From contig MPCU01000007.1 of assembly GCA_001874305.1 (NCBI GenBank), positions 62,001-126,000 of the forward strand: a stretch of DNA of 64,000 nt, in the 5' to 3' direction. The DNA comes from Bacteriovorax sp. MedPE-SWde. GTDB taxonomy: Bacteria; Bdellovibrionota; Bacteriovoracia; Bacteriovoracales; Bacteriovoracaceae. The notes below the pieces were generated by a model, which saw nothing but the letters and a program-made list of their open reading frames with translations, was not told where the DNA came from and searched no databases. Within the stretch, counting starts at the first letter, position 1; every line of letters starts with the position of its first letter. Positions 1 to 64,000 of the stretch are shown piece after piece. Made by a program: the position numbers and the translations under genes.

Positions 1-458
1 TCTGTTCAATTTTCTGGCTTAAGAAACGTGGTCTAATGCCAGGTCTATGTTCATCAAACGAGTTCATCAGCCGTGACGAAGGTCTTCACTGTGAATTCGC
101 AGTTCTTCTTCACTCTCTTCTTTCTGATGAAGAAAAAGCTTCTCCAGAAACGATTAAGAAGATCATGATGGAAGCAGTAGAAATTGAAAAAGAATTTATC
201 CTTGAGTCTCTTCCTGTATCACTTATTGGTATGAACAAAGAGCTTATGGGTCAATATATTGAGTACGTGGCAGATTTCTGGATGGATAGACTAGGAACAC
301 CAAAACAATACAACACAGAAAACCCATTTGATTGGATGGAGCTTATTTCTCTTGAAGGTAAAACAAACTTCTTCGAGAAAAGAGTATCTGAATATCAAAA
401 ACCGGGTGTACTTACAGACAAGACACTTAACACATTCACACTGGACGCGGAGTTTTAA
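1..458 (+). CDS. nrdB: Ribonucleotide reductase small subunit (R2), 3' part
   Basis: This is the C-terminal part (about 151 codons) of the class Ia ribonucleotide reductase small subunit, which makes the tyrosyl radical used by NrdA. The frame is already open at the window edge (codons from position 3 read [11 protein letters not shown]), so the ATG at 36 is internal and the true start lies upstream. The stretch [11 protein letters not shown] holds the family's iron-ligand E and H residues. [15 protein letters not shown] resembles eukaryotic-type R2 more than E. coli NrdB (from memory of the families). The stop is 2 nt before the nrdA start, so the two are surely co-transcribed. Confidence 0.95.
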
Positions 459-460
459 TA

Positions 461-2869
461 ATGTATGTAATGACAAGAAGTGGCGATAGAGAGCCAATTA
501 AATTTGATAAAATTACTGACAGAATCTCAAGCCTTGCATTTGGTTTAGATCCTAAACATGTTGACTCATCAATGATTACTCAAAAAGTAATTGAAGGTAT
601 CTATGATGGAATCACAACTAAAGAACTTGATAATTTAGCAGCTGAAACAGCAGCATACTTAGCAACTACTAACCCTGACTATAATGTTCTAGCTGGTAGA
701 ATTGCAGTATCTAACCTTCACAAAGAAACGAAGGGTTGTTTTTCAGAAAATATTAAAGAAATGTACCACTGGGTAAACCCAAAAACAGGTGAGCATGCTC
801 CTCTAGTTTCAAAAGAACTTTATGAAACAGTTATGGAAAATGCAGAGCTTCTTGATAAAGCACTAATCGACAAAAGAGACTTTAACTACGATTACTTCGG
901 TTTCAAAACTCTTGAGAAGTCATACCTATTAAAAATGGGTGGGATCATCACAGAGAGGCCAGGTCAAATGTTAATGAGAGTTTCAGTTGGTATCCATATG
1001 AATGATATGGATGCTGCGATTGAAACTTATAACTTAATGAGTGAGAAGTTCTTTACACATGCAACTCCTACTCTATTCAACTCAGGAACAACAAAACCAC
1101 AACTTTCAAGTTGTTTCCTACTGACTATGAAGGACGATTCTATTGATGGTATCTACGATACACTCAAGCAAACGGCCCTTATTTCTCAGTCAGCTGGAGG
1201 AATTGGACTTTCAATTCACAATATTCGTGCAAAAGGTTCTCTAATTAAGGGAACAAATGGAACTTCTAACGGAATCGTTCCAATGCTTAGAGTATTCAAC
1301 GATACAGCGAGATATGTTGACCAAGGTGGTGGAAAGCGTAAGGGTTCTTTCGCAGTTTACCTAGAGCCATGGCATGCAGATATCTTTGATTTCTTAGAAA
1401 TGAAGAAGAACACTGGTAAAGAAGAACAAAGAGCAAGAGACCTTTTCTATGCACTTTGGACTCCAGATCTTTTCATGAAGAGAGTTGAAGAAGATGGTGA
1501 GTGGTCACTATTCTGTCCACATGAGTGTCCAGGTTTAGCTGACACTTACGGTGCAGGATTTGAAGAACTATATAATAAGTACGAAAAATCTGGAAAAGCT
1601 AAGAAGACAATTAGAGCTCAAGACCTTTGGTTTGCAGTTCTTGAGTCACAAGTTGAAACTGGTTCTCCTTATATGCTCTACAAAGATGCAGCTAACGAGA
1701 AATCAAACCAGAAGAACCTTGGAACAATTAAGTCTTCTAACCTTTGTACAGAGATCTTAGAATATACTGCTCCTGACGAAGTAGCTGTTTGTAACCTAGC
1801 ATCTGTTGCTCTTAACATGTTTGTTAAAGAAGAGAATGGAAAAGCTGTTTACGATCACGATGCTCTTTATAAAGTTGCATATAGAATGACTCAAAACCTA
1901 AACAGAATCATTGATGTAAATTACTACCCAGTAATTGAGGCAAAGAATTCTAACATGAGACACAGACCAATTGGTCTTGGTGTTCAAGGTCTACAAGATA
2001 CATTCTTCAAGATGAGACTTCCATTTGAAAGTGCTGAAGCGCTTCAACTGAATAACGACATCTTTGAAACAATTTACTTTGCTTCTGTAACAGCTTCAAA
2101 AGATGCTGCAATGAAAGAAGGTCCATACCAAACATATGAAGGATCACCTGCTTCTCAAGGTCTTCTACAATTTGACCTTTGGGGACATAGTGCTCACTCG
2201 GGAAGATGGGACTGGAAAGCGCTTAAGGCAGAAATCAAGGAACACGGAATGAGAAACTCTCTTCTAGTTGCTCCAATGCCTACAGCTTCGACATCTCAAA
2301 TCCTTGGAAATAACGAGTGTTTTGAGCCAATCACTTCAAATATCTATGTAAGACGTGTTCTTTCTGGAGAATTTGCAGTTGTTAATAAATTCCTAGTGAA
2401 GGATCTTATTGATGCAGGTCTATGGGGAGATGATTTAAGAAATGAGATCATTGCTAACAATGGTTCAATTCAATCAATCCAAAGAATTCCAGAAGAACTT
2501 AAGGCCCTATATAAAACAGTATGGGAAGTTAAGCAGAAATCAGTAATTGATATGTCTGCTGGACGTGGTCCTTATATTGATCAAGGTCAATCACTTAACG
2601 TACATATGGAATCACCAAACTTTGGTAAACTTTCATCTATGCACTTCTACGCATGGAAGAAAGGTCTTAAGACAGGTATGTACTACCTAAGATCAAGAGC
2701 AGCAGTTAATGCAGTTCAGTTCACAGTTAAGAACCCTACAACAGAAGCGCCTGCTGAAGCTACAGCAGCTGTAACATCTGCCGAGCTTCAAAAGAAAGCG
2801 GATGAAAGTGTAGCGGCAATGGTTTGTTCAATAGACAACCCAGAAGACTGTGAAGCTTGCGGATCTTAA
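461..2869 (+). CDS. nrdA: Ribonucleoside-diphosphate reductase large subunit (R1)
   Basis: The catalytic subunit reduces NDPs to dNDPs in the cytoplasm. The 802 residues are about the usual length. Residues 1-90 form an ATP-cone ([18 protein letters not shown]), the allosteric activity site. The barrel follows, with the NLCTEI loop (active-site N, C and E) and [15 protein letters not shown]. The C-terminal tail ends [14 protein letters not shown], supplying the flexible redox cysteines reloaded by thioredoxin. The wording of the ATP cone and catalytic loops is of eukaryotic-like class Ia type. It is translated right after nrdB (2-nt gap) and a terminator follows. Confidence 0.97.
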
Positions 2870-2893
2870 GAAAAAGAAATTAATATAAAAGTT

Positions 2894-2924
2894 AAGGGTC
2901 TCATTTGAGGCCCTTCTTTTTTTG
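2894..2924 (+). terminator. Rho-independent terminator of nrdBA
   Basis: A 9-bp stem (AAGGGTCTC / GAGGCCCTT, one G-T wobble) with an ATTT loop is followed by CTTTTTTT. It lies 25 nt after the nrdA stop. Confidence 0.85.
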
Positions 2925-2949
2925 TGTTTGAAAAATAGGACAAGTGTAA

Positions 2950-3603
2950 ATGGAAAATGAATTTTGGAAGCAGGCCTGGGTTGAAGGAAAGATAGGATTT
3001 CACCAATCTCAATATAATTCAACAATGAGCAATCACTACGATGACCTCCAACTAGAAGACAAGAATGTCTTCATTCCCCTTGCAGGAAAGTCCCTAGATA
3101 TTCTCTACTTTCTCGAAAAAGGCGCTAACGTTACTGCCGTCGAACTATCTGAGTTAGCTTGCGAAGAGTTCTTTAAAGAGAATAAGTTTGATGATCTTCA
3201 AATAGAAAAGCAAGAAGACTTCACTGTCTATAAAACTGGAAATCTCACATACTACTGTGGTGACTTCTTCACGATAAACCCAGAAGATGTAACTCCGATA
3301 GATTTCTACTATGACAGAGCATGTATTGTAGCTCTCCCATATGAAATCAGAACATCATTCTATGACAAAATAGACACTCTCCTATCAAAGCACACTGATA
3401 TCTTTATTCTGACATATTCCCATGAAGGACCTAAAACTTTTGGGCCTCCATTCTATGTCCCAGAAGAAGAAATTCAAAAGGCCTATAGTCTTATGGGATT
3501 TGACCTTGAGTACATCAAATACAATGATACAAAGGCCCAGGGACGCTTCAAAGACGCTGGTCTTGGTAAGATGACTCATATTAAGTGGAAGAGACAGATA
3601 TAG
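2950..3603 (+). CDS. tpm: Thiopurine S-methyltransferase family protein
   Basis: A SAM-dependent methyltransferase of 217 residues, the typical size of bacterial TPMT, which methylates thiols and, in some bacteria, selenium or tellurium compounds. The family pattern is clear: FWKQAWVEGKIGFHQ at the N terminus, then VFIPLAGKSLDILYFLEKG..V.AVELS (SAM-binding motif I and post-I), FYYDRACIVALP and GPPFYVPEEEI. The start ATG has only a weak AGGA about 11 nt upstream. It stands alone between the nrd terminator and a convergent subtilase gene. The natural substrate cannot be told from sequence. Confidence 0.9.
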   Translation: MENEFWKQAWVEGKIGFHQSQYNSTMSNHYDDLQLEDKNVFIPLAGKSLDILYFLEKGANVTAVELSELACEEFFKENKFDDLQIEKQEDFTVYKTGNLTYYCGDFFTINPEDVTPIDFYYDRACIVALPYEIRTSFYDKIDTLLSKHTDIFILTYSHEGPKTFGPPFYVPEEEIQKAYSLMGFDLEYIKYNDTKAQGRFKDAGLGKMTHIKWKRQI

Positions 3604-3623
3604 CTCTAGAGAACATTAAGCAA

Positions 3624-3654
3624 ATCGGGCAAAGAGCTAAGCTCCCTACCCGAT
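3624..3654. terminator. Hairpin between convergent genes
   Basis: ATCGGG at 3624-3629 pairs with CCCGAT at 3649-3654, and an inner GAGC/GCTC stem lies within. It sits between the convergent tpm and subtilase genes. There is no proper U-tract, so it may be a weak bidirectional terminator or only an RNA-stabilising hairpin. Confidence 0.45.
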
Positions 3655-3662
3655 GAATATTA

Positions 3663-5009
3663 TTAAAGTTTAAATTGTGATGGTAAAGGTAGAATCATTC
3701 CAGGAACGACAACTGGACTATGAACAGATTTCTTAGTTGGCATATCAAGGATGTCAATTTTCGCTTGATTAACCGAGTCTGCAACACTTAATGCTAGAGA
3801 AAGGTTAGCAGCTCTTTGAGCTCTATTTGTATTAACGATACCTGAAGTTGTTACCTTAGAAACTAGGAAGTCTTTCTTATCAACAGTTCCCTTAAGAATC
3901 ATTTTAACTTCAAGTGGCGTAAGCTTAGGATTGATGTCTAAGATCTTTCCAGCAACACCTGCAACATATGGAGCAGCTTGTGATGTTCCAGAAACTTCAA
4001 TGTACTCATTTCCTGGAGCAGCAGATTCAATTGCAACACCTGGAGCAGCAACATCTACCATCTTATCTCCGTAGTTTGAAAAAGATGCTAGAGAGTTAAA
4101 TCCAACAGTCGCAGCAACAGTGATAACATTATTACCTTTTAGGTTTGCTGGAGAAGTTCCAAACTCATCATTATTAAGACCATCATTTCCAGCAGCAAAA
4201 ACAAATAGAGTTCTTGGAGCAGCATCAAGCATTTTTGATCCATGCTTAATTAGTGATTTAATAAAGTAAGTCGCATACTTCTTAGTATTTTCTTCTGAAG
4301 GATCTTTTCTCATGATTGTCTTATAAACAGTCTTGATGATCATTTCAGCTTGAGGATAACCTGTACCGAATGAACCATTAGCAACAACCATTTTATGTGA
4401 ATCAACATATGCTGCAATCTCTTCCATCATTCCCATTTGTTGAGAAGCTAGAAGATCAATACCTTTTTTTACGAGAGTATCGATAAGTCCTTTATCAGTT
4501 GTTCCTTCATAAGACTTTTGTCCTGGAAGTTTAACTTCAGTAGGAATTAACTTAACAGCTTGAATCGTAGAGTCTTCAGACATTCTTGCTGAAATTCCTG
4601 CAACGTGTGTTCCGTGCATGAAGTTACCATAGATAGAAAGCTTCTTTATGAACTCTTCATTCTTAACTTGTTCTCTTAACCACTCTAGCTCTTCAGGAGT
4701 TACTGTCCCTCTAATCGCCTTTGCTTGAACTGAAAAGAACTTCTTAATATCATCATTAAGAGTTCCAAGGTAGCTGTAGTCGATAACTTGATTATTTGAT
4801 TCTGCAAAGTTCCAACCATGAATATCATCTTCATATCCGTTACGGTCTTCGTCTCTTCCGTTATCAGCAATTTCAAGAGCATTAATCCATGCTTTTGGAG
4901 CGATTAGCTCATGCTTCATATCCGTACCAGAATCGATTATTGCAATATTTGCAGCGTTAGTACTAAAAGTAGAAAGTAATAGTGCACTTGCGAGTATTTT
5001 GAAATTCAA
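3663..5009 (-). CDS. Secreted subtilisin-like serine protease (S8)
   Basis: An exported S8 protease of 448 residues. A signal peptide (about 1-20, ending STNAA) leads almost directly into the catalytic domain. The triad is D26 (AIIDSG), H132 (MHGTHVAGIS) and S343 (SGTSQAAPYVAG), with the oxyanion Asn in AAGNDG. No propeptide is visible between signal and catalytic domain, unusual for secreted subtilases. An insertion of about 60 residues separates the Asp and His motifs. The start is TTG at 5009, preceded by a strong AAGGAGG about 6 nt upstream; no ATG competes. The last 60 residues contain no recognised sorting tag. The gene is monocistronic and divergent from the dehydrogenase gene. Confidence 0.92.
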   Translation of the reverse strand: MNFKILASALLLSTFSTNAANIAIIDSGTDMKHELIAPKAWINALEIADNGRDEDRNGYEDDIHGWNFAESNNQVIDYSYLGTLNDDIKKFFSVQAKAIRGTVTPEELEWLREQVKNEEFIKKLSIYGNFMHGTHVAGISARMSEDSTIQAVKLIPTEVKLPGQKSYEGTTDKGLIDTLVKKGIDLLASQQMGMMEEIAAYVDSHKMVVANGSFGTGYPQAEMIIKTVYKTIMRKDPSEENTKKYATYFIKSLIKHGSKMLDAAPRTLFVFAAGNDGLNNDEFGTSPANLKGNNVITVAATVGFNSLASFSNYGDKMVDVAAPGVAIESAAPGNEYIEVSGTSQAAPYVAGVAGKILDINPKLTPLEVKMILKGTVDKKDFLVSKVTTSGIVNTNRAQRAANLSLALSVADSVNQAKIDILDMPTKKSVHSPVVVPGMILPLPSQFKL

Positions 5010-5146
5010 CCTCGGCCTCCTTGCTAAGCTTGGTATTTTTACTTAAAATTTATTCAACTTTATAATGTTGCCAAGCTATTTTATTTTTGTAAATAAAAAA
5101 TCAGCAACTTAACTATTACAAAAACTAACACCTGAGGCATAAATCA

Positions 5147-6118
5147 ATGGCAAAAATATTTTGTACAAAGACAATTACAGAGAGTTCATTTAAATCCCTT
5201 GAGCAAAAAGGTCATGAAATCGTTACTTGGGACGATCTCAACAAAGGGCCAATAGATAGGCAAACACTTATATCTAGCGCTAAAGACTGTGAAGGTCTTA
5301 TTACAATGCTGAGTGACAAAATTGACGAAGAACTTCTAGAACAATGCCCCAACTTAAAGGTCATTTCTCAATATGCTGTTGGTTACAATAATATCGACAC
5401 CGCTGCGACAAAGAAAAGAGGAATTGTCGTTACTAATACTCCTGATGTTCTAACTCATGCAACGGCTGAACTGGCCTTTGCTCTTTTAATATCATGTGCT
5501 CGAAAAATTGTTCAAGCAGCAAAGAATGTTGAAGAAGATAAGTGGAAAGGGTGGGAGCCCAAAGGGTTTCTTGGGAAGTCTCTTAAAGATACTACAGTGG
5601 GTATCATTGGCGCCGGAAGAATTGGATCCAGTTTCGCAAAGATGTGCCATGGGGCATTTGACTCTAATATTCTCTACTACTCAAGAACTAAGAAACCAGA
5701 TCTAGAAAGTGACCTTGACGCAAAGAAAGCAGATCTCAAAGAGCTCTTACAAAACTCAGATGTAATTTCTCTACATTGCCCATTAAGTGATGAAACTAAA
5801 CTCTTACTAGATAAAGAGACTCTGTCGTATTGTAAGAAAGATGCCATTATCATAAATACAGCAAGAGGAGAGGTTATAAATCAGGATGACCTTATTGAAC
5901 TTCTCGAGCAGGGACACTTCCATAGTATTGGAATGGATGTCACAACTCCTGAGCCACTTCCCCATTCAAGCAAACTAAAGTCCTTTGAAAATGTCCTCAT
6001 CATTCCACATATTGGCTCTGCCACAGAGACAGCAAGAAAGGATATGAGTGATCTAGTTTGCAAAAATATTGAAAATGTTCTTGAAAACCTGAGTCCTCTG
6101 ACTCCAATAACTTACTGA
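5147..6118 (+). CDS. D-2-hydroxyacid dehydrogenase (glyoxylate/hydroxypyruvate reductase type)
   Basis: An NAD(P)H-dependent D-isomer-specific 2-hydroxyacid dehydrogenase of 323 residues, the standard family length. The Rossmann motif is VGIIGAGRIG near residue 148. The catalytic set follows: R in INTARGEVI, E in TPEPLP and H in IPHIGSAT. The likely substrates are glyoxylate or hydroxypyruvate, by analogy with GhrB/GyaR, but the family is broad. A GAGG lies 9 nt before the ATG. The gene stands alone. Confidence 0.9.
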   Translation: MAKIFCTKTITESSFKSLEQKGHEIVTWDDLNKGPIDRQTLISSAKDCEGLITMLSDKIDEELLEQCPNLKVISQYAVGYNNIDTAATKKRGIVVTNTPDVLTHATAELAFALLISCARKIVQAAKNVEEDKWKGWEPKGFLGKSLKDTTVGIIGAGRIGSSFAKMCHGAFDSNILYYSRTKKPDLESDLDAKKADLKELLQNSDVISLHCPLSDETKLLLDKETLSYCKKDAIIINTARGEVINQDDLIELLEQGHFHSIGMDVTTPEPLPHSSKLKSFENVLIIPHIGSATETARKDMSDLVCKNIENVLENLSPLTPITY

Positions 6119-6221
6119 TATTACACAATTGACAAAAAAAGGGTGGCATAAAGTGGAAATAGGCCTATAATTTTTAATATATTTAATAAAGAATTTTATT
6201 TATTAGCCCTATGGAGTTCAT

Positions 6222-6902
6222 ATGAAGCAAACAGTATTAATCGTCGATGACTGTGAGGATATGAGAGAACTTGTTTCCAAGATTCTTGACCCTCAATATG
6301 AAGTTGTTACTGTCGGTACTGCTGAAGCAGGATTAGCAAAGGCATGGGAAATCAAGCCTCACCTAATTATACTAGATATTATGCTTGATGATGCCAGTGG
6401 GTACGAACTTTGTAGCCAAATCAAATCAATGGAGGAATTAAAGAATACTCCAATTATCTTTATTTCATCTAAGACTGGGCCTAATTCAAGAATTACAGGA
6501 TATAAGCTTGGAGCGGTTCACTACCTTGAAAAACCATTCGAGCCTGAAGAGCTAAGAGCAATTATCCAGACAGTATTAAGTAATTTAAAAACAGAGTCTG
6601 TTCTCGAAACTATAGACTATACAGATATATCTCTGAATATTCCTTCTCAAGAAGTCTCTATAAGAGGTGATAAAATTCACTTCACTTCAAGTGAGTTTAA
6701 AATAATCCATTTACTACTAAAGAATAATCAACGCGTACTTTCAAGAGAGTCAATCTTGAATCACATTGCGCCAGATAATCACAAGGTAAATGATAGAATG
6801 ATTGACACATATATTAGCTCAATAAGAAGAAAGATTAAGCCTTCAAGTTTTGCAATAAAGTCAGTCTACGGTGAAGGGTATAAGATTATACAACTCTCTT
6901 AA
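6222..6902 (+). CDS. OmpR/PhoB-family response regulator
   Basis: A two-component response regulator of 226 residues. The receiver domain (about 1-120) has the acidic pair VDDCED, phospho-acceptor D in HLIILDIMLDD, the switch residue in FISSKTG and K in LEKPFEPEE. A winged-helix DNA-binding domain (about 130-226) shows FTSSEFKIIHLLL, VLSRESIL and VYGEGYKI. No sensor kinase is adjacent, so the partner is encoded elsewhere. A GGAG lies 7 nt before the ATG. A terminator follows. Confidence 0.93.
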   Translation: MKQTVLIVDDCEDMRELVSKILDPQYEVVTVGTAEAGLAKAWEIKPHLIILDIMLDDASGYELCSQIKSMEELKNTPIIFISSKTGPNSRITGYKLGAVHYLEKPFEPEELRAIIQTVLSNLKTESVLETIDYTDISLNIPSQEVSIRGDKIHFTSSEFKIIHLLLKNNQRVLSRESILNHIAPDNHKVNDRMIDTYISSIRRKIKPSSFAIKSVYGEGYKIIQLS

Positions 6903-6934
6903 AAATGAATCAATTTTACTTTCGCAAATAAACT

Positions 6935-6963
6935 AAGGGCCTCGTTAATCGAGGTCTTTTTTT
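6935..6963 (+). terminator. Rho-independent terminator
   Basis: A stem AAGGGCCTCG / CGAGGTCTTT (two G-T wobbles) with a TTAAT loop is followed by a T-rich tract. It ends the OmpR-type regulator transcript. Confidence 0.8.
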
Positions 6964-7015
6964 ATTTTATGATCTAATCTTCATAGTATTTTATAGTTTA
7001 TTAAGCATCCGACCT

Positions 7016-7028
7016 CATAATCAAACCA
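7016..7028 (+). promoter_or_regulatory. -10 box placed for a leaderless transcript
   Basis: CATAAT at 7016-7021 is followed by a 6-nt gap and the ATG at 7028. No Shine-Dalgarno sequence is visible. No convincing -35 is seen. Transcription would start at or next to the A of ATG. Confidence 0.45.
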
Positions 7029-7645
7029 TGAAAGAAAATCAAATCATCGTTATAGACGATAGTCACGACATTGGAAGATTACTACTACATTGCTTACAGG
7101 ATAGAGAGGATAGTAATATTCTCTATTTTCAAGACCCCGCAAGCGCCTTAGACTTTCTAACCTTTAATAAATTCAAAGGCAACAAATGGCTCATTGTTGA
7201 CGTTATGATGCCAAAGATGAATGGCCTCGAATTTATTGTAAGATCAAAAGAAATCGATCCAAACTATAAAGTATGTATTCTAACTGGTAATAGAGACGAG
7301 AAAACAATTGAAGATGCTTTTAGCCTAGGTATTTGTGAGTATATTTTTAAAGATAAAACAAAGGATGAAATCATTTGGAAAATTAACTCTCTAATAGATA
7401 ATGAGGTTAAACAAACCCCAGAGTTTATAGAGTTATATGAAGTCAGTGAAGTTATTAATAGCTACAAAGTTAAGAATAGAATTGGTAAGAAATTAATCCT
7501 TGAGACATTAGAAGAATTGCCGATACATTCCCTTGTTAACATTCCCGGTCCCAAGGGCCAGGGACATCTCTATCGCGTAGAAAAATGTGATCTTCTCGAT
7601 CGTGGTGCTCTTATAACCTGTCGGGGTATTAAGAACGCTTCATAG
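7028..7645 (+). CDS. Response regulator with unrecognised C-terminal domain
   Basis: A 205-residue protein whose N-terminal receiver domain (about 1-125) has IDDSHD, phospho-acceptor D in WLIVDVMMPKMNG, T in CILTGN and K in YIFKDK. The C-terminal 75 residues, containing LPIHSLVNIPGPKGQGHLYRVEKCDLLDRGALITCRG, split here only by eye into two strands-rich blocks, match no DNA-binding or enzyme domain I recognise. The output may be protein interaction. The 3' end overlaps the convergent subtilase gene by 17 nt. There is no Shine-Dalgarno sequence; see the -10 box just upstream. Confidence 0.85.
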   Translation: MKENQIIVIDDSHDIGRLLLHCLQDREDSNILYFQDPASALDFLTFNKFKGNKWLIVDVMMPKMNGLEFIVRSKEIDPNYKVCILTGNRDEKTIEDAFSLGICEYIFKDKTKDEIIWKINSLIDNEVKQTPEFIELYEVSEVINSYKVKNRIGKKLILETLEELPIHSLVNIPGPKGQGHLYRVEKCDLLDRGALITCRGIKNAS

Positions 7646-9026
7646 ATAATTTAGTTGATAGAATAAAAGCAAAACATAGAATTAGGAATGATCCAAAGTA
7701 GTTCTTTTGAGATCTTGATCTATCCTCTATAGTTCCACATGCTCCACCTCCGCCTTTCGTTGTTTGTACAGTCGTACTTACACTTGAGAAACCTCCAACG
7801 ACAACAGGGTCATCATAGCGAAAACTAGCGTCAGCAATTTCAGACCTGGCCTCTATAACTGCTTCAAAAGCATCTACTGTTCCTCTTGAACAATTCGCAT
7901 TTTGACAAAGAAATGATTGAGAAGTTCTAGCTAAGATATCCTTAACTTGATCAGAATAAAGATTCGGATTTTCAGAAAAAACCATGGCGGCCGCTGCACT
8001 TATAAAACCTGCAGACATAGACGTTCCACTCATCGACTTATAGCTTTCACCAGAAGGAGAATTATACCCAGAATTAACTGTTGAATAAATTATATCTCCA
8101 GGTGCGCTGATATCAACGATCTTTCCGTAATTAGTATAATTAGATTCACCAACAGAAGTATTGACTGCTCCAACTCTAAATACTCCTCTACAATTTGCAG
8201 GTGTATAATCCATAGAATCTATACTTGAGCCATCATTACCGGCGGATACAACAACTACAGAGCCTCTAGAGTTTGCATAATCAACGGCCTCTTGCATGTA
8301 TCTACTACATTGTCCTTTTCCACCAAGACTTAAATTAATTACTTTTGCGGGATAACTATTTGAAGGTGTACCAGAAACGGAACCACCTGCGGCCCAGCGT
8401 ACAGCATCTGCGATATCTGAGGTTTGCCCACCACATGGCCCTAAAACTCTTAATGGTAGAATACGAATATTAGTTCCTGCTCCAGCAACACCTACGCCAT
8501 TATTTGATCTAGCTGCAATGATGCCGGCTATGTGCGTACCATGCCATGAAGATGAGCTATTGCCAGAACATGCAACAGAATAATCACCATAGTCTCCAGG
8601 GTCAGTTGCATCTGAGTCTCGACCTCCACCATCTCTTGCATTTGTAGTGTCAGAAATAAAGTCATAACCGCCTACTACAATTGAATTAAGCTCGGAGTGA
8701 TTTGTCATTCCTGTATCTACAACTGCGACAGTTACCTGTGCTCCTGAGGATACTTCAGACTTGGCCCTTGAAAATGTATCATTTAAATAATTAACCATTG
8801 CCCACTGCTGTGAATATAGTGGGTCGTTACTGTAGCCGTGTCTATGTAAAACACGATCTTCTTCGACATATTCAATTTCATTTCCTTCCGTAGAAATAGA
8901 AATTGCGTTAAGCTGTCTTGGGTCAATTTTTGTTTTTTGCATTCTTCCTGAACGGTACTTAACAATAAAATTCCCAAAGACTTGTTGTGTACAAAGACAC
9001 ACTAATAGAAAAATCCATCTTTCCAT
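7629..9026 (-). CDS. Secreted subtilase with C-terminal Cys-TM-basic sorting-like tag
   Basis: An exported S8 protease. I chose the ATG at 9026 because AAGGAAGAGAG precedes it and the protein then begins with a clean signal peptide (MERWIFLLVCLCTQQVFG); the frame stays open to 9074. A prodomain-like segment (about 20-90) precedes the catalytic domain, with D104 (VAVVDTG), H162 (WHGTHIAGII), N in SAGNDG and S336 (SGTSMSAG). Several paired cysteines suggest disulfides. The C terminus (425-465) has the build of a sorting signal: GGGGACGTI, a hydrophobic span of about 15 residues, then KLSMKRS. The other subtilase here lacks this tag. Confidence 0.9.
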   Translation of the reverse strand: MERWIFLLVCLCTQQVFGNFIVKYRSGRMQKTKIDPRQLNAISISTEGNEIEYVEEDRVLHRHGYSNDPLYSQQWAMVNYLNDTFSRAKSEVSSGAQVTVAVVDTGMTNHSELNSIVVGGYDFISDTTNARDGGGRDSDATDPGDYGDYSVACSGNSSSSWHGTHIAGIIAARSNNGVGVAGAGTNIRILPLRVLGPCGGQTSDIADAVRWAAGGSVSGTPSNSYPAKVINLSLGGKGQCSRYMQEAVDYANSRGSVVVVSAGNDGSSIDSMDYTPANCRGVFRVGAVNTSVGESNYTNYGKIVDISAPGDIIYSTVNSGYNSPSGESYKSMSGTSMSAGFISAAAAMVFSENPNLYSDQVKDILARTSQSFLCQNANCSRGTVDAFEAVIEARSEIADASFRYDDPVVVGGFSSVSTTVQTTKGGGGACGTIEDRSRSQKNYFGSFLILCFAFILSTKLSMKRS

Positions 9027-9267
9027 TCTCTCTTCCTTGATCTCACTTTCTCTATCCAACTTCCTGTCAGACACTTATATAATAGCACATATCGTGCCAA
9101 GAAAGGCTTCTGAGAAGCTTCCTGATTACCAGACCCTACATAACTGACAAGTTTCCTTTTGACCCTACCAATGGCAAAATGCGCCAGAATTTTGACCTCA
9201 TATTTAATATACAAGAATTGCGTATCACTATAGAATAGAAACATACTCAGACATCTTGGAGAAATAA

Positions 9268-10965
9268 ATGATTCTTTTAAACCCTAAAGCGGATAAATTT
9301 GAACACCTTGATGAAGACTCAAGAAAAATTATTCTAAAAACTATAAACTGGTTTGAAGCTAGAGGGAAGAAGCAACTAAAAAAGGATGACCACGATAGAA
9401 CGTGGCATACAGACTTTTTAAAGTTCGTAAAAGAAGAGAAAGTATTTGCGACCCTACTAACTCCTCAAAAGGAAGGAGATGGTACAACGAGATGGGACAC
9501 TAATAGAATCTGTCAATTTAACGAAATTCTAGGTTTTTATGGCCTTACCTTCTGGTATGTTTGGCAAGTTTCAATATTAGGTCTCGGTCCTATTTGGATG
9601 AGTGAGAATAAATCGATTAAAGAAAAAACAGCTCAACTTTTAAGAGATGGTGAAATATTTGCTTTTGGACTTTCTGAAAAAGCACATGGCGCAGATATCT
9701 ACTCAAGTAGCATGCTACTTATCCCACAAGTTGATAAGAGCTACCTGGCCAAGGGAAGTAAGTACTATATTGGAAATGCGAATAAGGCCGCACTTGTTTC
9801 AACATTTGCAAAGATGTCGGATACAGAAGACTATGTATTCTTTGCAGTTAACTCTCAACATGAGAAATACACTTGTGTGAAAAATACAATTAATTCAAGA
9901 AACTATGTAGCTGAATATAATCTCGATAACTACCCTATCTGTGAAGAAGACATTCTTCACAAAGGTCCTAAGGCCTGGGATGCCGCTTTAAATACAATTA
10001 ACGTCGGAAAGTTTAACTTAGGTTGGGCATCAATTGGGATTTGTACGCATGCATTCTACGAGGCCCTAAATCATGCAGCAAAAAGAAATCTCTTTAATCA
10101 TTACGTAACAGACTTCACTCATATTAAAGAGCTCTTCATGTCTGCATATTGCAGAACAGTTGCCATGAAACTCTTTGCTAAAAGGGGTGCTGATTATATG
10201 AGATCCGCTTCAAGTGAAGATAGACGCTACCTTCTCTTTGTTCCAATGGTTAAAATGAAGGTCACTGTTGAAGGTGAAGAGGTTATTAATAATCTTTGGG
10301 ATATTATTGCGGCAAAAGGGTTTGAAAAGGACATGTACTTTGAGTCAGCTGTTAGAGATATTAGAGCACTTCCAAAACTTGAAGGAACTGTGCATGTTAA
10401 CATGGCACTCATTTTAAAGTTCATGAAGAATTATTTCTTTGCGCCTGGAAAATTTCCTACTATACCTTCAATGACAGAGGCCAAGAACGATGACTTCCTC
10501 TTTGACCAAGGCCCTACTAAAGGACTCGGAAAAATAAAATTTCACGACTATAAGAAAGTATATAATAGTATCGATCTACCAAATATAAAGATCTTCAAAA
10601 AACAAATTGCTCTATTAAAACTTTTTCTTATGATTGCAGCACCATCTAGTGTTCAAAAGAAAGATTTCGACTTCCTATTAAACCTCGGACAACTCTTCAC
10701 ACTTGTTGTATATGGACAGCTTATAATTGAAAATTCAAAATTAAATGATATCGACAATAAACTTCTCGATCAGATTTTTAGCTTCTTAGTTTCAGACTTC
10801 TCTAAGTATGCTCTTAATATTCATAATAAGAGTACATCGACTTACAAACAAAGAGTTCTATGTAAGCAAATGATGAAGAAACCAAATGTAAATGAAGAGC
10901 AATTTAATGAAGTATTAGAAAAGTATGTATATTCACAAGAAGATACTTACGAGATGAATGAATAA
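9268..10965 (+). CDS. Acyl-CoA dehydrogenase family protein
   Basis: A 565-residue FAD-dependent acyl-CoA dehydrogenase-like protein. Recognisable parts are FAFGLSEKAHGADIYSS (flavin-binding beta-domain motif), a middle beta domain, a helical C-terminal domain and LEGTVHVN near residue 375, where the E matches the catalytic Glu of the xEGT motif. It is longer than standard enzymes (about 380), with roughly 150 extra C-terminal residues, as in long-chain or fused forms. A TTGGAG lies about 9 nt before the ATG. It probably acts in acyl-chain degradation with the FadIJ genes at 40-43 kb, which is an inference from family. Confidence 0.82.
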   Translation: MILLNPKADKFEHLDEDSRKIILKTINWFEARGKKQLKKDDHDRTWHTDFLKFVKEEKVFATLLTPQKEGDGTTRWDTNRICQFNEILGFYGLTFWYVWQVSILGLGPIWMSENKSIKEKTAQLLRDGEIFAFGLSEKAHGADIYSSSMLLIPQVDKSYLAKGSKYYIGNANKAALVSTFAKMSDTEDYVFFAVNSQHEKYTCVKNTINSRNYVAEYNLDNYPICEEDILHKGPKAWDAALNTINVGKFNLGWASIGICTHAFYEALNHAAKRNLFNHYVTDFTHIKELFMSAYCRTVAMKLFAKRGADYMRSASSEDRRYLLFVPMVKMKVTVEGEEVINNLWDIIAAKGFEKDMYFESAVRDIRALPKLEGTVHVNMALILKFMKNYFFAPGKFPTIPSMTEAKNDDFLFDQGPTKGLGKIKFHDYKKVYNSIDLPNIKIFKKQIALLKLFLMIAAPSSVQKKDFDFLLNLGQLFTLVVYGQLIIENSKLNDIDNKLLDQIFSFLVSDFSKYALNIHNKSTSTYKQRVLCKQMMKKPNVNEEQFNEVLEKYVYSQEDTYEMNE

Positions 10966-10981
10966 AGCTTAAAGAGTTAGT

Positions 10982-11365
10982 CTAGGACAAGACCTCACGA
11001 ATCTTGTCCAACAGACGTCCCATTGTATGAGGCTTAACAAGCATTCCAGCAACTTTTCCTTCTAGCTCATCCATAAGTTCTTTACCTACAAAAGCACTAG
11101 TGAAAATTATTGGGGCCTCTTGATAGAGCTTACCGCCTTCAGTTTTAACATCGTTTACAAATGTATCACCAGTACCATCTTTTAAGAGGTAGTCAGCAAT
11201 TATCAAATCAAATTTCGTTCCAGCAAGGTGTTCAGTTGCAAGACTAACCTCTTCAACACAGGTTACAACCGCTCCATAGTCTGTTAATTCATCGCTAACC
11301 ATTTTTGCGAGTTCTGTTTCGTCTTCTACGTAAAGGATTTTCTTACCCTCTAATAACTCTTTCAT
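10982..11365 (-). CDS. Single-domain response regulator (CheY-like)
   Basis: A stand-alone receiver domain of 127 residues: acidic pair in YVEDE, phospho-acceptor D in LIIADYLLKDG, switch residue in IIFTSAF and K in MLVKPH. It has no output domain, so it would act by protein contact, as CheY or SpoF-type proteins do. No kinase is adjacent. It is convergent with the acyl-CoA dehydrogenase gene (17-nt gap). Confidence 0.9.
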   Translation of the reverse strand: MKELLEGKKILYVEDETELAKMVSDELTDYGAVVTCVEEVSLATEHLAGTKFDLIIADYLLKDGTGDTFVNDVKTEGGKLYQEAPIIFTSAFVGKELMDELEGKVAGMLVKPHTMGRLLDKIREVLS

Positions 11366-11456
11366 ATAACAATGCCTTATAAAAATATTAGATATAATTT
11401 ATTTTAACACGAGTTTAAGAGTATAGAAAAAATAGGCATATAAGTACTTTAGTCAA

Positions 11457-12023
11457 CTAAAGCTCAATATACCATTTCAACATAGATGCTGGAGACAAAG
11501 GAATATTGGCACTTTTTGATAAGAAGCTTTTAACAAAGTCATTGGCATTATACTTCTTAGCTTCTCCACTCTCCTCGTAGAAATAATCGTAGAAACGACT
11601 CCCCTGAACAATTCTGATCATGATATTGCTAAGCTTCGTATCTGGCCCAAGAGCAAAGGGAAAGTACTCATTGAAATCTATCCCCTCTTCGTTATACTTT
11701 GAATTTAGATCATAAATAAGGCCCTTATGAAAGAGTACAACATGCCATGCATACTTATCATCAAACCTCGTATTCTGTGGTGTTAATCTAAGCTTAGTCT
11801 TATCTTGCTGAATGATAAGAACTTCTACTTCTTTAAGATCTGCTCCCCTCTTCTTTAGTTGTAAAAGAAGTTTTGCATTATTCTTATGACAGAAGTTTGT
11901 TACATAATTGGCCGCACCCTGATCATAATAATCAGGATAGAAGAAATAGAATAACTCTCCTGTACTTTGAGCGTTAATAGTTAAATGCAAAAATAAAAAG
12001 AGCAATAGCTTAATTGAGTTCAT
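11457..12023 (-). CDS. Secreted NTAQ1/protein-glutaminase-like protein (candidate Cys-His-Asp amidase)
   Basis: 188 residues with a signal peptide (about 1-18, ending INAQ). I see a possible Cys-His-Asp triad in the order and spacing of the NTAQ1 (protein N-terminal glutamine amidohydrolase) and related glutaminase fold: C45 in NFCHKNNAKLL, H94 in YAWHVVLFH and D105 in LIYDLNS. Further NTAQ1-like pieces are FNEYFPF and IVQGSRFYDYF. NTAQ1 itself is cytosolic, so an exported member would be atypical. The link rests on motif pattern only. The gene is monocistronic; AGAG precedes the ATG. An alternative is an unrelated secreted protein. Confidence 0.6.
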   Translation of the reverse strand: MNSIKLLLFLFLHLTINAQSTGELFYFFYPDYYDQGAANYVTNFCHKNNAKLLLQLKKRGADLKEVEVLIIQQDKTKLRLTPQNTRFDDKYAWHVVLFHKGLIYDLNSKYNEEGIDFNEYFPFALGPDTKLSNIMIRIVQGSRFYDYFYEESGEAKKYNANDFVKSFLSKSANIPLSPASMLKWYIEL

Positions 12024-12102
12024 AACTCTAACTACTTTAGTAACTCCTCTTTATCAAAAAGAGCTTTAGGAATTGAAATTTCTATAGAGAGAGAGACAGA
12101 AT

Positions 12103-12128
12103 AAAAAAGGCCCTCAGATAGAGGGCCT
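12103..12128 (-). terminator. Rho-independent terminator of the first trypsin gene
   Basis: Read on the minus strand, AGGCCCTC / GAGGGCCT forms an 8-bp stem with a 5-nt loop, followed by TTTTTT. It lies about 27 nt after the protease stop. Confidence 0.85.
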
Positions 12129-12154
12129 AATATAAAAATAAATTTCTTATTTAA

Positions 12155-13036
12155 TTACTTCTTTAAGATTTCCATAAGTTTAGTAACATTAGTAATTCTT
12201 GTTACGTCTTCACCACGACAAGAATCGTTAGTACACTGCTTTGGAACTCTACAACCTTTTGACCAGTCATATACATAATCTTGCTCACCTCTAACAAGAA
12301 TCCCTTCAACAACTCCTGTCTCAGCATTAAATACAGCTGATCCAGAGTTTCCACCGAAAGTATCTAGGTTGGCAGAGAAGAAAACATTGCTATGGTTATT
12401 TCTTACCCATGCATTGTCTGCAATCTTAGTTGGAAGACCTGTAGGGTGACCGATAACAACGATATTTTCAGCGTTATCAATTTTACCTTCAGTTCTTACT
12501 TTTAAAGGTTCTCTATCTGTAACTTTTCTATCTAGTCTTATTAGAGCGAAATCCATTTGAGTTGAACCACTTAGGTCCTGCTCGATGATTTCCTTACATC
12601 CGTAAACGTTTTCTTTAGAAACTGTAATTGAAGAAGTGATGTCAGATGTTTCGTAAGCATAACCAAATACCCACTTAGAACCGTTACAATCACCCATAGA
12701 CTTCATACAGTGACCAGCAGTAACAAGAAGGTCTTCACCTACTAGAAACCCTGAGCAATTAGCTGCAGTTACATGGTCAGCGAATTTAGCGTCTGAACAA
12801 ATACCCTGTTGACCAAGAGTTGAACCAGCAATAGTAACATCGTCACCTAGTGCATTCATCTTTTGGTTTGGAATCATTGCCGCTGTAGAAGCAGCTAGAT
12901 CGATATATTCTGCGTTCGTTTCTTGGTAAATATCTCTTCTGTCATCTGTTCCGTAAACAACCTTATTCATTGCATGAACTGGTGTTGAGAATGTTAGTAC
13001 GAATAGCCCTAAGCTGATCATCCCTAATTTTGACAT
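12155..13036 (-). CDS. Secreted trypsin-like serine protease (S1)
   Basis: A 293-residue exported S1 protease. The signal peptide covers about 1-22 (ending PVHA). The triad is H109 (LVTAGHC), D162 (MDFALIRLD) and S231 (GGNSGSAVF). Many cysteines, including one beside the catalytic His and the C-terminal C-R-G-E-D pattern, suggest a disulfide-stabilised extracellular or periplasmic enzyme. GNSGSA instead of the classical GDSGGP places it with the V8/glutamyl endopeptidase-like branch, so specificity need not be tryptic. AGGAAA lies about 6 nt before the ATG. It is paralogous to the protease at 13586-14512. Confidence 0.92.
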   Translation of the reverse strand: MSKLGMISLGLFVLTFSTPVHAMNKVVYGTDDRRDIYQETNAEYIDLAASTAAMIPNQKMNALGDDVTIAGSTLGQQGICSDAKFADHVTAANCSGFLVGEDLLVTAGHCMKSMGDCNGSKWVFGYAYETSDITSSITVSKENVYGCKEIIEQDLSGSTQMDFALIRLDRKVTDREPLKVRTEGKIDNAENIVVIGHPTGLPTKIADNAWVRNNHSNVFFSANLDTFGGNSGSAVFNAETGVVEGILVRGEQDYVYDWSKGCRVPKQCTNDSCRGEDVTRITNVTKLMEILKK

Positions 13037-13149
13037 TGTATTTCCTTTCTTTAAGCGTGTGAATTTGACTCATGCATTAAACTACTGTCAGATTCATTTG
13101 CCAACTGACATGATCTTACATCTGCAAATGTAAGGAATTGTCAGAGAGC

Positions 13150-13542
13150 TTACAAACAAAGGTTACTGATTTTCCAACGTCGACCATCTGGGTCTGTCAT
13201 AAAGAAGAATTTTACTTCTCCTAAGTCTTTGATTTCAGGTTTTTTCATAGATTGAATAAGCTCTTCAGATTCACCAGAGCTTTGAAGGCGATATGTTAGG
13301 AATTCTATTTTACTATTGAGTTCGTTGAGGTCATCTTCACTGTCGACATAGAAGTCAACAAGCGTACTTGAGCCACACTCGGCCAAACGGGGTCTTTCGA
13401 TGATAAGAAACGAGATTTCTCCATTTCCAAGACTAATAGAGTCAGCATTAATATCCATTTCCATCTCAAAGAGATCACATAGAAATGAAGCTAATCTTTG
13501 TTTGTCCTTACTGAATAATACTATTTGTCCTAAACGTACCAT
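13150..13542 (-). CDS. VOC (glyoxalase/bleomycin resistance) superfamily protein
   Basis: A 130-residue protein of the vicinal-oxygen-chelate fold: an opening strand GQIVLFSKDKQRLASFLCDLF and the closing signature FFFMTDPDGRRWKISN. Metal ligands are not clear, and the substrate is unknown. It lies between two paralogous proteases, but no functional link to them can be read from sequence. No Shine-Dalgarno sequence is visible; a TATAGAT sequence abuts the ATG. Confidence 0.7.
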   Translation of the reverse strand: MVRLGQIVLFSKDKQRLASFLCDLFEMEMDINADSISLGNGEISFLIIERPRLAECGSSTLVDFYVDSEDDLNELNSKIEFLTYRLQSSGESEELIQSMKKPEIKDLGEVKFFFMTDPDGRRWKISNLCL

Positions 13543-13585
13543 ATCTATATTTTAAAGATATTATGTACAAAGGCGCAAGTAGAAT

Positions 13586-14512
13586 TTAAATACTCACTTG
13601 TATCCCGTCTTCAGCGAGGTCTTCAAGAATCCTTTCGATTTTAATTATATCTTCGCCTCGACAGTCATCTTCATCACACACTTTCATGTCAAAGCACTTT
13701 TGCTCTTCGTTCCAAGTAAAGTCTTCCTCACCTCTTACCAACATTCCAGTTAGTACATGATCATCTTTAGAGAAAACCGGAGCACCACTATTTCCACCAA
13801 ATGAATCGATCGCGCCAACATAGAAGTTTTCTTTTTCGTTTCTGATTTTACCAGTTTCAGAAGTCATACTCCCAAGCCCTAAAGGGTGTCCAATCATAAA
13901 GATCTCATCATCGATCTCAGACTTCTTATGTGAATAAAGAGATATTGGTGTTCTATTTTCTACGACGCTGTCGAGTTCAACGATGGCGTAATCTAGACCA
14001 GAGTCAGCATCTAGTTTGTTAGCGATGACCTTTTTACAATTATATATTTGGTTCTTAGTAAAATATTGAAGTCCAGTTGGCGTGTAGAAGTCCTCTCTGG
14101 CATCAAATATCCAAGACTTTTGGTTACAGTCCCATTCTGCTTTTGAAATACAGTGTCCAGCTGTTAAGAGCTTAGTGGGGCTTATCAACATTGCAGAGCA
14201 TGACCCTAGGGCTTTATAGTTTTTCCATGGATTTGTTGAACAAATAGGCGCCTTCGAATTTAAAAAGAGGCTGGCCAGTCCAAATAGGTTATCTTGATAC
14301 ATTGGTTGTATCATATATTTACTGACCATCATCGCTGTGGCCTGAGCTAATCTTCTAATTTTTGGATCTTTTACCTGTCCTGTAGAGCGAACATTGTTGC
14401 TTCCGTATATGGCCTTATTTTGACTATAACTTGCTTGAGTAGAAGAAGTGATTGTCATTAAAGTGAATACAGAAATGATAGCAAAGCTAATTCTTTTAGA
14501 AACTTGATTCAT
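13586..14512 (-). CDS. Secreted trypsin-like serine protease (S1), paralogue
   Basis: A 308-residue exported S1 protease, signal peptide about 1-27. The triad is H120 (LLTAGHC), D174 (LDYAIVELD) and S242 (GGNSGAPVF). It shares with the 12155-13036 protein the post-signal KAIYGSNN / KVVYGTDD block, the CNQKSWIF/CNGSKWVF block and the terminal C-R-G-E-D-I/V motif, so the two are old duplicates. AGGAG stands 10 nt before the ATG. The region between signal and catalytic core (about 30-95) may be a propeptide. Confidence 0.92.
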   Translation of the reverse strand: MNQVSKRISFAIISVFTLMTITSSTQASYSQNKAIYGSNNVRSTGQVKDPKIRRLAQATAMMVSKYMIQPMYQDNLFGLASLFLNSKAPICSTNPWKNYKALGSCSAMLISPTKLLTAGHCISKAEWDCNQKSWIFDAREDFYTPTGLQYFTKNQIYNCKKVIANKLDADSGLDYAIVELDSVVENRTPISLYSHKKSEIDDEIFMIGHPLGLGSMTSETGKIRNEKENFYVGAIDSFGGNSGAPVFSKDDHVLTGMLVRGEEDFTWNEEQKCFDMKVCDEDDCRGEDIIKIERILEDLAEDGIQVSI

Positions 14513-14581
14513 AGATGTTCATCTCCTAATGAGATTAAAATATGCCTGAAATAGGCACCTGAATCTAGCTATTTGAAATAT

Positions 14582-15448
14582 TTATATAAAGATTTGGGAC
14601 TTTTTTGCATTGGAAAATACAAGAGGATCATGGACTCTATAAAAGATATTTTTATTAGGGAATACCTTCATCCACTGAGAAAGAATTGTCTGATGGAAAC
14701 TCTCACTCTCCTGCTTTCTATGTTCTTTACTCTCTGATTTAACTAGCGCTTGCAAGAAAGATTTCTTAGAAACCCCTAGAACCCACCTATCGTGACATTC
14801 AACATAGTCATTACAATTACTTAAGAGCTCATAATTCTGCTCGAGGGTCTTAGAGAACCCAAAGCAAGGATCAAAGATTATACGATTTATGGAAATATCA
14901 GCATCTTTGATTATATCTAAGGCCTTTTTAAAGTATGTAGAGAGATCATTTGAAGTTAAATCAATATTCACATAATCCATATGAGAGCTCGATAGCTCCC
15001 TTGAAGGGCATAGATTGTGACAGTAGACATAGTCCAATTCAGGATACTTCTTTAAGAGATCAAAAACTGAAGAATCTAGCTTTCCAGATATATCATTCCA
15101 AATTATTTTGAAACTCTGATTTTGAGTATTTAATATGAAGCGTTCAACGATCTCGGCCTTGTAAGTATCAAGGGAAATGATGGCCTCCTCGGGAAAAGAG
15201 ACCTTATCTAATAAAGGAAGAAAATATTTCTCAATCCTCTCCCACTCCTCATCAATAGTCACGGACGAGTTAAAAGGCGCTGTGCTTTCCGCACCAATAT
15301 CAAGACACAGAGGAATTCCTTCTAATTGAGAAAGGTTTAAGAATTTATCAATGAGAGTTTTACTGAATTCGGTGTCGAGGCATTTGCCACCGTCAGAGAA
15401 TGAATTGGGGGTGATATTAATCACCCCCATCGCTATGTGCTTATTCAT
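14582..15448 (-). CDS. folP: Dihydropteroate synthase
   Basis: This folate-pathway enzyme condenses dihydropterin pyrophosphate with p-aminobenzoate and is the sulfonamide target. Of 288 residues, the N-terminal MGVINITPNSFSDGG and LCLDIGAESTAP are the family signatures, followed by IIFDPCFGFSKT and WVLGVSKKSFL. It starts 3 nt after the ftsH stop with no separate Shine-Dalgarno sequence, so translation is probably coupled. The ftsH-folP order matches that of enterobacteria. Confidence 0.95.
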   Translation of the reverse strand: MNKHIAMGVINITPNSFSDGGKCLDTEFSKTLIDKFLNLSQLEGIPLCLDIGAESTAPFNSSVTIDEEWERIEKYFLPLLDKVSFPEEAIISLDTYKAEIVERFILNTQNQSFKIIWNDISGKLDSSVFDLLKKYPELDYVYCHNLCPSRELSSSHMDYVNIDLTSNDLSTYFKKALDIIKDADISINRIIFDPCFGFSKTLEQNYELLSNCNDYVECHDRWVLGVSKKSFLQALVKSESKEHRKQESESFHQTILSQWMKVFPNKNIFYRVHDPLVFSNAKKSQIFI

Positions 15449-15451
15449 AAA

Positions 15452-17395
15452 TTATGCTAATTTTGGATCTTCTTTTCCATTTGCTTCAGAAGCCGCTGCC
15501 GTTGAAAGAGTTTCCTCTACAATAGGCTCATCTGGTTCTGATTGCTTTCCAAGTTGGTCAGCATTAGTGTCAATAATTGGAACACCAATATCTTCACCAG
15601 CAATTAGAGCTTCAACCTGCTTAAGATCTAGAGTTTCCCAAAGGATTAATCCTTCAGCAATTCTATCAAGAGCATCTCTATTATCCGTTAGGATTTTCAT
15701 CGCATGCTTGTAGTTCTTATCAATGAAGCAGTGAATTTCTGAATCAATATCTCTGGCAGTTTCTTCAGAGTATCCAATCCCCTCACTTGGAGCAGATGAA
15801 CCAAATGGGCTTGAACCTGGTTGCTTATAGTTTCTAGGCCCCATTTTCTCACTCATCCCCCAAGAACATACCATGCTACTTGCTAGAGATGTTGCTCTCT
15901 CAATATCGTTACTTGCACCATTTGAAATCTCGTTGAAAACAAGTTCTTCAGCACAGCGTCCACCCATTAAGAATGCAATATAGTTATCACCTTTTTCTTT
16001 TGTAAGGTTTAACATATCTTCATTTGGAAGAGTTTGAGTAACACCTAAAGCTCCACCACGTGGCATAATTGATACCTTGTGAATAGGATCTGCTTTTGGC
16101 AGGTTAATCCCAACAAGAGTATGTCCAGCTTCATGATAAGCAGTAACACGCTTTTCAAAATCAGAGATTACCATCGACTTTCTCTCTGGACCCATAAGAA
16201 CTTTATCTTTGGCCATTTCAAAGTCGATCATCTCAAGTGCTTTCTTTCCAAATCTTGCTGCAAATAGAGCAGCTTCATTTACTAAGTTTGCAAGGTCAGC
16301 ACCTGTAAAACCGGGAGTACCTTTAGCAATTACTTCAAGATCAATTCCGTCAGCTAGAATAGTCTTACCTGTATGAACCTTTAAGATTCCAAGTCTACCT
16401 CTAACATCTGGTGGTCCAACCGTTACTCTTCTATCAAAACGACCAGGTCTTAATAGAGCGTTATCTAGAACATCAATTCTGTTTGTTGCTGCAATTAAAA
16501 TTACACCTTCATTTGATTCGAAACCATCCATTTCAACAAGTAGTTGGTTAAGAGTTTGCTCTCTCTCATCGTGTCCACCACCCATACCGTGACCACGGTG
16601 ACGTCCAACTGCATCGATCTCATCAATAAAGATAATACATGGAGCACTCTTCTTACCTTGCTCAAATAAGTCTCTAACTCTTGAAGCACCAACACCAACA
16701 AACATTTCAACAAAGTCTGAACCAGAAATTGAATAGAAAGGAACATTGGCTTCACCAGCAACAGCTCTTGCAAGAAGAGTTTTACCTGTACCTGGAGGAC
16801 CTACAAGAATAACACCCTTAGGGATTTTACCACCAAGGACAGTATATTTTTTTGGATCTTTTAAGAAGTCTACGACCTCTGCAAGTTCCTCTTTCGCTTC
16901 TTCAACACCAGATACATCATCAAATGTAACTTTCTTATCGTGTGGTGAAAGCATTCTTGCTTTGGACTTTCCAAAACTCATCGCCTTTCCGCCACCTGAT
17001 TGAAGTTGCTTTAAGAAAAAGATTACAATTACAAAGAGGAAGATCATTGGTCCCCAGTGAATTAAGAATTGAGTAAACAGTGGCTGCTTCTCTTCTTCTT
17101 CATACTCTGGAATAATTCCATTCTCTCTAAGAATTTTAAATGTTGTGTCTCCAGTAGTACCAGTTGCTTGGAACCACTTTCCACTTTCGTAACCATCTTT
17201 AAATTTACCGAGAATAACATTCTCTCCTTTAAAGACTACTTTCTCAACGTTCTTAGATTCAACAGTTGAGATAAAATCTGGATAAGTAATTGGCGAGTAA
17301 ACCGTACGACTCTCACTTGAGATCTTCGCTATCGCCGCCAGCATTAGGATCAATACTATCCATAGTAAAAAAGTTTTTTGTTGGCCTTTCATCAT
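15452..17395 (-). CDS. ftsH: ATP-dependent zinc metalloprotease FtsH
   Basis: A membrane-anchored AAA+ protease of 647 residues that degrades misfolded membrane proteins and regulators. The order is: TM1 (about 8-25), a periplasmic segment, TM2 (about 110-130), Walker A GPPGTGKT near 198, Walker [13 protein letters not shown], the second region of homology ([11 protein letters not shown]), the zinc motif HEAGH near 420, and a C-terminal tail with an acidic end. AAAGGAATATG precedes the ATG pair. It forms an operon with folP, and tilS lies upstream on the same strand. A hairpin stands in the leader. Confidence 0.97.
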
Positions 17396-17439
17396 ATTCC
17401 TTTATGGGGTTTATAAGATTGTGAAATTTATAAGCTTTT

Positions 17440-17469
17440 ATTGTAAGGTCCCCTTCGCGAACTTACAAT
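17440..17469. promoter_or_regulatory. Hairpin in the ftsH leader
   Basis: ATTGTAAG (17440-17447) and CTTACAAT (17462-17469) are perfect inverted repeats around a GC-rich loop, 45 nt upstream of ftsH and about 50 nt past the tilS stop. On the minus strand no U-tract follows, so it may be an operator or a 5'-UTR structure rather than a terminator of tilS. Confidence 0.4.
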
Positions 17470-17521
17470 AAGCAGTTTATTAAAAAATGGTATCACTTAG
17501 AAAGATGTCAAGACTACGAAT

Positions 17522-18712
17522 TTAAAACCAGTAAAGTATTTGCCCATGGGCGTTGCGCCATGCCAACTGGAAGTGAACACCCTCATCTAAGAGAGCTTGA
17601 GTTTTCTTCTCGGCGATAGAAATTGCCGACTTTAAAGATGTTTTCTTATTAGCTTTTTTGATAAACGGAACGCAGTCAGGAATCTGCGAAGATACGCTGT
17701 ATAAATGAGGGGACTTTCCCTTGGAAACAATAATCACATAGGGACGACTATAATAAACTTTGACACCACCGCTAAAACTTAAAGGCCCGCGATATTCTCC
17801 ATTAGATTTATTATATGACGCTACTAGTTTGATATATTGGTCACTAATTCGTCCACGACCCTTACTAGAAGACTTCGTAATTAGCTTACTAAGTTCCAGG
17901 CAATGCTCATTAAGGCTTCCTTCCACTTTAACGATATGGCCCCAGTCCCTCTTCTTTATATCAAGCTTAGTACTTTCATTTTTAAATACAGAAAGACCAA
18001 GCTTATCTGCCAGTGTATTCTGTCTTCTAGCATAGTGCTTAAGATACTTTGGATACTTAACCGCAATATTATCTTTAATCAGCTTACGGATATAGTTACG
18101 CTCAAAATCTAAGTCATTATTAGATTCATCTTCAAACCACATAAGGCCATTATCTTTAGCAAAGCGAGTAATTTGGGCCTTTGATAAACATAGAAAGGGC
18201 CTTACTACCCGAGGGCCCTTTACAGGAATACCAAGAGAACCTGAAAGTGAGGAACTCTTAAGGGACTGCATCATGGTCCACTCAAAAGAGTCATCTAAAT
18301 GATGTCCAGTCAGGAGAATTTCATCTTCTTTAAGAAAGCTATTAAAGGACTTATATCTTTGTGAGCGTGCCTTCATTTCGAAGTTGCCATCACTGAGACT
18401 CAGATCCAAGTCGACACTTGAAAATTCAACTCCAAGCTCTGCTGCCCACTTTTTAAGAGAGATCATCTCTTTTTTAATCTCAGGTCTTGTACCGTGATCG
18501 ATATGAATAAATCGAGGAAGCTTATTTGTAACACATATCCCGTTTCTTACAGATAAGAGAATAGAGTAGGCCAGAGCAACAGAATCAACTCCACCACTTA
18601 AAGCAATAACAGGTCGCTGTTTTGCAGAGAACAAATTCGCTCTTAAAATAAATGTATTGAGGTGCTTTAGAAATTCAAATGAATATCGAGAAAGCTTGAT
18701 TTTTTCTGTCAT
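17522..18712 (-). CDS. tilS: tRNA(Ile)-lysidine synthase
   Basis: TilS converts C34 of tRNA-Ile(CAU) to lysidine so that it reads AUA and accepts isoleucine. The N-terminal ATP-pyrophosphatase domain has the PP-loop SGGVDS at 39-44, then IDHG, TGHHLDDSFEW and FEDESNNDLDFERNYIRKLI, all characteristic. The protein is 396 residues, so the C-terminal substrate-binding part is present, though it is less conserved. A tRNA with anticodon CAT lies 64 nt away on the opposite strand. The gene is upstream of ftsH on the same strand. Confidence 0.95.
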   Translation of the reverse strand: MTEKIKLSRYSFEFLKHLNTFILRANLFSAKQRPVIALSGGVDSVALAYSILLSVRNGICVTNKLPRFIHIDHGTRPEIKKEMISLKKWAAELGVEFSSVDLDLSLSDGNFEMKARSQRYKSFNSFLKEDEILLTGHHLDDSFEWTMMQSLKSSSLSGSLGIPVKGPRVVRPFLCLSKAQITRFAKDNGLMWFEDESNNDLDFERNYIRKLIKDNIAVKYPKYLKHYARRQNTLADKLGLSVFKNESTKLDIKKRDWGHIVKVEGSLNEHCLELSKLITKSSSKGRGRISDQYIKLVASYNKSNGEYRGPLSFSGGVKVYYSRPYVIIVSKGKSPHLYSVSSQIPDCVPFIKKANKKTSLKSAISIAEKKTQALLDEGVHFQLAWRNAHGQILYWF

Positions 18713-18729
18713 TAACTTAAATTATGATA

Positions 18730-18758
18730 TTGACAGAGCATATGCAACCCATTAATAT
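18730..18758 (+). promoter_or_regulatory. Sigma-70 promoter of the tRNA gene
   Basis: A consensus -35 TTGACA (18730-18735), a 17-nt spacer and TAATAT (18753-18758, 4 of 6) lie 18 nt before the tRNA. The position fits a short leader. Confidence 0.7.
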
Positions 18759-18776
18759 CGTGAAACAGAAATACAT

Positions 18777-18853
18777 GGCAGGGTAGCTCAGTTGGTGAGA
18801 GCGCCGGATTCATAACCCGGAGGTCGGGAGTTCAACTCTCCCCCCCGCCACCA
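18777..18853 (+). tRNA. tRNA with anticodon CAT (elongator Met or Ile2)
   Basis: A 77-nt cloverleaf with encoded CCA. The acceptor is GGCAGGG / CCCCGCC, the D arm GCTC-GAGC, the anticodon loop TTCATAA (anticodon 18811-18813) and the T arm GGGAG-TTCAACT-CTCCC. The G1-C72 pair argues against an initiator tRNA. Two A-C mismatches occur: A4/C69 in the acceptor stem and A31/C39 in the anticodon stem. It could be elongator Met or the lysidine-modified Ile2 tRNA; sequence alone does not decide. Confidence 0.93.
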
Positions 18854-18867
18854 TTTTTTTTCATATA

Positions 18868-18893
18868 ACAACCACTTCTGGTTGTTTTTTTTT
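18868..18893 (+). terminator. Rho-independent terminator after the tRNA
   Basis: ACAACCA / TGGTTGT forms a 7-bp stem with a CTTC loop, followed by TTTTTTTT, 14 nt downstream of the tRNA. Confidence 0.85.
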
Positions 18894-18900
18894 GCCTTTT

Positions 18901-19497
18901 TTATTCGTTAATTTTTATATGTTCAGACTTTAAGTCCTTAACAATTTTTGCGCCGATGATCTTGTAGTTATTTAAAGCAGAAAGTCTAAATCCATATCCA
19001 GTCACAGTAAGACCTTTTAACGTATCATTCATCAGAGTGAATACATTAAAGAATGTCTGTTCATAATCATTTATACCTTCTTTTCTCACCGTTACATGTA
19101 AGTGTGCCATCAAAATATTTAATGATTCCACTTGCTCCAGAAATAAATGTCTATACGCACCACCCTTATTTGCAGCATCTTCTATATTCTCTGCAATGTC
19201 ATATGCTCTCATTTCAAGTTCCACAAACTTATCAGATAAATCAGTAAGCCTAGACTCATCTCCTCCACCTGAAACTGCATAGACCTTAATCTTATCAAGT
19301 TGAGATCCCATAACATCGCCTGTCTTCATATATTTATTAAGCAAACGATCTGCTCCAGCTGATACTTCAGTATGTTTAGCTGCTTTTACTGCGGGATCAA
19401 AAAGGCCACCTACTTTTGAAGAAAATGTTTTTAGTATCCCCGCCTGCGACTGAGAAACAAATAGTAGTAGTGAAAATGTAAAAAGTAGTTTCTTCAT
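18901..19497 (-). CDS. Secreted protein of unknown function
   Basis: I do not recognise this 198-residue protein. It has a signal peptide (about 1-19, ending SQSQA), no lipobox and no later TM segment. The mature part looks mostly helical, with acidic and basic residues alternating around SDKFVELEMRAYDIAENIEDA. GAGGA lies 6 nt before the ATG. It is monocistronic, ends just after the tRNA terminator on the other strand, and belongs to the block of unknown exported proteins at 19-24 kb. Confidence 0.75.
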   Translation of the reverse strand: MKKLLFTFSLLLFVSQSQAGILKTFSSKVGGLFDPAVKAAKHTEVSAGADRLLNKYMKTGDVMGSQLDKIKVYAVSGGGDESRLTDLSDKFVELEMRAYDIAENIEDAANKGGAYRHLFLEQVESLNILMAHLHVTVRKEGINDYEQTFFNVFTLMNDTLKGLTVTGYGFRLSALNNYKIIGAKIVKDLKSEHIKINE

Positions 19498-19656
19498 AGA
19501 GTCCTCATCTAATAGTTTTTTAAGATTCTATCACTATGAGATCAGTCTATAGTTAAGTCAGAAACACTTACATACGATGTAAAAAGAATATACAGAAATC
19601 AGAGCTATAAACAGTTGTATTCATGCCTTGGGGACACCAACATCTGTCTTTTTACA

Positions 19657-21048
19657 TTAGCCGCCTAAAGTCATACCTCTACAACTAAGCCACTTAACTT
19701 CAACACTATGCTCTTTTGAAACACCAAACTCGGTTATGACTCTAATACGATGCCTACCGTTAGTAATGTCTTTAGTAAAATATCGAAATTTACCATTTCG
19801 AACAAGAACTTCTTCGGGGTCTGCTTCGTCAACACTTACGAGGACAATACCATCTTCATAATCAACTTTACCTGCTAGTTCATAAACACTTGGTCTAGAA
19901 CTACACCACCCATTCCCATTCAATTCGACAACACTTTCGCCATATAATTCTAAAAAAGAAGAAATCACTTCACGAGATTTACTATTACAATTTACCGAAC
20001 GAAGATAATTCATTTTACTTTTTTCGATGGAAATCTTGTCATAAATGTCAGACAAATTATAAACGACATCATTAAGATTTTGATATCTCTTATCAAGACT
20101 ACCTGTTGCCTTAATATCAGCATCAAACTTAAATAGAACATCATTATAGGCTTGTTGTAATTGCTGTGTCTCATACTTTGAGCTATCTGCAAGCTTCAAC
20201 CTTTCTTTGGTCTTATACATCAATTTATTATATATATTTTCTATTACTACAATTTTATTAACTAAATTTGATTCTTGTAACCTAGATTGTACTTTATTTC
20301 TTAGAGCTTGCCCCTGAAAGGAATTCGAAAAATATAAATCAAATAACGCATGAGAAATGCTATTAACTAACTCAGTCATAATTACAACTTTCTCAGTTGC
20401 CTTTTCATCGTAAAAAGCTTCTTTTGCTTTAGTTACGTCAAATACAACTTCCATCTTTTCAACACCAAAAGACAAGTATGTCGCCTTATCTATTCCAGAT
20501 TGAAAGACTTCAGATTCATTAAGATAAGAAATATTATTCTTAAATTTATCATTATCATAGTCCCATGAGTCTTCTACGAAACTCTTACTATTATTATATT
20601 TAAACACTTTAGAGTTCTCTACTATTCCCTCAGCATTAAGCGCCATTGATTCAAAGTAGAACTCACCCTTAGCATCACTAAAATCAGATTGATCATGTTG
20701 ATTCATACTTTTGTAACTTATAGAAGTTGCAAATATCGATTTAAGACAAACCGGCTTCACTTCACGAATAATGTCATAGCCAATTGCAGAATATACATCA
20801 ATTTGACTGTCATGATATGTTCTAATATTTATATTACTTATGTAACTTGAATTATGGCTCCAGGTAAGATCAAACCCATTACCACTTACTTTATCACCAA
20901 ATACAGATTTCCAAGTAATATCAAAATCTAAAAGTGCTCCCTGCCTCTTTAAAGAGGGCGAGTAAAGGTAAGAACTCTCAGCTGTTAAGAAGTTCGCATT
21001 TGAATAAATAGACATCAAAGTCGATATAATTATGACATTCATCTTCAT
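19657..21048 (-). CDS. Secreted protein of unknown function, third gene of a three-gene operon
   Basis: 463 residues, not recognised. It has a signal peptide (about 1-18). Residues 20-160 are rich in beta-type, Ser/Tyr/Asp-containing segments. Residues 230-340 appear helical and may form coiled coil (KTKERLKLADSSKYETQQLQ). A short Cys-bearing beta region ends the protein, with GKFRYFTKDITNGRHRIRVI resembling an Ig- or carbohydrate-binding-like strand pair; this last point is only an impression. AGGAG lies 8 nt before the ATG, and the stop of the preceding gene is 11 nt upstream. Confidence 0.7.
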   Translation of the reverse strand: MKMNVIIISTLMSIYSNANFLTAESSYLYSPSLKRQGALLDFDITWKSVFGDKVSGNGFDLTWSHNSSYISNINIRTYHDSQIDVYSAIGYDIIREVKPVCLKSIFATSISYKSMNQHDQSDFSDAKGEFYFESMALNAEGIVENSKVFKYNNSKSFVEDSWDYDNDKFKNNISYLNESEVFQSGIDKATYLSFGVEKMEVVFDVTKAKEAFYDEKATEKVVIMTELVNSISHALFDLYFSNSFQGQALRNKVQSRLQESNLVNKIVVIENIYNKLMYKTKERLKLADSSKYETQQLQQAYNDVLFKFDADIKATGSLDKRYQNLNDVVYNLSDIYDKISIEKSKMNYLRSVNCNSKSREVISSFLELYGESVVELNGNGWCSSRPSVYELAGKVDYEDGIVLVSVDEADPEEVLVRNGKFRYFTKDITNGRHRIRVITEFGVSKEHSVEVKWLSCRGMTLGG

Positions 21049-21059
21049 AGTGAGTTCTC

Positions 21060-22301
21060 CTAAAAATCCATTAAGTCATCAAAAGTATCAGTAGAGTCAT
21101 CAACATTCCCTAGTAATTCATCAATTGACTCAAATCCCTTCCACTTCAAATAGACAGGAAACGGCATGACAACTTGATCAAAAGCAACTTTATTCATGTC
21201 CTGATTCTTCATAAAGAGTTTTATCCAAGCGTAGTCAGGTTTTTCACTCTCAAGTTCATCGAATAATTTTTGGTGAAATTGAAATCCACTTGCAGCCATC
21301 TTTTCATTTAACAATGTCGCAATCTCTTTAACTTGTTCTTGAGATAGGTTTGAATTATTAACCAATAATGCCGTAGGTATTACATTCTCTACTTTTACAA
21401 TCTTTTCTGACAGAAACTCTGTCTCAGTCGAATACAATTGATTAAAATCAATATGGACATTATTTACTATTGAACGGATAGAGTAGAAATCTGAAATTTG
21501 AAACATTAAAAGGATTAAATTACTTCGTATTTCCTGAGAGATATCCTTATGTACGAGGAATCTTTTATTAAATAATTCATCACCATGATTAGCAACAAGT
21601 GATTGAATGATACGATCATCTAGCATGAAAAGAATTTTTTCATTTAGAGCAAGAAAATCGTCTTCAATGATAAAAGGAATACCTCCTCTTTTTACAAAGT
21701 GAGAACATAATTTATAGCTAGCTCCTGAGTCTATATTTGAGCATGCATAAGCTGAAGCAATATTTAACTTCTTCTGTGTCTTAAAAAGGTTACTTATATC
21801 GTCCAGCTTATATTCTTTAAAACCACCAATATATGCAGGTAAGATTCCTTTTAGCATAGAGAAATTAGAATTATAAAGAGTCCCTTCTATGCAATTTGTT
21901 CTATTAACAAGATGACTATTAATATCGAATTTTCTTAATTTAGAAAATGTTAACATATTATAATAAACTCTTTTTGCACCTGGGATGAAGCATGACAGTC
22001 CTAAAAGATCGAGCTCAATATCATTTCCCATATAGGCCATAGCATCTAACCCTCTTCCTTCTTTGACATAGAAGTACTGATTAGCAGCTTGCTTATTAAG
22101 AGCATTAATTTTTGGATTTTTTATAATAAGTTCTTTAAATTCGTCTGCACTAAATACAATCTTATTATCAAAACTCTTATAACTAACAATTCGACTAGCA
22201 ACGTCGTCAGTTTTCCCCATAAGTAATTCGAGCACATCAAGCTGGTTTGGTGACGCGAGAGTTAACAAATTTATTAAAGACAAGAAAATTAGTTTTTTCA
22301 T
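21060..22301 (-). CDS. Secreted protein of unknown function, second gene of the operon
   Basis: About 413 residues, not recognised. I take the ATG at 22301 as the start: GAGGAG, embedded in the last codons of the preceding gene, stands 7 nt before it, whereas the in-frame GTG at 22316 has no such site. The protein begins with a signal peptide (MKKLIFLSLINLLTLA). The body is largely helical with scattered cysteines and ends in an acidic stretch (DDSTDTFDDLMDF). The tight spacing to both neighbours implies co-expression. Confidence 0.7.
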   Translation of the reverse strand: MKKLIFLSLINLLTLASPNQLDVLELLMGKTDDVASRIVSYKSFDNKIVFSADEFKELIIKNPKINALNKQAANQYFYVKEGRGLDAMAYMGNDIELDLLGLSCFIPGAKRVYYNMLTFSKLRKFDINSHLVNRTNCIEGTLYNSNFSMLKGILPAYIGGFKEYKLDDISNLFKTQKKLNIASAYACSNIDSGASYKLCSHFVKRGGIPFIIEDDFLALNEKILFMLDDRIIQSLVANHGDELFNKRFLVHKDISQEIRSNLILLMFQISDFYSIRSIVNNVHIDFNQLYSTETEFLSEKIVKVENVIPTALLVNNSNLSQEQVKEIATLLNEKMAASGFQFHQKLFDELESEKPDYAWIKLFMKNQDMNKVAFDQVVMPFPVYLKWKGFESIDELLGNVDDSTDTFDDLMDF

Positions 22302-22302
22302 T

Positions 22303-23817
22303 CTATAACTCCTCACCTTGATATGACAATTTCACTTTGGCACGCCCCTTTTTATAACAGCTTCTCATTGAAAACCTTACTTTTACACTTTCTAAACTTG
22401 GAATTCTAAAAGTTTCAGTACTCTTGTGTTTGCCATTTTTCTTGTAGCAGTGCATTTTTACATCGATTGGTGTATTTAAGTTATTCTTTAAAAGTTTACC
22501 ACTATCTAAAACATCAACAATATTTCCAAGTTTAAATGCTGCACTAACTTGTGAGTTACCAAATGTATCATTATATATCTTTGTTAAAGTCTTAGCGTTA
22601 AGCTTCCTATAGATCAGATAAGCAAAGCTTTGTTTTAATAATTTTGTTACATTATTTTCGGCCTTGTAAGAAAGAGTCATGACCTTGGCAAAAACAATTC
22701 TATAGCGATCCGATACCTCTTCATCAACATTTTCTAGCCCTTCAAATAAAATATTTAGATCTGATTCTTCTAATGACGACAACTCTTTTGCATAGGCCAT
22801 AAGTCTTAAACGATATTTCCAAAGTTGTGTATCTTCACCATTTGAATATTGATTCAGGCCATCGAGATAGATACCATTAAACACTGGTCCACTAATACTG
22901 TGGTCGGCCATTGCATTTGAATATCTATATGGCTCAATCTTTTCCTCGGCCATAGATATAATATAATCATCTCTTAGTTTTATAAGGAAAGTTCTTAGTT
23001 CACTAGATGTGCTATAGTCATTAATAGATTTACTTAATTCTGATAACACATGATTCATCAAGTAAAAATCAGTATCATTTAAGGATTGTTCAAAGAATTT
23101 ACTATATTCTTTATCAAGTGATGAAAATACAAGTTTATTAGGAAACCTATGGAAAGCATCCTTTATCCAATCATACTTACCATTTTTAGTGATGAAATCA
23201 TACGAAGATAAATTTCCCACGGTCCACCCTAAATTTCCACCTCTATCTAAAGCAATATTAAAGCAGGCCTTACAGTCACCATAAACAGAATAATACTGAA
23301 CTTTATAAGCTGATTTTTTGTATTTCTCTAGTAGTTTCCCAATAACCCTCAAGCTCTTATTAGCTATAACTTGTCTTATAATTTTCTCATTGTCTTCAAA
23401 ACTACCACTTAAGTCTACTGTTCCAAGATATAAGAATTGACTAATTTCTTGCGGATCATTTTTTAGTTTATCTAGGATAAACTTCGAACTTAAATACTGT
23501 CCATTAGCATTTAACAAAGTAAGTGTTACGTTCAAAGCAGCATGATTAGTGACACGATTGAAGACTATTTCAGATATATTATAACCATCATGATCAACAC
23601 CATTTATCTTATAAATGTCGACTCCGGCTGACTTCAAGTCACCTACTAAAGAGTAAGACTCTCCATCATTAACCTTCTTGATATAGTGGTTAATCTTTTT
23701 CATTGTCAAAACGTCTATATAATTTCGATTAAAATTAATTGTGTCTGCGAAAATCGATGAAGTAGTAACAATTAGTACAAATATAAGTAGATGCTTAACA
23801 AATCTTTGCATGAACAT
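22303..23817 (-). CDS. Secreted protein of unknown function, first gene of the operon
   Basis: 504 residues, not recognised. It has a signal peptide (about 1-24, ending SSIFA). GGAG stands 5 nt before the first ATG. Segments such as DLKSAGVDIYKINGVDHDGYN and NHAALNVTLTLLNANGQYL loosely resemble ankyrin repeats, which would make it a binding protein, but the repeats are too degenerate to count. A C-x2-C pair (GDCKACF) lies near residue 182. The last 50 residues look like a beta domain with cysteines. Its stop codon lies next to the following gene's start. Confidence 0.7.
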   Translation of the reverse strand: MFMQRFVKHLLIFVLIVTTSSIFADTINFNRNYIDVLTMKKINHYIKKVNDGESYSLVGDLKSAGVDIYKINGVDHDGYNISEIVFNRVTNHAALNVTLTLLNANGQYLSSKFILDKLKNDPQEISQFLYLGTVDLSGSFEDNEKIIRQVIANKSLRVIGKLLEKYKKSAYKVQYYSVYGDCKACFNIALDRGGNLGWTVGNLSSYDFITKNGKYDWIKDAFHRFPNKLVFSSLDKEYSKFFEQSLNDTDFYLMNHVLSELSKSINDYSTSSELRTFLIKLRDDYIISMAEEKIEPYRYSNAMADHSISGPVFNGIYLDGLNQYSNGEDTQLWKYRLRLMAYAKELSSLEESDLNILFEGLENVDEEVSDRYRIVFAKVMTLSYKAENNVTKLLKQSFAYLIYRKLNAKTLTKIYNDTFGNSQVSAAFKLGNIVDVLDSGKLLKNNLNTPIDVKMHCYKKNGKHKSTETFRIPSLESVKVRFSMRSCYKKGRAKVKLSYQGEEL

Positions 23818-23961
23818 GTGTTCTCCAAAAAGTATTAGGTTTTATTTATATTAATTAAGTAATTGATATTTATTAAAATTTTTGTAAATTATCTACATAC
23901 TGTTTAGAATTTACACATTTTTTCTTTATACGCTTATTCAAGAGCGTAACAGGCTGATTTC

Positions 23962-23981
23962 ACGATACAGACGCGCGTACC
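23962..23981 (+). repeat. GC-rich 20-bp direct repeat, copy 1
   Basis: ACGATACAGACGCGCGTACC. It matches the copy at 24672-24691 at 19 of 20 positions, in the same orientation. The core ACGCGCGT is palindromic. It overlaps the expected -35 region of the small lipoprotein gene at 24004. The composition is strikingly GC-rich for this window. Confidence 0.85.
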
Positions 23982-23992
23982 GACTCATATGA

Positions 23993-24004
23993 TATAATAA
24001 AGTA
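23993..24004 (+). promoter_or_regulatory. -10 box placed for a leaderless transcript
   Basis: TATAAT at 23993-23998 is followed by 5 nt (AAAGT) and the ATG at 24004. No Shine-Dalgarno sequence exists. The -35 position holds GACGCG from the 20-bp repeat, a poor -35, so an activator at the repeat is conceivable. Confidence 0.55.
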
Positions 24005-24441
24005 TGAGACTACTTATTATAATCCTATTCATAAGTTGTTCTTCACCCACGCCTCTCTCTACTAAGAAAGTTAATCTCGCTATATTTGATAAAGTCATCA
24101 ACAGCAATTCTTATGGTGGTATTACTCAGGATACGATCAACATCATAAGTATTTCTCCAAAAGGGGAATTTCCAATCTCTAGGATAAGAAGATTTCATAG
24201 AAGATACGATTTTAAAGTAAAGCTCACATTTAATCAGGATTGTTATCAATTAGGCGACACTTGTTTAAGCCTAAGAACATATCAAGGAATATCGAATAAA
24301 GAGATATACAGGCTTAGAAGCAAAGATGAAGTCATAGAGAGAAACTACTTTATATCATTTATTAAAACGGCAGAAGGCTGGGCACCATATGACTTAAGTA
24401 AAAATGTAGAGAAAGATAGAAAACCATCTTCACAGCATTGA
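24004..24441 (+). CDS. Small putative lipoprotein of unknown function
   Basis: 145 residues, not recognised. A very short lipoprotein signal runs MRLLIIILFISC, with lipobox Cys at 12, followed by SSPTPLSTKK. The mature part is basic, with a C-x6-C pair (CYQLGDTC) that could form a disulfide. The start has no Shine-Dalgarno sequence and sits 5 nt after a perfect TATAAT. It is the first gene of a two-gene cassette bracketed by 20-bp direct repeats at 23962 and 24672. Confidence 0.7.
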   Translation: MRLLIIILFISCSSPTPLSTKKVNLAIFDKVINSNSYGGITQDTINIISISPKGEFPISRIRRFHRRYDFKVKLTFNQDCYQLGDTCLSLRTYQGISNKEIYRLRSKDEVIERNYFISFIKTAEGWAPYDLSKNVEKDRKPSSQH

Positions 24442-24450
24442 GAGGATTTT

Positions 24451-24654
24451 ATGAGCACAAAGAGAAATAATGTAAATTACATTAATCACAAGAAAGAACT
24501 TCATCATGGCCACCATGGTCCACATAGTTCTCCTCAAGAGACTAGAGCTAAGCGTACAAAGAGATCAAAGAAATTTGTCTTCATAAGAGAGACTCATGCG
24601 GATATTAGAAATGTTAAGTACTTTGGGGTGAGATTTATTCCATTTATTAACTAG
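24451..24654 (+). CDS. Small basic His-rich protein of unknown function
   Basis: 67 residues, not recognised. It is strongly basic, with a His-rich stretch (HHGHHGPH) near 18-26 and a Lys/Arg block (AKRTKRSKK), then an aromatic C terminus. Such a composition could bind nucleic acid or metal, but nothing proves it. GAGAGGA lies about 5 nt before the ATG, 9 nt after the lipoprotein stop, so the two form an operon. The second 20-bp repeat begins 17 nt past its stop. Confidence 0.6.
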   Translation: MSTKRNNVNYINHKKELHHGHHGPHSSPQETRAKRTKRSKKFVFIRETHADIRNVKYFGVRFIPFIN

Positions 24655-24671
24655 TATAAGTAATCGAATTA

Positions 24672-24691
24672 ACGATACGGACGCGCGTACC
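24672..24691 (+). repeat. GC-rich 20-bp direct repeat, copy 2
   Basis: ACGATACGGACGCGCGTACC, 19 of 20 identical to the copy at 23962-23981, 710 nt apart and in the same orientation. I saw no third copy in the window. Confidence 0.85.
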
Positions 24692-24692
24692 T

Positions 24693-24714
24693 AAAAAGGG
24701 CCTGAAGAGGCCCT
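24693..24714. terminator. Terminator hairpin, better placed for the minus strand
   Basis: AGGGCC (24697-24702) pairs with GGCCCT (24709-24714) around a 6-nt loop. On the minus strand it is followed by TTTTT, so it can end the transcript carrying the 27-codon ORF at 24744-24827. On the plus strand it may also slow transcription after the cassette. Confidence 0.7.
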
Positions 24715-24743
24715 GAATATATGCGTAAATTTAAAATAAATAA

Positions 24744-24827
24744 TTAAGAATTTCCGGGCGGTGCACTCGAGTTCTTAAGCTCCTCTGCAAACGACCTTGT
24801 TTGAGTATGTGGTAAAATTTCAATCAT
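24744..24827 (-). CDS. Candidate 27-residue peptide ORF
   Basis: An ATG at 24827 opens a 27-codon frame ending in TAA, directly followed by a terminator. A strong AAGGGGA lies about 8 nt before the ATG, better than most sites in the window. The peptide begins MIEILPHTQTR, continues SFAEELKNSS and ends APPGNS. It is hydrophilic, has no cysteine and no membrane span. I do not recognise it. It could be a small regulatory or precursor peptide, or a leader peptide. The rest of the gap 24654-24997 holds the second direct repeat and hairpins but no other gene that I see. Confidence 0.45.
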   Translation of the reverse strand: MIEILPHTQTRSFAEELKNSSAPPGNS

Positions 24828-24860
24828 AAATAGTTCCCCTTAACGTACAACAAACGTGAA

Positions 24861-24910
24861 TAAAAAAAGGATCTAGAAGAATGTATTGATCTAATCAATC
24901 ATTTCCTAGA
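24861..24910 (-). terminator. Hairpin with U-tract between the SDR gene and the 27-codon ORF
   Basis: On the minus strand an inner ATTGAT/ATCAAT stem and an imperfect outer TCTAG-containing stem are followed by TCC and TTTTTTT (24862-24868). It lies about 90-135 nt past the SDR stop and about 35 nt before the 27-codon ORF. It could terminate the SDR transcript or act as an attenuator for the small ORF. Confidence 0.5.
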
Positions 24911-24996
24911 GAACTAAATATAACCCAGCTTCAAAGATTTCCAATATTCGATGACTTAGGACATCCCAAAGTGTGGAAAAATGCCCACAATTTCTG

Positions 24997-26601
24997 TTAC
25001 CAGTCGATTGGGAAGTAATCTTTCAGGAACTTACCACACCAGTGCTTACCAGTATTGATTCCATCAATAAATGGGTCACAAACTCTCGCCGCACCATCAA
25101 CAATATCTAGAGGTGGTTGGAAATCGTGTAGATTTTCTTTTCTCTTCGCTAGCTCAACTGGATCCTCATCTGTAACCCAACCTGTATCAACAGCATTCAT
25201 GTAAATACCGTCTTTAGCAAACTCTCCCGCAGAAGTATGTGTCAGCATATTAAGAGCGGCCTTTGCCATATTTGTATGAGGATGGCGTGCTTCTTTTTTA
25301 AAGCGGTGAAACTTTCCTTCCATCGCAGTAACGTTAACAATATGTTTTTTCCCTGTATTATCTCGCTTCATCATTGGAGCAAGTTTATTACAAAGAACGA
25401 ATGGTGCAATTGCATTCACTAGTTGAACCTCAACCATTTCAGGAGTGTTTATCTCCCCTAGCTTTAATCTCCAACTATTAGTCTTTCTTAAATCGACTTG
25501 TTGTAAATCAACATCAAGCTCACCCTTTGGAAAGATTTCCTGAGTAACAAGAGAGTCATCAATTGTATAAGGGATTTGTGAAAGCTTAGCTGATTCGCGA
25601 AGACCAAGCCCTGGTGCATTTTGCTTATGCCATGAAACAGGTAGAGCTTCCGTGTCAGCACTTCCAACAACATCACCATCGGCCTTACTTAATTCAATAA
25701 GACAACCCTGGTGTCTTTCTAGAAGCATTTGTGCATGCTCAGGAAGATCGGCCATATGTCTTGCCTCTGCTTCCATTAAGTGAGCATAGAATCCCGGAGG
25801 TCTTCTCACTGTTTGAGCGGCATTATTAATTAAGATATCTAAACGATCATATGTTGATTCAATATAGTTACAAAATAATTCAACAGATGGTGTGTGACGT
25901 AAATCAAGACCATGAATATGAAGTCTATGACCCCATTCTTTAAAATCTTCTTCTTTTCCATATCTAATGGCAGAGTCAACAGGAAAACGAGTTGTCGCAA
26001 TAACAGTTGCACCAGATCTCAACATCATGAGAGTTGAGTGATAGCCAATTTTAAGTCTTGAACCAGTGATTAGAGCAACCTGTCCCGTAAGGTCAGTTGT
26101 CTGGTGTCTCTTATAATAATTCAAGTCACCACAAGGAATACACATCGTATCGTAGAAGTGGTGAAGCTTAGTAAATTCATCCTTACAGACGTAGCAATTT
26201 CTTGCCTTATTTAATTCAGGTTGTTCACTATTTAACGACTCTTGATCAACACCAATAAGTTTAGGTGCAACAAAGACAGAGTCTTCTCTGGCAGACCTAA
26301 TTCCAGTTGTTCCTCTGGCCACTCTATCTTGGTGAGTCGTTTTCTTCTTTCTTATTCTCTTTACGTCTTTTTGACGCTTCTTGATTTCTTTTCTATCTGG
26401 TCTTGATAGTTGCCCTGAAAGCTTGAGAAGTTTCACGCGATCTTCTTCACTGAGATGAACAAGCTGTTCACTATTTTCAACAAATACTTCAAGAGTATTA
26501 AGCATATTACTTAATTCAGCTGGAGAAAATTTATGTTGAAGTTCATCGAGATATGTCTCGTGTGTATTAACAACTGTTTCTTGATCTTTAGTATCGCTCA
26601 T
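24997..26601 (-). CDS. SDR-fold oxidoreductase-like protein with N-terminal zinc ribbon
   Basis: About 534 residues from the ATG at 26601, chosen because AAGGA lies 8 nt upstream; the frame stays open to 26637. Order: a charged N-terminal region ([14 protein letters not shown] near 70-85), a C-x2-C...C-x2-C zinc-ribbon candidate (CYVC and CIPC), then an SDR Rossmann domain ([38 protein letters not shown]). At the YxxxK position the Lys is kept (near 447) but the catalytic Tyr is replaced by Thr, and the Ser site reads NVTAMEG. It may therefore bind nucleotide without classical SDR catalysis. Confidence 0.8.
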
Positions 26602-26646
26602 TCTTGCTTCCTTAGGGTTTGGTGCCCAATTTAGCAAAAGTCGCGC

Positions 26647-27720
26647 CTATAGGCAATTAAAGTAGTCCAAAATGCCTGATTGCATCCTTTCATTTAACTC
26701 ATCCAAAGATAATGTAACCTTTGACTCAATTAAAGGAATAAAGTCTTCAGGAATACCAGATCTAAAAACCTGTTCATTACCTTGATACTTAATTCTTAGG
26801 GCCACAGCGTGAAGAGCGTGGCGATTAAATTCCATTTGTTGATGATCCTCTACACTCGCATAATTATCCTTAAAACGTTGAAACATTTTAAAGCTTCCAA
26901 GATAGAGCTTATCTCCAACAAGTGGAAGTCCTCTAACAAGTGCATGGACACGAATTTGATGTTGTCGTCCTGTTTGAGGAAAGGCGAGGCCTAGAACATA
27001 GCCATTTTCTCTGTGAAGAACCTTAAACTTTGTATGGGCGTGTTTTCCATCAAATGATTCTTCAGGGTAATGATCAATATAGACTCTTTTTAAACCGGGC
27101 TCACTTGCTCCGAGTCTTTCTTGAGATTCAAAAGTATCTCGTCCATCGTAGTTTTCATTTTCTTTGGCCATGAAGAAGTAGCACTTCTTAACACGATCAT
27201 TGAAAAACTCTTCGCCCATGGCATTTGATGTTTTAGCATTCTTGGCCAACATCATGACACCAGAAGTCTCCCTATCCAGTCTGTGAATACTATGAATAGT
27301 TTGGTTATACTTATCTCCAAAATAAACTGTCGCACAATAAAAGAGGTGGCTTCCAGTTGGGTGACATGCCATATAGGCCGGCTTAGAAATAACAATAAGA
27401 TTATCATCTTCAAATATTACTTCAGGGTGCTCTTTTCTTTGTAATAACTCTCCATTCCAATACTCATCTTCTTGAGTAGTATTGTGAACAGTAAAAGTTA
27501 GCTCCTCTCGATAATGAAGAGGAGTACATGGGCGGTGTTTTCCGGCCCTATTTTTAATGACTACGTCCCCTGCCTTGATTCTCTTTTTTACTTCTTGTCT
27601 TGACCATGTTTCAAGATAGATTTGTAAGAATTGATCAAGGCGCATTCCTGCCTGAGACTCTTCTACATAGTAAGTCGCTTCATACTTTTCACTCGTAAAT
27701 GACTTTCTAAGTATTGCCAT
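26647..27720 (-). CDS. RluA-family RNA pseudouridine synthase
   Basis: 357 residues. An N-terminal S4 RNA-binding domain (GMRLDQFLQIYLETWSRQ, about 25-60) precedes the RluA catalytic domain, whose signature SIHRLDRETSGVMMLAK places the catalytic Asp at 149. RQHQIRVH near 250 is the second family motif. It makes pseudouridine in rRNA or tRNA; the exact target (RluC/D-like or other) cannot be assigned. It ends 4 nt after the PaaZ-like start region and lies in a same-strand run with its neighbours. Confidence 0.93.
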   Translation of the reverse strand: MAILRKSFTSEKYEATYYVEESQAGMRLDQFLQIYLETWSRQEVKKRIKAGDVVIKNRAGKHRPCTPLHYREELTFTVHNTTQEDEYWNGELLQRKEHPEVIFEDDNLIVISKPAYMACHPTGSHLFYCATVYFGDKYNQTIHSIHRLDRETSGVMMLAKNAKTSNAMGEEFFNDRVKKCYFFMAKENENYDGRDTFESQERLGASEPGLKRVYIDHYPEESFDGKHAHTKFKVLHRENGYVLGLAFPQTGRQHQIRVHALVRGLPLVGDKLYLGSFKMFQRFKDNYASVEDHQQMEFNRHALHAVALRIKYQGNEQVFRSGIPEDFIPLIESKVTLSLDELNERMQSGILDYFNCL

Positions 27721-27723
27721 AAA

Positions 27724-29757
27724 TTATTTTGCTACTAGAGTAAGAATTGTTGCAAGAGCAACTGTCTCACCTGTTTCATCAGTAACATCAACTTGCCACT
27801 TAACAACACCTCTTGGGATTTCATCTTCTTTAACTTCTTGGTCTACTTTTTCCTTACACGTAAGTTTAACTCCAATAGTCGCTCCAACATAGACAGGCTT
27901 AATAAACCTTAATTCATCTAGACCATAGTTTGCTAGAACAGGACCTTTTTTAGGAGAAACAAATAGTCCGGCCGCAGCTGAAATAATAAAGTATCCATGA
28001 GCAACACGTCCTTCAAAGAAAGATCCATCAAGGGAAGTCTCATCTGTATGAGCATAGAAGTGATCCCAAGAAATATTAGCAAAGTTTACAATATCAGCTT
28101 CAGTAATAGTTCTCTTATGTGTTGTATATGTGTCACCTATTTGCAGTTGACCAAAGTTCTTTCTAAATGGGTGAATCCCTGACTCGACTCTTTCAGCACC
28201 AGGAATAAACTTATTCGTTATCTTAGTCAGCATCGTTGGATGCCCCTGAACTGCAGTTCTTTGCATATAGTGATAAATTCCTCTAATACCACCCATTTCC
28301 TCACCTCCACCAGCTCGACCTGGTCCACCATGGACAAGTCCAGGAAGAGGTGAACCATGACCAGTAGATTCTTTAGAACAACTTTCATTGAGAACAAGAA
28401 TACGACCGTGGCTTGAAGCAGTTTCAATAACAACTTCTGTTGCAAAATTAGAGTCGGAAGTAACAATTGAACTAACAAGACTTCCTTTACCCATATGTGA
28501 TAGCTCGATTGCTTCATCTGTATTCTTATATGGAATAATTGTAGAAACTGGACCAAAGGCCTCTACCGAGTGAATATCAGTTTTTTCAAATGGCGAATCA
28601 CAATAAAGAAGAGTAGGGGCCACAAATGCTCCCTTATCCGCGCTACCATCAATTATATTCTCACCAGTAGTTCCACCAACAAGTAACTCACAAGACTTTC
28701 TAAGTTCCATTATTTTTTCTAATACTTCAGTCTGTTGTGCCTTAGATGCCAGAGGCCCCATTCGAACACCCTCAGCAAGAGGATTACCAAGCGTAGTTTT
28801 CTCTAGACGCTTTATAAGTGCTTTTTGAACATCTTCTACATAATCAGCTGGAACAATAGTTCTTCTAATGGCAGTACATTTCTGTCCCGCCTTTACAGTC
28901 ATCTCGCGACTTACCTCTTTGATAAAAATATCAAAGTCAGCAGTTCCAGGAGCAGCATCCGGTCCAAGAATAGAACAGTTTAGTGAGTCGGCCTCGACAT
29001 TGAATGGAATATTATTTTCCATTACGTTCTTATGTGACTTCAACATATTTGCTGTAGAAGCAGAACCTGTGAAAGTTACCACATCACTTGAAGTTACATG
29101 GTCTAGAATCCCGTTTGCACTACCACAAAGTAGCTGTACAGATCCCTCAGGAAGTATCTTTGATTTAATTATTTCTCTAACAACGACTTCAGTTAAGTAA
29201 CAAGTCACTGTCGCAGGCTTTACTACAGCAGCAACACCAGCAACGATATTAACTGCGATTTTTTCTAACATTCCCCACACTGGGAAATTAAAGGCGTTAA
29301 TATGAACAGCGCAACCCTTCTTTGGTACATATATATGTTGAGCAGAGAAGCCACCCTTTCGAGAAATCGTGTCCGGTGCACCATCAAGACAAAATGTCTG
29401 ATCAGGCATCTGGCGTCTACCAATTGATGAATAAGTAAAGAGGTTCCCGATTCCACCTTCGATATCGATCCAACTATCTACACGAGTTGCACCAGAAAGT
29501 GCTGAAATCTTGTAGAACTCTTCTTTCTTTTCCATCAAATGCATGGCGAGTGCTTTAAGAGCACGTGCTCTTTCGTGAAAAGTCATTGATCTCAGCTTCT
29601 TTGAACCGACTGATCTTGAATAGTCTAGAACTTCACCAAAATCGATTCCAGCAGTTGATGCCTTACCTATAAGGTCTCCAGTAGTTGCGTTAAATAAATC
29701 GCTTCCACCAGACTCACCCATATGCCATTTACCAAGTATATAGCTTTCCACATTCAT
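27724..29757 (-). CDS. paaZ: PaaZ-like bifunctional aldehyde dehydrogenase / MaoC-type hydratase
   Basis: About 677 residues from the ATG at 29757, which has AAAGGA 8 nt upstream; the frame is open to 29802. The N-terminal aldehyde-dehydrogenase domain (about 1-510) has FNFPVWG, VTFTGSA, the Glu in VEADSLN and the Cys in GQKCTAIRR. The C-terminal MaoC hot-dog domain has the hydratase motif DHFYAHTDE...GRVAHGYF. This is the layout of PaaZ, which opens oxepin-CoA and oxidises the semialdehyde in phenylacetate degradation. No other paa gene is nearby, so a related ring-opening or stand-alone role is possible. TAGACA boxes lie in its promoter region. Confidence 0.9.
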   Translation of the reverse strand: MNVESYILGKWHMGESGGSDLFNATTGDLIGKASTAGIDFGEVLDYSRSVGSKKLRSMTFHERARALKALAMHLMEKKEEFYKISALSGATRVDSWIDIEGGIGNLFTYSSIGRRQMPDQTFCLDGAPDTISRKGGFSAQHIYVPKKGCAVHINAFNFPVWGMLEKIAVNIVAGVAAVVKPATVTCYLTEVVVREIIKSKILPEGSVQLLCGSANGILDHVTSSDVVTFTGSASTANMLKSHKNVMENNIPFNVEADSLNCSILGPDAAPGTADFDIFIKEVSREMTVKAGQKCTAIRRTIVPADYVEDVQKALIKRLEKTTLGNPLAEGVRMGPLASKAQQTEVLEKIMELRKSCELLVGGTTGENIIDGSADKGAFVAPTLLYCDSPFEKTDIHSVEAFGPVSTIIPYKNTDEAIELSHMGKGSLVSSIVTSDSNFATEVVIETASSHGRILVLNESCSKESTGHGSPLPGLVHGGPGRAGGGEEMGGIRGIYHYMQRTAVQGHPTMLTKITNKFIPGAERVESGIHPFRKNFGQLQIGDTYTTHKRTITEADIVNFANISWDHFYAHTDETSLDGSFFEGRVAHGYFIISAAAGLFVSPKKGPVLANYGLDELRFIKPVYVGATIGVKLTCKEKVDQEVKEDEIPRGVVKWQVDVTDETGETVALATILTLVAK

Positions 29758-29808
29758 ATTATAATCCTTTGAAATTACGTAATAGTTTTTCAGGCCCATC
29801 ATATAGGA

Positions 29809-29954
29809 TAGACAGTGAAACTGACAATCGCATTGCAGCTAGCTGTCTAAAATTTGTTTAAAAATGCCTACGAAACTGACAACGTCCAAAATCTAGACAA
29901 TCTATAGACAGTATTGTGATCAATAAATAGTCACTAAAATGGAGTAAGTGTCTA
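29809..29954. promoter_or_regulatory. TAGACA operator cluster in a divergent promoter region
   Basis: The 312-bp gap between the divergent paaZ-like and barrel genes holds TAGACAG (29809-29815), CTGTCTA (29843-29849, inverted), TAGACAA (29894-29900), TAGACAG (29905-29911) and TGTCTA (29949-29954). GAAACTGACAA also occurs twice (from 29817 and 29872). The first pair forms an inverted repeat. This looks like a regulator-binding array; the regulator is unknown. The rest of the gap shows no gene. Confidence 0.55.
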
Positions 29955-30069
29955 TTTATAAAGAGTTTTCACAAGTTCACAACTCTGTAATTATGACAGG
30001 GGTTATGGCACGGAAACTGCATTAATAGTACTGTACAACTTATAAACGATATTAGACTGGACTTATGTA

Positions 30070-31194
30070 ATGCAAAAGAACTGGAAAATACTATTATTGC
30101 TAACGATGATCTCTGGCGCTGCTGGTGCTGAATCAATTTCACAAAAGGCCAAAGAGCTTGGTGTGGATAACTTAGATATAGATGTAGTATCAAAGTTCGC
30201 TGCTCTACAAGGACAGACAGACAGAGCAAATAAGTTCGCAATGTCAGTCTTATTTGATTCACAATTAACACTTACAAATGACTTTAAATTCATATCGTAC
30301 GCTGGTTTCAAATATGAAACAGGTACTGCAAACTCAGGTTTTAACGAGAGAAGATATGCAGCTACTTCTAAGCTTGTTTATGATTATGCTTATATCAGCT
30401 ACAAACCTTTTAACTTTATTACACTTGAAGCAGGAGCTGTTGATAATACGAGTGATGACTCTGTCTCCCCCCTAGTGAACTATGGTGTTTCATTCTTAGG
30501 AGCAAGAGAAAAACTAAAAATTGCATCTAAATATATGGATGTAACATTAGTTGCGACGCAAGCAATGCCATATAATGATGATCTTTCTGACAGTATAGGA
30601 ACTGTAAATGAAGGAACACCAAAATTCTTCTCTGAAATAGTTAATGCAGATATCAAAATAAGTGACACTCTTATAAAGTTAAAGGCCGGACACTTTGCAT
30701 ACCAAGACCTTTCAAATTCTGTTGCTAATAGTGATAGATACTTTGGAAATACAGTTACAGGTAATGACGAGTCTGATTCTGAATATGCTTATAACTTTAA
30801 AGGTTGGTTATATGGAGCATCTGCTAAATTTAAAATTACAAACTACCTAACTGTTACACCTGCAATAGATACTGTTAAAAATGATGAAGCAGTTGAAGGA
30901 AAGAACAAAGGTAGAACAGCAAAACTAAATATAGATTCAGAAATAATAAATCATAAAATCAAAGCATTCTTTGGAAACTTTGATAATGAGTCAGACACAG
31001 CACCAGCTTTTTATAGAAAATCTATTCAAAAGAATAGCTATAAAGGTAACTTTGTTGGTCTAACAATCGAAAACCCAGAAAGTTTAAAAACGACAATTAA
31101 ATATGTAGACAGAACATCTAAGAGCTCTTCACTTCTTATTAAAGATGAAAAAGTTTACTCAATTAGTTTAAGGAAATCGTATGACATTTTCTAA
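30070..31194 (+). CDS. Putative outer-membrane beta-barrel protein
   Basis: 374 residues with a signal peptide (about 1-19, ending GAAGA). The mature part is a run of alternating polar/aromatic strands with Gly- and Tyr-rich turns (FISYAGFKYETG, YDYAYISYKPF, YAYNFKGWLYGASAKF), as in 12-16-strand porin-like barrels, and it ends S-Y-D-I-F with the terminal Phe common in outer-membrane proteins. No specific family is recognised. Its last 14 nt overlap the start of the lipoprotein gene, so the two are translationally linked. No clear Shine-Dalgarno sequence. Confidence 0.75.
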   Translation: MQKNWKILLLLTMISGAAGAESISQKAKELGVDNLDIDVVSKFAALQGQTDRANKFAMSVLFDSQLTLTNDFKFISYAGFKYETGTANSGFNERRYAATSKLVYDYAYISYKPFNFITLEAGAVDNTSDDSVSPLVNYGVSFLGAREKLKIASKYMDVTLVATQAMPYNDDLSDSIGTVNEGTPKFFSEIVNADIKISDTLIKLKAGHFAYQDLSNSVANSDRYFGNTVTGNDESDSEYAYNFKGWLYGASAKFKITNYLTVTPAIDTVKNDEAVEGKNKGRTAKLNIDSEIINHKIKAFFGNFDNESDTAPAFYRKSIQKNSYKGNFVGLTIENPESLKTTIKYVDRTSKSSSLLIKDEKVYSISLRKSYDIF

Positions 31195-33946
31195 GAAATC
31201 TATTCTTTGGACACTAACACTTTCGGCCCTTCTAGTAGGTTGTTCTGCTTCAGTTGATGAAAAAGAAAATCCACTAGCAGGAACTGTAGATGCTCAAAGC
31301 TCAGCGATGATGACACTATCATCAGTTAGGCTTGAAAACACACAGGCCGTAGGACAAACTCCTGTTTCAAGACAGGCCACTGATAAGTACTATACTATCA
31401 AGGCATGTTTTACGAATAACTTCGGAAGGAAGTTAAGAAATAAGAGATTTGTTATTGAAGGTAAAGGTCTCTCAAAAGCAATAAAAGTTTCAGATGAATC
31501 ATCTTGTGTATATTGGGAAGAGCATATCAAGATGGACTATACGAAAGCAGCTCAACTTACTAAGTTCGACAGAACAGTAACTTTATACAAAACAAGTATT
31601 TCGCAAAATGTAAGTTTTGGGATCAATGCTCTACAGGGTGATAACTTTGTAAGACTAGACAAAACTACAGATAGAACAAACTTCTCAGATAACGCTGCAA
31701 AGCTAGGTGTAAATGACACAATAGTAATGAAGCAGATTAAGTTCACACCAAAAGGTTATGGTAAAGACGATCCAAGAAACGATAATAATGTAATCGATAA
31801 GCCATTTGTTGCTAACACATGTTTTAACTTAAAAGCGAATGGTCAAAGAATGCAACGTGAAATCATTGATGCAATCATGATCAATGAGGAAACAGGTCGT
31901 GTAATGAAGAAGCAAAACTACCAACTTGATGAATCAGGTTGTGCAGAAGTTTCTTTTTCAATGAAGCACGAAAGATATACAAATACGAGAAGAATACCAT
32001 TTAAGTTTATTGTAAAATCAAAGAACCCTGCTCTTAAAGGCGCGATCGTTGAAAGAGGCGTTTGTCTCTACCCTTGGTCTAACTCAGGTTGGGTATTTGG
32101 ACACGATACAATCTCTGGTGAATGTCCAGAAGATTCAAAGGATCAAAAAGCAAGAATCTTTCTTGATGAAGTTAACTATACTTTCTTAGGACATGATCAA
32201 GATAAGGGTTACCACCTAAATGAAAACCTAGATATGGTTCTTGTTAAATCATATGTAGTAAATATGTACCCAAAAATTGATTACGGTAACTTTGTTCACC
32301 ACATGGATCCAATTGAGCCAATCTATCAGGGTGACTTTAGACTAAAAGTATTATTCTTAGCACCAACTGAAGGTGATATTGAATTAACTCCAGAAAACTA
32401 TAAGAAATTTAAAATCATCTCTGCAACAAGTAAGATTGTTTCAGTAGAGGGAAAGAGACTTAAGGCAAGAATTGATATGCCAATTAGGTTTAACGACATC
32501 CCTTATATTCACACAAGAAGTTATGCTGTTGTAAGGCTTGAGCCGATCGAAGAGACTGAAAACTCTCTACAACCAGCAATTGCAGCAGGAACATTCCATG
32601 CTTCAAGTAAGACATTTAGATCAATTCTACACACGCAAGTAGACGTTGATGATGTTGTAACTAAAGAGACGACAAAGCTTGTAGAGCTTAGAGGCTTTCT
32701 AGATGAGTTATTTACTGATGTTAATGACGATGGTCAATCTCAGCTAATCTCATATCAGCTAGGAGCAAAGGAAGCGAGATCATCAGAACAAGCATTCCTT
32801 GATAACTCAAAGTCTGAAGATATGGACGACTTTGATAATATGAAACTATCTTTTGCTAAAGAAGAATTAAACGGAGTTATTGACGATAAAGTATTCGCTA
32901 AACTTCTAGATAATAGTTATTCGTACGATACGATGAAAAAGCTTTGTGGAACACTATTTGATACTAAAATGTCAGAAGGTTTTCTATGGATGGACGGTGA
33001 ATACCTAAGTCACAGTATGAGAGAATGTGTTAAGAATCCTGAAATGATGATGAATGTAAACTCTTTCAGCCACATTCAAACAATTGCTTCAAAACCAGAA
33101 GTAAGATTCTCAAATACAATTAGAATCCACAAAGGAACAGGATCTAATAACTTTCACGGAACAAGTGATAGAATTGGAACTTCAAGAAGAATAAATGCAG
33201 GATTAAGTCTAAGTGTTAAGAAAGAAGTATTCGGACTTATCTCTGTAGGAGCTGGTGCAGGACTAGACGTTTCTAAGATGTGGGGACGTGACATGCAAAC
33301 AGGAAATTCTAATAGAGAAGATACAGGACAATCAATTGATCTCTACGCAGATATGATTTCTCTAGAGTTTGATGCAATTACAACAAAGTGTGTAACGATT
33401 GAAGGTACATATAAGTATAAAAAAGTGGTAGTAGATAGTGCTTACTACGGTTCAGGAATTACAATGACTGGTGGTATGGGTCCAGTATTTTATCAAAAGA
33501 AAATACCAAATAAGAAAAGAGTAAGAATTTGTACAGATACGAAGAAGAAAGAGAGCTTAACTGAATCTTGGTACTATGTAGGTGAAGGACACCAGTTCAA
33601 CACAATCCTTAGAGATAGATTAAGTATAAAAGAAAATAAGTATATGGTTATGATTAGAGGAAAGAAGAATATGGCAAAATTCGCTGAGTTCTTAAGAATC
33701 TCTGGTAAGAATATCTTTATGAAGAAAGTTAAAAAGACTGTTCTACCTGATACATATATGCAAAATGCTTTCTCTGACTTTAAGAGTGCATTTGATAAGG
33801 ACAATGACCTAGTATCAGATATGGCCCTTCCTGGAACGATTGAAAAGTATGATGTTCTTGGTAATGGTGATGACCAATACTACGGAGAGCTTCCGGTGGA
33901 AAACTTTAACCCACTAACAAGCCCATTTGGTACAAATAACAAATAA
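31181..33946 (+). CDS. Large putative lipoprotein of unknown function
   Basis: 921 residues. A lipoprotein signal ends in LLVGC with the lipidated Cys at 21. Residues 50-500 contain beta-type domains with paired cysteines. Residues about 640-760 carry Gly-rich, alternating strands (INAGLSLSVKKEVFGLISVG, AGAGLDVSKMWG) that could form an amphipathic hairpin, as in membrane-inserting or barrel-docking proteins; this is only a visual impression. The 14-nt overlap with the barrel gene suggests an envelope complex of the two. No catalytic motif seen. Confidence 0.75.
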   Translation: MTFSKKSILWTLTLSALLVGCSASVDEKENPLAGTVDAQSSAMMTLSSVRLENTQAVGQTPVSRQATDKYYTIKACFTNNFGRKLRNKRFVIEGKGLSKAIKVSDESSCVYWEEHIKMDYTKAAQLTKFDRTVTLYKTSISQNVSFGINALQGDNFVRLDKTTDRTNFSDNAAKLGVNDTIVMKQIKFTPKGYGKDDPRNDNNVIDKPFVANTCFNLKANGQRMQREIIDAIMINEETGRVMKKQNYQLDESGCAEVSFSMKHERYTNTRRIPFKFIVKSKNPALKGAIVERGVCLYPWSNSGWVFGHDTISGECPEDSKDQKARIFLDEVNYTFLGHDQDKGYHLNENLDMVLVKSYVVNMYPKIDYGNFVHHMDPIEPIYQGDFRLKVLFLAPTEGDIELTPENYKKFKIISATSKIVSVEGKRLKARIDMPIRFNDIPYIHTRSYAVVRLEPIEETENSLQPAIAAGTFHASSKTFRSILHTQVDVDDVVTKETTKLVELRGFLDELFTDVNDDGQSQLISYQLGAKEARSSEQAFLDNSKSEDMDDFDNMKLSFAKEELNGVIDDKVFAKLLDNSYSYDTMKKLCGTLFDTKMSEGFLWMDGEYLSHSMRECVKNPEMMMNVNSFSHIQTIASKPEVRFSNTIRIHKGTGSNNFHGTSDRIGTSRRINAGLSLSVKKEVFGLISVGAGAGLDVSKMWGRDMQTGNSNREDTGQSIDLYADMISLEFDAITTKCVTIEGTYKYKKVVVDSAYYGSGITMTGGMGPVFYQKKIPNKKRVRICTDTKKKESLTESWYYVGEGHQFNTILRDRLSIKENKYMVMIRGKKNMAKFAEFLRISGKNIFMKKVKKTVLPDTYMQNAFSDFKSAFDKDNDLVSDMALPGTIEKYDVLGNGDDQYYGELPVENFNPLTSPFGTNNK

Positions 33947-33962
33947 TGATATACTGGCCCTA
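33927..33962 (+). promoter_or_regulatory. Promoter placed for a leaderless transcript
   Basis: TTGGTA (33927-33932), a 17-nt spacer and TATACT (33950-33955) are followed by 6 nt and the ATG of the Kazal gene at 33962. The -35 lies inside the end of the preceding lipoprotein gene. Confidence 0.6.
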
Positions 33963-34222
33963 TGATAAATAGGGCCTTTTTAATTTCTACATTTATATTC
34001 TTAATCTTTTCTTGTACGTCATTTAATGACTCCGACAATAAAGAAACAACACAAGCACATTCATCAAAAAAGAGCGCAGAGGCCAAAGAGAAGCCCGCAT
34101 GCATCTGTATGATGATCTACGAACCAGTATGTGATAAGAAGACAGATAAGACCTATGGAAATGCCTGTCAGGCAAAATGTGAAGGCGTTAAGAAGTTTAA
34201 GCCTGGTGCTTGTACTCTTTAG
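33962..34222 (+). CDS. Kazal-type protease inhibitor lipoprotein
   Basis: 86 residues. A lipoprotein signal ends FLIFSC (Cys 18), followed by a polar linker of about 30 residues and one Kazal domain: six cysteines in the pattern C-x-C-x7-C...TYGNxC-xx-x-C...C, with the core YEPVC and TYGNAC. Kazal domains bind serine proteases by a substrate-like loop. Lipid anchoring would place it in the inner or outer membrane, facing the periplasm or the surface. It could shield the cell from its own secreted trypsins and subtilases or from prey enzymes. The gene has its own promoter. Confidence 0.88.
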   Translation: MINRAFLISTFIFLIFSCTSFNDSDNKETTQAHSSKKSAEAKEKPACICMMIYEPVCDKKTDKTYGNACQAKCEGVKKFKPGACTL

Positions 34223-34237
34223 AGGTTTTTAAAAGTC

Positions 34238-35260
34238 TTAACGAGCCAGCGATTTTTCTAACTGTTCAATAACCAGTCGACTTCCATAGAAAGGAAAACT
34301 AAAACCATTCTTATAAAGTGAATTCAGTACGAAAATATCTTCAGTCACTTGTTTTGAAACGGGAAGTCTTCTTCTCCCTTTATGCCTAATACCAGTAAAA
34401 ATATCAGCAGTTTCAATTTTTGGAAAATCTATATCACTAAAGTGATTCTTTAAAGTCTCATACTCCTTGTGAAGATCGGCCATATTATTTTCAAGAATAT
34501 ATCCTTCCTTAATAGTTCCGCCAAAGAGTAACTCATTAGTTTCTTTTCTATAAATGATATTAAAGTGGCCACTTGTTAAGACTTTATTCTCACTAAAGAG
34601 ATTACTATCTTTCCACACACAGTAAGTTCCACCAACAGGAACACCATTTTCTAATTCTTCATTTTTAAATATAAACTGAGTATAAGCGGCAGTAGCTAGA
34701 AGAAGCTTCTTATAGTTAAACTTATCAGATCCAATATCAAGTGACTTTTCCTCTTGGTCAATTGACTCTACTTTTCGCTGGATGACTTTGAGGTTTGATA
34801 ACTTTGAGTGGTATGAGCTCCTCATAAACTCAAGCATCTTTTCTGGCTCGACCAAAAAGCAACGCTTATAAATTCCGCGACAGCCATATTCAGTAATCAT
34901 CTCTTCACCATAACGCTTATGGTATTGAGAAATTTTATGTGGTGTTTTCCAATGAGGATAAACGTAGAATTGTTTACCAGCAGTAACACCGTCTGGTTTA
35001 AAACTACTTACAAAATTCTCAAAACTTTCATGACCACTAACAAGGAGATCACCAAGTTCTGAAAGTCCCCTACTGTGAACATCCATTGAAACAACTGACG
35101 TAGTTCTCAATGAACACGCAGGAAACGCTGAGTCATCATGTAGCTGAAGAATCTTTAAATTCTTTAAGATTGGATGCCCTGCGATATTCCATAGTAAACA
35201 ATGCGCCGCAACTCCATTACCAACGACAATTAAATCGTAATCATTTGTTGAGTTTTCCAT
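34238..35260 (-). CDS. FAD-dependent oxidoreductase (DAO-like)
   Basis: 340 residues. The N terminus has a dinucleotide-binding motif (YDLIVVGNGVAAHCLLW), and the C-terminal part has TGIRHKGRRRLPVS and LYKNGFSFPFYGSRLVIEQL, as in D-amino-acid-oxidase/ThiO-type flavoproteins, where a late Gly-rich segment closes the FAD site. The substrate is not evident. It is convergent with the Kazal gene (15-nt gap) and divergent from tex. Confidence 0.75.
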   Translation of the reverse strand: MENSTNDYDLIVVGNGVAAHCLLWNIAGHPILKNLKILQLHDDSAFPACSLRTTSVVSMDVHSRGLSELGDLLVSGHESFENFVSSFKPDGVTAGKQFYVYPHWKTPHKISQYHKRYGEEMITEYGCRGIYKRCFLVEPEKMLEFMRSSYHSKLSNLKVIQRKVESIDQEEKSLDIGSDKFNYKKLLLATAAYTQFIFKNEELENGVPVGGTYCVWKDSNLFSENKVLTSGHFNIIYRKETNELLFGGTIKEGYILENNMADLHKEYETLKNHFSDIDFPKIETADIFTGIRHKGRRRLPVSKQVTEDIFVLNSLYKNGFSFPFYGSRLVIEQLEKSLAR

Positions 35261-35341
35261 AATTTAGTCTTTTCTCATTGCCAGAGTATGTTCTGGCCCC
35301 TAGAATTTTTACAGTTTTATCACGAAAAGGAGTTTAAGAAA

Positions 35342-37654
35342 ATGGATATCGATAATAACGCGGTATTGTATTGTGTAGACAACACTGATGTATCTGCCAA
35401 ACAAATAATGACTGTACTAATAATGCTCTTACAAGAGGATTGTACAATCCCATTCATCACTAGATATAGAAAAGAAAAGACTGGTGGACTCGATGAAACT
35501 CAAATTAGAGCAATTCAAGAAAAATACGAAGAGTATATAGATAGAGAAAAGAGAAGAACATATATTCTTGAAGCGATTAAAAAGCTTGAACTTCTTACTC
35601 CTGATCTAGAAAAGAAGATTGTAGCAGCAACTACAATCAATCAACTAGAAGATCTCTATGCCCCATTTAAGTCAAAGAGAAAGACAAAGGGTATGACTGC
35701 TAAAGAAGCAGGTCTTGAACCATTCGCAGACATCATAATGTCTACGACTTTAGCAATGACAGAAATCGCAAAAGAAGCTGTAAAGTTTTTAAACCCAGAT
35801 AAGAAGATCAAGACTTTTGAAGATGCTATCAAAGGTGCTTGTGACATAATCATAGAAAGATTTGCTCATGATAGTGAAATTAAAGAAACGCTAAGAGCAG
35901 ACTATTGGCGTTCAGCTGTTATTAAGACCTCTAAGAGAAAAGACGCTGAAACAATCAAAGACTACGATAAGTATAAAGACTACTTTGAATTTGAACAAAA
36001 AATATCAGATTTAAGAGAAGCAAGAGCAGGTCACAGATTCTTAGCGATAAGAAGAGCTATGACTCAAAAGATTCTTAAAGTTGAAGTTGTTGGTAATGAA
36101 GAATATGCAGTTGGTCTTCTAAAAGATAAGTACTTCAGTGACTCATCATTAACTCTTACAAAAGTAATCACAGATTGTGCGACAAAAGCGTATAAGAATT
36201 ATATGCACACATCACTAGATCTTGAAGTTAAAACAGAACTGAAGAAACTAGCAGATGACTCTGCAATTGACGTATTTGGTGCAAACTTTAAAAACCTTCT
36301 TTTACAACCTTACCTAGGACCAAAGACTGTTCTTGGAGTTGACCCAGGTGTTGTGACTGGTTGTAAAATTGTTGTAGTAGATAATACAGGAAAGTTCCTA
36401 GTGGACACTGTTATCTATCCTCACCCACCTAAAATGTATATTGATCAATCCGCTAAGATTCTTGAAGCTATGATTGATCAATTCAATGTTGAATACGTTG
36501 CAATTGGAAATGGAACATATGGTAGAGAGACTCTGTCTTTTATTGATACTGAAGTTAAGCAAGTCAAAGCTGGTAAAGTAAAGGCCACAATGATTTCTGA
36601 AGATGGTGCCTCAATTTATTCTGCTTCAGAGATTGCAAGAAAAGAATTTCCAGATAAAGATGCAACAGTAAGAGGTGCTATTTCTATCGCAAGAAGATTC
36701 CAAGATCCTCTTGCAGAGTTAGTTAAAATTGATCCAAAATCTATCGGTGTTGGACAATACCAACATGATGTTAATCAAACAAAACTTAAGAAGTCACTTG
36801 ATGGAGTTGTTGAGTCATGTGTGAACTTTGTAGGTGTTGATTTAAATACTGCAAGTGCTCCACTCCTGTCATTTATTTCAGGAATTGGGCCATCTGTTGC
36901 TGGTAATATTGTTAAGCACAGAGATAAGAATGGTCTATTTTCTAAAAGAGAAGACCTTTTAAAAGTTCCAAGATTTACAGGAAAGATATTTGAACAAGCA
37001 GCTGGATTCTTAAGAATCTACAACGGTGAAAACCCGCTTGATTCAACATTTATCCACCCTGAAAGATACAATGTTCTAGAAGACTGGGCCAAAGATAATG
37101 GTGCAGAGGTAGTCTCTTTAACAACTGACAAGACACTTGTTAATAAATTGAAGACTGATAAAAAACTCCTAGATGAAGTAGATCAATTTACTCTAGATGA
37201 TATTGCAAAATCTCTTTCTGCTCCTTCACAGGATCCAAGAACAGAGTTTAAGACAATGGAATTTAGAAAGGACGCTACTAAAATCACAAGTATCAAAGAA
37301 GGTGAATGGTACCCAGGTATCGTAAAGAATATCACTCAATTTGGTGCCTTCGTTGATATTGGGATCAAGGAAAATGGTCTTGTACATATTTCTCAGATGG
37401 CCGATCACTTTGTTGAAAACCCACTTGATGCTTTAAAAGTTGGTCAAGAGGTAAAGGTTATGGTTCTTGAAGTAGATCTTGAGAGAAAGAGAATAGCTCT
37501 TACATGTAAGACTGGTGAAGACCATAGACAACATGCAAGTTCAGTTGGTGGTGGAGCTAGAACTAATAAGTCTAGGCCTAAGGCCAACAAGCAAAAGGTA
37601 GATGCACCATTAAAAAATAATGCTTTTGCCGCGTTAAAGAATTTCAAACTATAG
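35342..37654 (+). CDS. tex: Tex-family RNA-binding transcription accessory protein
   Basis: 770 residues from the ATG at 35342, which has AAAGGAG about 9 nt upstream; an in-frame ATG at 35288 has none. Order: N-terminal Tex region (IPFITRYRKEKTGGLDETQIR, DLYAPFKSKRKTKG), a YqgF/RNase H-like domain (VLGVDPGVVTGCKI), helix-hairpin-helix segments (VNFVGVDLNTASAPLLSFISG, shown in part) and an S1 domain (GIVKNITQFGAFVDIG) before a basic tail. Tex binds nucleic acid and affects transcription and RNA turnover. A bidirectional terminator follows. Confidence 0.96.
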   Translation: MDIDNNAVLYCVDNTDVSAKQIMTVLIMLLQEDCTIPFITRYRKEKTGGLDETQIRAIQEKYEEYIDREKRRTYILEAIKKLELLTPDLEKKIVAATTINQLEDLYAPFKSKRKTKGMTAKEAGLEPFADIIMSTTLAMTEIAKEAVKFLNPDKKIKTFEDAIKGACDIIIERFAHDSEIKETLRADYWRSAVIKTSKRKDAETIKDYDKYKDYFEFEQKISDLREARAGHRFLAIRRAMTQKILKVEVVGNEEYAVGLLKDKYFSDSSLTLTKVITDCATKAYKNYMHTSLDLEVKTELKKLADDSAIDVFGANFKNLLLQPYLGPKTVLGVDPGVVTGCKIVVVDNTGKFLVDTVIYPHPPKMYIDQSAKILEAMIDQFNVEYVAIGNGTYGRETLSFIDTEVKQVKAGKVKATMISEDGASIYSASEIARKEFPDKDATVRGAISIARRFQDPLAELVKIDPKSIGVGQYQHDVNQTKLKKSLDGVVESCVNFVGVDLNTASAPLLSFISGIGPSVAGNIVKHRDKNGLFSKREDLLKVPRFTGKIFEQAAGFLRIYNGENPLDSTFIHPERYNVLEDWAKDNGAEVVSLTTDKTLVNKLKTDKKLLDEVDQFTLDDIAKSLSAPSQDPRTEFKTMEFRKDATKITSIKEGEWYPGIVKNITQFGAFVDIGIKENGLVHISQMADHFVENPLDALKVGQEVKVMVLEVDLERKRIALTCKTGEDHRQHASSVGGGARTNKSRPKANKQKVDAPLKNNAFAALKNFKL

Positions 37655-37663
37655 AAAAAAAGA

Positions 37664-37687
37664 AGGCCCGATAATTAGTCGGGCCCT
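37664..37687. terminator. Bidirectional terminator between tex and the lipoprotein gene
   Basis: GGCCCGAT / GTCGGGCC (one wobble) with an AATTA loop. A-rich DNA before it gives a U-tract on the minus strand, and CTTTATA follows on the plus strand. Confidence 0.8.
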
Positions 37688-37692
37688 TTATA

Positions 37693-38034
37693 TTAGTTCA
37701 TTTGGCACATTGTCGTTGGGCCACTCTTATTTGACTTAGAATACTTACAACTAAAAGAAATTGCCTTATCCTTATTATTTTCTCTCGCCTTAGTTGTTAG
37801 CCTGTAGCGAACATATTTTTCTCTAACATTTGCCTCGCAAGAAGATGCTGGTACTTTAAAATCAGTAAAGCTAATACTACTTGTTTTACTATCTGTAGAT
37901 AAATTATCTAAAACAAAATTCTTTGCACTCTTTTTTAGACCCGCAATATTTGAGCTGTCACAATTAATATCAAGTTCAGATGAACATGAAGTAGTTAATA
38001 CTAAAGCTGTAAATGCGATTGCTATTGCTTTCAT
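37693..38034 (-). CDS. Small putative lipoprotein
   Basis: 113 residues from the ATG at 38034, which has AAAGGGGAG 5 nt upstream; the longer frame to 38055 would use TTG. A lipoprotein signal ends LTTSC (Cys 17). The mature part has four further cysteines, likely two disulfides, and a DNxST..SSISFTDFKV region. Not recognised. It is the last gene of the run starting at fadI. Confidence 0.7.
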   Translation of the reverse strand: MKAIAIAFTALVLTTSCSSELDINCDSSNIAGLKKSAKNFVLDNLSTDSKTSSISFTDFKVPASSCEANVREKYVRYRLTTKARENNKDKAISFSCKYSKSNKSGPTTMCQMN

Positions 38035-38047
38035 AAATCTCCCCTTT

Positions 38048-38725
38048 CTAACCAAATTTTATACCAACTTTGAAAGATTCGATAATATCTTCAGTTTGTC
38101 TGACAGACATAACGACTCCTTCGATTCGCTTAGCAAGACTCTTACCATCCACAGATACGATGCCAACCTTATCCCCTGGCTGAAATTCGGCCGGATCAGA
38201 AGATTTAAGCCCCATACCACCTTTGGACATGTCATATAAGGTATAGAAGTCAAGTGTGTCTAACTCACCAGTTTCTGAGTTAATTTTTCTCACACCAACC
38301 ATTTGACCAGAGTTAGCGGTCTTTCTCGGAACTTCACGCTTGTGCTCATTAGCAACTTCGTCTTCCTTTTCGACTAACTGAACCTGATCAATAAAAGTCT
38401 CATCAAGGACATTGAGCTTATCTGGTAGGCCTAACGTTATTCCTTGTTTATTGAGGTCTCTAATATCTAACTTACATGCAATACATCTTTGCTGTGCGAA
38501 GATAAATATCGGCTCTTTTTCTACAAACCTGAAGCCATTTTTATTAGTCGGCTTGATATAGAATAACTTTTTAATTTGATCAACTTTTTGAATCTGACAA
38601 TAGTGAACAGGTCTAAGCCCATTTACCTTGGTGTTTTGCCAACACCATAATTTCGTCTTTGTTTGAGATAGGGCCTTAAGTACCCCTGCAATTTCTAGGT
38701 CATCATTTATAACTGACTGAGACAT
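38048..38725 (-). CDS. PilZ-domain protein
   Basis: 225 residues. The C-terminal PilZ-like domain (about 125-225) shows VPRKTANSGQMVGVR, TLYDMSKGGMGLKS and the closing beta segment SFKVGIKFG. The second PilZ motif (D/NxSxxG) is present as DMSKGG; the RxxxR motif is weak, so c-di-GMP binding is uncertain. The N-terminal 110 residues resemble a YcgR-type partner domain only in size. It starts 3 nt after the FtsX-like permease stop and is translationally coupled to it. Confidence 0.75.
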   Translation of the reverse strand: MSQSVINDDLEIAGVLKALSQTKTKLWCWQNTKVNGLRPVHYCQIQKVDQIKKLFYIKPTNKNGFRFVEKEPIFIFAQQRCIACKLDIRDLNKQGITLGLPDKLNVLDETFIDQVQLVEKEDEVANEHKREVPRKTANSGQMVGVRKINSETGELDTLDFYTLYDMSKGGMGLKSSDPAEFQPGDKVGIVSVDGKSLAKRIEGVVMSVRQTEDIIESFKVGIKFG

Positions 38726-38728
38726 ATA

Positions 38729-39877
38729 CTACCTACCAACACTTCTAATTAATTGTAAGAAATCATCTTTGCGTCCAAAGAAACGTGCATTTGAAATATA
38801 AGAGAATATCAAAGTTACGATCGATGGGATTATTAATGAAAATATAAAGGAATCAAAAGTAATAAGTATCGGAAGGCTTCTATCAACAAACATGTCCGGC
38901 ATTATTACTGGAGAATACTTCTTTAGAAAGTAAAGAAAGATAAGCGCCAGTCCATTTCCGATTAAAAGCGAGCTCATCGTTATAACAGATATATTAACAG
39001 CACCTGTTTTCTTAATCTGACCTAAGGACATTCCAAGAATCCAAAATGAAGCAAAGTCCTGTTTGATCCTTGCATAGAAAATACTTAATCCACTGGCAAT
39101 AGTTAGAACCACAAGTACTACCGTGGCCATAAAGAGAAAGAGAATCACATTATTTTCTAGAGCAAGAGCGTAAACAAGAGTCGCATTAAGCTCTTCCCAA
39201 CTCTTAATAGAGCTAACCACTTTTTTGATCTCAATCATTTGTTCTTGATTGAGAGGACTGAAAATTCTAATCCTATTTATATCTTTTTTTCGAGCAATAG
39301 ATTGTGTCACTCTTAAGTCAACCCAAGCATGAAATTCATCAATATCAGGCTCTCTTGAATCGATATAGCGTTTTAAAGTTACTGTCCTATACCTAGGCAG
39401 GTCACCAAAGAAAGCATCTGTATGAGTTGGAGAAATAAACTGAATCTCGTCTTCTAAACCAGAGTTTACCTTATCTGAAAGATAAGGGGACAAGAGGATC
39501 TCACCTCTCTTAATACCATCCCCGAGAAACTCAGGAGAATAATCCTTGGATGAAATACCATGAAGAATAACTGGCGCCACATGCCCAGACTTTCTTAACA
39601 ACCCTTCAATCTCAAACTCTCTTGTGAATTTGATATGATTGTTCTTAAGCCAAGAAGTGAGCTCAGGACCTTCATTTTGAGCATATATAGTATAATGCCC
39701 TTTAATTCCCTTTGAACGAATAATACGATTGTTTTGCAAACCCTTCAGCGCACTCTGCACAACAAGAAGAGAAAAACTAGAAAGCATTAACCCACCCATG
39801 GCCATCAGTAAGAGGCCTTGGCGGGTTTTAGCTTTGAAAATATATTTTAAAAAGAATCCTAAAAATGTTTTAAACAT
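38729..39877 (-). CDS. FtsX-family ABC transporter permease (LolC/E-like)
   Basis: 382 residues with the FtsX/MacB fold: one TM near 22-44, a large extracytoplasmic domain (about 50-230), then three TMs (about 245-270, 285-315, 335-365). In LolCE and MacB this layout extracts lipoproteins or exports substrates using a separate ATPase. No ABC ATPase gene is adjacent, which is odd. Its start overlaps the fadJ stop by 1 nt, so it is co-translated with beta-oxidation genes. Confidence 0.8.
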   Translation of the reverse strand: MFKTFLGFFLKYIFKAKTRQGLLLMAMGGLMLSSFSLLVVQSALKGLQNNRIIRSKGIKGHYTIYAQNEGPELTSWLKNNHIKFTREFEIEGLLRKSGHVAPVILHGISSKDYSPEFLGDGIKRGEILLSPYLSDKVNSGLEDEIQFISPTHTDAFFGDLPRYRTVTLKRYIDSREPDIDEFHAWVDLRVTQSIARKKDINRIRIFSPLNQEQMIEIKKVVSSIKSWEELNATLVYALALENNVILFLFMATVVLVVLTIASGLSIFYARIKQDFASFWILGMSLGQIKKTGAVNISVITMSSLLIGNGLALIFLYFLKKYSPVIMPDMFVDRSLPILITFDSFIFSLIIPSIVTLIFSYISNARFFGRKDDFLQLIRSVGR

Positions 39878-41997
39878 TATAGCTCGTAAAACTTCTTCTT
39901 TTGCTCAACAAGATCATTGATAAGCTTACATGGTGTGTATCTGTCTTTATCAACAGTTTCAGCATGCTTAAGTAGTTCTTCTTGAATTCTCTCTAGACCT
40001 TCACTATCAGCATACTTTAGTAGACCACCTCTAAACGGAGGAAAACCAATACCAAAAATAAGACCTAAATCAACTTCTCCAGCAGAACCAACAATTTTAT
40101 CTTCAAGAACTGTTGCCGCTTCGTTGATCATTGGAAGAAAAACTCTTTTTTGAATTTCAACTTCAGTCATCTTCTTAGTTGCTTTTGGAAATAATGCTAG
40201 AGCATCAGGGTTTGCACCAGTTGGCTTTCCCTTTTCATCATAGAGGTAGAAACCTTTACCATTCTTCTTACCAAGCATATCTTTTTCAACAAGCTTCGCA
40301 CTTAGAGATGCTGATTTCGCTCTATCACCAAGACCATCATGAATAATCTTAGCAACTTTTTGTCCAACATCTATTCCAACTTCATCAAGTAGACGACAAG
40401 GTCCCATTGGCATACCAAAGTTAAGACAAGCATCATCGATATCTTTCATTGAAACACCTTCTTCAATAAGAAAGCCTGCTTCATTCATAAAAGGCATAAG
40501 GATTCTATTTACTAGAAAACCTGGTCCATCATTAACAACAACTGGAGTCTTATTAACTCTTAAAACCCAATTGTATAGGGCCTCAACTGTCTCATTAGAA
40601 ACTCCATCATGCTTAATAATTTCTACTAAAGGCATCATGTGCACAGGATTAAAAAAGTGAAGACCAGCAAATCTTGAAGAGTCTTCAAGTGCAGTCGCCA
40701 TCTCTTGAACTGAAAGTGATGATGTATTTGTAGTAAGAAGGGTCTTAGAACCAACTTTAGTTTCCACTTCAGCAAAAACCTTCTTCTTAATATCCATATT
40801 TTCAACAACAGCTTCAATAAGAAGATCAACTCTATCAAAACCTCTAAAGTCAGTTTGAGCTGTGATTGATCTTTGCTTTCTTTCAAAGTCATCGTATGAC
40901 ATACGCTTTCTTTTTACAGCACCCATAAAGTTTGATGCAGATTGCTTTAAACCTAGTTCAAGGCCTGTTGAGTTTAAGTCTTTCATGATTGGTTTCATAT
41001 CAGTTTTGGCCATAAGCCAAGCGATACCACCACCCATTGTTCCAGCACCAAGACAAGCACCACGATCTAATACAGGAAGTTCAGCTCCAGTTGAACCTGA
41101 GTACTTCTTTGAATCTTCAACCATAAAGAAGATATGCTGGAGATTCTTACTTTGATCAGAAATACAAAGATCTCCAAAGGCCTGAGCTTCACTAGTTAAG
41201 TAACTAGATCTTCCCTTAAGCATACCTGCTTCCATAACATCAAGAATCTTGAGAGGAGCTTGGTAGAAACCTTTAGTCTTTTTAAGAACACTTTCTCTCG
41301 CCTTTTGAAAAATAATTTTCTTAGTTAGCATATTATCTGTCGCCATATCTTCAAGCGACTCTTTAAATGATTTCTTTTTCTCAGACTTTTTAAAATGTTT
41401 AACTGCATACTCTAAGAGTCTTTCATATGGATAAACTTCAGCTACAAGACCTGCTCTTTTAGCTCTTTTTCCATTTAATGTTTTACCTGTAAGAATCATA
41501 TCTAGAGCAGTTGGAAGACCAACTTTCTTTGGAAGTCTATATGTTCCACCAAAACCAGGAATAAGTCCTAGTTTAACTTCTGGTAGACCCATTGAAGTTC
41601 CCTTAGCATCACTGGCAACGATTTTGTCACATGAAAGTGATAACTCCATTCCACCACCAAGACATACACCGTGAACACAGGCAACTGTTGGAACTTTAAG
41701 ATCTTCTATTCTATTAAAGATTTTCTGACCTGCTTCTGCACCGGCCTGACCATCATTTACTGTCTTCATTGAAGATATAAGATTAATATCAGCACCTGCT
41801 AAAAAACATCTCTTCTTATGAGAGAAGAAAAGTACACCAGAAATATCCTTAGACATTCCGTGAAGCTCTTCAACAATATCTTGTAGTTCTTTAAGTGTTT
41901 CTTCATCAAGAACTGTCATGGCCTTATCACAATTGTGACCAAAACCTACATAAGCAACTTTATCTTTAGTTTCTAAACTAACTCTTTTATATGTCAT
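39877..41997 (-). CDS. fadJ: Enoyl-CoA hydratase / 3-hydroxyacyl-CoA dehydrogenase (FadJ/FadB-type)
   Basis: 706 residues, the standard length of the trifunctional beta-oxidation alpha subunit. The N-terminal crotonase domain (about 1-190) has CFLAGADI and VCLGGGMELSLSCD with the catalytic Glu in LPEVKLGLIPGFGG. The dehydrogenase half has the NAD motif GAGTMGGGIAW near 317, then LHFFNPVHMM and GPGFLVNRIL. It works with the thiolase upstream (15-nt gap) to shorten acyl-CoAs. Choosing FadJ over FadB is by overall impression only. Confidence 0.93.
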   Translation of the reverse strand: MTYKRVSLETKDKVAYVGFGHNCDKAMTVLDEETLKELQDIVEELHGMSKDISGVLFFSHKKRCFLAGADINLISSMKTVNDGQAGAEAGQKIFNRIEDLKVPTVACVHGVCLGGGMELSLSCDKIVASDAKGTSMGLPEVKLGLIPGFGGTYRLPKKVGLPTALDMILTGKTLNGKRAKRAGLVAEVYPYERLLEYAVKHFKKSEKKKSFKESLEDMATDNMLTKKIIFQKARESVLKKTKGFYQAPLKILDVMEAGMLKGRSSYLTSEAQAFGDLCISDQSKNLQHIFFMVEDSKKYSGSTGAELPVLDRGACLGAGTMGGGIAWLMAKTDMKPIMKDLNSTGLELGLKQSASNFMGAVKRKRMSYDDFERKQRSITAQTDFRGFDRVDLLIEAVVENMDIKKKVFAEVETKVGSKTLLTTNTSSLSVQEMATALEDSSRFAGLHFFNPVHMMPLVEIIKHDGVSNETVEALYNWVLRVNKTPVVVNDGPGFLVNRILMPFMNEAGFLIEEGVSMKDIDDACLNFGMPMGPCRLLDEVGIDVGQKVAKIIHDGLGDRAKSASLSAKLVEKDMLGKKNGKGFYLYDEKGKPTGANPDALALFPKATKKMTEVEIQKRVFLPMINEAATVLEDKIVGSAGEVDLGLIFGIGFPPFRGGLLKYADSEGLERIQEELLKHAETVDKDRYTPCKLINDLVEQKKKFYEL

Positions 41998-42012
41998 TTT
42001 CTATTCTCCAAA

Positions 42013-43308
42013 TTACTTAATAAGGTTTTCAATTATTGCAGCACCACCTTGGCCACCACCAATACAAAGAGAAGCAACACCGTATCCGGCCTTTCTCTTT
42101 TTCAGCTCATGGGCAAGAGTTACTAAAAGTCTTGATCCAGTTGATCCAACAGGGTGACCAAGTGCAATTGCTCCACCGTTTACATTGAGTTTCTCTTCAG
42201 GAATTTCTCCCCACAGAGTTTCAATATCAAACTTGTCAGCAACAGCTCTTTCAGTGAAAGCTTTTTTAACAGCAAGAATTTGTGCCGCAAAAGCTTCGTT
42301 AATTTCAACAAGATCCATTTGCTCTAAATTCATTCCTGTTCTTTGAAAAACTCCATCCATTGCATGAAGTGGTCCCATTCCCATTCTCTCTGGCTCTAGA
42401 CCAGTAAAGTGATAGTCAACCATTCTTGCCATTGGCTCTAGGTTATACTTTTTAACTGCTTCTTCAGAAGCAAAAAGAATTGCTGATCCACCATCTGTTA
42501 ATGGACAACTATTTCCGACCGTAACAGTACCTGATTTCTTATCGAAATAAGGTCTCATTTTCGCAAGACCTTCAACTGTTGAACCTGCTCTAGCACCCAT
42601 ATCTTTAAAAAGTAATTTGTCGATTTTATGACCATGACCTATTGGACAAATCTCATCAGCAAAGCGACCTTCTTCAATCGCCTTAATTGCTTTGTGGTGA
42701 GAGTTATTTGCATAAGTGTCTTGTTGTAATCTTGTGATATCTAGCTCTCTTGCAAGAAGCTCAGCAGTCTGTCCCATATTTAATCCACAGAATGGGTCAG
42801 TCAGCCCTTGCTCAATTGCAATAATTGGAGACAAGTATGGAGGTCTAAAGCTAGAGATAGCTTTTAGCTTATCAGCTGCTGTTTTTGCTTTCATGACATT
42901 CATGAAAAGCTCAGTCATTTCTTTACCGTATATTAGTGGCATATTTGACATTGATTCAACACCACCGGCAACGATAACGTCTGAGCGACCTGAAGCAATT
43001 TTTAGAAATGCCTGTGAAACGGCTTCAAGTCCTGAAGCACAATTTCTATGAACAGAATAACCAGAAGTTTTCTTATGAAGTCCTGCCTCAAGTGCAATCA
43101 CTCTCCCAATATTTGGATACTTTGCAGGTGTTCCTGTGTTTCCAAAAATGACTTCATCAACAGCATCGTTTGGGATCGATGTTCCATCAAGAAGGTTTCT
43201 TACAAGATATGCACCTAAGTATGGTGCTTGAATATCTTTGAGAGCTGTTCCGGCCTTGGCCTGAGGAGTTCTCTTGGCCTCTACGAGGTAAACAGGTTTA
43301 AACGACAT
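42013..43308 (-). CDS. fadI: Acetyl-CoA C-acyltransferase (beta-ketothiolase)
   Basis: 431 residues. The catalytic residues of degradative thiolases are visible: C90 in HRNCASGLEA, H385 in IALGHPVGSTGSR and C415 in CIGGGQGGAA. The length and pattern fit FadI/trifunctional beta subunits. AAGGGGAAG stands about 8 nt before the ATG. It heads an operon with fadJ, the FtsX-like permease, the PilZ protein and a small lipoprotein. Confidence 0.94.
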   Translation of the reverse strand: MSFKPVYLVEAKRTPQAKAGTALKDIQAPYLGAYLVRNLLDGTSIPNDAVDEVIFGNTGTPAKYPNIGRVIALEAGLHKKTSGYSVHRNCASGLEAVSQAFLKIASGRSDVIVAGGVESMSNMPLIYGKEMTELFMNVMKAKTAADKLKAISSFRPPYLSPIIAIEQGLTDPFCGLNMGQTAELLARELDITRLQQDTYANNSHHKAIKAIEEGRFADEICPIGHGHKIDKLLFKDMGARAGSTVEGLAKMRPYFDKKSGTVTVGNSCPLTDGGSAILFASEEAVKKYNLEPMARMVDYHFTGLEPERMGMGPLHAMDGVFQRTGMNLEQMDLVEINEAFAAQILAVKKAFTERAVADKFDIETLWGEIPEEKLNVNGGAIALGHPVGSTGSRLLVTLAHELKKRKAGYGVASLCIGGGQGGAAIIENLIK

Positions 43309-43409
43309 AAGTGACTTCCCCTTAATTATAGAATTTAAAGATTAAAACAAGTGTTTGATCTAGAAAATTGTAAACGAAGACAGGGGTAAATGAAAGGATT
43401 TCTTGAGTA

Positions 43410-43440
43410 AAAAAACAGATAACCCCACGAAATGTGGGGT
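43410..43440 (-). terminator. Rho-independent terminator of the OmpA-like gene
   Basis: On the minus strand ACCCCAC / GTGGGGT forms a 7-bp stem with a 5-nt loop, followed after 5 nt by TTTTTTT. It lies about 70 nt past the stop at 43509. Confidence 0.7.
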
Positions 43441-43508
43441 CATCTTATTCTATATAAATCGGGATAGATTTCAGAATTTTATAAACTTATTTTTAAACCA
43501 TCTTAAAA

Positions 43509-44543
43509 CTAGAAGTTAAAAGAAAGTCCAACATTTACAGAAGCAACGTCGGCCTCTTCAATGTCTCTTGCTAAGTTTCTTAGTCTTGTCTCATCTGGTG
43601 AAGAAAGGCTATCTTCCTGACTAACACCTGAAGTAAATGCTTTCTCATACTGAACACTAATCTCAGCAGAGAACATTGGACTAAATTGCACGGCCGCACC
43701 AGCTAAAGCTGATCCAGAAATATTATTACTTCCTACTTCTTCGTTACCAAACTGCTGTCCGTTATATTGAAAAGTCTCATTCTGCTCGTAATTGAAGTTT
43801 CCTCTATTATAAGCAATTCCAGCACCAACAAATGGTCTGATTTTTGAATCTACAGATAGAAATACCTTCCCATGTGCACCAAAGCTGATTTGCTTATAAG
43901 AGATCTCTCTTCCGTTTTGATATTGCGAATTATAAGAATTTGCATAACCAAAACTATTGATAGGAGTAGAAAGATAGTTATTTTCACCATCAGTCATTTT
44001 GATACTTACGTAACGAAGACCAACACCGATTGCAACTCTTTCATTAACCATATTCTCTAAAGATAACTTCATATTGAAGTTTGCATCGAGATCATTCTTT
44101 TCACTGGCGATATTCATAAATCCACCAGAGATAATAAAGCTATTTTTCTTGTTTTCTACTTTAGCAGGAGCAGGCGCTGGCGCTTGAACCTTTGCAGGAG
44201 CAGAGTATGTAGTAGAAACTTGATCCATTGCTTGCATTTGTCCACTTAAAGCAGCTTCCAATTTCTTAGCAAGTTTTCTTTCTTCAGCAAGTCTCATATC
44301 TTCAACTTTCTTTCGCATCATTTGTTCATGCTTTTCTTCGAGCTTTCTTCGAAGAGCTTGAATCCTATCTGCTTGAGTAGGTTGTTTTTTCTTTTGTTTA
44401 TAAAGACCTTCAATATCGATCTGGTCAGTGTTTACAACCTGATCAGTCTCACTTAAAAGTGTGTCTTCCTGTGCGTATGCACTAAAGTTTAGGCCTAAGG
44501 CCATTAGGGCGAGTAATGCAGGTGCATTCTTTCCTATTTTCAT
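43509..44543 (-). CDS. Outer-membrane protein with N-terminal coiled coil and C-terminal barrel
   Basis: 344 residues. A signal peptide (about 1-24, ending SAYA) is followed by a charged, probably coiled-coil segment (about 45-100, RKLEEKHEQMMRKKVED), a Pro/Ala-rich linker (about 115-130) and an 8-strand-type barrel (about 135-344) ending L-S-F-N-F. The design, a periplasmic helix plus a small OmpA-like barrel, suggests a structural or surface protein; the precise role is unknown. A terminator follows. The motif ACGCAGTGTAATATTTAC lies about 72 nt upstream. Confidence 0.78.
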   Translation of the reverse strand: MKIGKNAPALLALMALGLNFSAYAQEDTLLSETDQVVNTDQIDIEGLYKQKKKQPTQADRIQALRRKLEEKHEQMMRKKVEDMRLAEERKLAKKLEAALSGQMQAMDQVSTTYSAPAKVQAPAPAPAKVENKKNSFIISGGFMNIASEKNDLDANFNMKLSLENMVNERVAIGVGLRYVSIKMTDGENNYLSTPINSFGYANSYNSQYQNGREISYKQISFGAHGKVFLSVDSKIRPFVGAGIAYNRGNFNYEQNETFQYNGQQFGNEEVGSNNISGSALAGAAVQFSPMFSAEISVQYEKAFTSGVSQEDSLSSPDETRLRNLARDIEEADVASVNVGLSFNF

Positions 44544-44614
44544 AAGTTTCTCCTAGTAAATCCCGTACTATTTTTGTTCACTACTTTTATAACACATCAC
44601 GGCACACACTTGTG

Positions 44615-44632
44615 ACGCAGTGTAATATTTAC
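44615..44632. promoter_or_regulatory. Shared 18-nt palindrome-containing motif, copy 1
   Basis: ACGCAGTGTAATATTTAC matches 61943-61960 at 17 of 18 positions. The centre TGTAA-TAT-TTAC is nearly palindromic. It lies upstream of the OmpA-like gene. Confidence 0.45.
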
Positions 44633-44700
44633 GTGGACTCTTGTAAGATCGACCAATTATCTAACACTTAGCAAAAACAAGAGAATGTAATTTCAGGAAC

Positions 44701-44925
44701 TTACCTAAAGATACGAAATGTTCGAAAACTTGGATCTGAGCCAAGTCCAGCACTTTTTAGCGCACAAACGGGATTGAGAGAGCCTGCAACACAGTTATTT
44801 GCATCACCACTAAAGCGATCTTTAATGATAGAGAATGCGGCAAGGACAAGAGAGATAACGACAACAATCATCATCATATACTCTACTACAACCTGTCCCT
44901 TTTCATTTCTTACGGCCTTTTTCAT
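44701..44925 (-). CDS. Flp/Tad-like small pilin
   Basis: 74 residues with a short basic leader and a class III prepilin pattern: NEKG|QVVVEY, cleavage after Gly 10 and Glu at mature position 5, then a hydrophobic span of about 20 residues (YMMMIVVVISLVLAAF). Two Cys in the C-terminal part could pair. This suggests a Flp-type pilin or minor pilin. No tad or pil genes are adjacent. A promoter TTGCTC-17 nt-TAGAAT (44960 to 44932) stands 6 nt before the ATG. Confidence 0.72.
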   Translation of the reverse strand: MKKAVRNEKGQVVVEYMMMIVVVISLVLAAFSIIKDRFSGDANNCVAGSLNPVCALKSAGLGSDPSFRTFRIFR

Positions 44926-44974
44926 AACTCTATTCTAAAGATAATTAGAGTTTTGAGCAAAGAGCAAAAAATGA

Positions 44975-46312
44975 CTAGAGAAAGTGTCTAAAGTCCTTAG
45001 TCTCCATTAATGAACTCATAAGACCAAGAGGGCCTTTCTTGCACGGACCTATATAGAAGACGTCTTTTAGTTTTTCACCTTTAAGAGCAAAGGCCCCATC
45101 GCGAAGGACCATATTCTCAGGAAGATTTAAAGACTTTGCAACTTTTCCAGAAATAACTTCATCACCTATCTTTATATCTAATACTTCATCATTCTTAGAT
45201 ATTACGTTTTCAGATATTAGTAACTCTACTATTTCTTCAAAGAGAAACTCTTCTTTTTCTCCAAGTAGAACCTTAGAGAAAACCTTAATTTGTACATGGC
45301 CATCTTTCTCTTCTTCATACCAAAAAGGAAAGTGTGATCCCATATACTGCTTACTAAAATTATAAAAAGGAAGGGATCTCTTCATAACAACATCACGTTT
45401 TACATTTAAAACGTAATTACCGTAGAGTCCCTCAGTATCGAGTCTCAGAGGTATTTGCCTTGGACGACCACCAATGAAAGTTAATTTACGAGGGTGAACA
45501 ATTCCTTCAAAACTATTGAGCTCTACACACCAAGGTCTTCCTTTATGGAATTTCCACTCTCTAATTTGAGAATCTCTAAAATTACCACCCCTACTTTCTA
45601 GAAGTTCTCTTAGTTTCTCTATTATGATATCAGTCTCAAGAAAGTATCTTGGTCCAATCATGCTACAAAAGAGATGGAAGGCCTCAACCTTAGGCATTGA
45701 AACTGTAAGAACATCGTGAAAAATTGATCTCATCGTGTATGAGAAAAGAGCTTTAGTATCATCAAAGCCATCATCCATTGAAATCTTTTTAAAGAAGATT
45801 TCAAATATATCTGTGACGTAGTCAGGACAATGATTAGAGAAAGTCGCATAGTTAAAATTTTGTAATGTTTTAAAGCGACAAAGAGTTTTCCCTAGTCTCT
45901 CACACATATCAAAATATGATTCATTAAATGAATCTTCAGTAATCCCACCAGAGTCTATATGCTCAAGTATTTCAAAGAAGTACTCAGGAAGCTTTCGAGC
46001 AAGCTCAACTAAGTTATGGTAAGGGTTATCTCTACCTAGAACAACTTCAGTTTTATCCATTTTTGCTATAAAAGGACTTACCTTTAAGTAACTACTGAGG
46101 TCGTGTAAATATGGTGTTTCGAGGTCTTCACCCCAGGCCTTTATAAAGGAACTCTCCATTGGTGAAAAGTATTTAAAATGTCCATCATCACGAGAGATTC
46201 TATCATCATTTAAAATGAGTACATCATGTCTCTCTATTATCAATTGATATGCTAAGAGATAAGACAGATAATTTTGTCCGACAATGATTGTATCTATATT
46301 TTTATTAAGCAT
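44975..46312 (-). CDS. FAD/NAD(P)-binding-fold protein of unknown function
   Basis: 445 residues. The N terminus (DTIIVGQNYLSYLLAYQLI..HDVLILNDD) has the layout of an FAD-binding Rossmann motif, with the Gly pattern degraded. The middle segment (EAFHLFCSMIGPRYFLETDI, IIEKLRELLESRGGNF) resembles phytoene-desaturase-like amine oxidases. Catalysis and cofactor are unproven. Its start overlaps the WaaA-like gene by 8 nt, so the two are translationally coupled and may act on the same envelope substrate. Confidence 0.65.
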   Translation of the reverse strand: MLNKNIDTIIVGQNYLSYLLAYQLIIERHDVLILNDDRISRDDGHFKYFSPMESSFIKAWGEDLETPYLHDLSSYLKVSPFIAKMDKTEVVLGRDNPYHNLVELARKLPEYFFEILEHIDSGGITEDSFNESYFDMCERLGKTLCRFKTLQNFNYATFSNHCPDYVTDIFEIFFKKISMDDGFDDTKALFSYTMRSIFHDVLTVSMPKVEAFHLFCSMIGPRYFLETDIIIEKLRELLESRGGNFRDSQIREWKFHKGRPWCVELNSFEGIVHPRKLTFIGGRPRQIPLRLDTEGLYGNYVLNVKRDVVMKRSLPFYNFSKQYMGSHFPFWYEEEKDGHVQIKVFSKVLLGEKEEFLFEEIVELLISENVISKNDEVLDIKIGDEVISGKVAKSLNLPENMVLRDGAFALKGEKLKDVFYIGPCKKGPLGLMSSLMETKDFRHFL

Positions 46313-47630
46313 TATGATTATCCAAAATTTTAACTAATTTATTCATTTCCATTTCATTATGAGATAAGAATTCTGAGATATCCAGTTGAGATTTCTTTTC
46401 ATCTTGAATATTGACAACGTAGCTACCAAGTTTCTTTAAGTCCTCAACTATAGCAACTTTATATCCAGAGTCTATAATGAGATCATACTCTGTCGATCTA
46501 TGAACTCCGGGGCCACATAGAATCCTTGTATCGGCCATAAACGCTTCAAGTAGAGAATGAACACCTTTTCCAAAGCCTCCACCAACATAGACGCTAGGGA
46601 ACATAGGATAAATTTCACAAAGAAGACCTGGCAGACAAGAGATCACTAAGCCCGGCCTTTCTTTATACTTCTTTAAGACATCGCTAATATCTTGTGAACT
46701 AGCGTTTCTATCTAATATATACACTTTCAAGTCTTTGGTGATTTCGCTTATTCGTTCTGTAATTTCTTCTAAGAACTCACGAGATAACTTGTGTGGGGCC
46801 AGATAAACAAATTTCTCTCCGGACTTTATAGCCTCTACAAATCGCTCATCTTTAAAGACGTCAGACTCTTCTGGCCAAAACTGTGCTAAACAGAGTCTAT
46901 CGCTCTTTTCCTTCACATCAAATAACTCTTTTAAAGAAGAGGCCAACTCATTCTTGTGAAAGTTCTTTTGTCTCTTTGAAATTTGCAAGGATCTTAAATC
47001 TAGAGCTGGATGAATGTTTACTGTATCGAGTGCTCCTGAAAAGAATTTATAATCTCTATCTGTGGCACAAAAGACATCACTAAATGATTCATAGATAATC
47101 TTCTTAACTAACCAACCTAGTCCCTGATTTGTAGAGCTCTTCATACTCGCGGAATAGAGAACAAAGCGAGAAAGCTTACTACCAAGAGTGAGAAGTTCCG
47201 GAAAGAAGTCATATCTCACCATGACCATCTTCTTAGCAGTCGACCAGTGAAGAAGATTCTGGCCGATAATAAAAGGGAAGAACTCTATAATTGGTAAACG
47301 AAGATAGCGAATTTGATCGTCATAGTTTTTAGAGAATGCTTGAACCTTTGACTCAACACTTGGTGATGTAAAAACTAGCTCTAGCTTATGCCCTCGAACT
47401 AGCAACACCTCCAAAAGAGATTTTATTTGCTCAAACTCCCCTTCACTAGAAAAGTGAAAGAGGACCTCTGCCCTTTCGTGGGTTTGTGAGAAGCTGATAC
47501 ATTGCGCTTCTTTTAAATTTCTCCTCTCAAACTTTACTCGATCTTTTAAAGGTCCAAAGAAAGATAGAGCTTTGACCAAGGGCCAGATTAAAAGTCGAAT
47601 TAATAGTGTAAGTATAAGAAGAATAGGCAT
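46305..47630 (-). CDS. WaaA (Kdo transferase)-like glycosyltransferase
   Basis: 441 residues. An N-terminal TM anchor (about 3-25) is followed by a GT-B fold with WaaA features: FSSEGEFEQIKSLLEVLLVRG where WaaA has the ASxGE motif, and the donor-side block PSVYVGGGFGKGVHSLLEAF...LCGPGVHRST. Kdo transferases join Kdo to lipid A at the inner membrane. Divergence from the ASxGE core makes the sugar and acceptor uncertain; it may be a paralogue with another substrate. No lipid-A gene is adjacent. Confidence 0.72.
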   Translation of the reverse strand: MPILLILTLLIRLLIWPLVKALSFFGPLKDRVKFERRNLKEAQCISFSQTHERAEVLFHFSSEGEFEQIKSLLEVLLVRGHKLELVFTSPSVESKVQAFSKNYDDQIRYLRLPIIEFFPFIIGQNLLHWSTAKKMVMVRYDFFPELLTLGSKLSRFVLYSASMKSSTNQGLGWLVKKIIYESFSDVFCATDRDYKFFSGALDTVNIHPALDLRSLQISKRQKNFHKNELASSLKELFDVKEKSDRLCLAQFWPEESDVFKDERFVEAIKSGEKFVYLAPHKLSREFLEEITERISEITKDLKVYILDRNASSQDISDVLKKYKERPGLVISCLPGLLCEIYPMFPSVYVGGGFGKGVHSLLEAFMADTRILCGPGVHRSTEYDLIIDSGYKVAIVEDLKKLGSYVVNIQDEKKSQLDISEFLSHNEMEMNKLVKILDNHNA

Positions 47631-47825
47631 ATAAGAAATTATAGGGATGAATTTCCGATATTAAAATCAATAATTTCAAATGTTTTCATTATAAAAACAT
47701 GCATTTTGACACCAAATGGCCCCAATCCTCGTCATATTTTCACAGTTGAAGAAGAAAAGATTACATTTTCTTACATTTGGAAGACTAACTGTATCCTTTA
47801 TGTGAAATTTGTTGTCATTCTATCC

Positions 47826-47835
47826 CGCCTAGGCG
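47826..47835. promoter_or_regulatory. 10-bp GC-rich palindrome
   Basis: CGCCTAGGCG lies 72 nt upstream of the barrel gene at 47907, in an otherwise AT-rich 276-bp gap between divergent genes that contains no other gene that I see. It may be an operator. Confidence 0.3.
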
Positions 47836-47906
47836 AGATTTGAAGAACGATAAGAGAAAATTTAAAATTTATTTATACACAAGAGACGCATAATTAGGGA
47901 GAGACG

Positions 47907-48779
47907 ATGAGACACTTTTTTAAGGGGCTTGTTCTAGCTGTAGTAACAACTACGGTTCTAGCAACAGTAGCAACTAACACTAAGATTACTTCAAGCTCAG
48001 GAAATGCAAGTACAACTTACTTCAATTTTTCTGACTCATGGAAGAAACTTCAAAAATCACCATTTTCACTAGCATACCTAAACGAAGGTGTTATTGGTAC
48101 ATATGGAGCGAAAGGTTTATATACTAACCATTACTTCTATGCTGGATACAAGATTGATAAGTATCACTCATTTAAAATTGTTCCTGCTTTTAAAACTGAT
48201 TACACAGGTGACAATAACAACGAAAGTAAAACTCAAAGAGGAAATGGCGACGCTCATACAGAGTATCAATATACAACTTTTAGACTTTATAGAAACTCAA
48301 TCCTAAAAGAAAGTAAGCACGGAATTGGGCTTAGTGGACAAATCAGACACTACGAATACAATGATAATAATCGTGAAAAAGGTCAACTTACAAAGCAAAG
48401 AATCTACCCATACTTCTCAAAGAGTTTTGGTAACAAACTTTCACTTTCTGTTCCATTCTTTACAGAATTCGTACACGGAAGCACAAAGAGAGAAAGAAAT
48501 GACTATGTAGGTGCAACACTAACTTATAGTGCAAATGACAGTTGGGCATTCTCAACTGGTGCTGAGTACTACACGACTAATAACGAAGACTCAACTAGTG
48601 ACAAAGAATACTACACAATCACACCAGCAGAAGTATCTTGGGCAAGAGGTCGTTTCTCTGCAAGTGCAAGTGCTACATTTGACGTAGCTGCATCAAAAGA
48701 TAGATTTGATGGATTCAACAACAAATGGTGGAAGAACAATGGTTCATTCGTAACTTCACTATATTACTCATTCTTCTAA
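47907..48779 (+). CDS. Putative outer-membrane beta-barrel protein
   Basis: 290 residues. A signal peptide (about 1-20) precedes a mature part full of alternating, Tyr/Ser/Asn-rich strands (YKIDKYHSFKIVPAF, HTEYQYTTFRLYRNS, GATLTYSANDSWAFS) and ends S-L-Y-Y-S-F-F, a typical barrel terminus. The family is not recognised; the substrate is unknown. GGGAGAG lies about 3-9 nt before the ATG. It has its own terminator. Confidence 0.78.
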   Translation: MRHFFKGLVLAVVTTTVLATVATNTKITSSSGNASTTYFNFSDSWKKLQKSPFSLAYLNEGVIGTYGAKGLYTNHYFYAGYKIDKYHSFKIVPAFKTDYTGDNNNESKTQRGNGDAHTEYQYTTFRLYRNSILKESKHGIGLSGQIRHYEYNDNNREKGQLTKQRIYPYFSKSFGNKLSLSVPFFTEFVHGSTKRERNDYVGATLTYSANDSWAFSTGAEYYTTNNEDSTSDKEYYTITPAEVSWARGRFSASASATFDVAASKDRFDGFNNKWWKNNGSFVTSLYYSFF

Positions 48780-48807
48780 AGAGAATATATAAAATTACAA
48801 ATATACC

Positions 48808-48837
48808 AAAGGCGATCTTAACTGATCGCCTTTTTTT
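48808..48837 (+). terminator. Rho-independent terminator
   Basis: AGGCGATC / GATCGCCT with a 6-nt loop, followed by TTTTTTT, about 30 nt after the barrel gene. Confidence 0.88.
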
Positions 48838-48952
48838 ATATTTAGAAACCTAAATACCTAAAATCATTACCATATAAAAACACACAGATATTACTAAAAT
48901 TGTGGCAAAATTTGCCGAAAAGTCTCTCGTAACAATAGTTATGGGGGAAGTA

Positions 48953-50164
48953 ATGGCCAAGGCCCAATTAGAAGACCAAAAGAAAACGATTGCTGACTAC
49001 TTATTAAAAGAAGAACAAGTGGCCACGGGACAATTTCCAAGAGATGAGATCTTTGAGATTCAAGTGGAGTCAAAGATTATTGGACCTTTTTGGCAAGAAG
49101 ACCTTAAAGAGTTTCTCTCAGATGCTAATCTCTATAGTGAGTCAACACAAGTAAAGTCCCTCGAAGAAGGAGACTGGAAAAGTGTTTACAATCATCCCTA
49201 CTTTCAAAGAAGAAGGCCAAGTCTAGTTTCTAGCGAAGGTATGACAAATGTCGAAGAAGTTTTCTATCTTTTAAAAGATGGACAAAAGAACGGACCTTTT
49301 CAAAAAGAAAAACTTCAAACAATGGTCGACTCAATGGAGCTACTCCTAAACGATTTTGTCTCAATTGATGAGGGGCAAAGCTGGGGAAAACTCTATGAAG
49401 TAGATGGTTTTGATAGAAGAACTAAAAATCATGAAAACTTACCACATAAACCAGAAGGCCATGTCTTTGATAACTCTGTGTATGATGCAGACAAAGCTCT
49501 CGCCCAAGCGGACATAATTTCAGAAGAAACAGATGCTATCGTAGGTCTGGCCTATATAGGGCACCTCAATGAAGGTAAGAGAAAAGTACATATCGAAGAA
49601 ACATCAAATACCAATAGAAGCTTTAACGAGCAGTCCGAGGAAAGCCCTTCAGGGCTAAAGAATATTGCTCTAATATCAGTCCTTTCGCTGTCATTAATAG
49701 GCTCAGTATACTTTGCATATGAGATCATGTCTGGATCACCTGCTCCTATTAAGAAAGAAAAGAATGTTGCCAAACGAGAAGTAACCAATAATGTGAAGAG
49801 AGCACCGGCCAAGAAGCGTCAAAGAGTTAAAGCAGCTAAGAAAAAGGCTAAGCCATTTCAGGTTGTAACAGGAAAACAAGTTACGAGAAGTAGTGAAAGT
49901 ATAAAGAAGGCCGAATTTTTAAAGTCAAAGAGTATGACAAGTGGAGCAATTATAAGAGAGGTTCCACCTGAAGCTATATTTGACGACGCAAACGAAGCTG
50001 TAGAATTAGATCCAATTAGAAGTAGAGTTTCAAGGGATGTTCTCAATCCAAGGGACGACTTTGATAGCGAACTAAGTGACGAAGAGCTTCAGGATTTCTC
50101 AAGAAACCTTGGACCAGTTGATGAAGATGGAAACCCGATTGACGCGGAACTAGAAGAAGAATAA
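48953..50164 (+). CDS. Membrane protein with tandem GYF_2-like domains
   Basis: 403 residues from the ATG at 48953, chosen for its GGGGGA 5 nt upstream; the frame is open from a GTG at 48902. Two repeats resemble the GYF_2 domain: IIGPFWQEDLKEFL and KNGPFQKEKLQTMV, each after a short strand. One TM segment (IALISVLSLSLIGSVYFAY) follows near residue 240, then a Lys/Arg-rich stretch and an acidic C-terminal tail (SDEELQDF...DAELEEE). This suggests a scaffold or docking protein across the inner membrane. It precedes tmk on the same strand. Confidence 0.7.
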   Translation: MAKAQLEDQKKTIADYLLKEEQVATGQFPRDEIFEIQVESKIIGPFWQEDLKEFLSDANLYSESTQVKSLEEGDWKSVYNHPYFQRRRPSLVSSEGMTNVEEVFYLLKDGQKNGPFQKEKLQTMVDSMELLLNDFVSIDEGQSWGKLYEVDGFDRRTKNHENLPHKPEGHVFDNSVYDADKALAQADIISEETDAIVGLAYIGHLNEGKRKVHIEETSNTNRSFNEQSEESPSGLKNIALISVLSLSLIGSVYFAYEIMSGSPAPIKKEKNVAKREVTNNVKRAPAKKRQRVKAAKKKAKPFQVVTGKQVTRSSESIKKAEFLKSKSMTSGAIIREVPPEAIFDDANEAVELDPIRSRVSRDVLNPRDDFDSELSDEELQDFSRNLGPVDEDGNPIDAELEEE

Positions 50165-50188
50165 CAAAAATTTCATAGTCTTACAGTT

Positions 50189-50215
50189 CATAGCTATGGT
50201 AAAACATAGCTATGG
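50189..50215 (+). repeat. Tandem palindrome CATAGCTATGG over the tmk start
   Basis: CATAGCTATGG occurs at 50189-50199 and 50205-50215, 16 nt apart. Each CATAGCTATG is a perfect palindrome. The second copy contains the tmk ATG. Confidence 0.65.
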
Positions 50216-50892
50216 ATACAATAGAAAACACACTAATCAATCAATTTAGATCACCTGCATTTCCTGGCTCATTCTTTATTTCCTTTGAGGGAATTGAAGG
50301 TGCTGGAAAATCATCTCAAATCGTAAAAATTAAAGAATACCTCGAAGAGAAGAACTTTAATGTCATCGTACTTAGAGAACCAGGTGGAACATCATTTGGC
50401 GAGAAACTAAGACAAGCGATCTTAAACTCAGAAAAAGATATTCATCCTGTAGCGGAAGCACATCTCTTCTGTTCAGCAAGAGCACAGCTCTTAACATCAG
50501 TAGTTCTTAAAGAACTAGCAGAGCCTAATACAGTAATCATTTGTGATAGGTTTATTGATAGTACATTGGCCTATCAAGGTGTTGCTAGAGATCTTGGTGT
50601 GGATAATATTCTAAAAATGCACTCAATATTCCCTCTCAATCTTGTTCCACATGTTACTTTCTATTTGAGAATAGATTTAGAAACATCACTTGAAAGACAG
50701 AGAATGAGAAATCTTCCTAAAGATTACTTTGAATCAAGAGACAATAGTTTTCACACAAAGCTTATTGAAGGTTATGATCTAGCGAGTGATCTATTTAAAG
50801 ATAGAATTAAGACTATCGACGGATCAAAAACAACTGACGAAGTCTACCTTAAGCTAAAGTCTGAAATTGATCAGTTACTTTTTGAAAAGTAG
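50212..50892 (+). CDS. tmk: Thymidylate kinase
   Basis: 226 residues. It phosphorylates dTMP to dTDP. The P-loop GIEGAGKS lies at 27-34, LREPGGTSFGEKLR follows, and DRFIDSTLAYQG is the family DRY/F-type motif. There are about 20 extra residues before the first strand. No Shine-Dalgarno sequence is visible; the ATG sits within a tandem palindrome. It opens the tmk-holB-ricT run, an order also known in Bacillus. Confidence 0.96.
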   Translation: MDTIENTLINQFRSPAFPGSFFISFEGIEGAGKSSQIVKIKEYLEEKNFNVIVLREPGGTSFGEKLRQAILNSEKDIHPVAEAHLFCSARAQLLTSVVLKELAEPNTVIICDRFIDSTLAYQGVARDLGVDNILKMHSIFPLNLVPHVTFYLRIDLETSLERQRMRNLPKDYFESRDNSFHTKLIEGYDLASDLFKDRIKTIDGSKTTDEVYLKLKSEIDQLLFEK

Positions 50893-50905
50893 ATAAGTAG
50901 TAACA

Positions 50906-51724
50906 ATGCTAAAGAACGCACTTCTTTCAAAGTACAAGAATAACAACTTGTCACACTTCTATATTCTAACTTGTCCTCTCCCTGAACATAGGGCGAGGGT
51001 CTTCTTAGAGGATTGGACGAAAGACTTTCTCATTGGTGTTCTTGAAACTCAAAAGACTTACTGTAGTAAAGAAAAATTGAAAAAGGGCCTAGAAATGGGT
51101 CATTCAGATATTCAATTTATATCGACTAAGAATAAAACCTATACTTTAAAAGACAAAGACTTTGATGAGTTCTTTAAGTTCCTAGACCATAAGTCACTTG
51201 AGCTAGGTCATAAGTTTATTGTGGTATGGGATGCCCATAAAATAACTGAAACATTAGCAAACAAGCTCCTAAAAACTCTTGAAGAGCCTCCTGTTGATAT
51301 TACAATTTTATTTATCGATCCCATGAACAAAGAAATGCTTCCGACAATTGCATCAAGGGCCATCTCTTTAAATCTCCCTCTACCTAAAGAGGAGTTGAAT
51401 CCTTCATTAGGGCCACAGGGTCGTGATTTCCCAACATGGGTAAAGAACTCGGTGCATAACGAAGATAAGACTGTTCTCAGCATGTCCCAGCTAGTTACAA
51501 GAGAGATACCTCTCTATCAATTTATTGAAGAGATAAGAGGAAATAAAGGCGCTGAAGAGCTTCTTATTAAAGTTCTTATGCAATGGGTTACTCAAAGTGA
51601 TGCCAACGGTCAAAGCCTAGATTTAATGAAGCAACAACTTAAGTTAGTTGATCATCAAAAAGTCTTCAATGGTCCCTCTCAATACAGACTAGTCCCTCTT
51701 CTCAAAAAATTATTTACGCTATAG
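50906..51724 (+). CDS. holB: DNA polymerase III delta-prime-like subunit
   Basis: 272 residues, shorter than E. coli HolB (334). The segment ITETLANKLLKTLEEPP and ILFIDPMNKEMLPTIASRA match the clamp-loader sensor/SRC region; the Walker A is degenerate, as expected for delta prime. It lies 13 nt after tmk. Assignment rests on this motif and on the conserved tmk-holB-ricT order. Confidence 0.88.
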   Translation: MLKNALLSKYKNNNLSHFYILTCPLPEHRARVFLEDWTKDFLIGVLETQKTYCSKEKLKKGLEMGHSDIQFISTKNKTYTLKDKDFDEFFKFLDHKSLELGHKFIVVWDAHKITETLANKLLKTLEEPPVDITILFIDPMNKEMLPTIASRAISLNLPLPKEELNPSLGPQGRDFPTWVKNSVHNEDKTVLSMSQLVTREIPLYQFIEEIRGNKGAEELLIKVLMQWVTQSDANGQSLDLMKQQLKLVDHQKVFNGPSQYRLVPLLKKLFTL

Positions 51725-51787
51725 ACCTAGACAAAACATAGTTAAATTGTGAAAATTACTATTTAAATCTAATAGGTTCAAATATAT

Positions 51788-53176
51788 ATGACAGAAGCGA
51801 CTAATAATAAGCCGAGTGAAAACTCTGATAAATCACAGAATAATAAGCATCAAAAGAAAGTCCTTAAACAGGACGAGAAGCTTGTTCGTGATCAAGAAGA
51901 GCGCTACACAGAAGGTGAAGAACTACAATTTGTTAGAGTAAGGTTTCCTGGTAATGCAAAAAGTCAGCCCTTCCTTCTAGGCTCTAGAAACTTTGTATAC
52001 GGACAAAAAGTAATCGCAATGAGTGATAGAGGGATGACGGTTGGTTATGTTAATTCATTTCCATACACAGTTACTTTCGACAAGTCGATGCTACCAATTA
52101 GAACGATATCAAAAGTCGCAACACCTGAAGATATCGAAGAGCAAAAGAACTTTCTACAAAAAGAAAATGATGCTGAAGTATTATGCATCAGACTAATAGC
52201 AAAGCATAACCTCAATATGAACCTAACCCACGTTGAGTTCATTCAATTCGGAAAGAAGGCGGTATTTTATTTCACTGCACCTGAAAGGGTTGATTTTAGA
52301 AATCTCGTAAAAGACCTCGTTTCTGATTTAAAAATGAGAATTGAACTAAGACAGATTTCAGTAAGAGACAGAGCTGCGGCCCTTGGAGCCATTGGTGCTT
52401 GTGGGTTACAAACGTGTTGTTCTTCATTTCTTACAAACTATGGGAATGCCAGTATAAAAATGGCAAAGAACCAAAACCTAGCTCTTATACCTGCAAAGAT
52501 TAATGGTGTATGTGGTCAGGTTAAATGTTGTATGAAGTATGAGGATGATGTTTATTCTCAAAAGAGAAAATTCCTTCCACTTGAGCAAACTTTCATCAAA
52601 GTAAAAAACGGTGACGTTGGAAAGGTTATAAAGCTTCACCTTCTTATAGAGCAATTTGAAATGCTCACTGACAAAGGTCAGATCAGAAGATATGCAAAGA
52701 ATCAGTTTGATGCAAAGAAATCATTTCCACCAAAAGAGTGGAGATTTCCACGTGAGTTCAGATCTATTATCTCAGAGACAAGTACAGTTATTGGTCTTGC
52801 AGAGTTAGAGGAAGAACAGAGAGAGAACTCTTTAGAAAATGATGGTCTTGGAAAGAGAACACAGATCTCTGTTGAGCGCACAGTTGAGGCTAAAGACAAG
52901 GCCGAAGCCAAAACTGAAGAAAAACCTGAAGTTTCAGCTAAGGATAATAAGTCTTCTGAAAATAAAGAATCAGAAGGTGATCGTCCTCAAACCAATAGAA
53001 ATAGAAACAACAGAAATAGAAATAGAAACAGAAATAGAAGACCACAAAATAAAAATCAAAAAGAGCAAGGTTCTACTGAAACAAAGACGGATGGTGCCCC
53101 AAGGCCAGCAAAGAAGAGTTACAGAAGAAATAAGAAACCACAAGGTGAAGGACAATCACCTAAGAAGTCGGAATAA
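51788..53176 (+). CDS. ricT: PSP1-domain protein (RicT/YaaT-like)
   Basis: 462 residues. The PSP1 core shows LGAIGACGLQTCCSSFLTNY and NGVCGQVKCCMKYE; the clustered cysteines bind an iron-sulfur cluster in the RicAFT complex of Bacillus (known of the family). RicT there affects RNA maturation by RNase Y. The C terminus (about 350-462) is a low-complexity basic tail, first Glu/Lys-rich and then with N-R repeats, that probably binds RNA. The end overlaps the convergent hydrolase-like gene by 21 nt. Confidence 0.9.
   Translation: MTEATNNKPSENSDKSQNNKHQKKVLKQDEKLVRDQEERYTEGEELQFVRVRFPGNAKSQPFLLGSRNFVYGQKVIAMSDRGMTVGYVNSFPYTVTFDKSMLPIRTISKVATPEDIEEQKNFLQKENDAEVLCIRLIAKHNLNMNLTHVEFIQFGKKAVFYFTAPERVDFRNLVKDLVSDLKMRIELRQISVRDRAAALGAIGACGLQTCCSSFLTNYGNASIKMAKNQNLALIPAKINGVCGQVKCCMKYEDDVYSQKRKFLPLEQTFIKVKNGDVGKVIKLHLLIEQFEMLTDKGQIRRYAKNQFDAKKSFPPKEWRFPREFRSIISETSTVIGLAELEEEQRENSLENDGLGKRTQISVERTVEAKDKAEAKTEEKPEVSAKDNKSSENKESEGDRPQTNRNRNNRNRNRNRNRRPQNKNQKEQGSTETKTDGAPRPAKKSYRRNKKPQGEGQSPKKSE
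52994..53041 (+). repeat. Hexamer-like tandem repeat coding for Asn-Arg repeats
   Basis: A degenerate AATAGA/AACAGA tandem tract inside ricT encodes (N-R)n. Such tracts are prone to slippage, so repeat number may vary between strains. Confidence 0.75.
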
Positions 53177-53764
53177 CTCTTTTTCAATATAATCAAGACA
53201 AAGATGGCGAGGGAAGTTCATTGAATAGTACTCTCGCCTATTATTCAAATTCCTCAAGACAGAAGTATCAATTAATTCATCTCGAATATCATAAATCACT
53301 TCAACATTAGGATAATCATCTAGAGAGTTTATATCTAGCTTTGACTGTAGATCTAATATCTGTTGATAGTGCTTCACTAAACAAAATGAGTGAACACGCC
53401 ATGATGGTCTATTAAAGCTAGGAATCTTAAGATTCGCAGGAAGATAGTTCATAACTTTCGAAGTAACTCTCCCCTTAAAGGCCGGTGAAATTAATTTTAT
53501 CTTAGAGCTTTTAACTTCATCTAAAATATCACTAATAACAAGGGCGCCAAGAGAGTGGCAAAAGATATAATCAAAACTCTTATCTGAGAGAAAGTTTTTT
53601 AGCTCTGATGAATAAGTACTTATGTTCTTATTATGAAAGGCATCTCTATCGGGAAGATTAGATGCGAAGAGAAAGATCTCTCCCCCATCAAAGCGGGAGA
53701 GAATATCTTTATATAGTGCTCCAGACTGATTAAGGCCTGGAACAATCAGATAACTAAAAGTCAC
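53156..53764 (-). CDS. Alpha/beta-hydrolase-like protein
   Basis: About 202 residues. The pattern SYLIVPGLNQSG (first strand and oxyanion turn), CHSLGALVISD (nucleophile elbow, Ser in G/C-H-S-L-G), D in YDIRDELID and H in FPRHLCLDY suggest the Ser-Asp-His triad of small RBBP9-type or lipase-like hydrolases. The start is uncertain: the ORF extends to a TTG at 53791 inside asnS, but I prefer the GTG at 53764; neither has a good ribosome site. The substrate is unknown. Confidence 0.68.
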   Translation of the reverse strand: MTFSYLIVPGLNQSGALYKDILSRFDGGEIFLFASNLPDRDAFHNKNISTYSSELKNFLSDKSFDYIFCHSLGALVISDILDEVKSSKIKLISPAFKGRVTSKVMNYLPANLKIPSFNRPSWRVHSFCLVKHYQQILDLQSKLDINSLDDYPNVEVIYDIRDELIDTSVLRNLNNRREYYSMNFPRHLCLDYIEKELFRLLR

Positions 53765-55160
53765 AGCTACCAGGAGTTCTAGGAAATGCAATAACGTCTC
53801 TAATATTAGACATACCAGTTATATACATAATTGCTCTTTCAAAACCTAAACCAAAACCAGAGTGAGGAACAGAACCAAATTTTCTTAGTTCTAGATACCA
53901 CCAGTACCCTTCTTTCTCCATTCCCATTTCTTCCATTCTCTTTTCAAGCTTCTCTAATGATTCTTCTCTTTGAGAACCACCAATAAGCTCACCAATACCA
54001 GGAACAAGAACATCCATTGCACGAACTGTCTTACCATCGTCGTTAAGCTTCATATAGAATGCCTTACAATCCTTAGGGTAATCAGTAACGATAACTGGAG
54101 ACTTGAAATGCTTATCTGTTAAGAATTTCTCATGTTCAGTTTGTAGCTCTTCTCCCCAAGTTGTTGGGAATTCAAATTTCTCACCTGATGCATTGAGAAT
54201 ATCAATAGCTTCAGTATAAGTAATTTTCTTAAACTTAGAGTCTCTAACACCAATCAAAGTATCAACGTGATTTTTTTCAACGTCTGTGAATGGCATACTA
54301 TGTAGGAACTTAAGCTCTTTTGAACAATGCTCAAGAGCATAATCAATCATATACTTGATATAATCTGCTGAAAGTTCTGCTACATCTTCAAGATCAGCGA
54401 AAGCAACCTCTGGCTCAATCATCCAGAATTCAGCAAGGTGTCTCTTAGTATTTGAGTTTTCAGATCTAAAAGTAGGTCCAAATGTATAAACAGCACCAAG
54501 ACCTAGAGCATGACACTCGGCCTCAAGTTGACCAGTTACACAAAGAGAGACATCTTTACCAAAGTAGTCTTTAGAATAATCTACTTCACCTTTATCATTC
54601 TTAGGAAGGTTTTCTGAATCAAGTGTAGAGACTTTAAACATCTCTCCAGCACCTTCACCGTCTACTGCTGTAACGATAGGACTATTTAGGTAATAGAAAC
54701 CTTTATCGTTAAAGAATTTATGAGTAGCTTGAGCTAGCGCATGTCTTACTCTAAAAACTGCCCCAAAGAGATTCGTTCTTGAACGAAGGTGAGCGATATC
54801 TCTTAAATGCTCAAGACTTGTTCCTTTCTTTTGAAGAGGATAAGACTCATCAACAGCTCCGATTACATCACCAGAAACTGCCTGCATTTCAATTGATTGT
54901 CCCTTACCTTGTGACTCAACAACTTTACCCAGAATCGATACCGAAGTACCTGTAAGCATAGTTGAAAGGGCCTCATAGTTTTCGATATCTGCATCTGCAA
55001 TAATTTGAATACTATCTTGATCTGTACCGTCGTTTAGAACAATAAAAGAAAACTTCTTTGATTTTCTTACTGATCTAACCCAACCTTTAATTAGAACATC
55101 TTTTCCAACATACTCACTTGAGCTTGCAAAAAGTTCTTTTAATAAAACTCTTTTAGACAT
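53754..55160 (-). CDS. asnS: Asparaginyl-tRNA synthetase
   Basis: 468 residues of class IIb aaRS type. An N-terminal OB fold (VLIKGWVRSVRKSKKFSFIVLND, split when quoted) binds the anticodon. Motif 2 is YTFGPTFRSENSNTKRHLAEF and motif 3 is GFGLGFERAIMYITG. GQLEAECHALGLG is AsnRS-specific. It lies 2 nt after the PfkB-kinase gene on the same strand and is co-transcribed with it. The 3' end overlaps the hydrolase-like gene. Confidence 0.97.
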   Translation of the reverse strand: MSKRVLLKELFASSSEYVGKDVLIKGWVRSVRKSKKFSFIVLNDGTDQDSIQIIADADIENYEALSTMLTGTSVSILGKVVESQGKGQSIEMQAVSGDVIGAVDESYPLQKKGTSLEHLRDIAHLRSRTNLFGAVFRVRHALAQATHKFFNDKGFYYLNSPIVTAVDGEGAGEMFKVSTLDSENLPKNDKGEVDYSKDYFGKDVSLCVTGQLEAECHALGLGAVYTFGPTFRSENSNTKRHLAEFWMIEPEVAFADLEDVAELSADYIKYMIDYALEHCSKELKFLHSMPFTDVEKNHVDTLIGVRDSKFKKITYTEAIDILNASGEKFEFPTTWGEELQTEHEKFLTDKHFKSPVIVTDYPKDCKAFYMKLNDDGKTVRAMDVLVPGIGELIGGSQREESLEKLEKRMEEMGMEKEGYWWYLELRKFGSVPHSGFGLGFERAIMYITGMSNIRDVIAFPRTPGSCDF

Positions 55161-55162
55161 TA

Positions 55163-56164
55163 CTATTCTCCTAAAATTTCTTTCTTAATTTCTAAAATAT
55201 CAGACGTCTCTAGTCTTGCACCAAATTGTGTAACTAACTTAGAAGCACAATTACAAGCAAAGTGACCTGCTTGACCATAGTTATAACCATGAGTGATTGC
55301 ATAGAGGAATGAACCTGCAAAGATATCACCAGCACCGTTTGAATCAACAGCTTCTACGTCTTTAGCACTAATATAGATTTTCTCTTTACCGTCATAAACT
55401 AGAGCACCTTTTGGCCCAAGAGTGATGGCAAATGTATGAGAAACTTCTTTTAAAGCTTCATAAGCCTCTTCTGCTGTTGCAGTTCCAGTATATGAAAGGG
55501 CCTCTTCTTCATTACAAAATAAGAGATCAATTTTCTTATCACCTAAGATCTCTTTAAATCCATCTTTAAAGAATCCAACGATCCCCGGATCAGAGAATGT
55601 AAGGGCTACTTTCTTTCCATTTGCTTGTGCTAATTCTCTAGCGTGAATCGCAGCGGCCTTTCCTGTATCACCTGTTACGAGGTAACCTTCAAGATATACC
55701 CATTCACTTGCTAAGAGTTCAGCGTCTATAATTTGCTCCTTAGAGAAAGTCGCTGTTATCCCTAAGTATGTATTCATTGTTCTATCTGCGTCTGGTGTAA
55801 CAAAGACCATACACTTTCCAGTAGTACCATCAAAACGTCCACCTTCAAGGTTTGAGCTTACACCTTTTGACTTAAGATCACTCCAGTAGAAATCCCCTGT
55901 CTCATCAGATGCAACCTTACATGAGTAAAATGAATTTGCTCCTAATTGCGATGTTGCAATAACTGTATTTGCAGCAGACCCACCACAAGTTCTCTTATGA
56001 TGATTCCCGCCTAGCTTTTCTAGTAGCTCAACTTGTCTTTCTTCTTCAACAAGAGTCATTAAACCCTTTTCAACTCCATTTTGAGCTAAGAAATCTGGAG
56101 TTACTTCAAACTCCATATCAACAAGTGCATTTCCTATTCCGTATACATGATATTTATTACTCAT
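55163..56164 (-). CDS. PfkB-family sugar/nucleoside kinase (adenosine-kinase-like)
   Basis: 333 residues. The ribokinase fold is shown by GIGNALVDMEFEV, CGGSAANTVIA, ADRTMNTYLG (lid region), LGPKGALVYDG and the signature VDSNGAGDIFAGSF with the catalytic Asp. Adenosine kinases and other purine-nucleoside PfkB enzymes share this start. The substrate is inferred and not certain. It is the first gene of a two-gene operon with asnS. Confidence 0.9.
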   Translation of the reverse strand: MSNKYHVYGIGNALVDMEFEVTPDFLAQNGVEKGLMTLVEEERQVELLEKLGGNHHKRTCGGSAANTVIATSQLGANSFYSCKVASDETGDFYWSDLKSKGVSSNLEGGRFDGTTGKCMVFVTPDADRTMNTYLGITATFSKEQIIDAELLASEWVYLEGYLVTGDTGKAAAIHARELAQANGKKVALTFSDPGIVGFFKDGFKEILGDKKIDLLFCNEEEALSYTGTATAEEAYEALKEVSHTFAITLGPKGALVYDGKEKIYISAKDVEAVDSNGAGDIFAGSFLYAITHGYNYGQAGHFACNCASKLVTQFGARLETSDILEIKKEILGE

Positions 56165-56184
56165 AAAAATCCCCTAATTATATA

Positions 56185-56934
56185 TTATCTTTTAAATACT
56201 AATACTGTTTCACTACTTTCAGTTTCACTGAATTTATAACCATCAACATCAAACTTCTTTAACTTAGCAAGAGTCTTAACTTTGTTTTTGATTATATATG
56301 TCGCCATCATTCCACGAGCTCTCTTGGCCATAAGACCAATCATTTTATAAGCACCGTTCTTATTTTCTAAGAATTTAACATCTATGATTTGAGCATTTAG
56401 AAAGTCTCTCTTCACTGATTTAAAATACTCTTCACTTGCAAGATTTACTAAGAACTTACTCTTCGTACTTTCAAGCTGTTTATTGAGGTTATCTGCAATA
56501 TCATTTCCCCAAAACTCATAAAGATTCTTAGAGTCTTTAACAGGAAAACGAGTACCCATCTCAAGGCGATAAGGCTTCATTTCATCAAGAGGTCGAAGCA
56601 GACCGTATAGCCCAGAAAGAATATTCAGGTGACCTTGTGCATATTCGAGATCCCCTTCAGAGTACGTCTTTGCCTCAAGGCCTTTATATGTATCACCCAT
56701 GAACGCATAAATTGCTGGGGACTTTGGACCCTTTGAGTATTCCTGAAATCTCTCATAATTTAACTGAGCAAGATTGTCAGAGAGCTTCATCATTTTTTGA
56801 ATATCTTCTTTCTTACACTTTTGAAGTTCTTTAATCAGAATGGAAGTTTTTGATGGCAATAGGGCCTTAGTACACTTGATATTTAAACCATGTTCAAAGT
56901 CTAGTTTTTTAGCCGGCGAAATAACGACATTCAC
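56185..56934 (-). CDS. yaaA: Peroxide-stress/DNA-binding protein YaaA
   Basis: 249 residues of the DUF328 family. Signatures are MNVVISPAKKLDFE at the start, SGLYGLLRPLDEMKPYRLEMGT, and MIGLMAKRARGMMATY near the end. E. coli YaaA limits free iron during peroxide stress and binds DNA. The start codon is GTG at 56934 with AAAGGA about 11 nt upstream. It lies 18 nt before the PfkB-kinase gene on the same strand. Confidence 0.95.
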   Translation of the reverse strand: MNVVISPAKKLDFEHGLNIKCTKALLPSKTSILIKELQKCKKEDIQKMMKLSDNLAQLNYERFQEYSKGPKSPAIYAFMGDTYKGLEAKTYSEGDLEYAQGHLNILSGLYGLLRPLDEMKPYRLEMGTRFPVKDSKNLYEFWGNDIADNLNKQLESTKSKFLVNLASEEYFKSVKRDFLNAQIIDVKFLENKNGAYKMIGLMAKRARGMMATYIIKNKVKTLAKLKKFDVDGYKFSETESSETVLVFKR

Positions 56935-57128
56935 GTCTCATAATCCTTTTTAAATCATTACTTTATAGTCGATTACTCTACCATGAAAAATCCATCATTT
57001 CATATAGTTTTAAGGAATTAATTACCTATGAAATTTTCGATATTTCTAATGAAATCAAATGATTTCAATCAATTAAAAAATATTTAGTAAGATTGATAAT
57101 ATTGCATAGAGAAAACCATGACAAGCAC

Positions 57129-57141
57129 TATAATAATGACA
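57129..57141 (+). promoter_or_regulatory. -10 box placed for a leaderless transcript
   Basis: TATAAT at 57129-57134, 6 nt (AATGAC), then the ATG at 57141. There is no Shine-Dalgarno sequence. A convincing -35 is not seen (TTGCAT is 21 nt away). Confidence 0.5.
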
Positions 57142-57929
57142 TGAAAGCTCGTCCTAAAATTTTCAGTCTACTCGCCATGTTCTTTTGCATGATTCCATTC
57201 ATTTCGAGTGCAATCCTCTATTGGAAGCTAGACTTAACGAGCTCTCAATTTAAAGATATGGCAGAACTAACACTCGAGGCCCCATATGTTTACACTCTAT
57301 GGCTTCTACCGATACTAGCAGGTATCAGCCTCTTTAGCATAAGATCATGGAGCTATGTGACATTAATGTTTAGTCAATTTGCCCTTTTTCTTGGACCGAT
57401 CATCTTAAAGGACTACGCACCGAATATAATTCGATCTGAGGCAGCTGCGCTAATATACATGACTCAATTCGTAAGTCTAATATCAATTATCTACTTCTTA
57501 AAAACAAAGAATAGAAAAACATTCTTCGATCCAACAATTAGATGGTGGGAAAGATCTGAGAGATACCACCTTCCACTACCTCTAAGTCTTAAGAGTCAGC
57601 ACTTACCTACTGTTTTAGACGCGACAGTACTAAATATTTCAACTTCAGGGATATTCTTTATTAATAACTCTACTAGGACTCATGAATTTCAAAATGGTGA
57701 AAAATTCATCGCCAATATTTCTTTTCAAGATATTGAACTAAGCATTCCTCTAACGGTTGTAAGAAAGGGTCTTTTTGAAAACTATCCTGGTTGGGGTGCA
57801 AATTTTGACAAAAGGGGTTTTTGGTCAAAGCTCTATATTTTAAAACTTATAAAAGAAATTGATAAAATGAAAAAAGAGAAGGCCAAGTTTCACGACAATA
57901 AAAGTCAAGATATCAACATTGCATCATAG
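57141..57929 (+). CDS. Membrane protein with C-terminal PilZ domain
   Basis: About 262 residues from the ATG at 57141; the frame is open from an earlier ATG at 57093, but the -10 box would lie inside that version. Three or four TM segments occupy the first 120 residues (SLLAMFFCMIPFISSAILYW, YTLWLLPILAGISLFSI, MTQFVSLISIIYFL). The C-terminal part has PilZ features: ATVLNISTSGIFFIN, FIANISFQD and a closing GWGANF, which matches the second motif (N/DxSxxG) as NISTSG. The RxxxR motif is not clear. It could bind c-di-GMP at the membrane. Confidence 0.72.
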   Translation: MKARPKIFSLLAMFFCMIPFISSAILYWKLDLTSSQFKDMAELTLEAPYVYTLWLLPILAGISLFSIRSWSYVTLMFSQFALFLGPIILKDYAPNIIRSEAAALIYMTQFVSLISIIYFLKTKNRKTFFDPTIRWWERSERYHLPLPLSLKSQHLPTVLDATVLNISTSGIFFINNSTRTHEFQNGEKFIANISFQDIELSIPLTVVRKGLFENYPGWGANFDKRGFWSKLYILKLIKEIDKMKKEKAKFHDNKSQDINIAS

Positions 57930-58676
57930 ACCATAACGATCATAACGAGTGGTTTTTCCTTTAAATGAAATCGCTCCAGAGTCAACGAGGTCCGACTTTA
58001 GAGGCCTTTTAACCACAACTCTCCTAAACTTATCACATAATTTTTCAAAGACTTCGTCTATGTCATTATCACTTCCAACAACTTCTTTAAAAACCTGCAT
58101 TTCTTTTCGCGGAAGGGCCTTTTTCTTTTTCACAGGGTACATTGGATCGAAATAAGCAATCATTTCTTCACCTGACTGAAATTCCTCATCAATGGCCATT
58201 CCAAATCTTAAAGATAGACCACTTTTAAATAATTCAGAATACTCTTCATCAAGACAAGCTTTACGGTAAGAATCGAGAGCAAGAATAAAGACATGAGGAT
58301 TTCTTTCCATACCGATTATTTCGACACCAAAAGATAAAAGAAGGATGGCATCTTTTCCAGTACCAAAAGTGCAATCAATAACTTTGAAATCTTTTTGTTT
58401 ATTGGTAACCCCTAGCGCTTTGGCCAAAGGCTCTGACTTTAAAGAATAATTCTTTTTCATATGCCTGCGCAGCTGATCAACCCAATCAAGTGAAAAGCTA
58501 CCACTATCAGAAGTCATCTTGACTTCACCATCAAAAGATAGAATTGACTCTTTCTTGTCACAAGGCGTTAGCTTGATATTAGAGGCCTTAGCAAGTTCAA
58601 TTAATTCAGCAAGAGCACTGTCGTCTAAAAAGTGTTCTTCTGTATGAATAAATATCTCTAATAAGCATTGTGTCAT
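57924..58676 (-). CDS. rsmJ: 16S rRNA (guanine1516-N2)-methyltransferase, RsmJ-like
   Basis: 250 residues. The C-terminal SAM-dependent domain has VIDCTFGTGKDAILLLSFG and IGMERNPHVF (SAM site), then the family-specific DPMYPVKKKKALPRKEMQVF and RVVVKRPLKSDL. RsmJ methylates G1516 in the small subunit. GGAAA lies about 8 nt before the ATG. The 3' end overlaps the PilZ membrane-protein gene by 6 nt. It is divergent from gcvP. Confidence 0.92.
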   Translation of the reverse strand: MTQCLLEIFIHTEEHFLDDSALAELIELAKASNIKLTPCDKKESILSFDGEVKMTSDSGSFSLDWVDQLRRHMKKNYSLKSEPLAKALGVTNKQKDFKVIDCTFGTGKDAILLLSFGVEIIGMERNPHVFILALDSYRKACLDEEYSELFKSGLSLRFGMAIDEEFQSGEEMIAYFDPMYPVKKKKALPRKEMQVFKEVVGSDNDIDEVFEKLCDKFRRVVVKRPLKSDLVDSGAISFKGKTTRYDRYGL

Positions 58677-58748
58677 CGTCTTTTCCAGTAGATAAGCCCT
58701 ATAATTCGTGATAAATTTTTGCCAAATTATTTAAGGAGAATAAATCTT

Positions 58749-61700
58749 ATGAACGAGAATCTCAAGAACAACTTGAAAGAAAAATTAGGATACGATCCAA
58801 CACTTTTAAGTAGAGAACTTAATCCATATTATATTGCAGCAACAAATGAAGAAATAGAGCAGATGCTCAAAAGTGTTGGTAAGAAAGATTCAAAAGAACT
58901 TTTTGATCATATTGATGATTCAGTAAAATTTGATTCAGAAATGGGACTTGATTCAACACTGTCTTATGAAGACCTTGTAAAAAAAGTCGAAGATACTGCG
59001 AATAAGAACCAGATACCTTTAAACTTTCTAGGTGATGGACTTCCTCAATTTAAGTTAAACGATATCGTTCCATATGTTTGTGGGATTAGAGGCCTAACAA
59101 CCGCCTATACTCCATACCAACCAGAAAGAAGTCAGGGTACACTCCATACACTTTGGCTCTATTCTAGTGCAATGGCACAACTTACAGGTTTTGAAGCAAT
59201 CAATGCTTCTCTCTATGATAGATCAACTTGTCTCTACGAAGCTGTTAAAACTGCTCAAAGACTTGATAGAAAGAGAAATACTGTAGTTATTTGTGATTCA
59301 ATTTATCCACAAGATAAAGAAGTTATTGAAACAATTAAAAAGCAAACAGATACGCCAATTATCTATGCTCCAATTCATAAGGAGTCAGGACTCACTGACA
59401 CAGATAAACTAAGAGAGATAATCTCAGAAAATAGCGATATCTGTGCAATAGCATTTCCACAGGTAAATGGTCTTGGTCTTATTGAAGACTGTGACGAATT
59501 AGCAGACATTGCACACGAAGCAAAAATAAACTCTATCGCAATCATCGACCCAATCCTTTTAACTAAAGGTGGACTAAAGCAGCCTGCAAAGTTCGGAAAG
59601 AACGGCGAAGGTGTCACTATGATAGTTGGAGAAGGGCAACACTTATGTCTTGAAGCTAACTTTGGTGGTCCAGGTCTAGGAATTTTTGGAATTAGATTTA
59701 ATGACAAGAATAAGACGGCCATTAGATCAACAGCGGGTCGCTACATTGGACAGGCTATTGATTCAGATGGAAAAGAATGTCTGGCAATGGTTCTCTCTAC
59801 GAGAGAGCAACATATTAGAAGAGAGAAAGCGACAAGTAATATTTGTTCTAACCAGTCATTTGTTTCTACAATAGCTGGAGCAGCTCTTCTAGCGAATGGA
59901 GACGAAGGTCTCAGTGAAGCAATTACATCTTCTAGATCTAGTCTTGAATTCTTCCTTGAAGGTATTGAAAACCTAGAAGGTGTTAGCCTGGCATTTCCTG
60001 CGCCATTCTTTAATGAAGTAGTTTTAGAAATCAAAGGTGACATCTCACCTCTTATAATCAATGATAAGAATATCGTTGCTGGTAAGAATATTTCAAATAG
60101 ATATGGAATTGATAAGCAAATGCTTAAGGTATCTTTTGGTGATATCCAAACAAGAGAAGAAGTATCAGAGCTTATTGGGATCTTCAAAGATAATTTCAAT
60201 ACATCTGAAAACTCAATTGATATTCCAAGTCTTCCAGAGAACTTCCTAAGAGCAGATGCACCAGGAATTCCAAGAATATCTCAAAAAGAGCTTCAAGACT
60301 TTTATTCAGAGCTAGGTGAAATGAATGTTTCTCCTGATGATGATATTTATCCTCTTGGTTCATGTACTATGAAGTACAACCCATATATTAACGACTGGGC
60401 CGCTTCATTAAAAGAATTCACAATGGCACACCCAGATATGCCAGAACAATATATTCAAGGAACGCTTGAAGTTGTTTATGAAATCCAAGAAGACTTTAAA
60501 AAGATTACAGGTCTTCCAGGAGTCACAACTCAGCCAGTAGCTGGGGCTCAAGGCGAGTTAGTAGGGATCAAGCTCTTTCAAGCTTATCATGAGGACAAAG
60601 GAAATAAGAAAGATCTTATTCTTATTCCAAGGTCGGCCCATGGAACAAACCCAGCAACAGCGGCAATGGCCGGATTTATTAATAAGACAGTTGATGGAAA
60701 AAAAGTTGGTATCTTAACACTAGATGCTGATTCAAAAGGTCAAATCGATTTAGAACAACTTAGAGAAGTTATAAAAGAAGATGGTGCCCGCATAGCAGGT
60801 ATCATGATTACAAATCCAAATACTTCTGGTGTATTCGAAGAGAACTTTAAAGAAGTTGCAGATCTTATTCACAGTGTAGATGGGCTCGTCTATATGGATG
60901 GAGCTAATATGAATGCAATCGCTGGTTTTATCAATCTTGATAAACTTGGTGTTGATGCCGTTCATAACAACCTTCACAAGACTTGGACAATTCCACATGG
61001 TGGAGGTGGGCCAGGGGACGCTATTGTAGCAGTTAGTTCTAAGCTTGTAGACTTTCTACCTGGTGTACAAATAAAAAAAGAAAATGAGATCTTCTCTACT
61101 TTTAAAACTCCTAAATCAATTGGAGATTTTCACAGACACGAAGGAAACTTTGCCCATAAAGTTAGGGCCTTTACTTATATCAAAGCACTTGGTGAAGAAG
61201 GTGTTAAGAAGATGTCTGAAGTGGCAGTACTATCTGCAAATTATCTCTATGAGAGATTAAGAAAGACTTATCCAACACTTCCACTTGGAGCTGAAGAAAC
61301 AGCAAGAATGCATGAGTTTATTATCACTATTGATAATGACACATTCGATAGAATTGCAGATGCCGGAACTCCAAAGAATCAGGCAATCGCAAAACTTGGA
61401 AAGCTTTTCTTAGACTTTGGTCTTCACGCACCAACTGTTGCCTTCCCAGAAGTCTTTGGGCTTATGATTGAGCCAACGGAATCTTTTACGAAGGGTGAAC
61501 TTGATAGATTTGCAGATATTGTTGAAACTATCTTCAAAATGACAGTTGAAGTACCTGAGGTTCTACAAACGACTCCTCACTTTACTCCTGTTAAGAAAGT
61601 TGATGAGGTTTGGGCAAATAAGAATCTAAAGTTCAGCGATAAAATAACAACTCTCCCAGTACTACCAAAGGATGAAATAACTCCTAAGAAACTAAGAAAT

Positions 61701-61757
61701 AGTAGTGTAGGTGATGTCGTTAATTTAATTGTTGAAGCACATAAGAAAAGAATTTAA
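58749..61757 (+). CDS. gcvP: Glycine dehydrogenase (decarboxylating), fused GcvPA-GcvPB form
   Basis: About 1002 residues from the ATG at 58749, with AAGGAG 9 nt upstream; the frame is open from a TTG at 58719. The N-terminal half (about 1-450) is GcvPA-like (CGIRGLTTAYTPYQPERSQG, DRSTCLYEA). The C-terminal half (about 500-1002) is GcvPB-like: PLGSCTMKYNP, SAHGTNPATAAM and the PLP lysine in HNNLHKTW.IPHGGGGPG. It is the PLP-dependent P protein of glycine cleavage. No gcvT or gcvH is nearby. TATAAT stands at 58700-58705. I see no glycine riboswitch. Confidence 0.95.
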   Translation: MNENLKNNLKEKLGYDPTLLSRELNPYYIAATNEEIEQMLKSVGKKDSKELFDHIDDSVKFDSEMGLDSTLSYEDLVKKVEDTANKNQIPLNFLGDGLPQFKLNDIVPYVCGIRGLTTAYTPYQPERSQGTLHTLWLYSSAMAQLTGFEAINASLYDRSTCLYEAVKTAQRLDRKRNTVVICDSIYPQDKEVIETIKKQTDTPIIYAPIHKESGLTDTDKLREIISENSDICAIAFPQVNGLGLIEDCDELADIAHEAKINSIAIIDPILLTKGGLKQPAKFGKNGEGVTMIVGEGQHLCLEANFGGPGLGIFGIRFNDKNKTAIRSTAGRYIGQAIDSDGKECLAMVLSTREQHIRREKATSNICSNQSFVSTIAGAALLANGDEGLSEAITSSRSSLEFFLEGIENLEGVSLAFPAPFFNEVVLEIKGDISPLIINDKNIVAGKNISNRYGIDKQMLKVSFGDIQTREEVSELIGIFKDNFNTSENSIDIPSLPENFLRADAPGIPRISQKELQDFYSELGEMNVSPDDDIYPLGSCTMKYNPYINDWAASLKEFTMAHPDMPEQYIQGTLEVVYEIQEDFKKITGLPGVTTQPVAGAQGELVGIKLFQAYHEDKGNKKDLILIPRSAHGTNPATAAMAGFINKTVDGKKVGILTLDADSKGQIDLEQLREVIKEDGARIAGIMITNPNTSGVFEENFKEVADLIHSVDGLVYMDGANMNAIAGFINLDKLGVDAVHNNLHKTWTIPHGGGGPGDAIVAVSSKLVDFLPGVQIKKENEIFSTFKTPKSIGDFHRHEGNFAHKVRAFTYIKALGEEGVKKMSEVAVLSANYLYERLRKTYPTLPLGAEETARMHEFIITIDNDTFDRIADAGTPKNQAIAKLGKLFLDFGLHAPTVAFPEVFGLMIEPTESFTKGELDRFADIVETIFKMTVEVPEVLQTTPHFTPVKKVDEVWANKNLKFSDKITTLPVLPKDEITPKKLRNSSVGDVVNLIVEAHKKRI

Positions 61758-61767
61758 TGATATGAGA

Positions 61768-61893
61768 CGTAGATAAGATTAGGTAAAGAGCAACAGTTTT
61801 CGAGGGAATCACAACACGAATCTTACACGAAATCGGGGAACAAAGAACAAACACAACAACTTTATAGTATTGCCTTCCCTAATCTTATCTACG
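61768..61893. repeat. 16-bp perfect inverted repeat around a 94-nt loop
   Basis: CGTAGATAAGATTAGG (61768-61783) and its exact reverse complement CCTAATCTTATCTACG (61878-61893) enclose 94 nt, with further partial pairing next to the arms. It lies 11 nt past gcvP. The loop includes two near-copies of CACGAATC/CACGAAATC. It could be a structured RNA, a gcvP transcript end, or a small non-autonomous element; no target duplication is seen. The remaining 150 bp up to 62046 show no gene. Confidence 0.8.
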
Positions 61894-61942
61894 AATAACG
61901 AGTTTATAGCTCCCCTATTTTGGAGTGACAAGCTCAGTTAAT

Positions 61943-61960
61943 ACGCAGTGTAAAATTTAC
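61943..61960. promoter_or_regulatory. Shared 18-nt palindrome-containing motif, copy 2
   Basis: ACGCAGTGTAAAATTTAC matches 44615-44632 at 17 of 18 positions and, with the next base, contains the palindrome-like TGTAAAATTTACA. It lies about 86 nt upstream of the PAD-like gene. Confidence 0.45.
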
Positions 61961-62033
61961 AAAAACACTTATTTCGGCCCTTTGGCGCTATGAAATAATT
62001 ATTAGCTCCCACATGCCACAAACCAATACATGA

Positions 62034-62046
62034 TATAAGAAATTTA
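62034..62046 (+). promoter_or_regulatory. -10 box placed for a leaderless transcript
   Basis: TATAAG (62034-62039), preceded by TGA so that an extended -10 is possible, then 6 nt and the ATG at 62046. There is no Shine-Dalgarno sequence. Confidence 0.5.
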
Positions 62047-63425
62047 TGAAAAATCTTCTTATTGCCCTAGCGCTAATCACCCCTCTAGCAAGTGTTGCAG
62101 AGATACTTTCAGGTACTCACCTTAACGCTATACCAAGCTCTCTAAAGACAACAACGTGCTTTAATAAATCATTAATTAAAGAAAGCTTAACTTGTCCAAA
62201 GGGAGAAGAGATAAAGGCGCTAGATAACAGGTTTCAAACAGCAGGGATTTTCTTATCTTTTATTCAAGGTGAGAACGAGCAATACCTAACAGAGATGCTA
62301 AAGACCTTAAATGGTATTTCATACCGTGGGATTGTAAATATCCTATTTCAAAAAGGTAGCGAGAAAAAATATATAGATTTCATAATAAAGAAAAAAGGTA
62401 AGCTAAATATAAATACTCACTCTTATGAGGATACGCCCAAAGTAAGTGTCTTTAAATGGCTGCAGGATGGTTTACAATTTGCTTACAAGGACAATAAACC
62501 AGTAGTTATTGCGCTTAATAGTGTCCACGAGTTTTCTCGCGCTTATGATATAGCAGCAGAAGATGAAGAGCTTTTTAAATTCATACTTAATGATGTTCAC
62601 AGTCGTTTCTCTGGTCAAATAGCAAGTTCATGTGGACTTGAACTAATCTATAAAGAAGATACACTTCAGGCCGAATCAAGAGATTGGTCTTCAGGAGGAA
62701 ACTTCACTCCCCTTCCCGGAAACCACTGGACGACAGCAGCGAATGATTATGACTTTGATGAGTATCCTGGAAGACAAGAGACTCTTTATCCAGATGTAGC
62801 GATGGGAGATTTTCCTTACTCTGCAATATTCTTTGAACCAGCACAAATCGCTTTTGTAGATACTGTGGGCGGAGCAAGAAACTCAATTGATATTCCAACC
62901 GCCTATTTTGGAATTGGACATATCGACGAATCAATTTCAATCATTCCAACAGTAGCGACAAATAATGATGAGTGTGACTTTGGAATTCTCTATGCTGATC
63001 CAATTGCAGCAGCAAAGATCACGGGTGAAAGTTCACGCTATAGTGAAAATGATGACGATTATTACCTCGAAAGCTTTATTGAACGCTCAGAGTTTCTCAC
63101 GTCCTCTGTAATAGATCTAAAAGATACACTTGAGTCTAGATTAGGATGTAAAATTAAGGCCATTGCTGCGCCCGTAGCGACTAACATAGAACTAACTGAT
63201 TACTTAGATGGAAATCAACTCAATGGTCTTGTTATTCAGGATGGTATTAAGACAAGTTTCTTAACTTCGAAAGTAAAAAATAAGAAGTTAGATGAGTCTT
63301 TTGATAAGTCTCTTAAATCTCTCAATAGAGATTTAGGTATTCATACTATTGATGCATCTTACTATAATTCAGGAACTGGTGGGGTTCATTGCGCTACTGC
63401 TAGTATTAGAGTTTGTAAGAATTGA
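62046..63425 (+). CDS. Secreted peptidylarginine-deiminase (PAD)-like protein
   Basis: 459 residues with a signal peptide (about 1-18, ending ASVA). The mature protein matches the catalytic half of vertebrate-type PADs in order and spacing of motifs: FKWLQDGLQF (D141), GGNFTPLPGNHW, YFGIGHIDESISIIP (H292 and D294; PADs have GHVDEF) and the C-terminal GGVHCATASIRV (C449; PADs have GEVHCGTN). These are the four guanidino-modifying catalytic residues. PADs turn protein arginine into citrulline. It is clearly different in motif wording from the Porphyromonas PPAD type. No neighbour clarifies its role. It appears leaderless. Confidence 0.85.
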   Translation: MKNLLIALALITPLASVAEILSGTHLNAIPSSLKTTTCFNKSLIKESLTCPKGEEIKALDNRFQTAGIFLSFIQGENEQYLTEMLKTLNGISYRGIVNILFQKGSEKKYIDFIIKKKGKLNINTHSYEDTPKVSVFKWLQDGLQFAYKDNKPVVIALNSVHEFSRAYDIAAEDEELFKFILNDVHSRFSGQIASSCGLELIYKEDTLQAESRDWSSGGNFTPLPGNHWTTAANDYDFDEYPGRQETLYPDVAMGDFPYSAIFFEPAQIAFVDTVGGARNSIDIPTAYFGIGHIDESISIIPTVATNNDECDFGILYADPIAAAKITGESSRYSENDDDYYLESFIERSEFLTSSVIDLKDTLESRLGCKIKAIAAPVATNIELTDYLDGNQLNGLVIQDGIKTSFLTSKVKNKKLDESFDKSLKSLNRDLGIHTIDASYYNSGTGGVHCATASIRVCKN

Positions 63426-63562
63426 ACTAACTAATTCACATAGAACAGTCACTGGTAATACTCTTAATAGAATAAGTTTTGTATGCACAGATATAAACAT
63501 TACCCGCCCCCTGCACTCAACTATCTAAACTCTTGCACTCATAGCCCTTCGTCATCAAATAT

Positions 63563-63585
63563 AGTATAATTTTAATAATTATACT
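63563..63585. promoter_or_regulatory. AT-rich palindrome over a -10 box
   Basis: AGTATAATT (63563-63571) and AATTATACT (63577-63585) are perfect inverted repeats. The left arm contains TATAAT. It lies 18 nt before the Hpt-like gene start and may be an operator or promoter. Confidence 0.45.
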
Positions 63586-63602
63586 TTATGGGAGTTGACA
63601 GA

Positions 63603-64000
63603 GATGCTTGATCAAGAGCTAGTAGACGACTTTAATCAACAAATAGAAGAGCAGTCTGAAATTGTTAAAAAAGCGCTAGAAACACTAAACGGAGACCTTT
63701 CAAATAGTGAGGCCTTTGTAGAATGTGGACAAGTAGTGGATCGTATTTACGGTGCAATCTCTATGTTTGGCTTTCCCGAACTTTCCGAGTATTTATTAAA
63801 ATTAAAAGAGATGAGCTATAAATGCTCAAACTCTGATCCTGAACACGAAGTACTAAGAACAAAGTGCATGAACCTTATTGAAGTCTATCACACAAGCAGT
63901 GCACTCTTTATAAGCGTTCTCTCAAGCGCCAAAAATGCAGCTCAGATAAACCAAAGTATTGCTCTTGAAACTAAGAAAGTAGATAAGATTCTCATGTCTT
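63603..64000 (+). CDS. Hpt-like protein, 5' part
   Basis: The first 132 codons of a frame running off the window. GGGAG stands about 9 nt before the ATG at 63603. The segment around 40-70 (VVDRIYGAISMFGFPELSEYL) has the helical wording of a histidine-phosphotransfer domain near the His-containing helix, but the phospho-His is absent (Ile/Tyr/Gly in its place), so it would be a degenerate Hpt fold or just a helical bundle. Several Cys occur. The rest of the protein is not visible. Confidence 0.6.

Follow-up and report, generated by a model that had tools for sequence, protein, structure and literature searches.

TIRtrons have been described as RAYT-like genes that lie between unrelated inverted repeats forming small dispersed families, a description that drew on a small set of genomes (PMC3733652). 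A C-terminal HTH in subclass 2.1 and the motif GGGGWSAS in many of the terminal inverted repeats are common, not universal, features of these systems (PMC3733652; PMC6006769), and a later survey placed most TIRYTs in subclass 2.1, in whose vicinity it reported no REP-like sequences (PMC6006769). The classical RAYT acts on single-stranded repeat DNA, which it cleaves at a CT dinucleotide nearby (PMC8266576). A literature search on RAYTs in Bdellovibrio or Bacteriovorax yielded no relevant paper.

The locus considered here lies in a stretch of 64,000 nucleotides from Bacteriovorax sp. MedPE-SWde (the window; GC content 36%), in which a first-pass annotation had described two copies of a GC-rich 20-mer enclosing a short operon. 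Both 20-mers are confirmed at 23962-23981 and 24672-24691, in direct orientation, 710 nt apart and with a single A/G difference, and one complete two-gene operon indeed lies between them, consisting of a lipoprotein-like gene (24004-24441, plus strand, 145 aa, with an ISC-SS lipobox and no Pfam match) and an open reading frame for a His-rich, basic protein (24451-24654, plus strand, 67 aa, no significant Pfam match). A scan of the window allowing up to three mismatches returned no match to the 20-mer beyond these two, with zero expected from shuffles. Alignment of the copies revealed a longer repeat, a 35-nt element termed type A, of which the 20-mer forms the outer part. On the other strand the element reads GGTACGCGCGTCC-N-TATCGTGA-WTTCAA-N4-TTA; blocks of conserved sequence span positions 1-13, 15-22, 24-28 and 33-35, and a 13-nt core is highly uniform across all type A copies. 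Copy 1 (GGTACGCGCGTCTGTATCGTGAAATCAGCCTGTTA), the inner part of which extends beyond the 20-mer, runs on the minus strand from 23981 down to 23947, and copy 2 (GGTACGCGCGTCCGTATCGTTAATTCGATTACTTA) runs on the same strand from 24691 down to 24657. Copy 2 starts 2 nt past the stop codon of 24451-24654 and adjoins the T-tract of a terminator-like hairpin on the minus strand (24697-24714), which probably ends the minus-strand gene at 24997-26637. The palindromic core ACGCGCGT pointed out in the first-pass annotation was rejected as the key feature of the repeat, since it is not kept in the version of the element found in the same genus, which reads AC[C/T]CGCGT.

The two copies in the window are not an isolated pair, as became clear from the whole-genome search that the first-pass annotation had proposed: they are two of 15. 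Fourteen copies of the 20-mer with up to three mismatches were found in the 3.76-Mb genome, together with one more diverged copy on contig C10, and a pattern search with the extended consensus retrieved exactly the same 15, each with at most one mismatch where three were allowed. No intermediate or further type A copy was found in the genome out to three mismatches, and the type A family is therefore homogeneous. In four neighbouring pairs the two copies lie within 1 kb of each other, compared with 0.06 such pairs expected. Three of these are inverted and face outward, namely a unit containing a transposase gene and two doublets measuring 211 and 241 nt across, while the pair in the window is the sole direct one among the four; the pairs other than that in the window enclose either the transposase gene or some 170-200 nt with no gene listed in full. 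No target-site duplications around the doublets were obvious by eye. Type A copies are found between genes of every relative orientation (convergent, tandem and divergent); the sites between convergent genes are those on C4, C6, C13-54k and C15 and that of window copy 2. Several copies begin at a TAG stop codon or no more than 2 nt from one (L037:4798, L038:4744, L039:4617, L045:4979 and window 24652-24657), a placement that suggests either preferred insertion there or selection against copies at other sites. Elsewhere, the 20-mer gave only four single matches in GTDB contigs, a set that may lack records close to this genome; all four are in unrelated MAGs and of a kind that chance could produce in so large a collection.

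The inverted type A pair on contig C6 brackets a single open reading frame on the minus strand (L039:4645-5286), situated outside the window at about 35.6-36.3 kb of that contig (G000:C6). The two repeats form the outward-facing ends of the unit, with GGTACG outermost, and the sequence flanking the gene on both sides, AGGTACGCGCGTCC..TATCGT..CTTA, is not of the GTAG REP type. The encoded protein is intact, matches PF01797 (Y1_Tnp) in a Pfam scan with an E-value of 5.3e-10, and carries the HuH motif NHYH and the tyrosine motif YIYQNP. A profile built from its relatives hits 4er8, a solved TnpA-REP structure (2.2e-9). Judged by these sequence features, the gene is a Y1 tyrosine transposase of the RAYT/TIRYT type; since the protein scores 52 bits against a cut-off of 80 with the NCBI model REP_Tyr_transpos, it has to be regarded as a divergent relative. 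A C-terminal HTH was not matched in the Pfam scan (E up to 1).

We consider it highly probable that the 20-mer represents the conserved portion of a 35-nt family of terminal inverted repeats belonging to a TIRtron, with the operon as a bystander. This reading is based on the copy number, on the inverted pairing around the transposase gene, on the one-to-one matching of repeats and transposases across genomes, and on repeat types that track the transposase tree. A TIRtron unit consists of a RAYT-like Y1 HuH tyrosine transposase between its own repeats in inverted orientation. On the model of RAYT/REP systems, the transposase would recognize the repeat as single-stranded DNA, nick beside it and join it elsewhere, and in this way single copies and inverted doublets would be scattered through intergenic DNA; two copies may have landed on either side of the lipoprotein operon, or one copy may have landed and been duplicated locally. 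The chemistry is borrowed from the literature on TnpA-REP (PMC8266576), and the direction of mobilization and the descent of the window copies from the C6 enzyme are likewise presumed. Rather than bordering a two-gene cassette, the repeats in the window are thus probably small scars of mobile DNA. In favor of the TIRtron reading are the 15 homogeneous copies, the inverted pair on C6, the close pairs, and the type-specific dispersal and family statistics given below. Against it count the direct orientation of the pair in the window, which is not an inverted doublet, the low score with REP_Tyr_transpos, three related genes in the genus without repeats on both sides (L070, L074 and L075), and the lack of a stable hairpin in type A, as opposed to the hairpin substrates of known RAYTs.

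With regard to folding, the mean z-score over the 15 type A copies is +0.6, which is no better than that of shuffles, and type A was consequently rejected as a stable hairpin, whereas a second repeat, type B (GGTGCcatGCACC), does form a hairpin. A single type A copy (L008, around 1450-1500; G000:C3:31.8 kb) carries a hairpin of 11 perfectly paired bp, GATTACAGGAT..ATCCTGTAATC, which starts within the element (z -4.6); the other type A copies are without one. The missing GT[A/G]G head, together with folding that does not surpass that of shuffles, excludes type A repeats from the classical REPs. The system shares with RAYT/REP/REPIN systems (PMC2817692; PMC8266576) a transposase gene between inverted repeats, dispersed extragenic repeats, inverted doublets and coevolution of repeat and transposase, but differs from them in the missing head and the missing stable palindrome and in its 15 copies instead of more than 100. 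With IS200/IS605 elements it has the Y1 HuH transposase fold (PF01797) in common; however, the motif here is of the YxxNP and not the YxxxQ type, the genes occur as single, divergent copies, no tnpB was seen, and the score with NF033573 is far below the cut-off. The match with published TIRtrons is better than that with the classical REP system: a RAYT-like Y1 transposase is combined with flanking inverted repeats not of the GTAG type and with moderately abundant dispersed families of single, dimeric or grouped copies, although the repeats lack GGGGWSAS, mostly start with GGT[A/G/T]C at their outer ends, and are not accompanied by a match for the C-terminal HTH.

Six genomes of the genus contain 12 transposase genes of this type. 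Clear flanking inverted repeats were found at nine, with outer ends that almost always read GGT[A/G]C or GGTATC; for the three genes named above, no repeats on both sides were found. Seven repeat types occur in the genus, and each is dispersed only where its own transposase is present, with one exception. Type B (GGTGCCATGC..) has three copies in the genome studied here, 18 in G002 and 16 in G004, and all three genomes hold the matching gene. Pattern searches located the AGGTACGTCGATA type in G002 only, AGGTACCAGTATC in G004 only, AGGTATCCGTTTAC and GGTGCCANCAGACTT in G005 only and GGTACGTRCAGACTA in G001 only. The exception is A', a sister version of type A in G004 (ACGAAAAGGACCCGCGTACC, at least 11 core matches), of which G002 has one copy; no cognate transposase for it was found in the incomplete assembly of G004 (78%). 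The sister version also forms inverted doublets in G004, for example at C106:305-414, C442:9867-9976 and C8:6721-6787. A second, divergent transposase gene of the same kind is encoded in the genome studied here (L098; G000:C10:396573-397163) and is flanked by the hairpin-forming type B repeats.

In the bacterial family as a whole, 44 of 76 genomes carry such a transposase gene. Among the 37 genes with enough flanking sequence, 26 have a flanking inverted repeat above the 95th percentile of a null derived from mismatched pairings (about two expected), and 10 exceed the largest null value. In a maximum-likelihood tree, the GTGCCATG type falls within one well-supported clade and the GGTACGCG type within another. 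Repeat-type labels, assigned by eye and in the case of L103 from the downstream repeats only, change eight times on this tree, whereas 300 shuffles of the labels needed 14.2 changes on average and never fewer than 10; the repeat type follows the transposase tree. The system is ordinary in kind, yet its pairing of repeat and transposase is unusually clean. One bacterial family here offers dozens of transposases with matched, distinct and countable repeats, which makes it well suited to the study of coevolution between a domesticated-type transposase and its repeats. A broader proposal, namely that a distinct RAYT-like branch widespread in the family mobilizes linear, tripartite 35-nt repeats (a GGTNC head, a TATCGTGA-like middle and a TTA tail) without a hairpin and switches specificity as the enzyme diverges, is tentative and, in our view, rather unlikely to hold.

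It has also been considered that the repeat was adopted for a host function, such as transcription termination, protection of mRNA 3' ends or chromosome organization. Several copies adjoin stop codons or terminators, as such a role would have it, but copies are few, their sequence is restricted to the species and type A has no stable hairpin, so that this explanation is improbable.

Very improbable is an operator role, in which copy 1 would control the lipoprotein operon through an overlap with the -35 region and the 15 copies would constitute a regulon. Copy 1 sits 11 nt upstream of a TATAAT-like box (23993-23998), and the core is highly uniform in every copy, both of which speak for such a role. 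The overlap with the -35 area pointed out in the first-pass annotation fits this box in its geometry; the hexamer at the -35 position, GACGCG, is however no -35 box, and a promoter scan reported no promoter there. Copy placement ignores promoters in all three kinds of intergenic region, with many copies lying between convergent genes or next to stop codons, inverted pairs flank the transposase gene, and other transposases have other repeats. The idea of a regulon was rejected because the copy positions do not fit.

The lipoprotein operon itself is most likely a bystander. G004 possesses a lipoprotein ortholog (48% identity) next to the same aldehyde-dehydrogenase-type neighbor as in the window, and this syntenic locus contains no repeat of type A, B or C and no His-rich gene, which also speaks against an operator. 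In G003 the dehydrogenase neighbor is present and the lipoprotein gene is absent, and this genome therefore provides no empty-site comparison. The 8-mer ACTCATAT, just downstream of copy 1, was also noticed by eye upstream of the G004 lipoprotein gene; this would agree with insertion on the upstream side of a promoter region already in place, a single 8-mer being weak evidence. It is extremely improbable that the repeats delimit a two-gene cassette that is mobile or was integrated site-specifically: two direct copies do enclose exactly one operon, and this operon is missing from most relatives, but gene content does not track the repeats in G004, no other pair of copies encloses such genes, an integrase is absent, and the elements are scattered as single copies. 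Of the recombination or integration boundary proposed earlier, the link to DNA mobility stands, in the sense that repeats of this type form the ends of a unit bearing a transposase, while the cassette border does not, the 13 other copies being unrelated to any such cassette. The case is also a caution against taking short GC-rich repeats on either side of an operon for operators or cassette ends. On the minus strand of the window, 18901-23817 holds a run of four genes for proteins of 198-504 aa, of which the one scanned (22303-23817) gave no significant Pfam match and three have signal-peptide-like starts.
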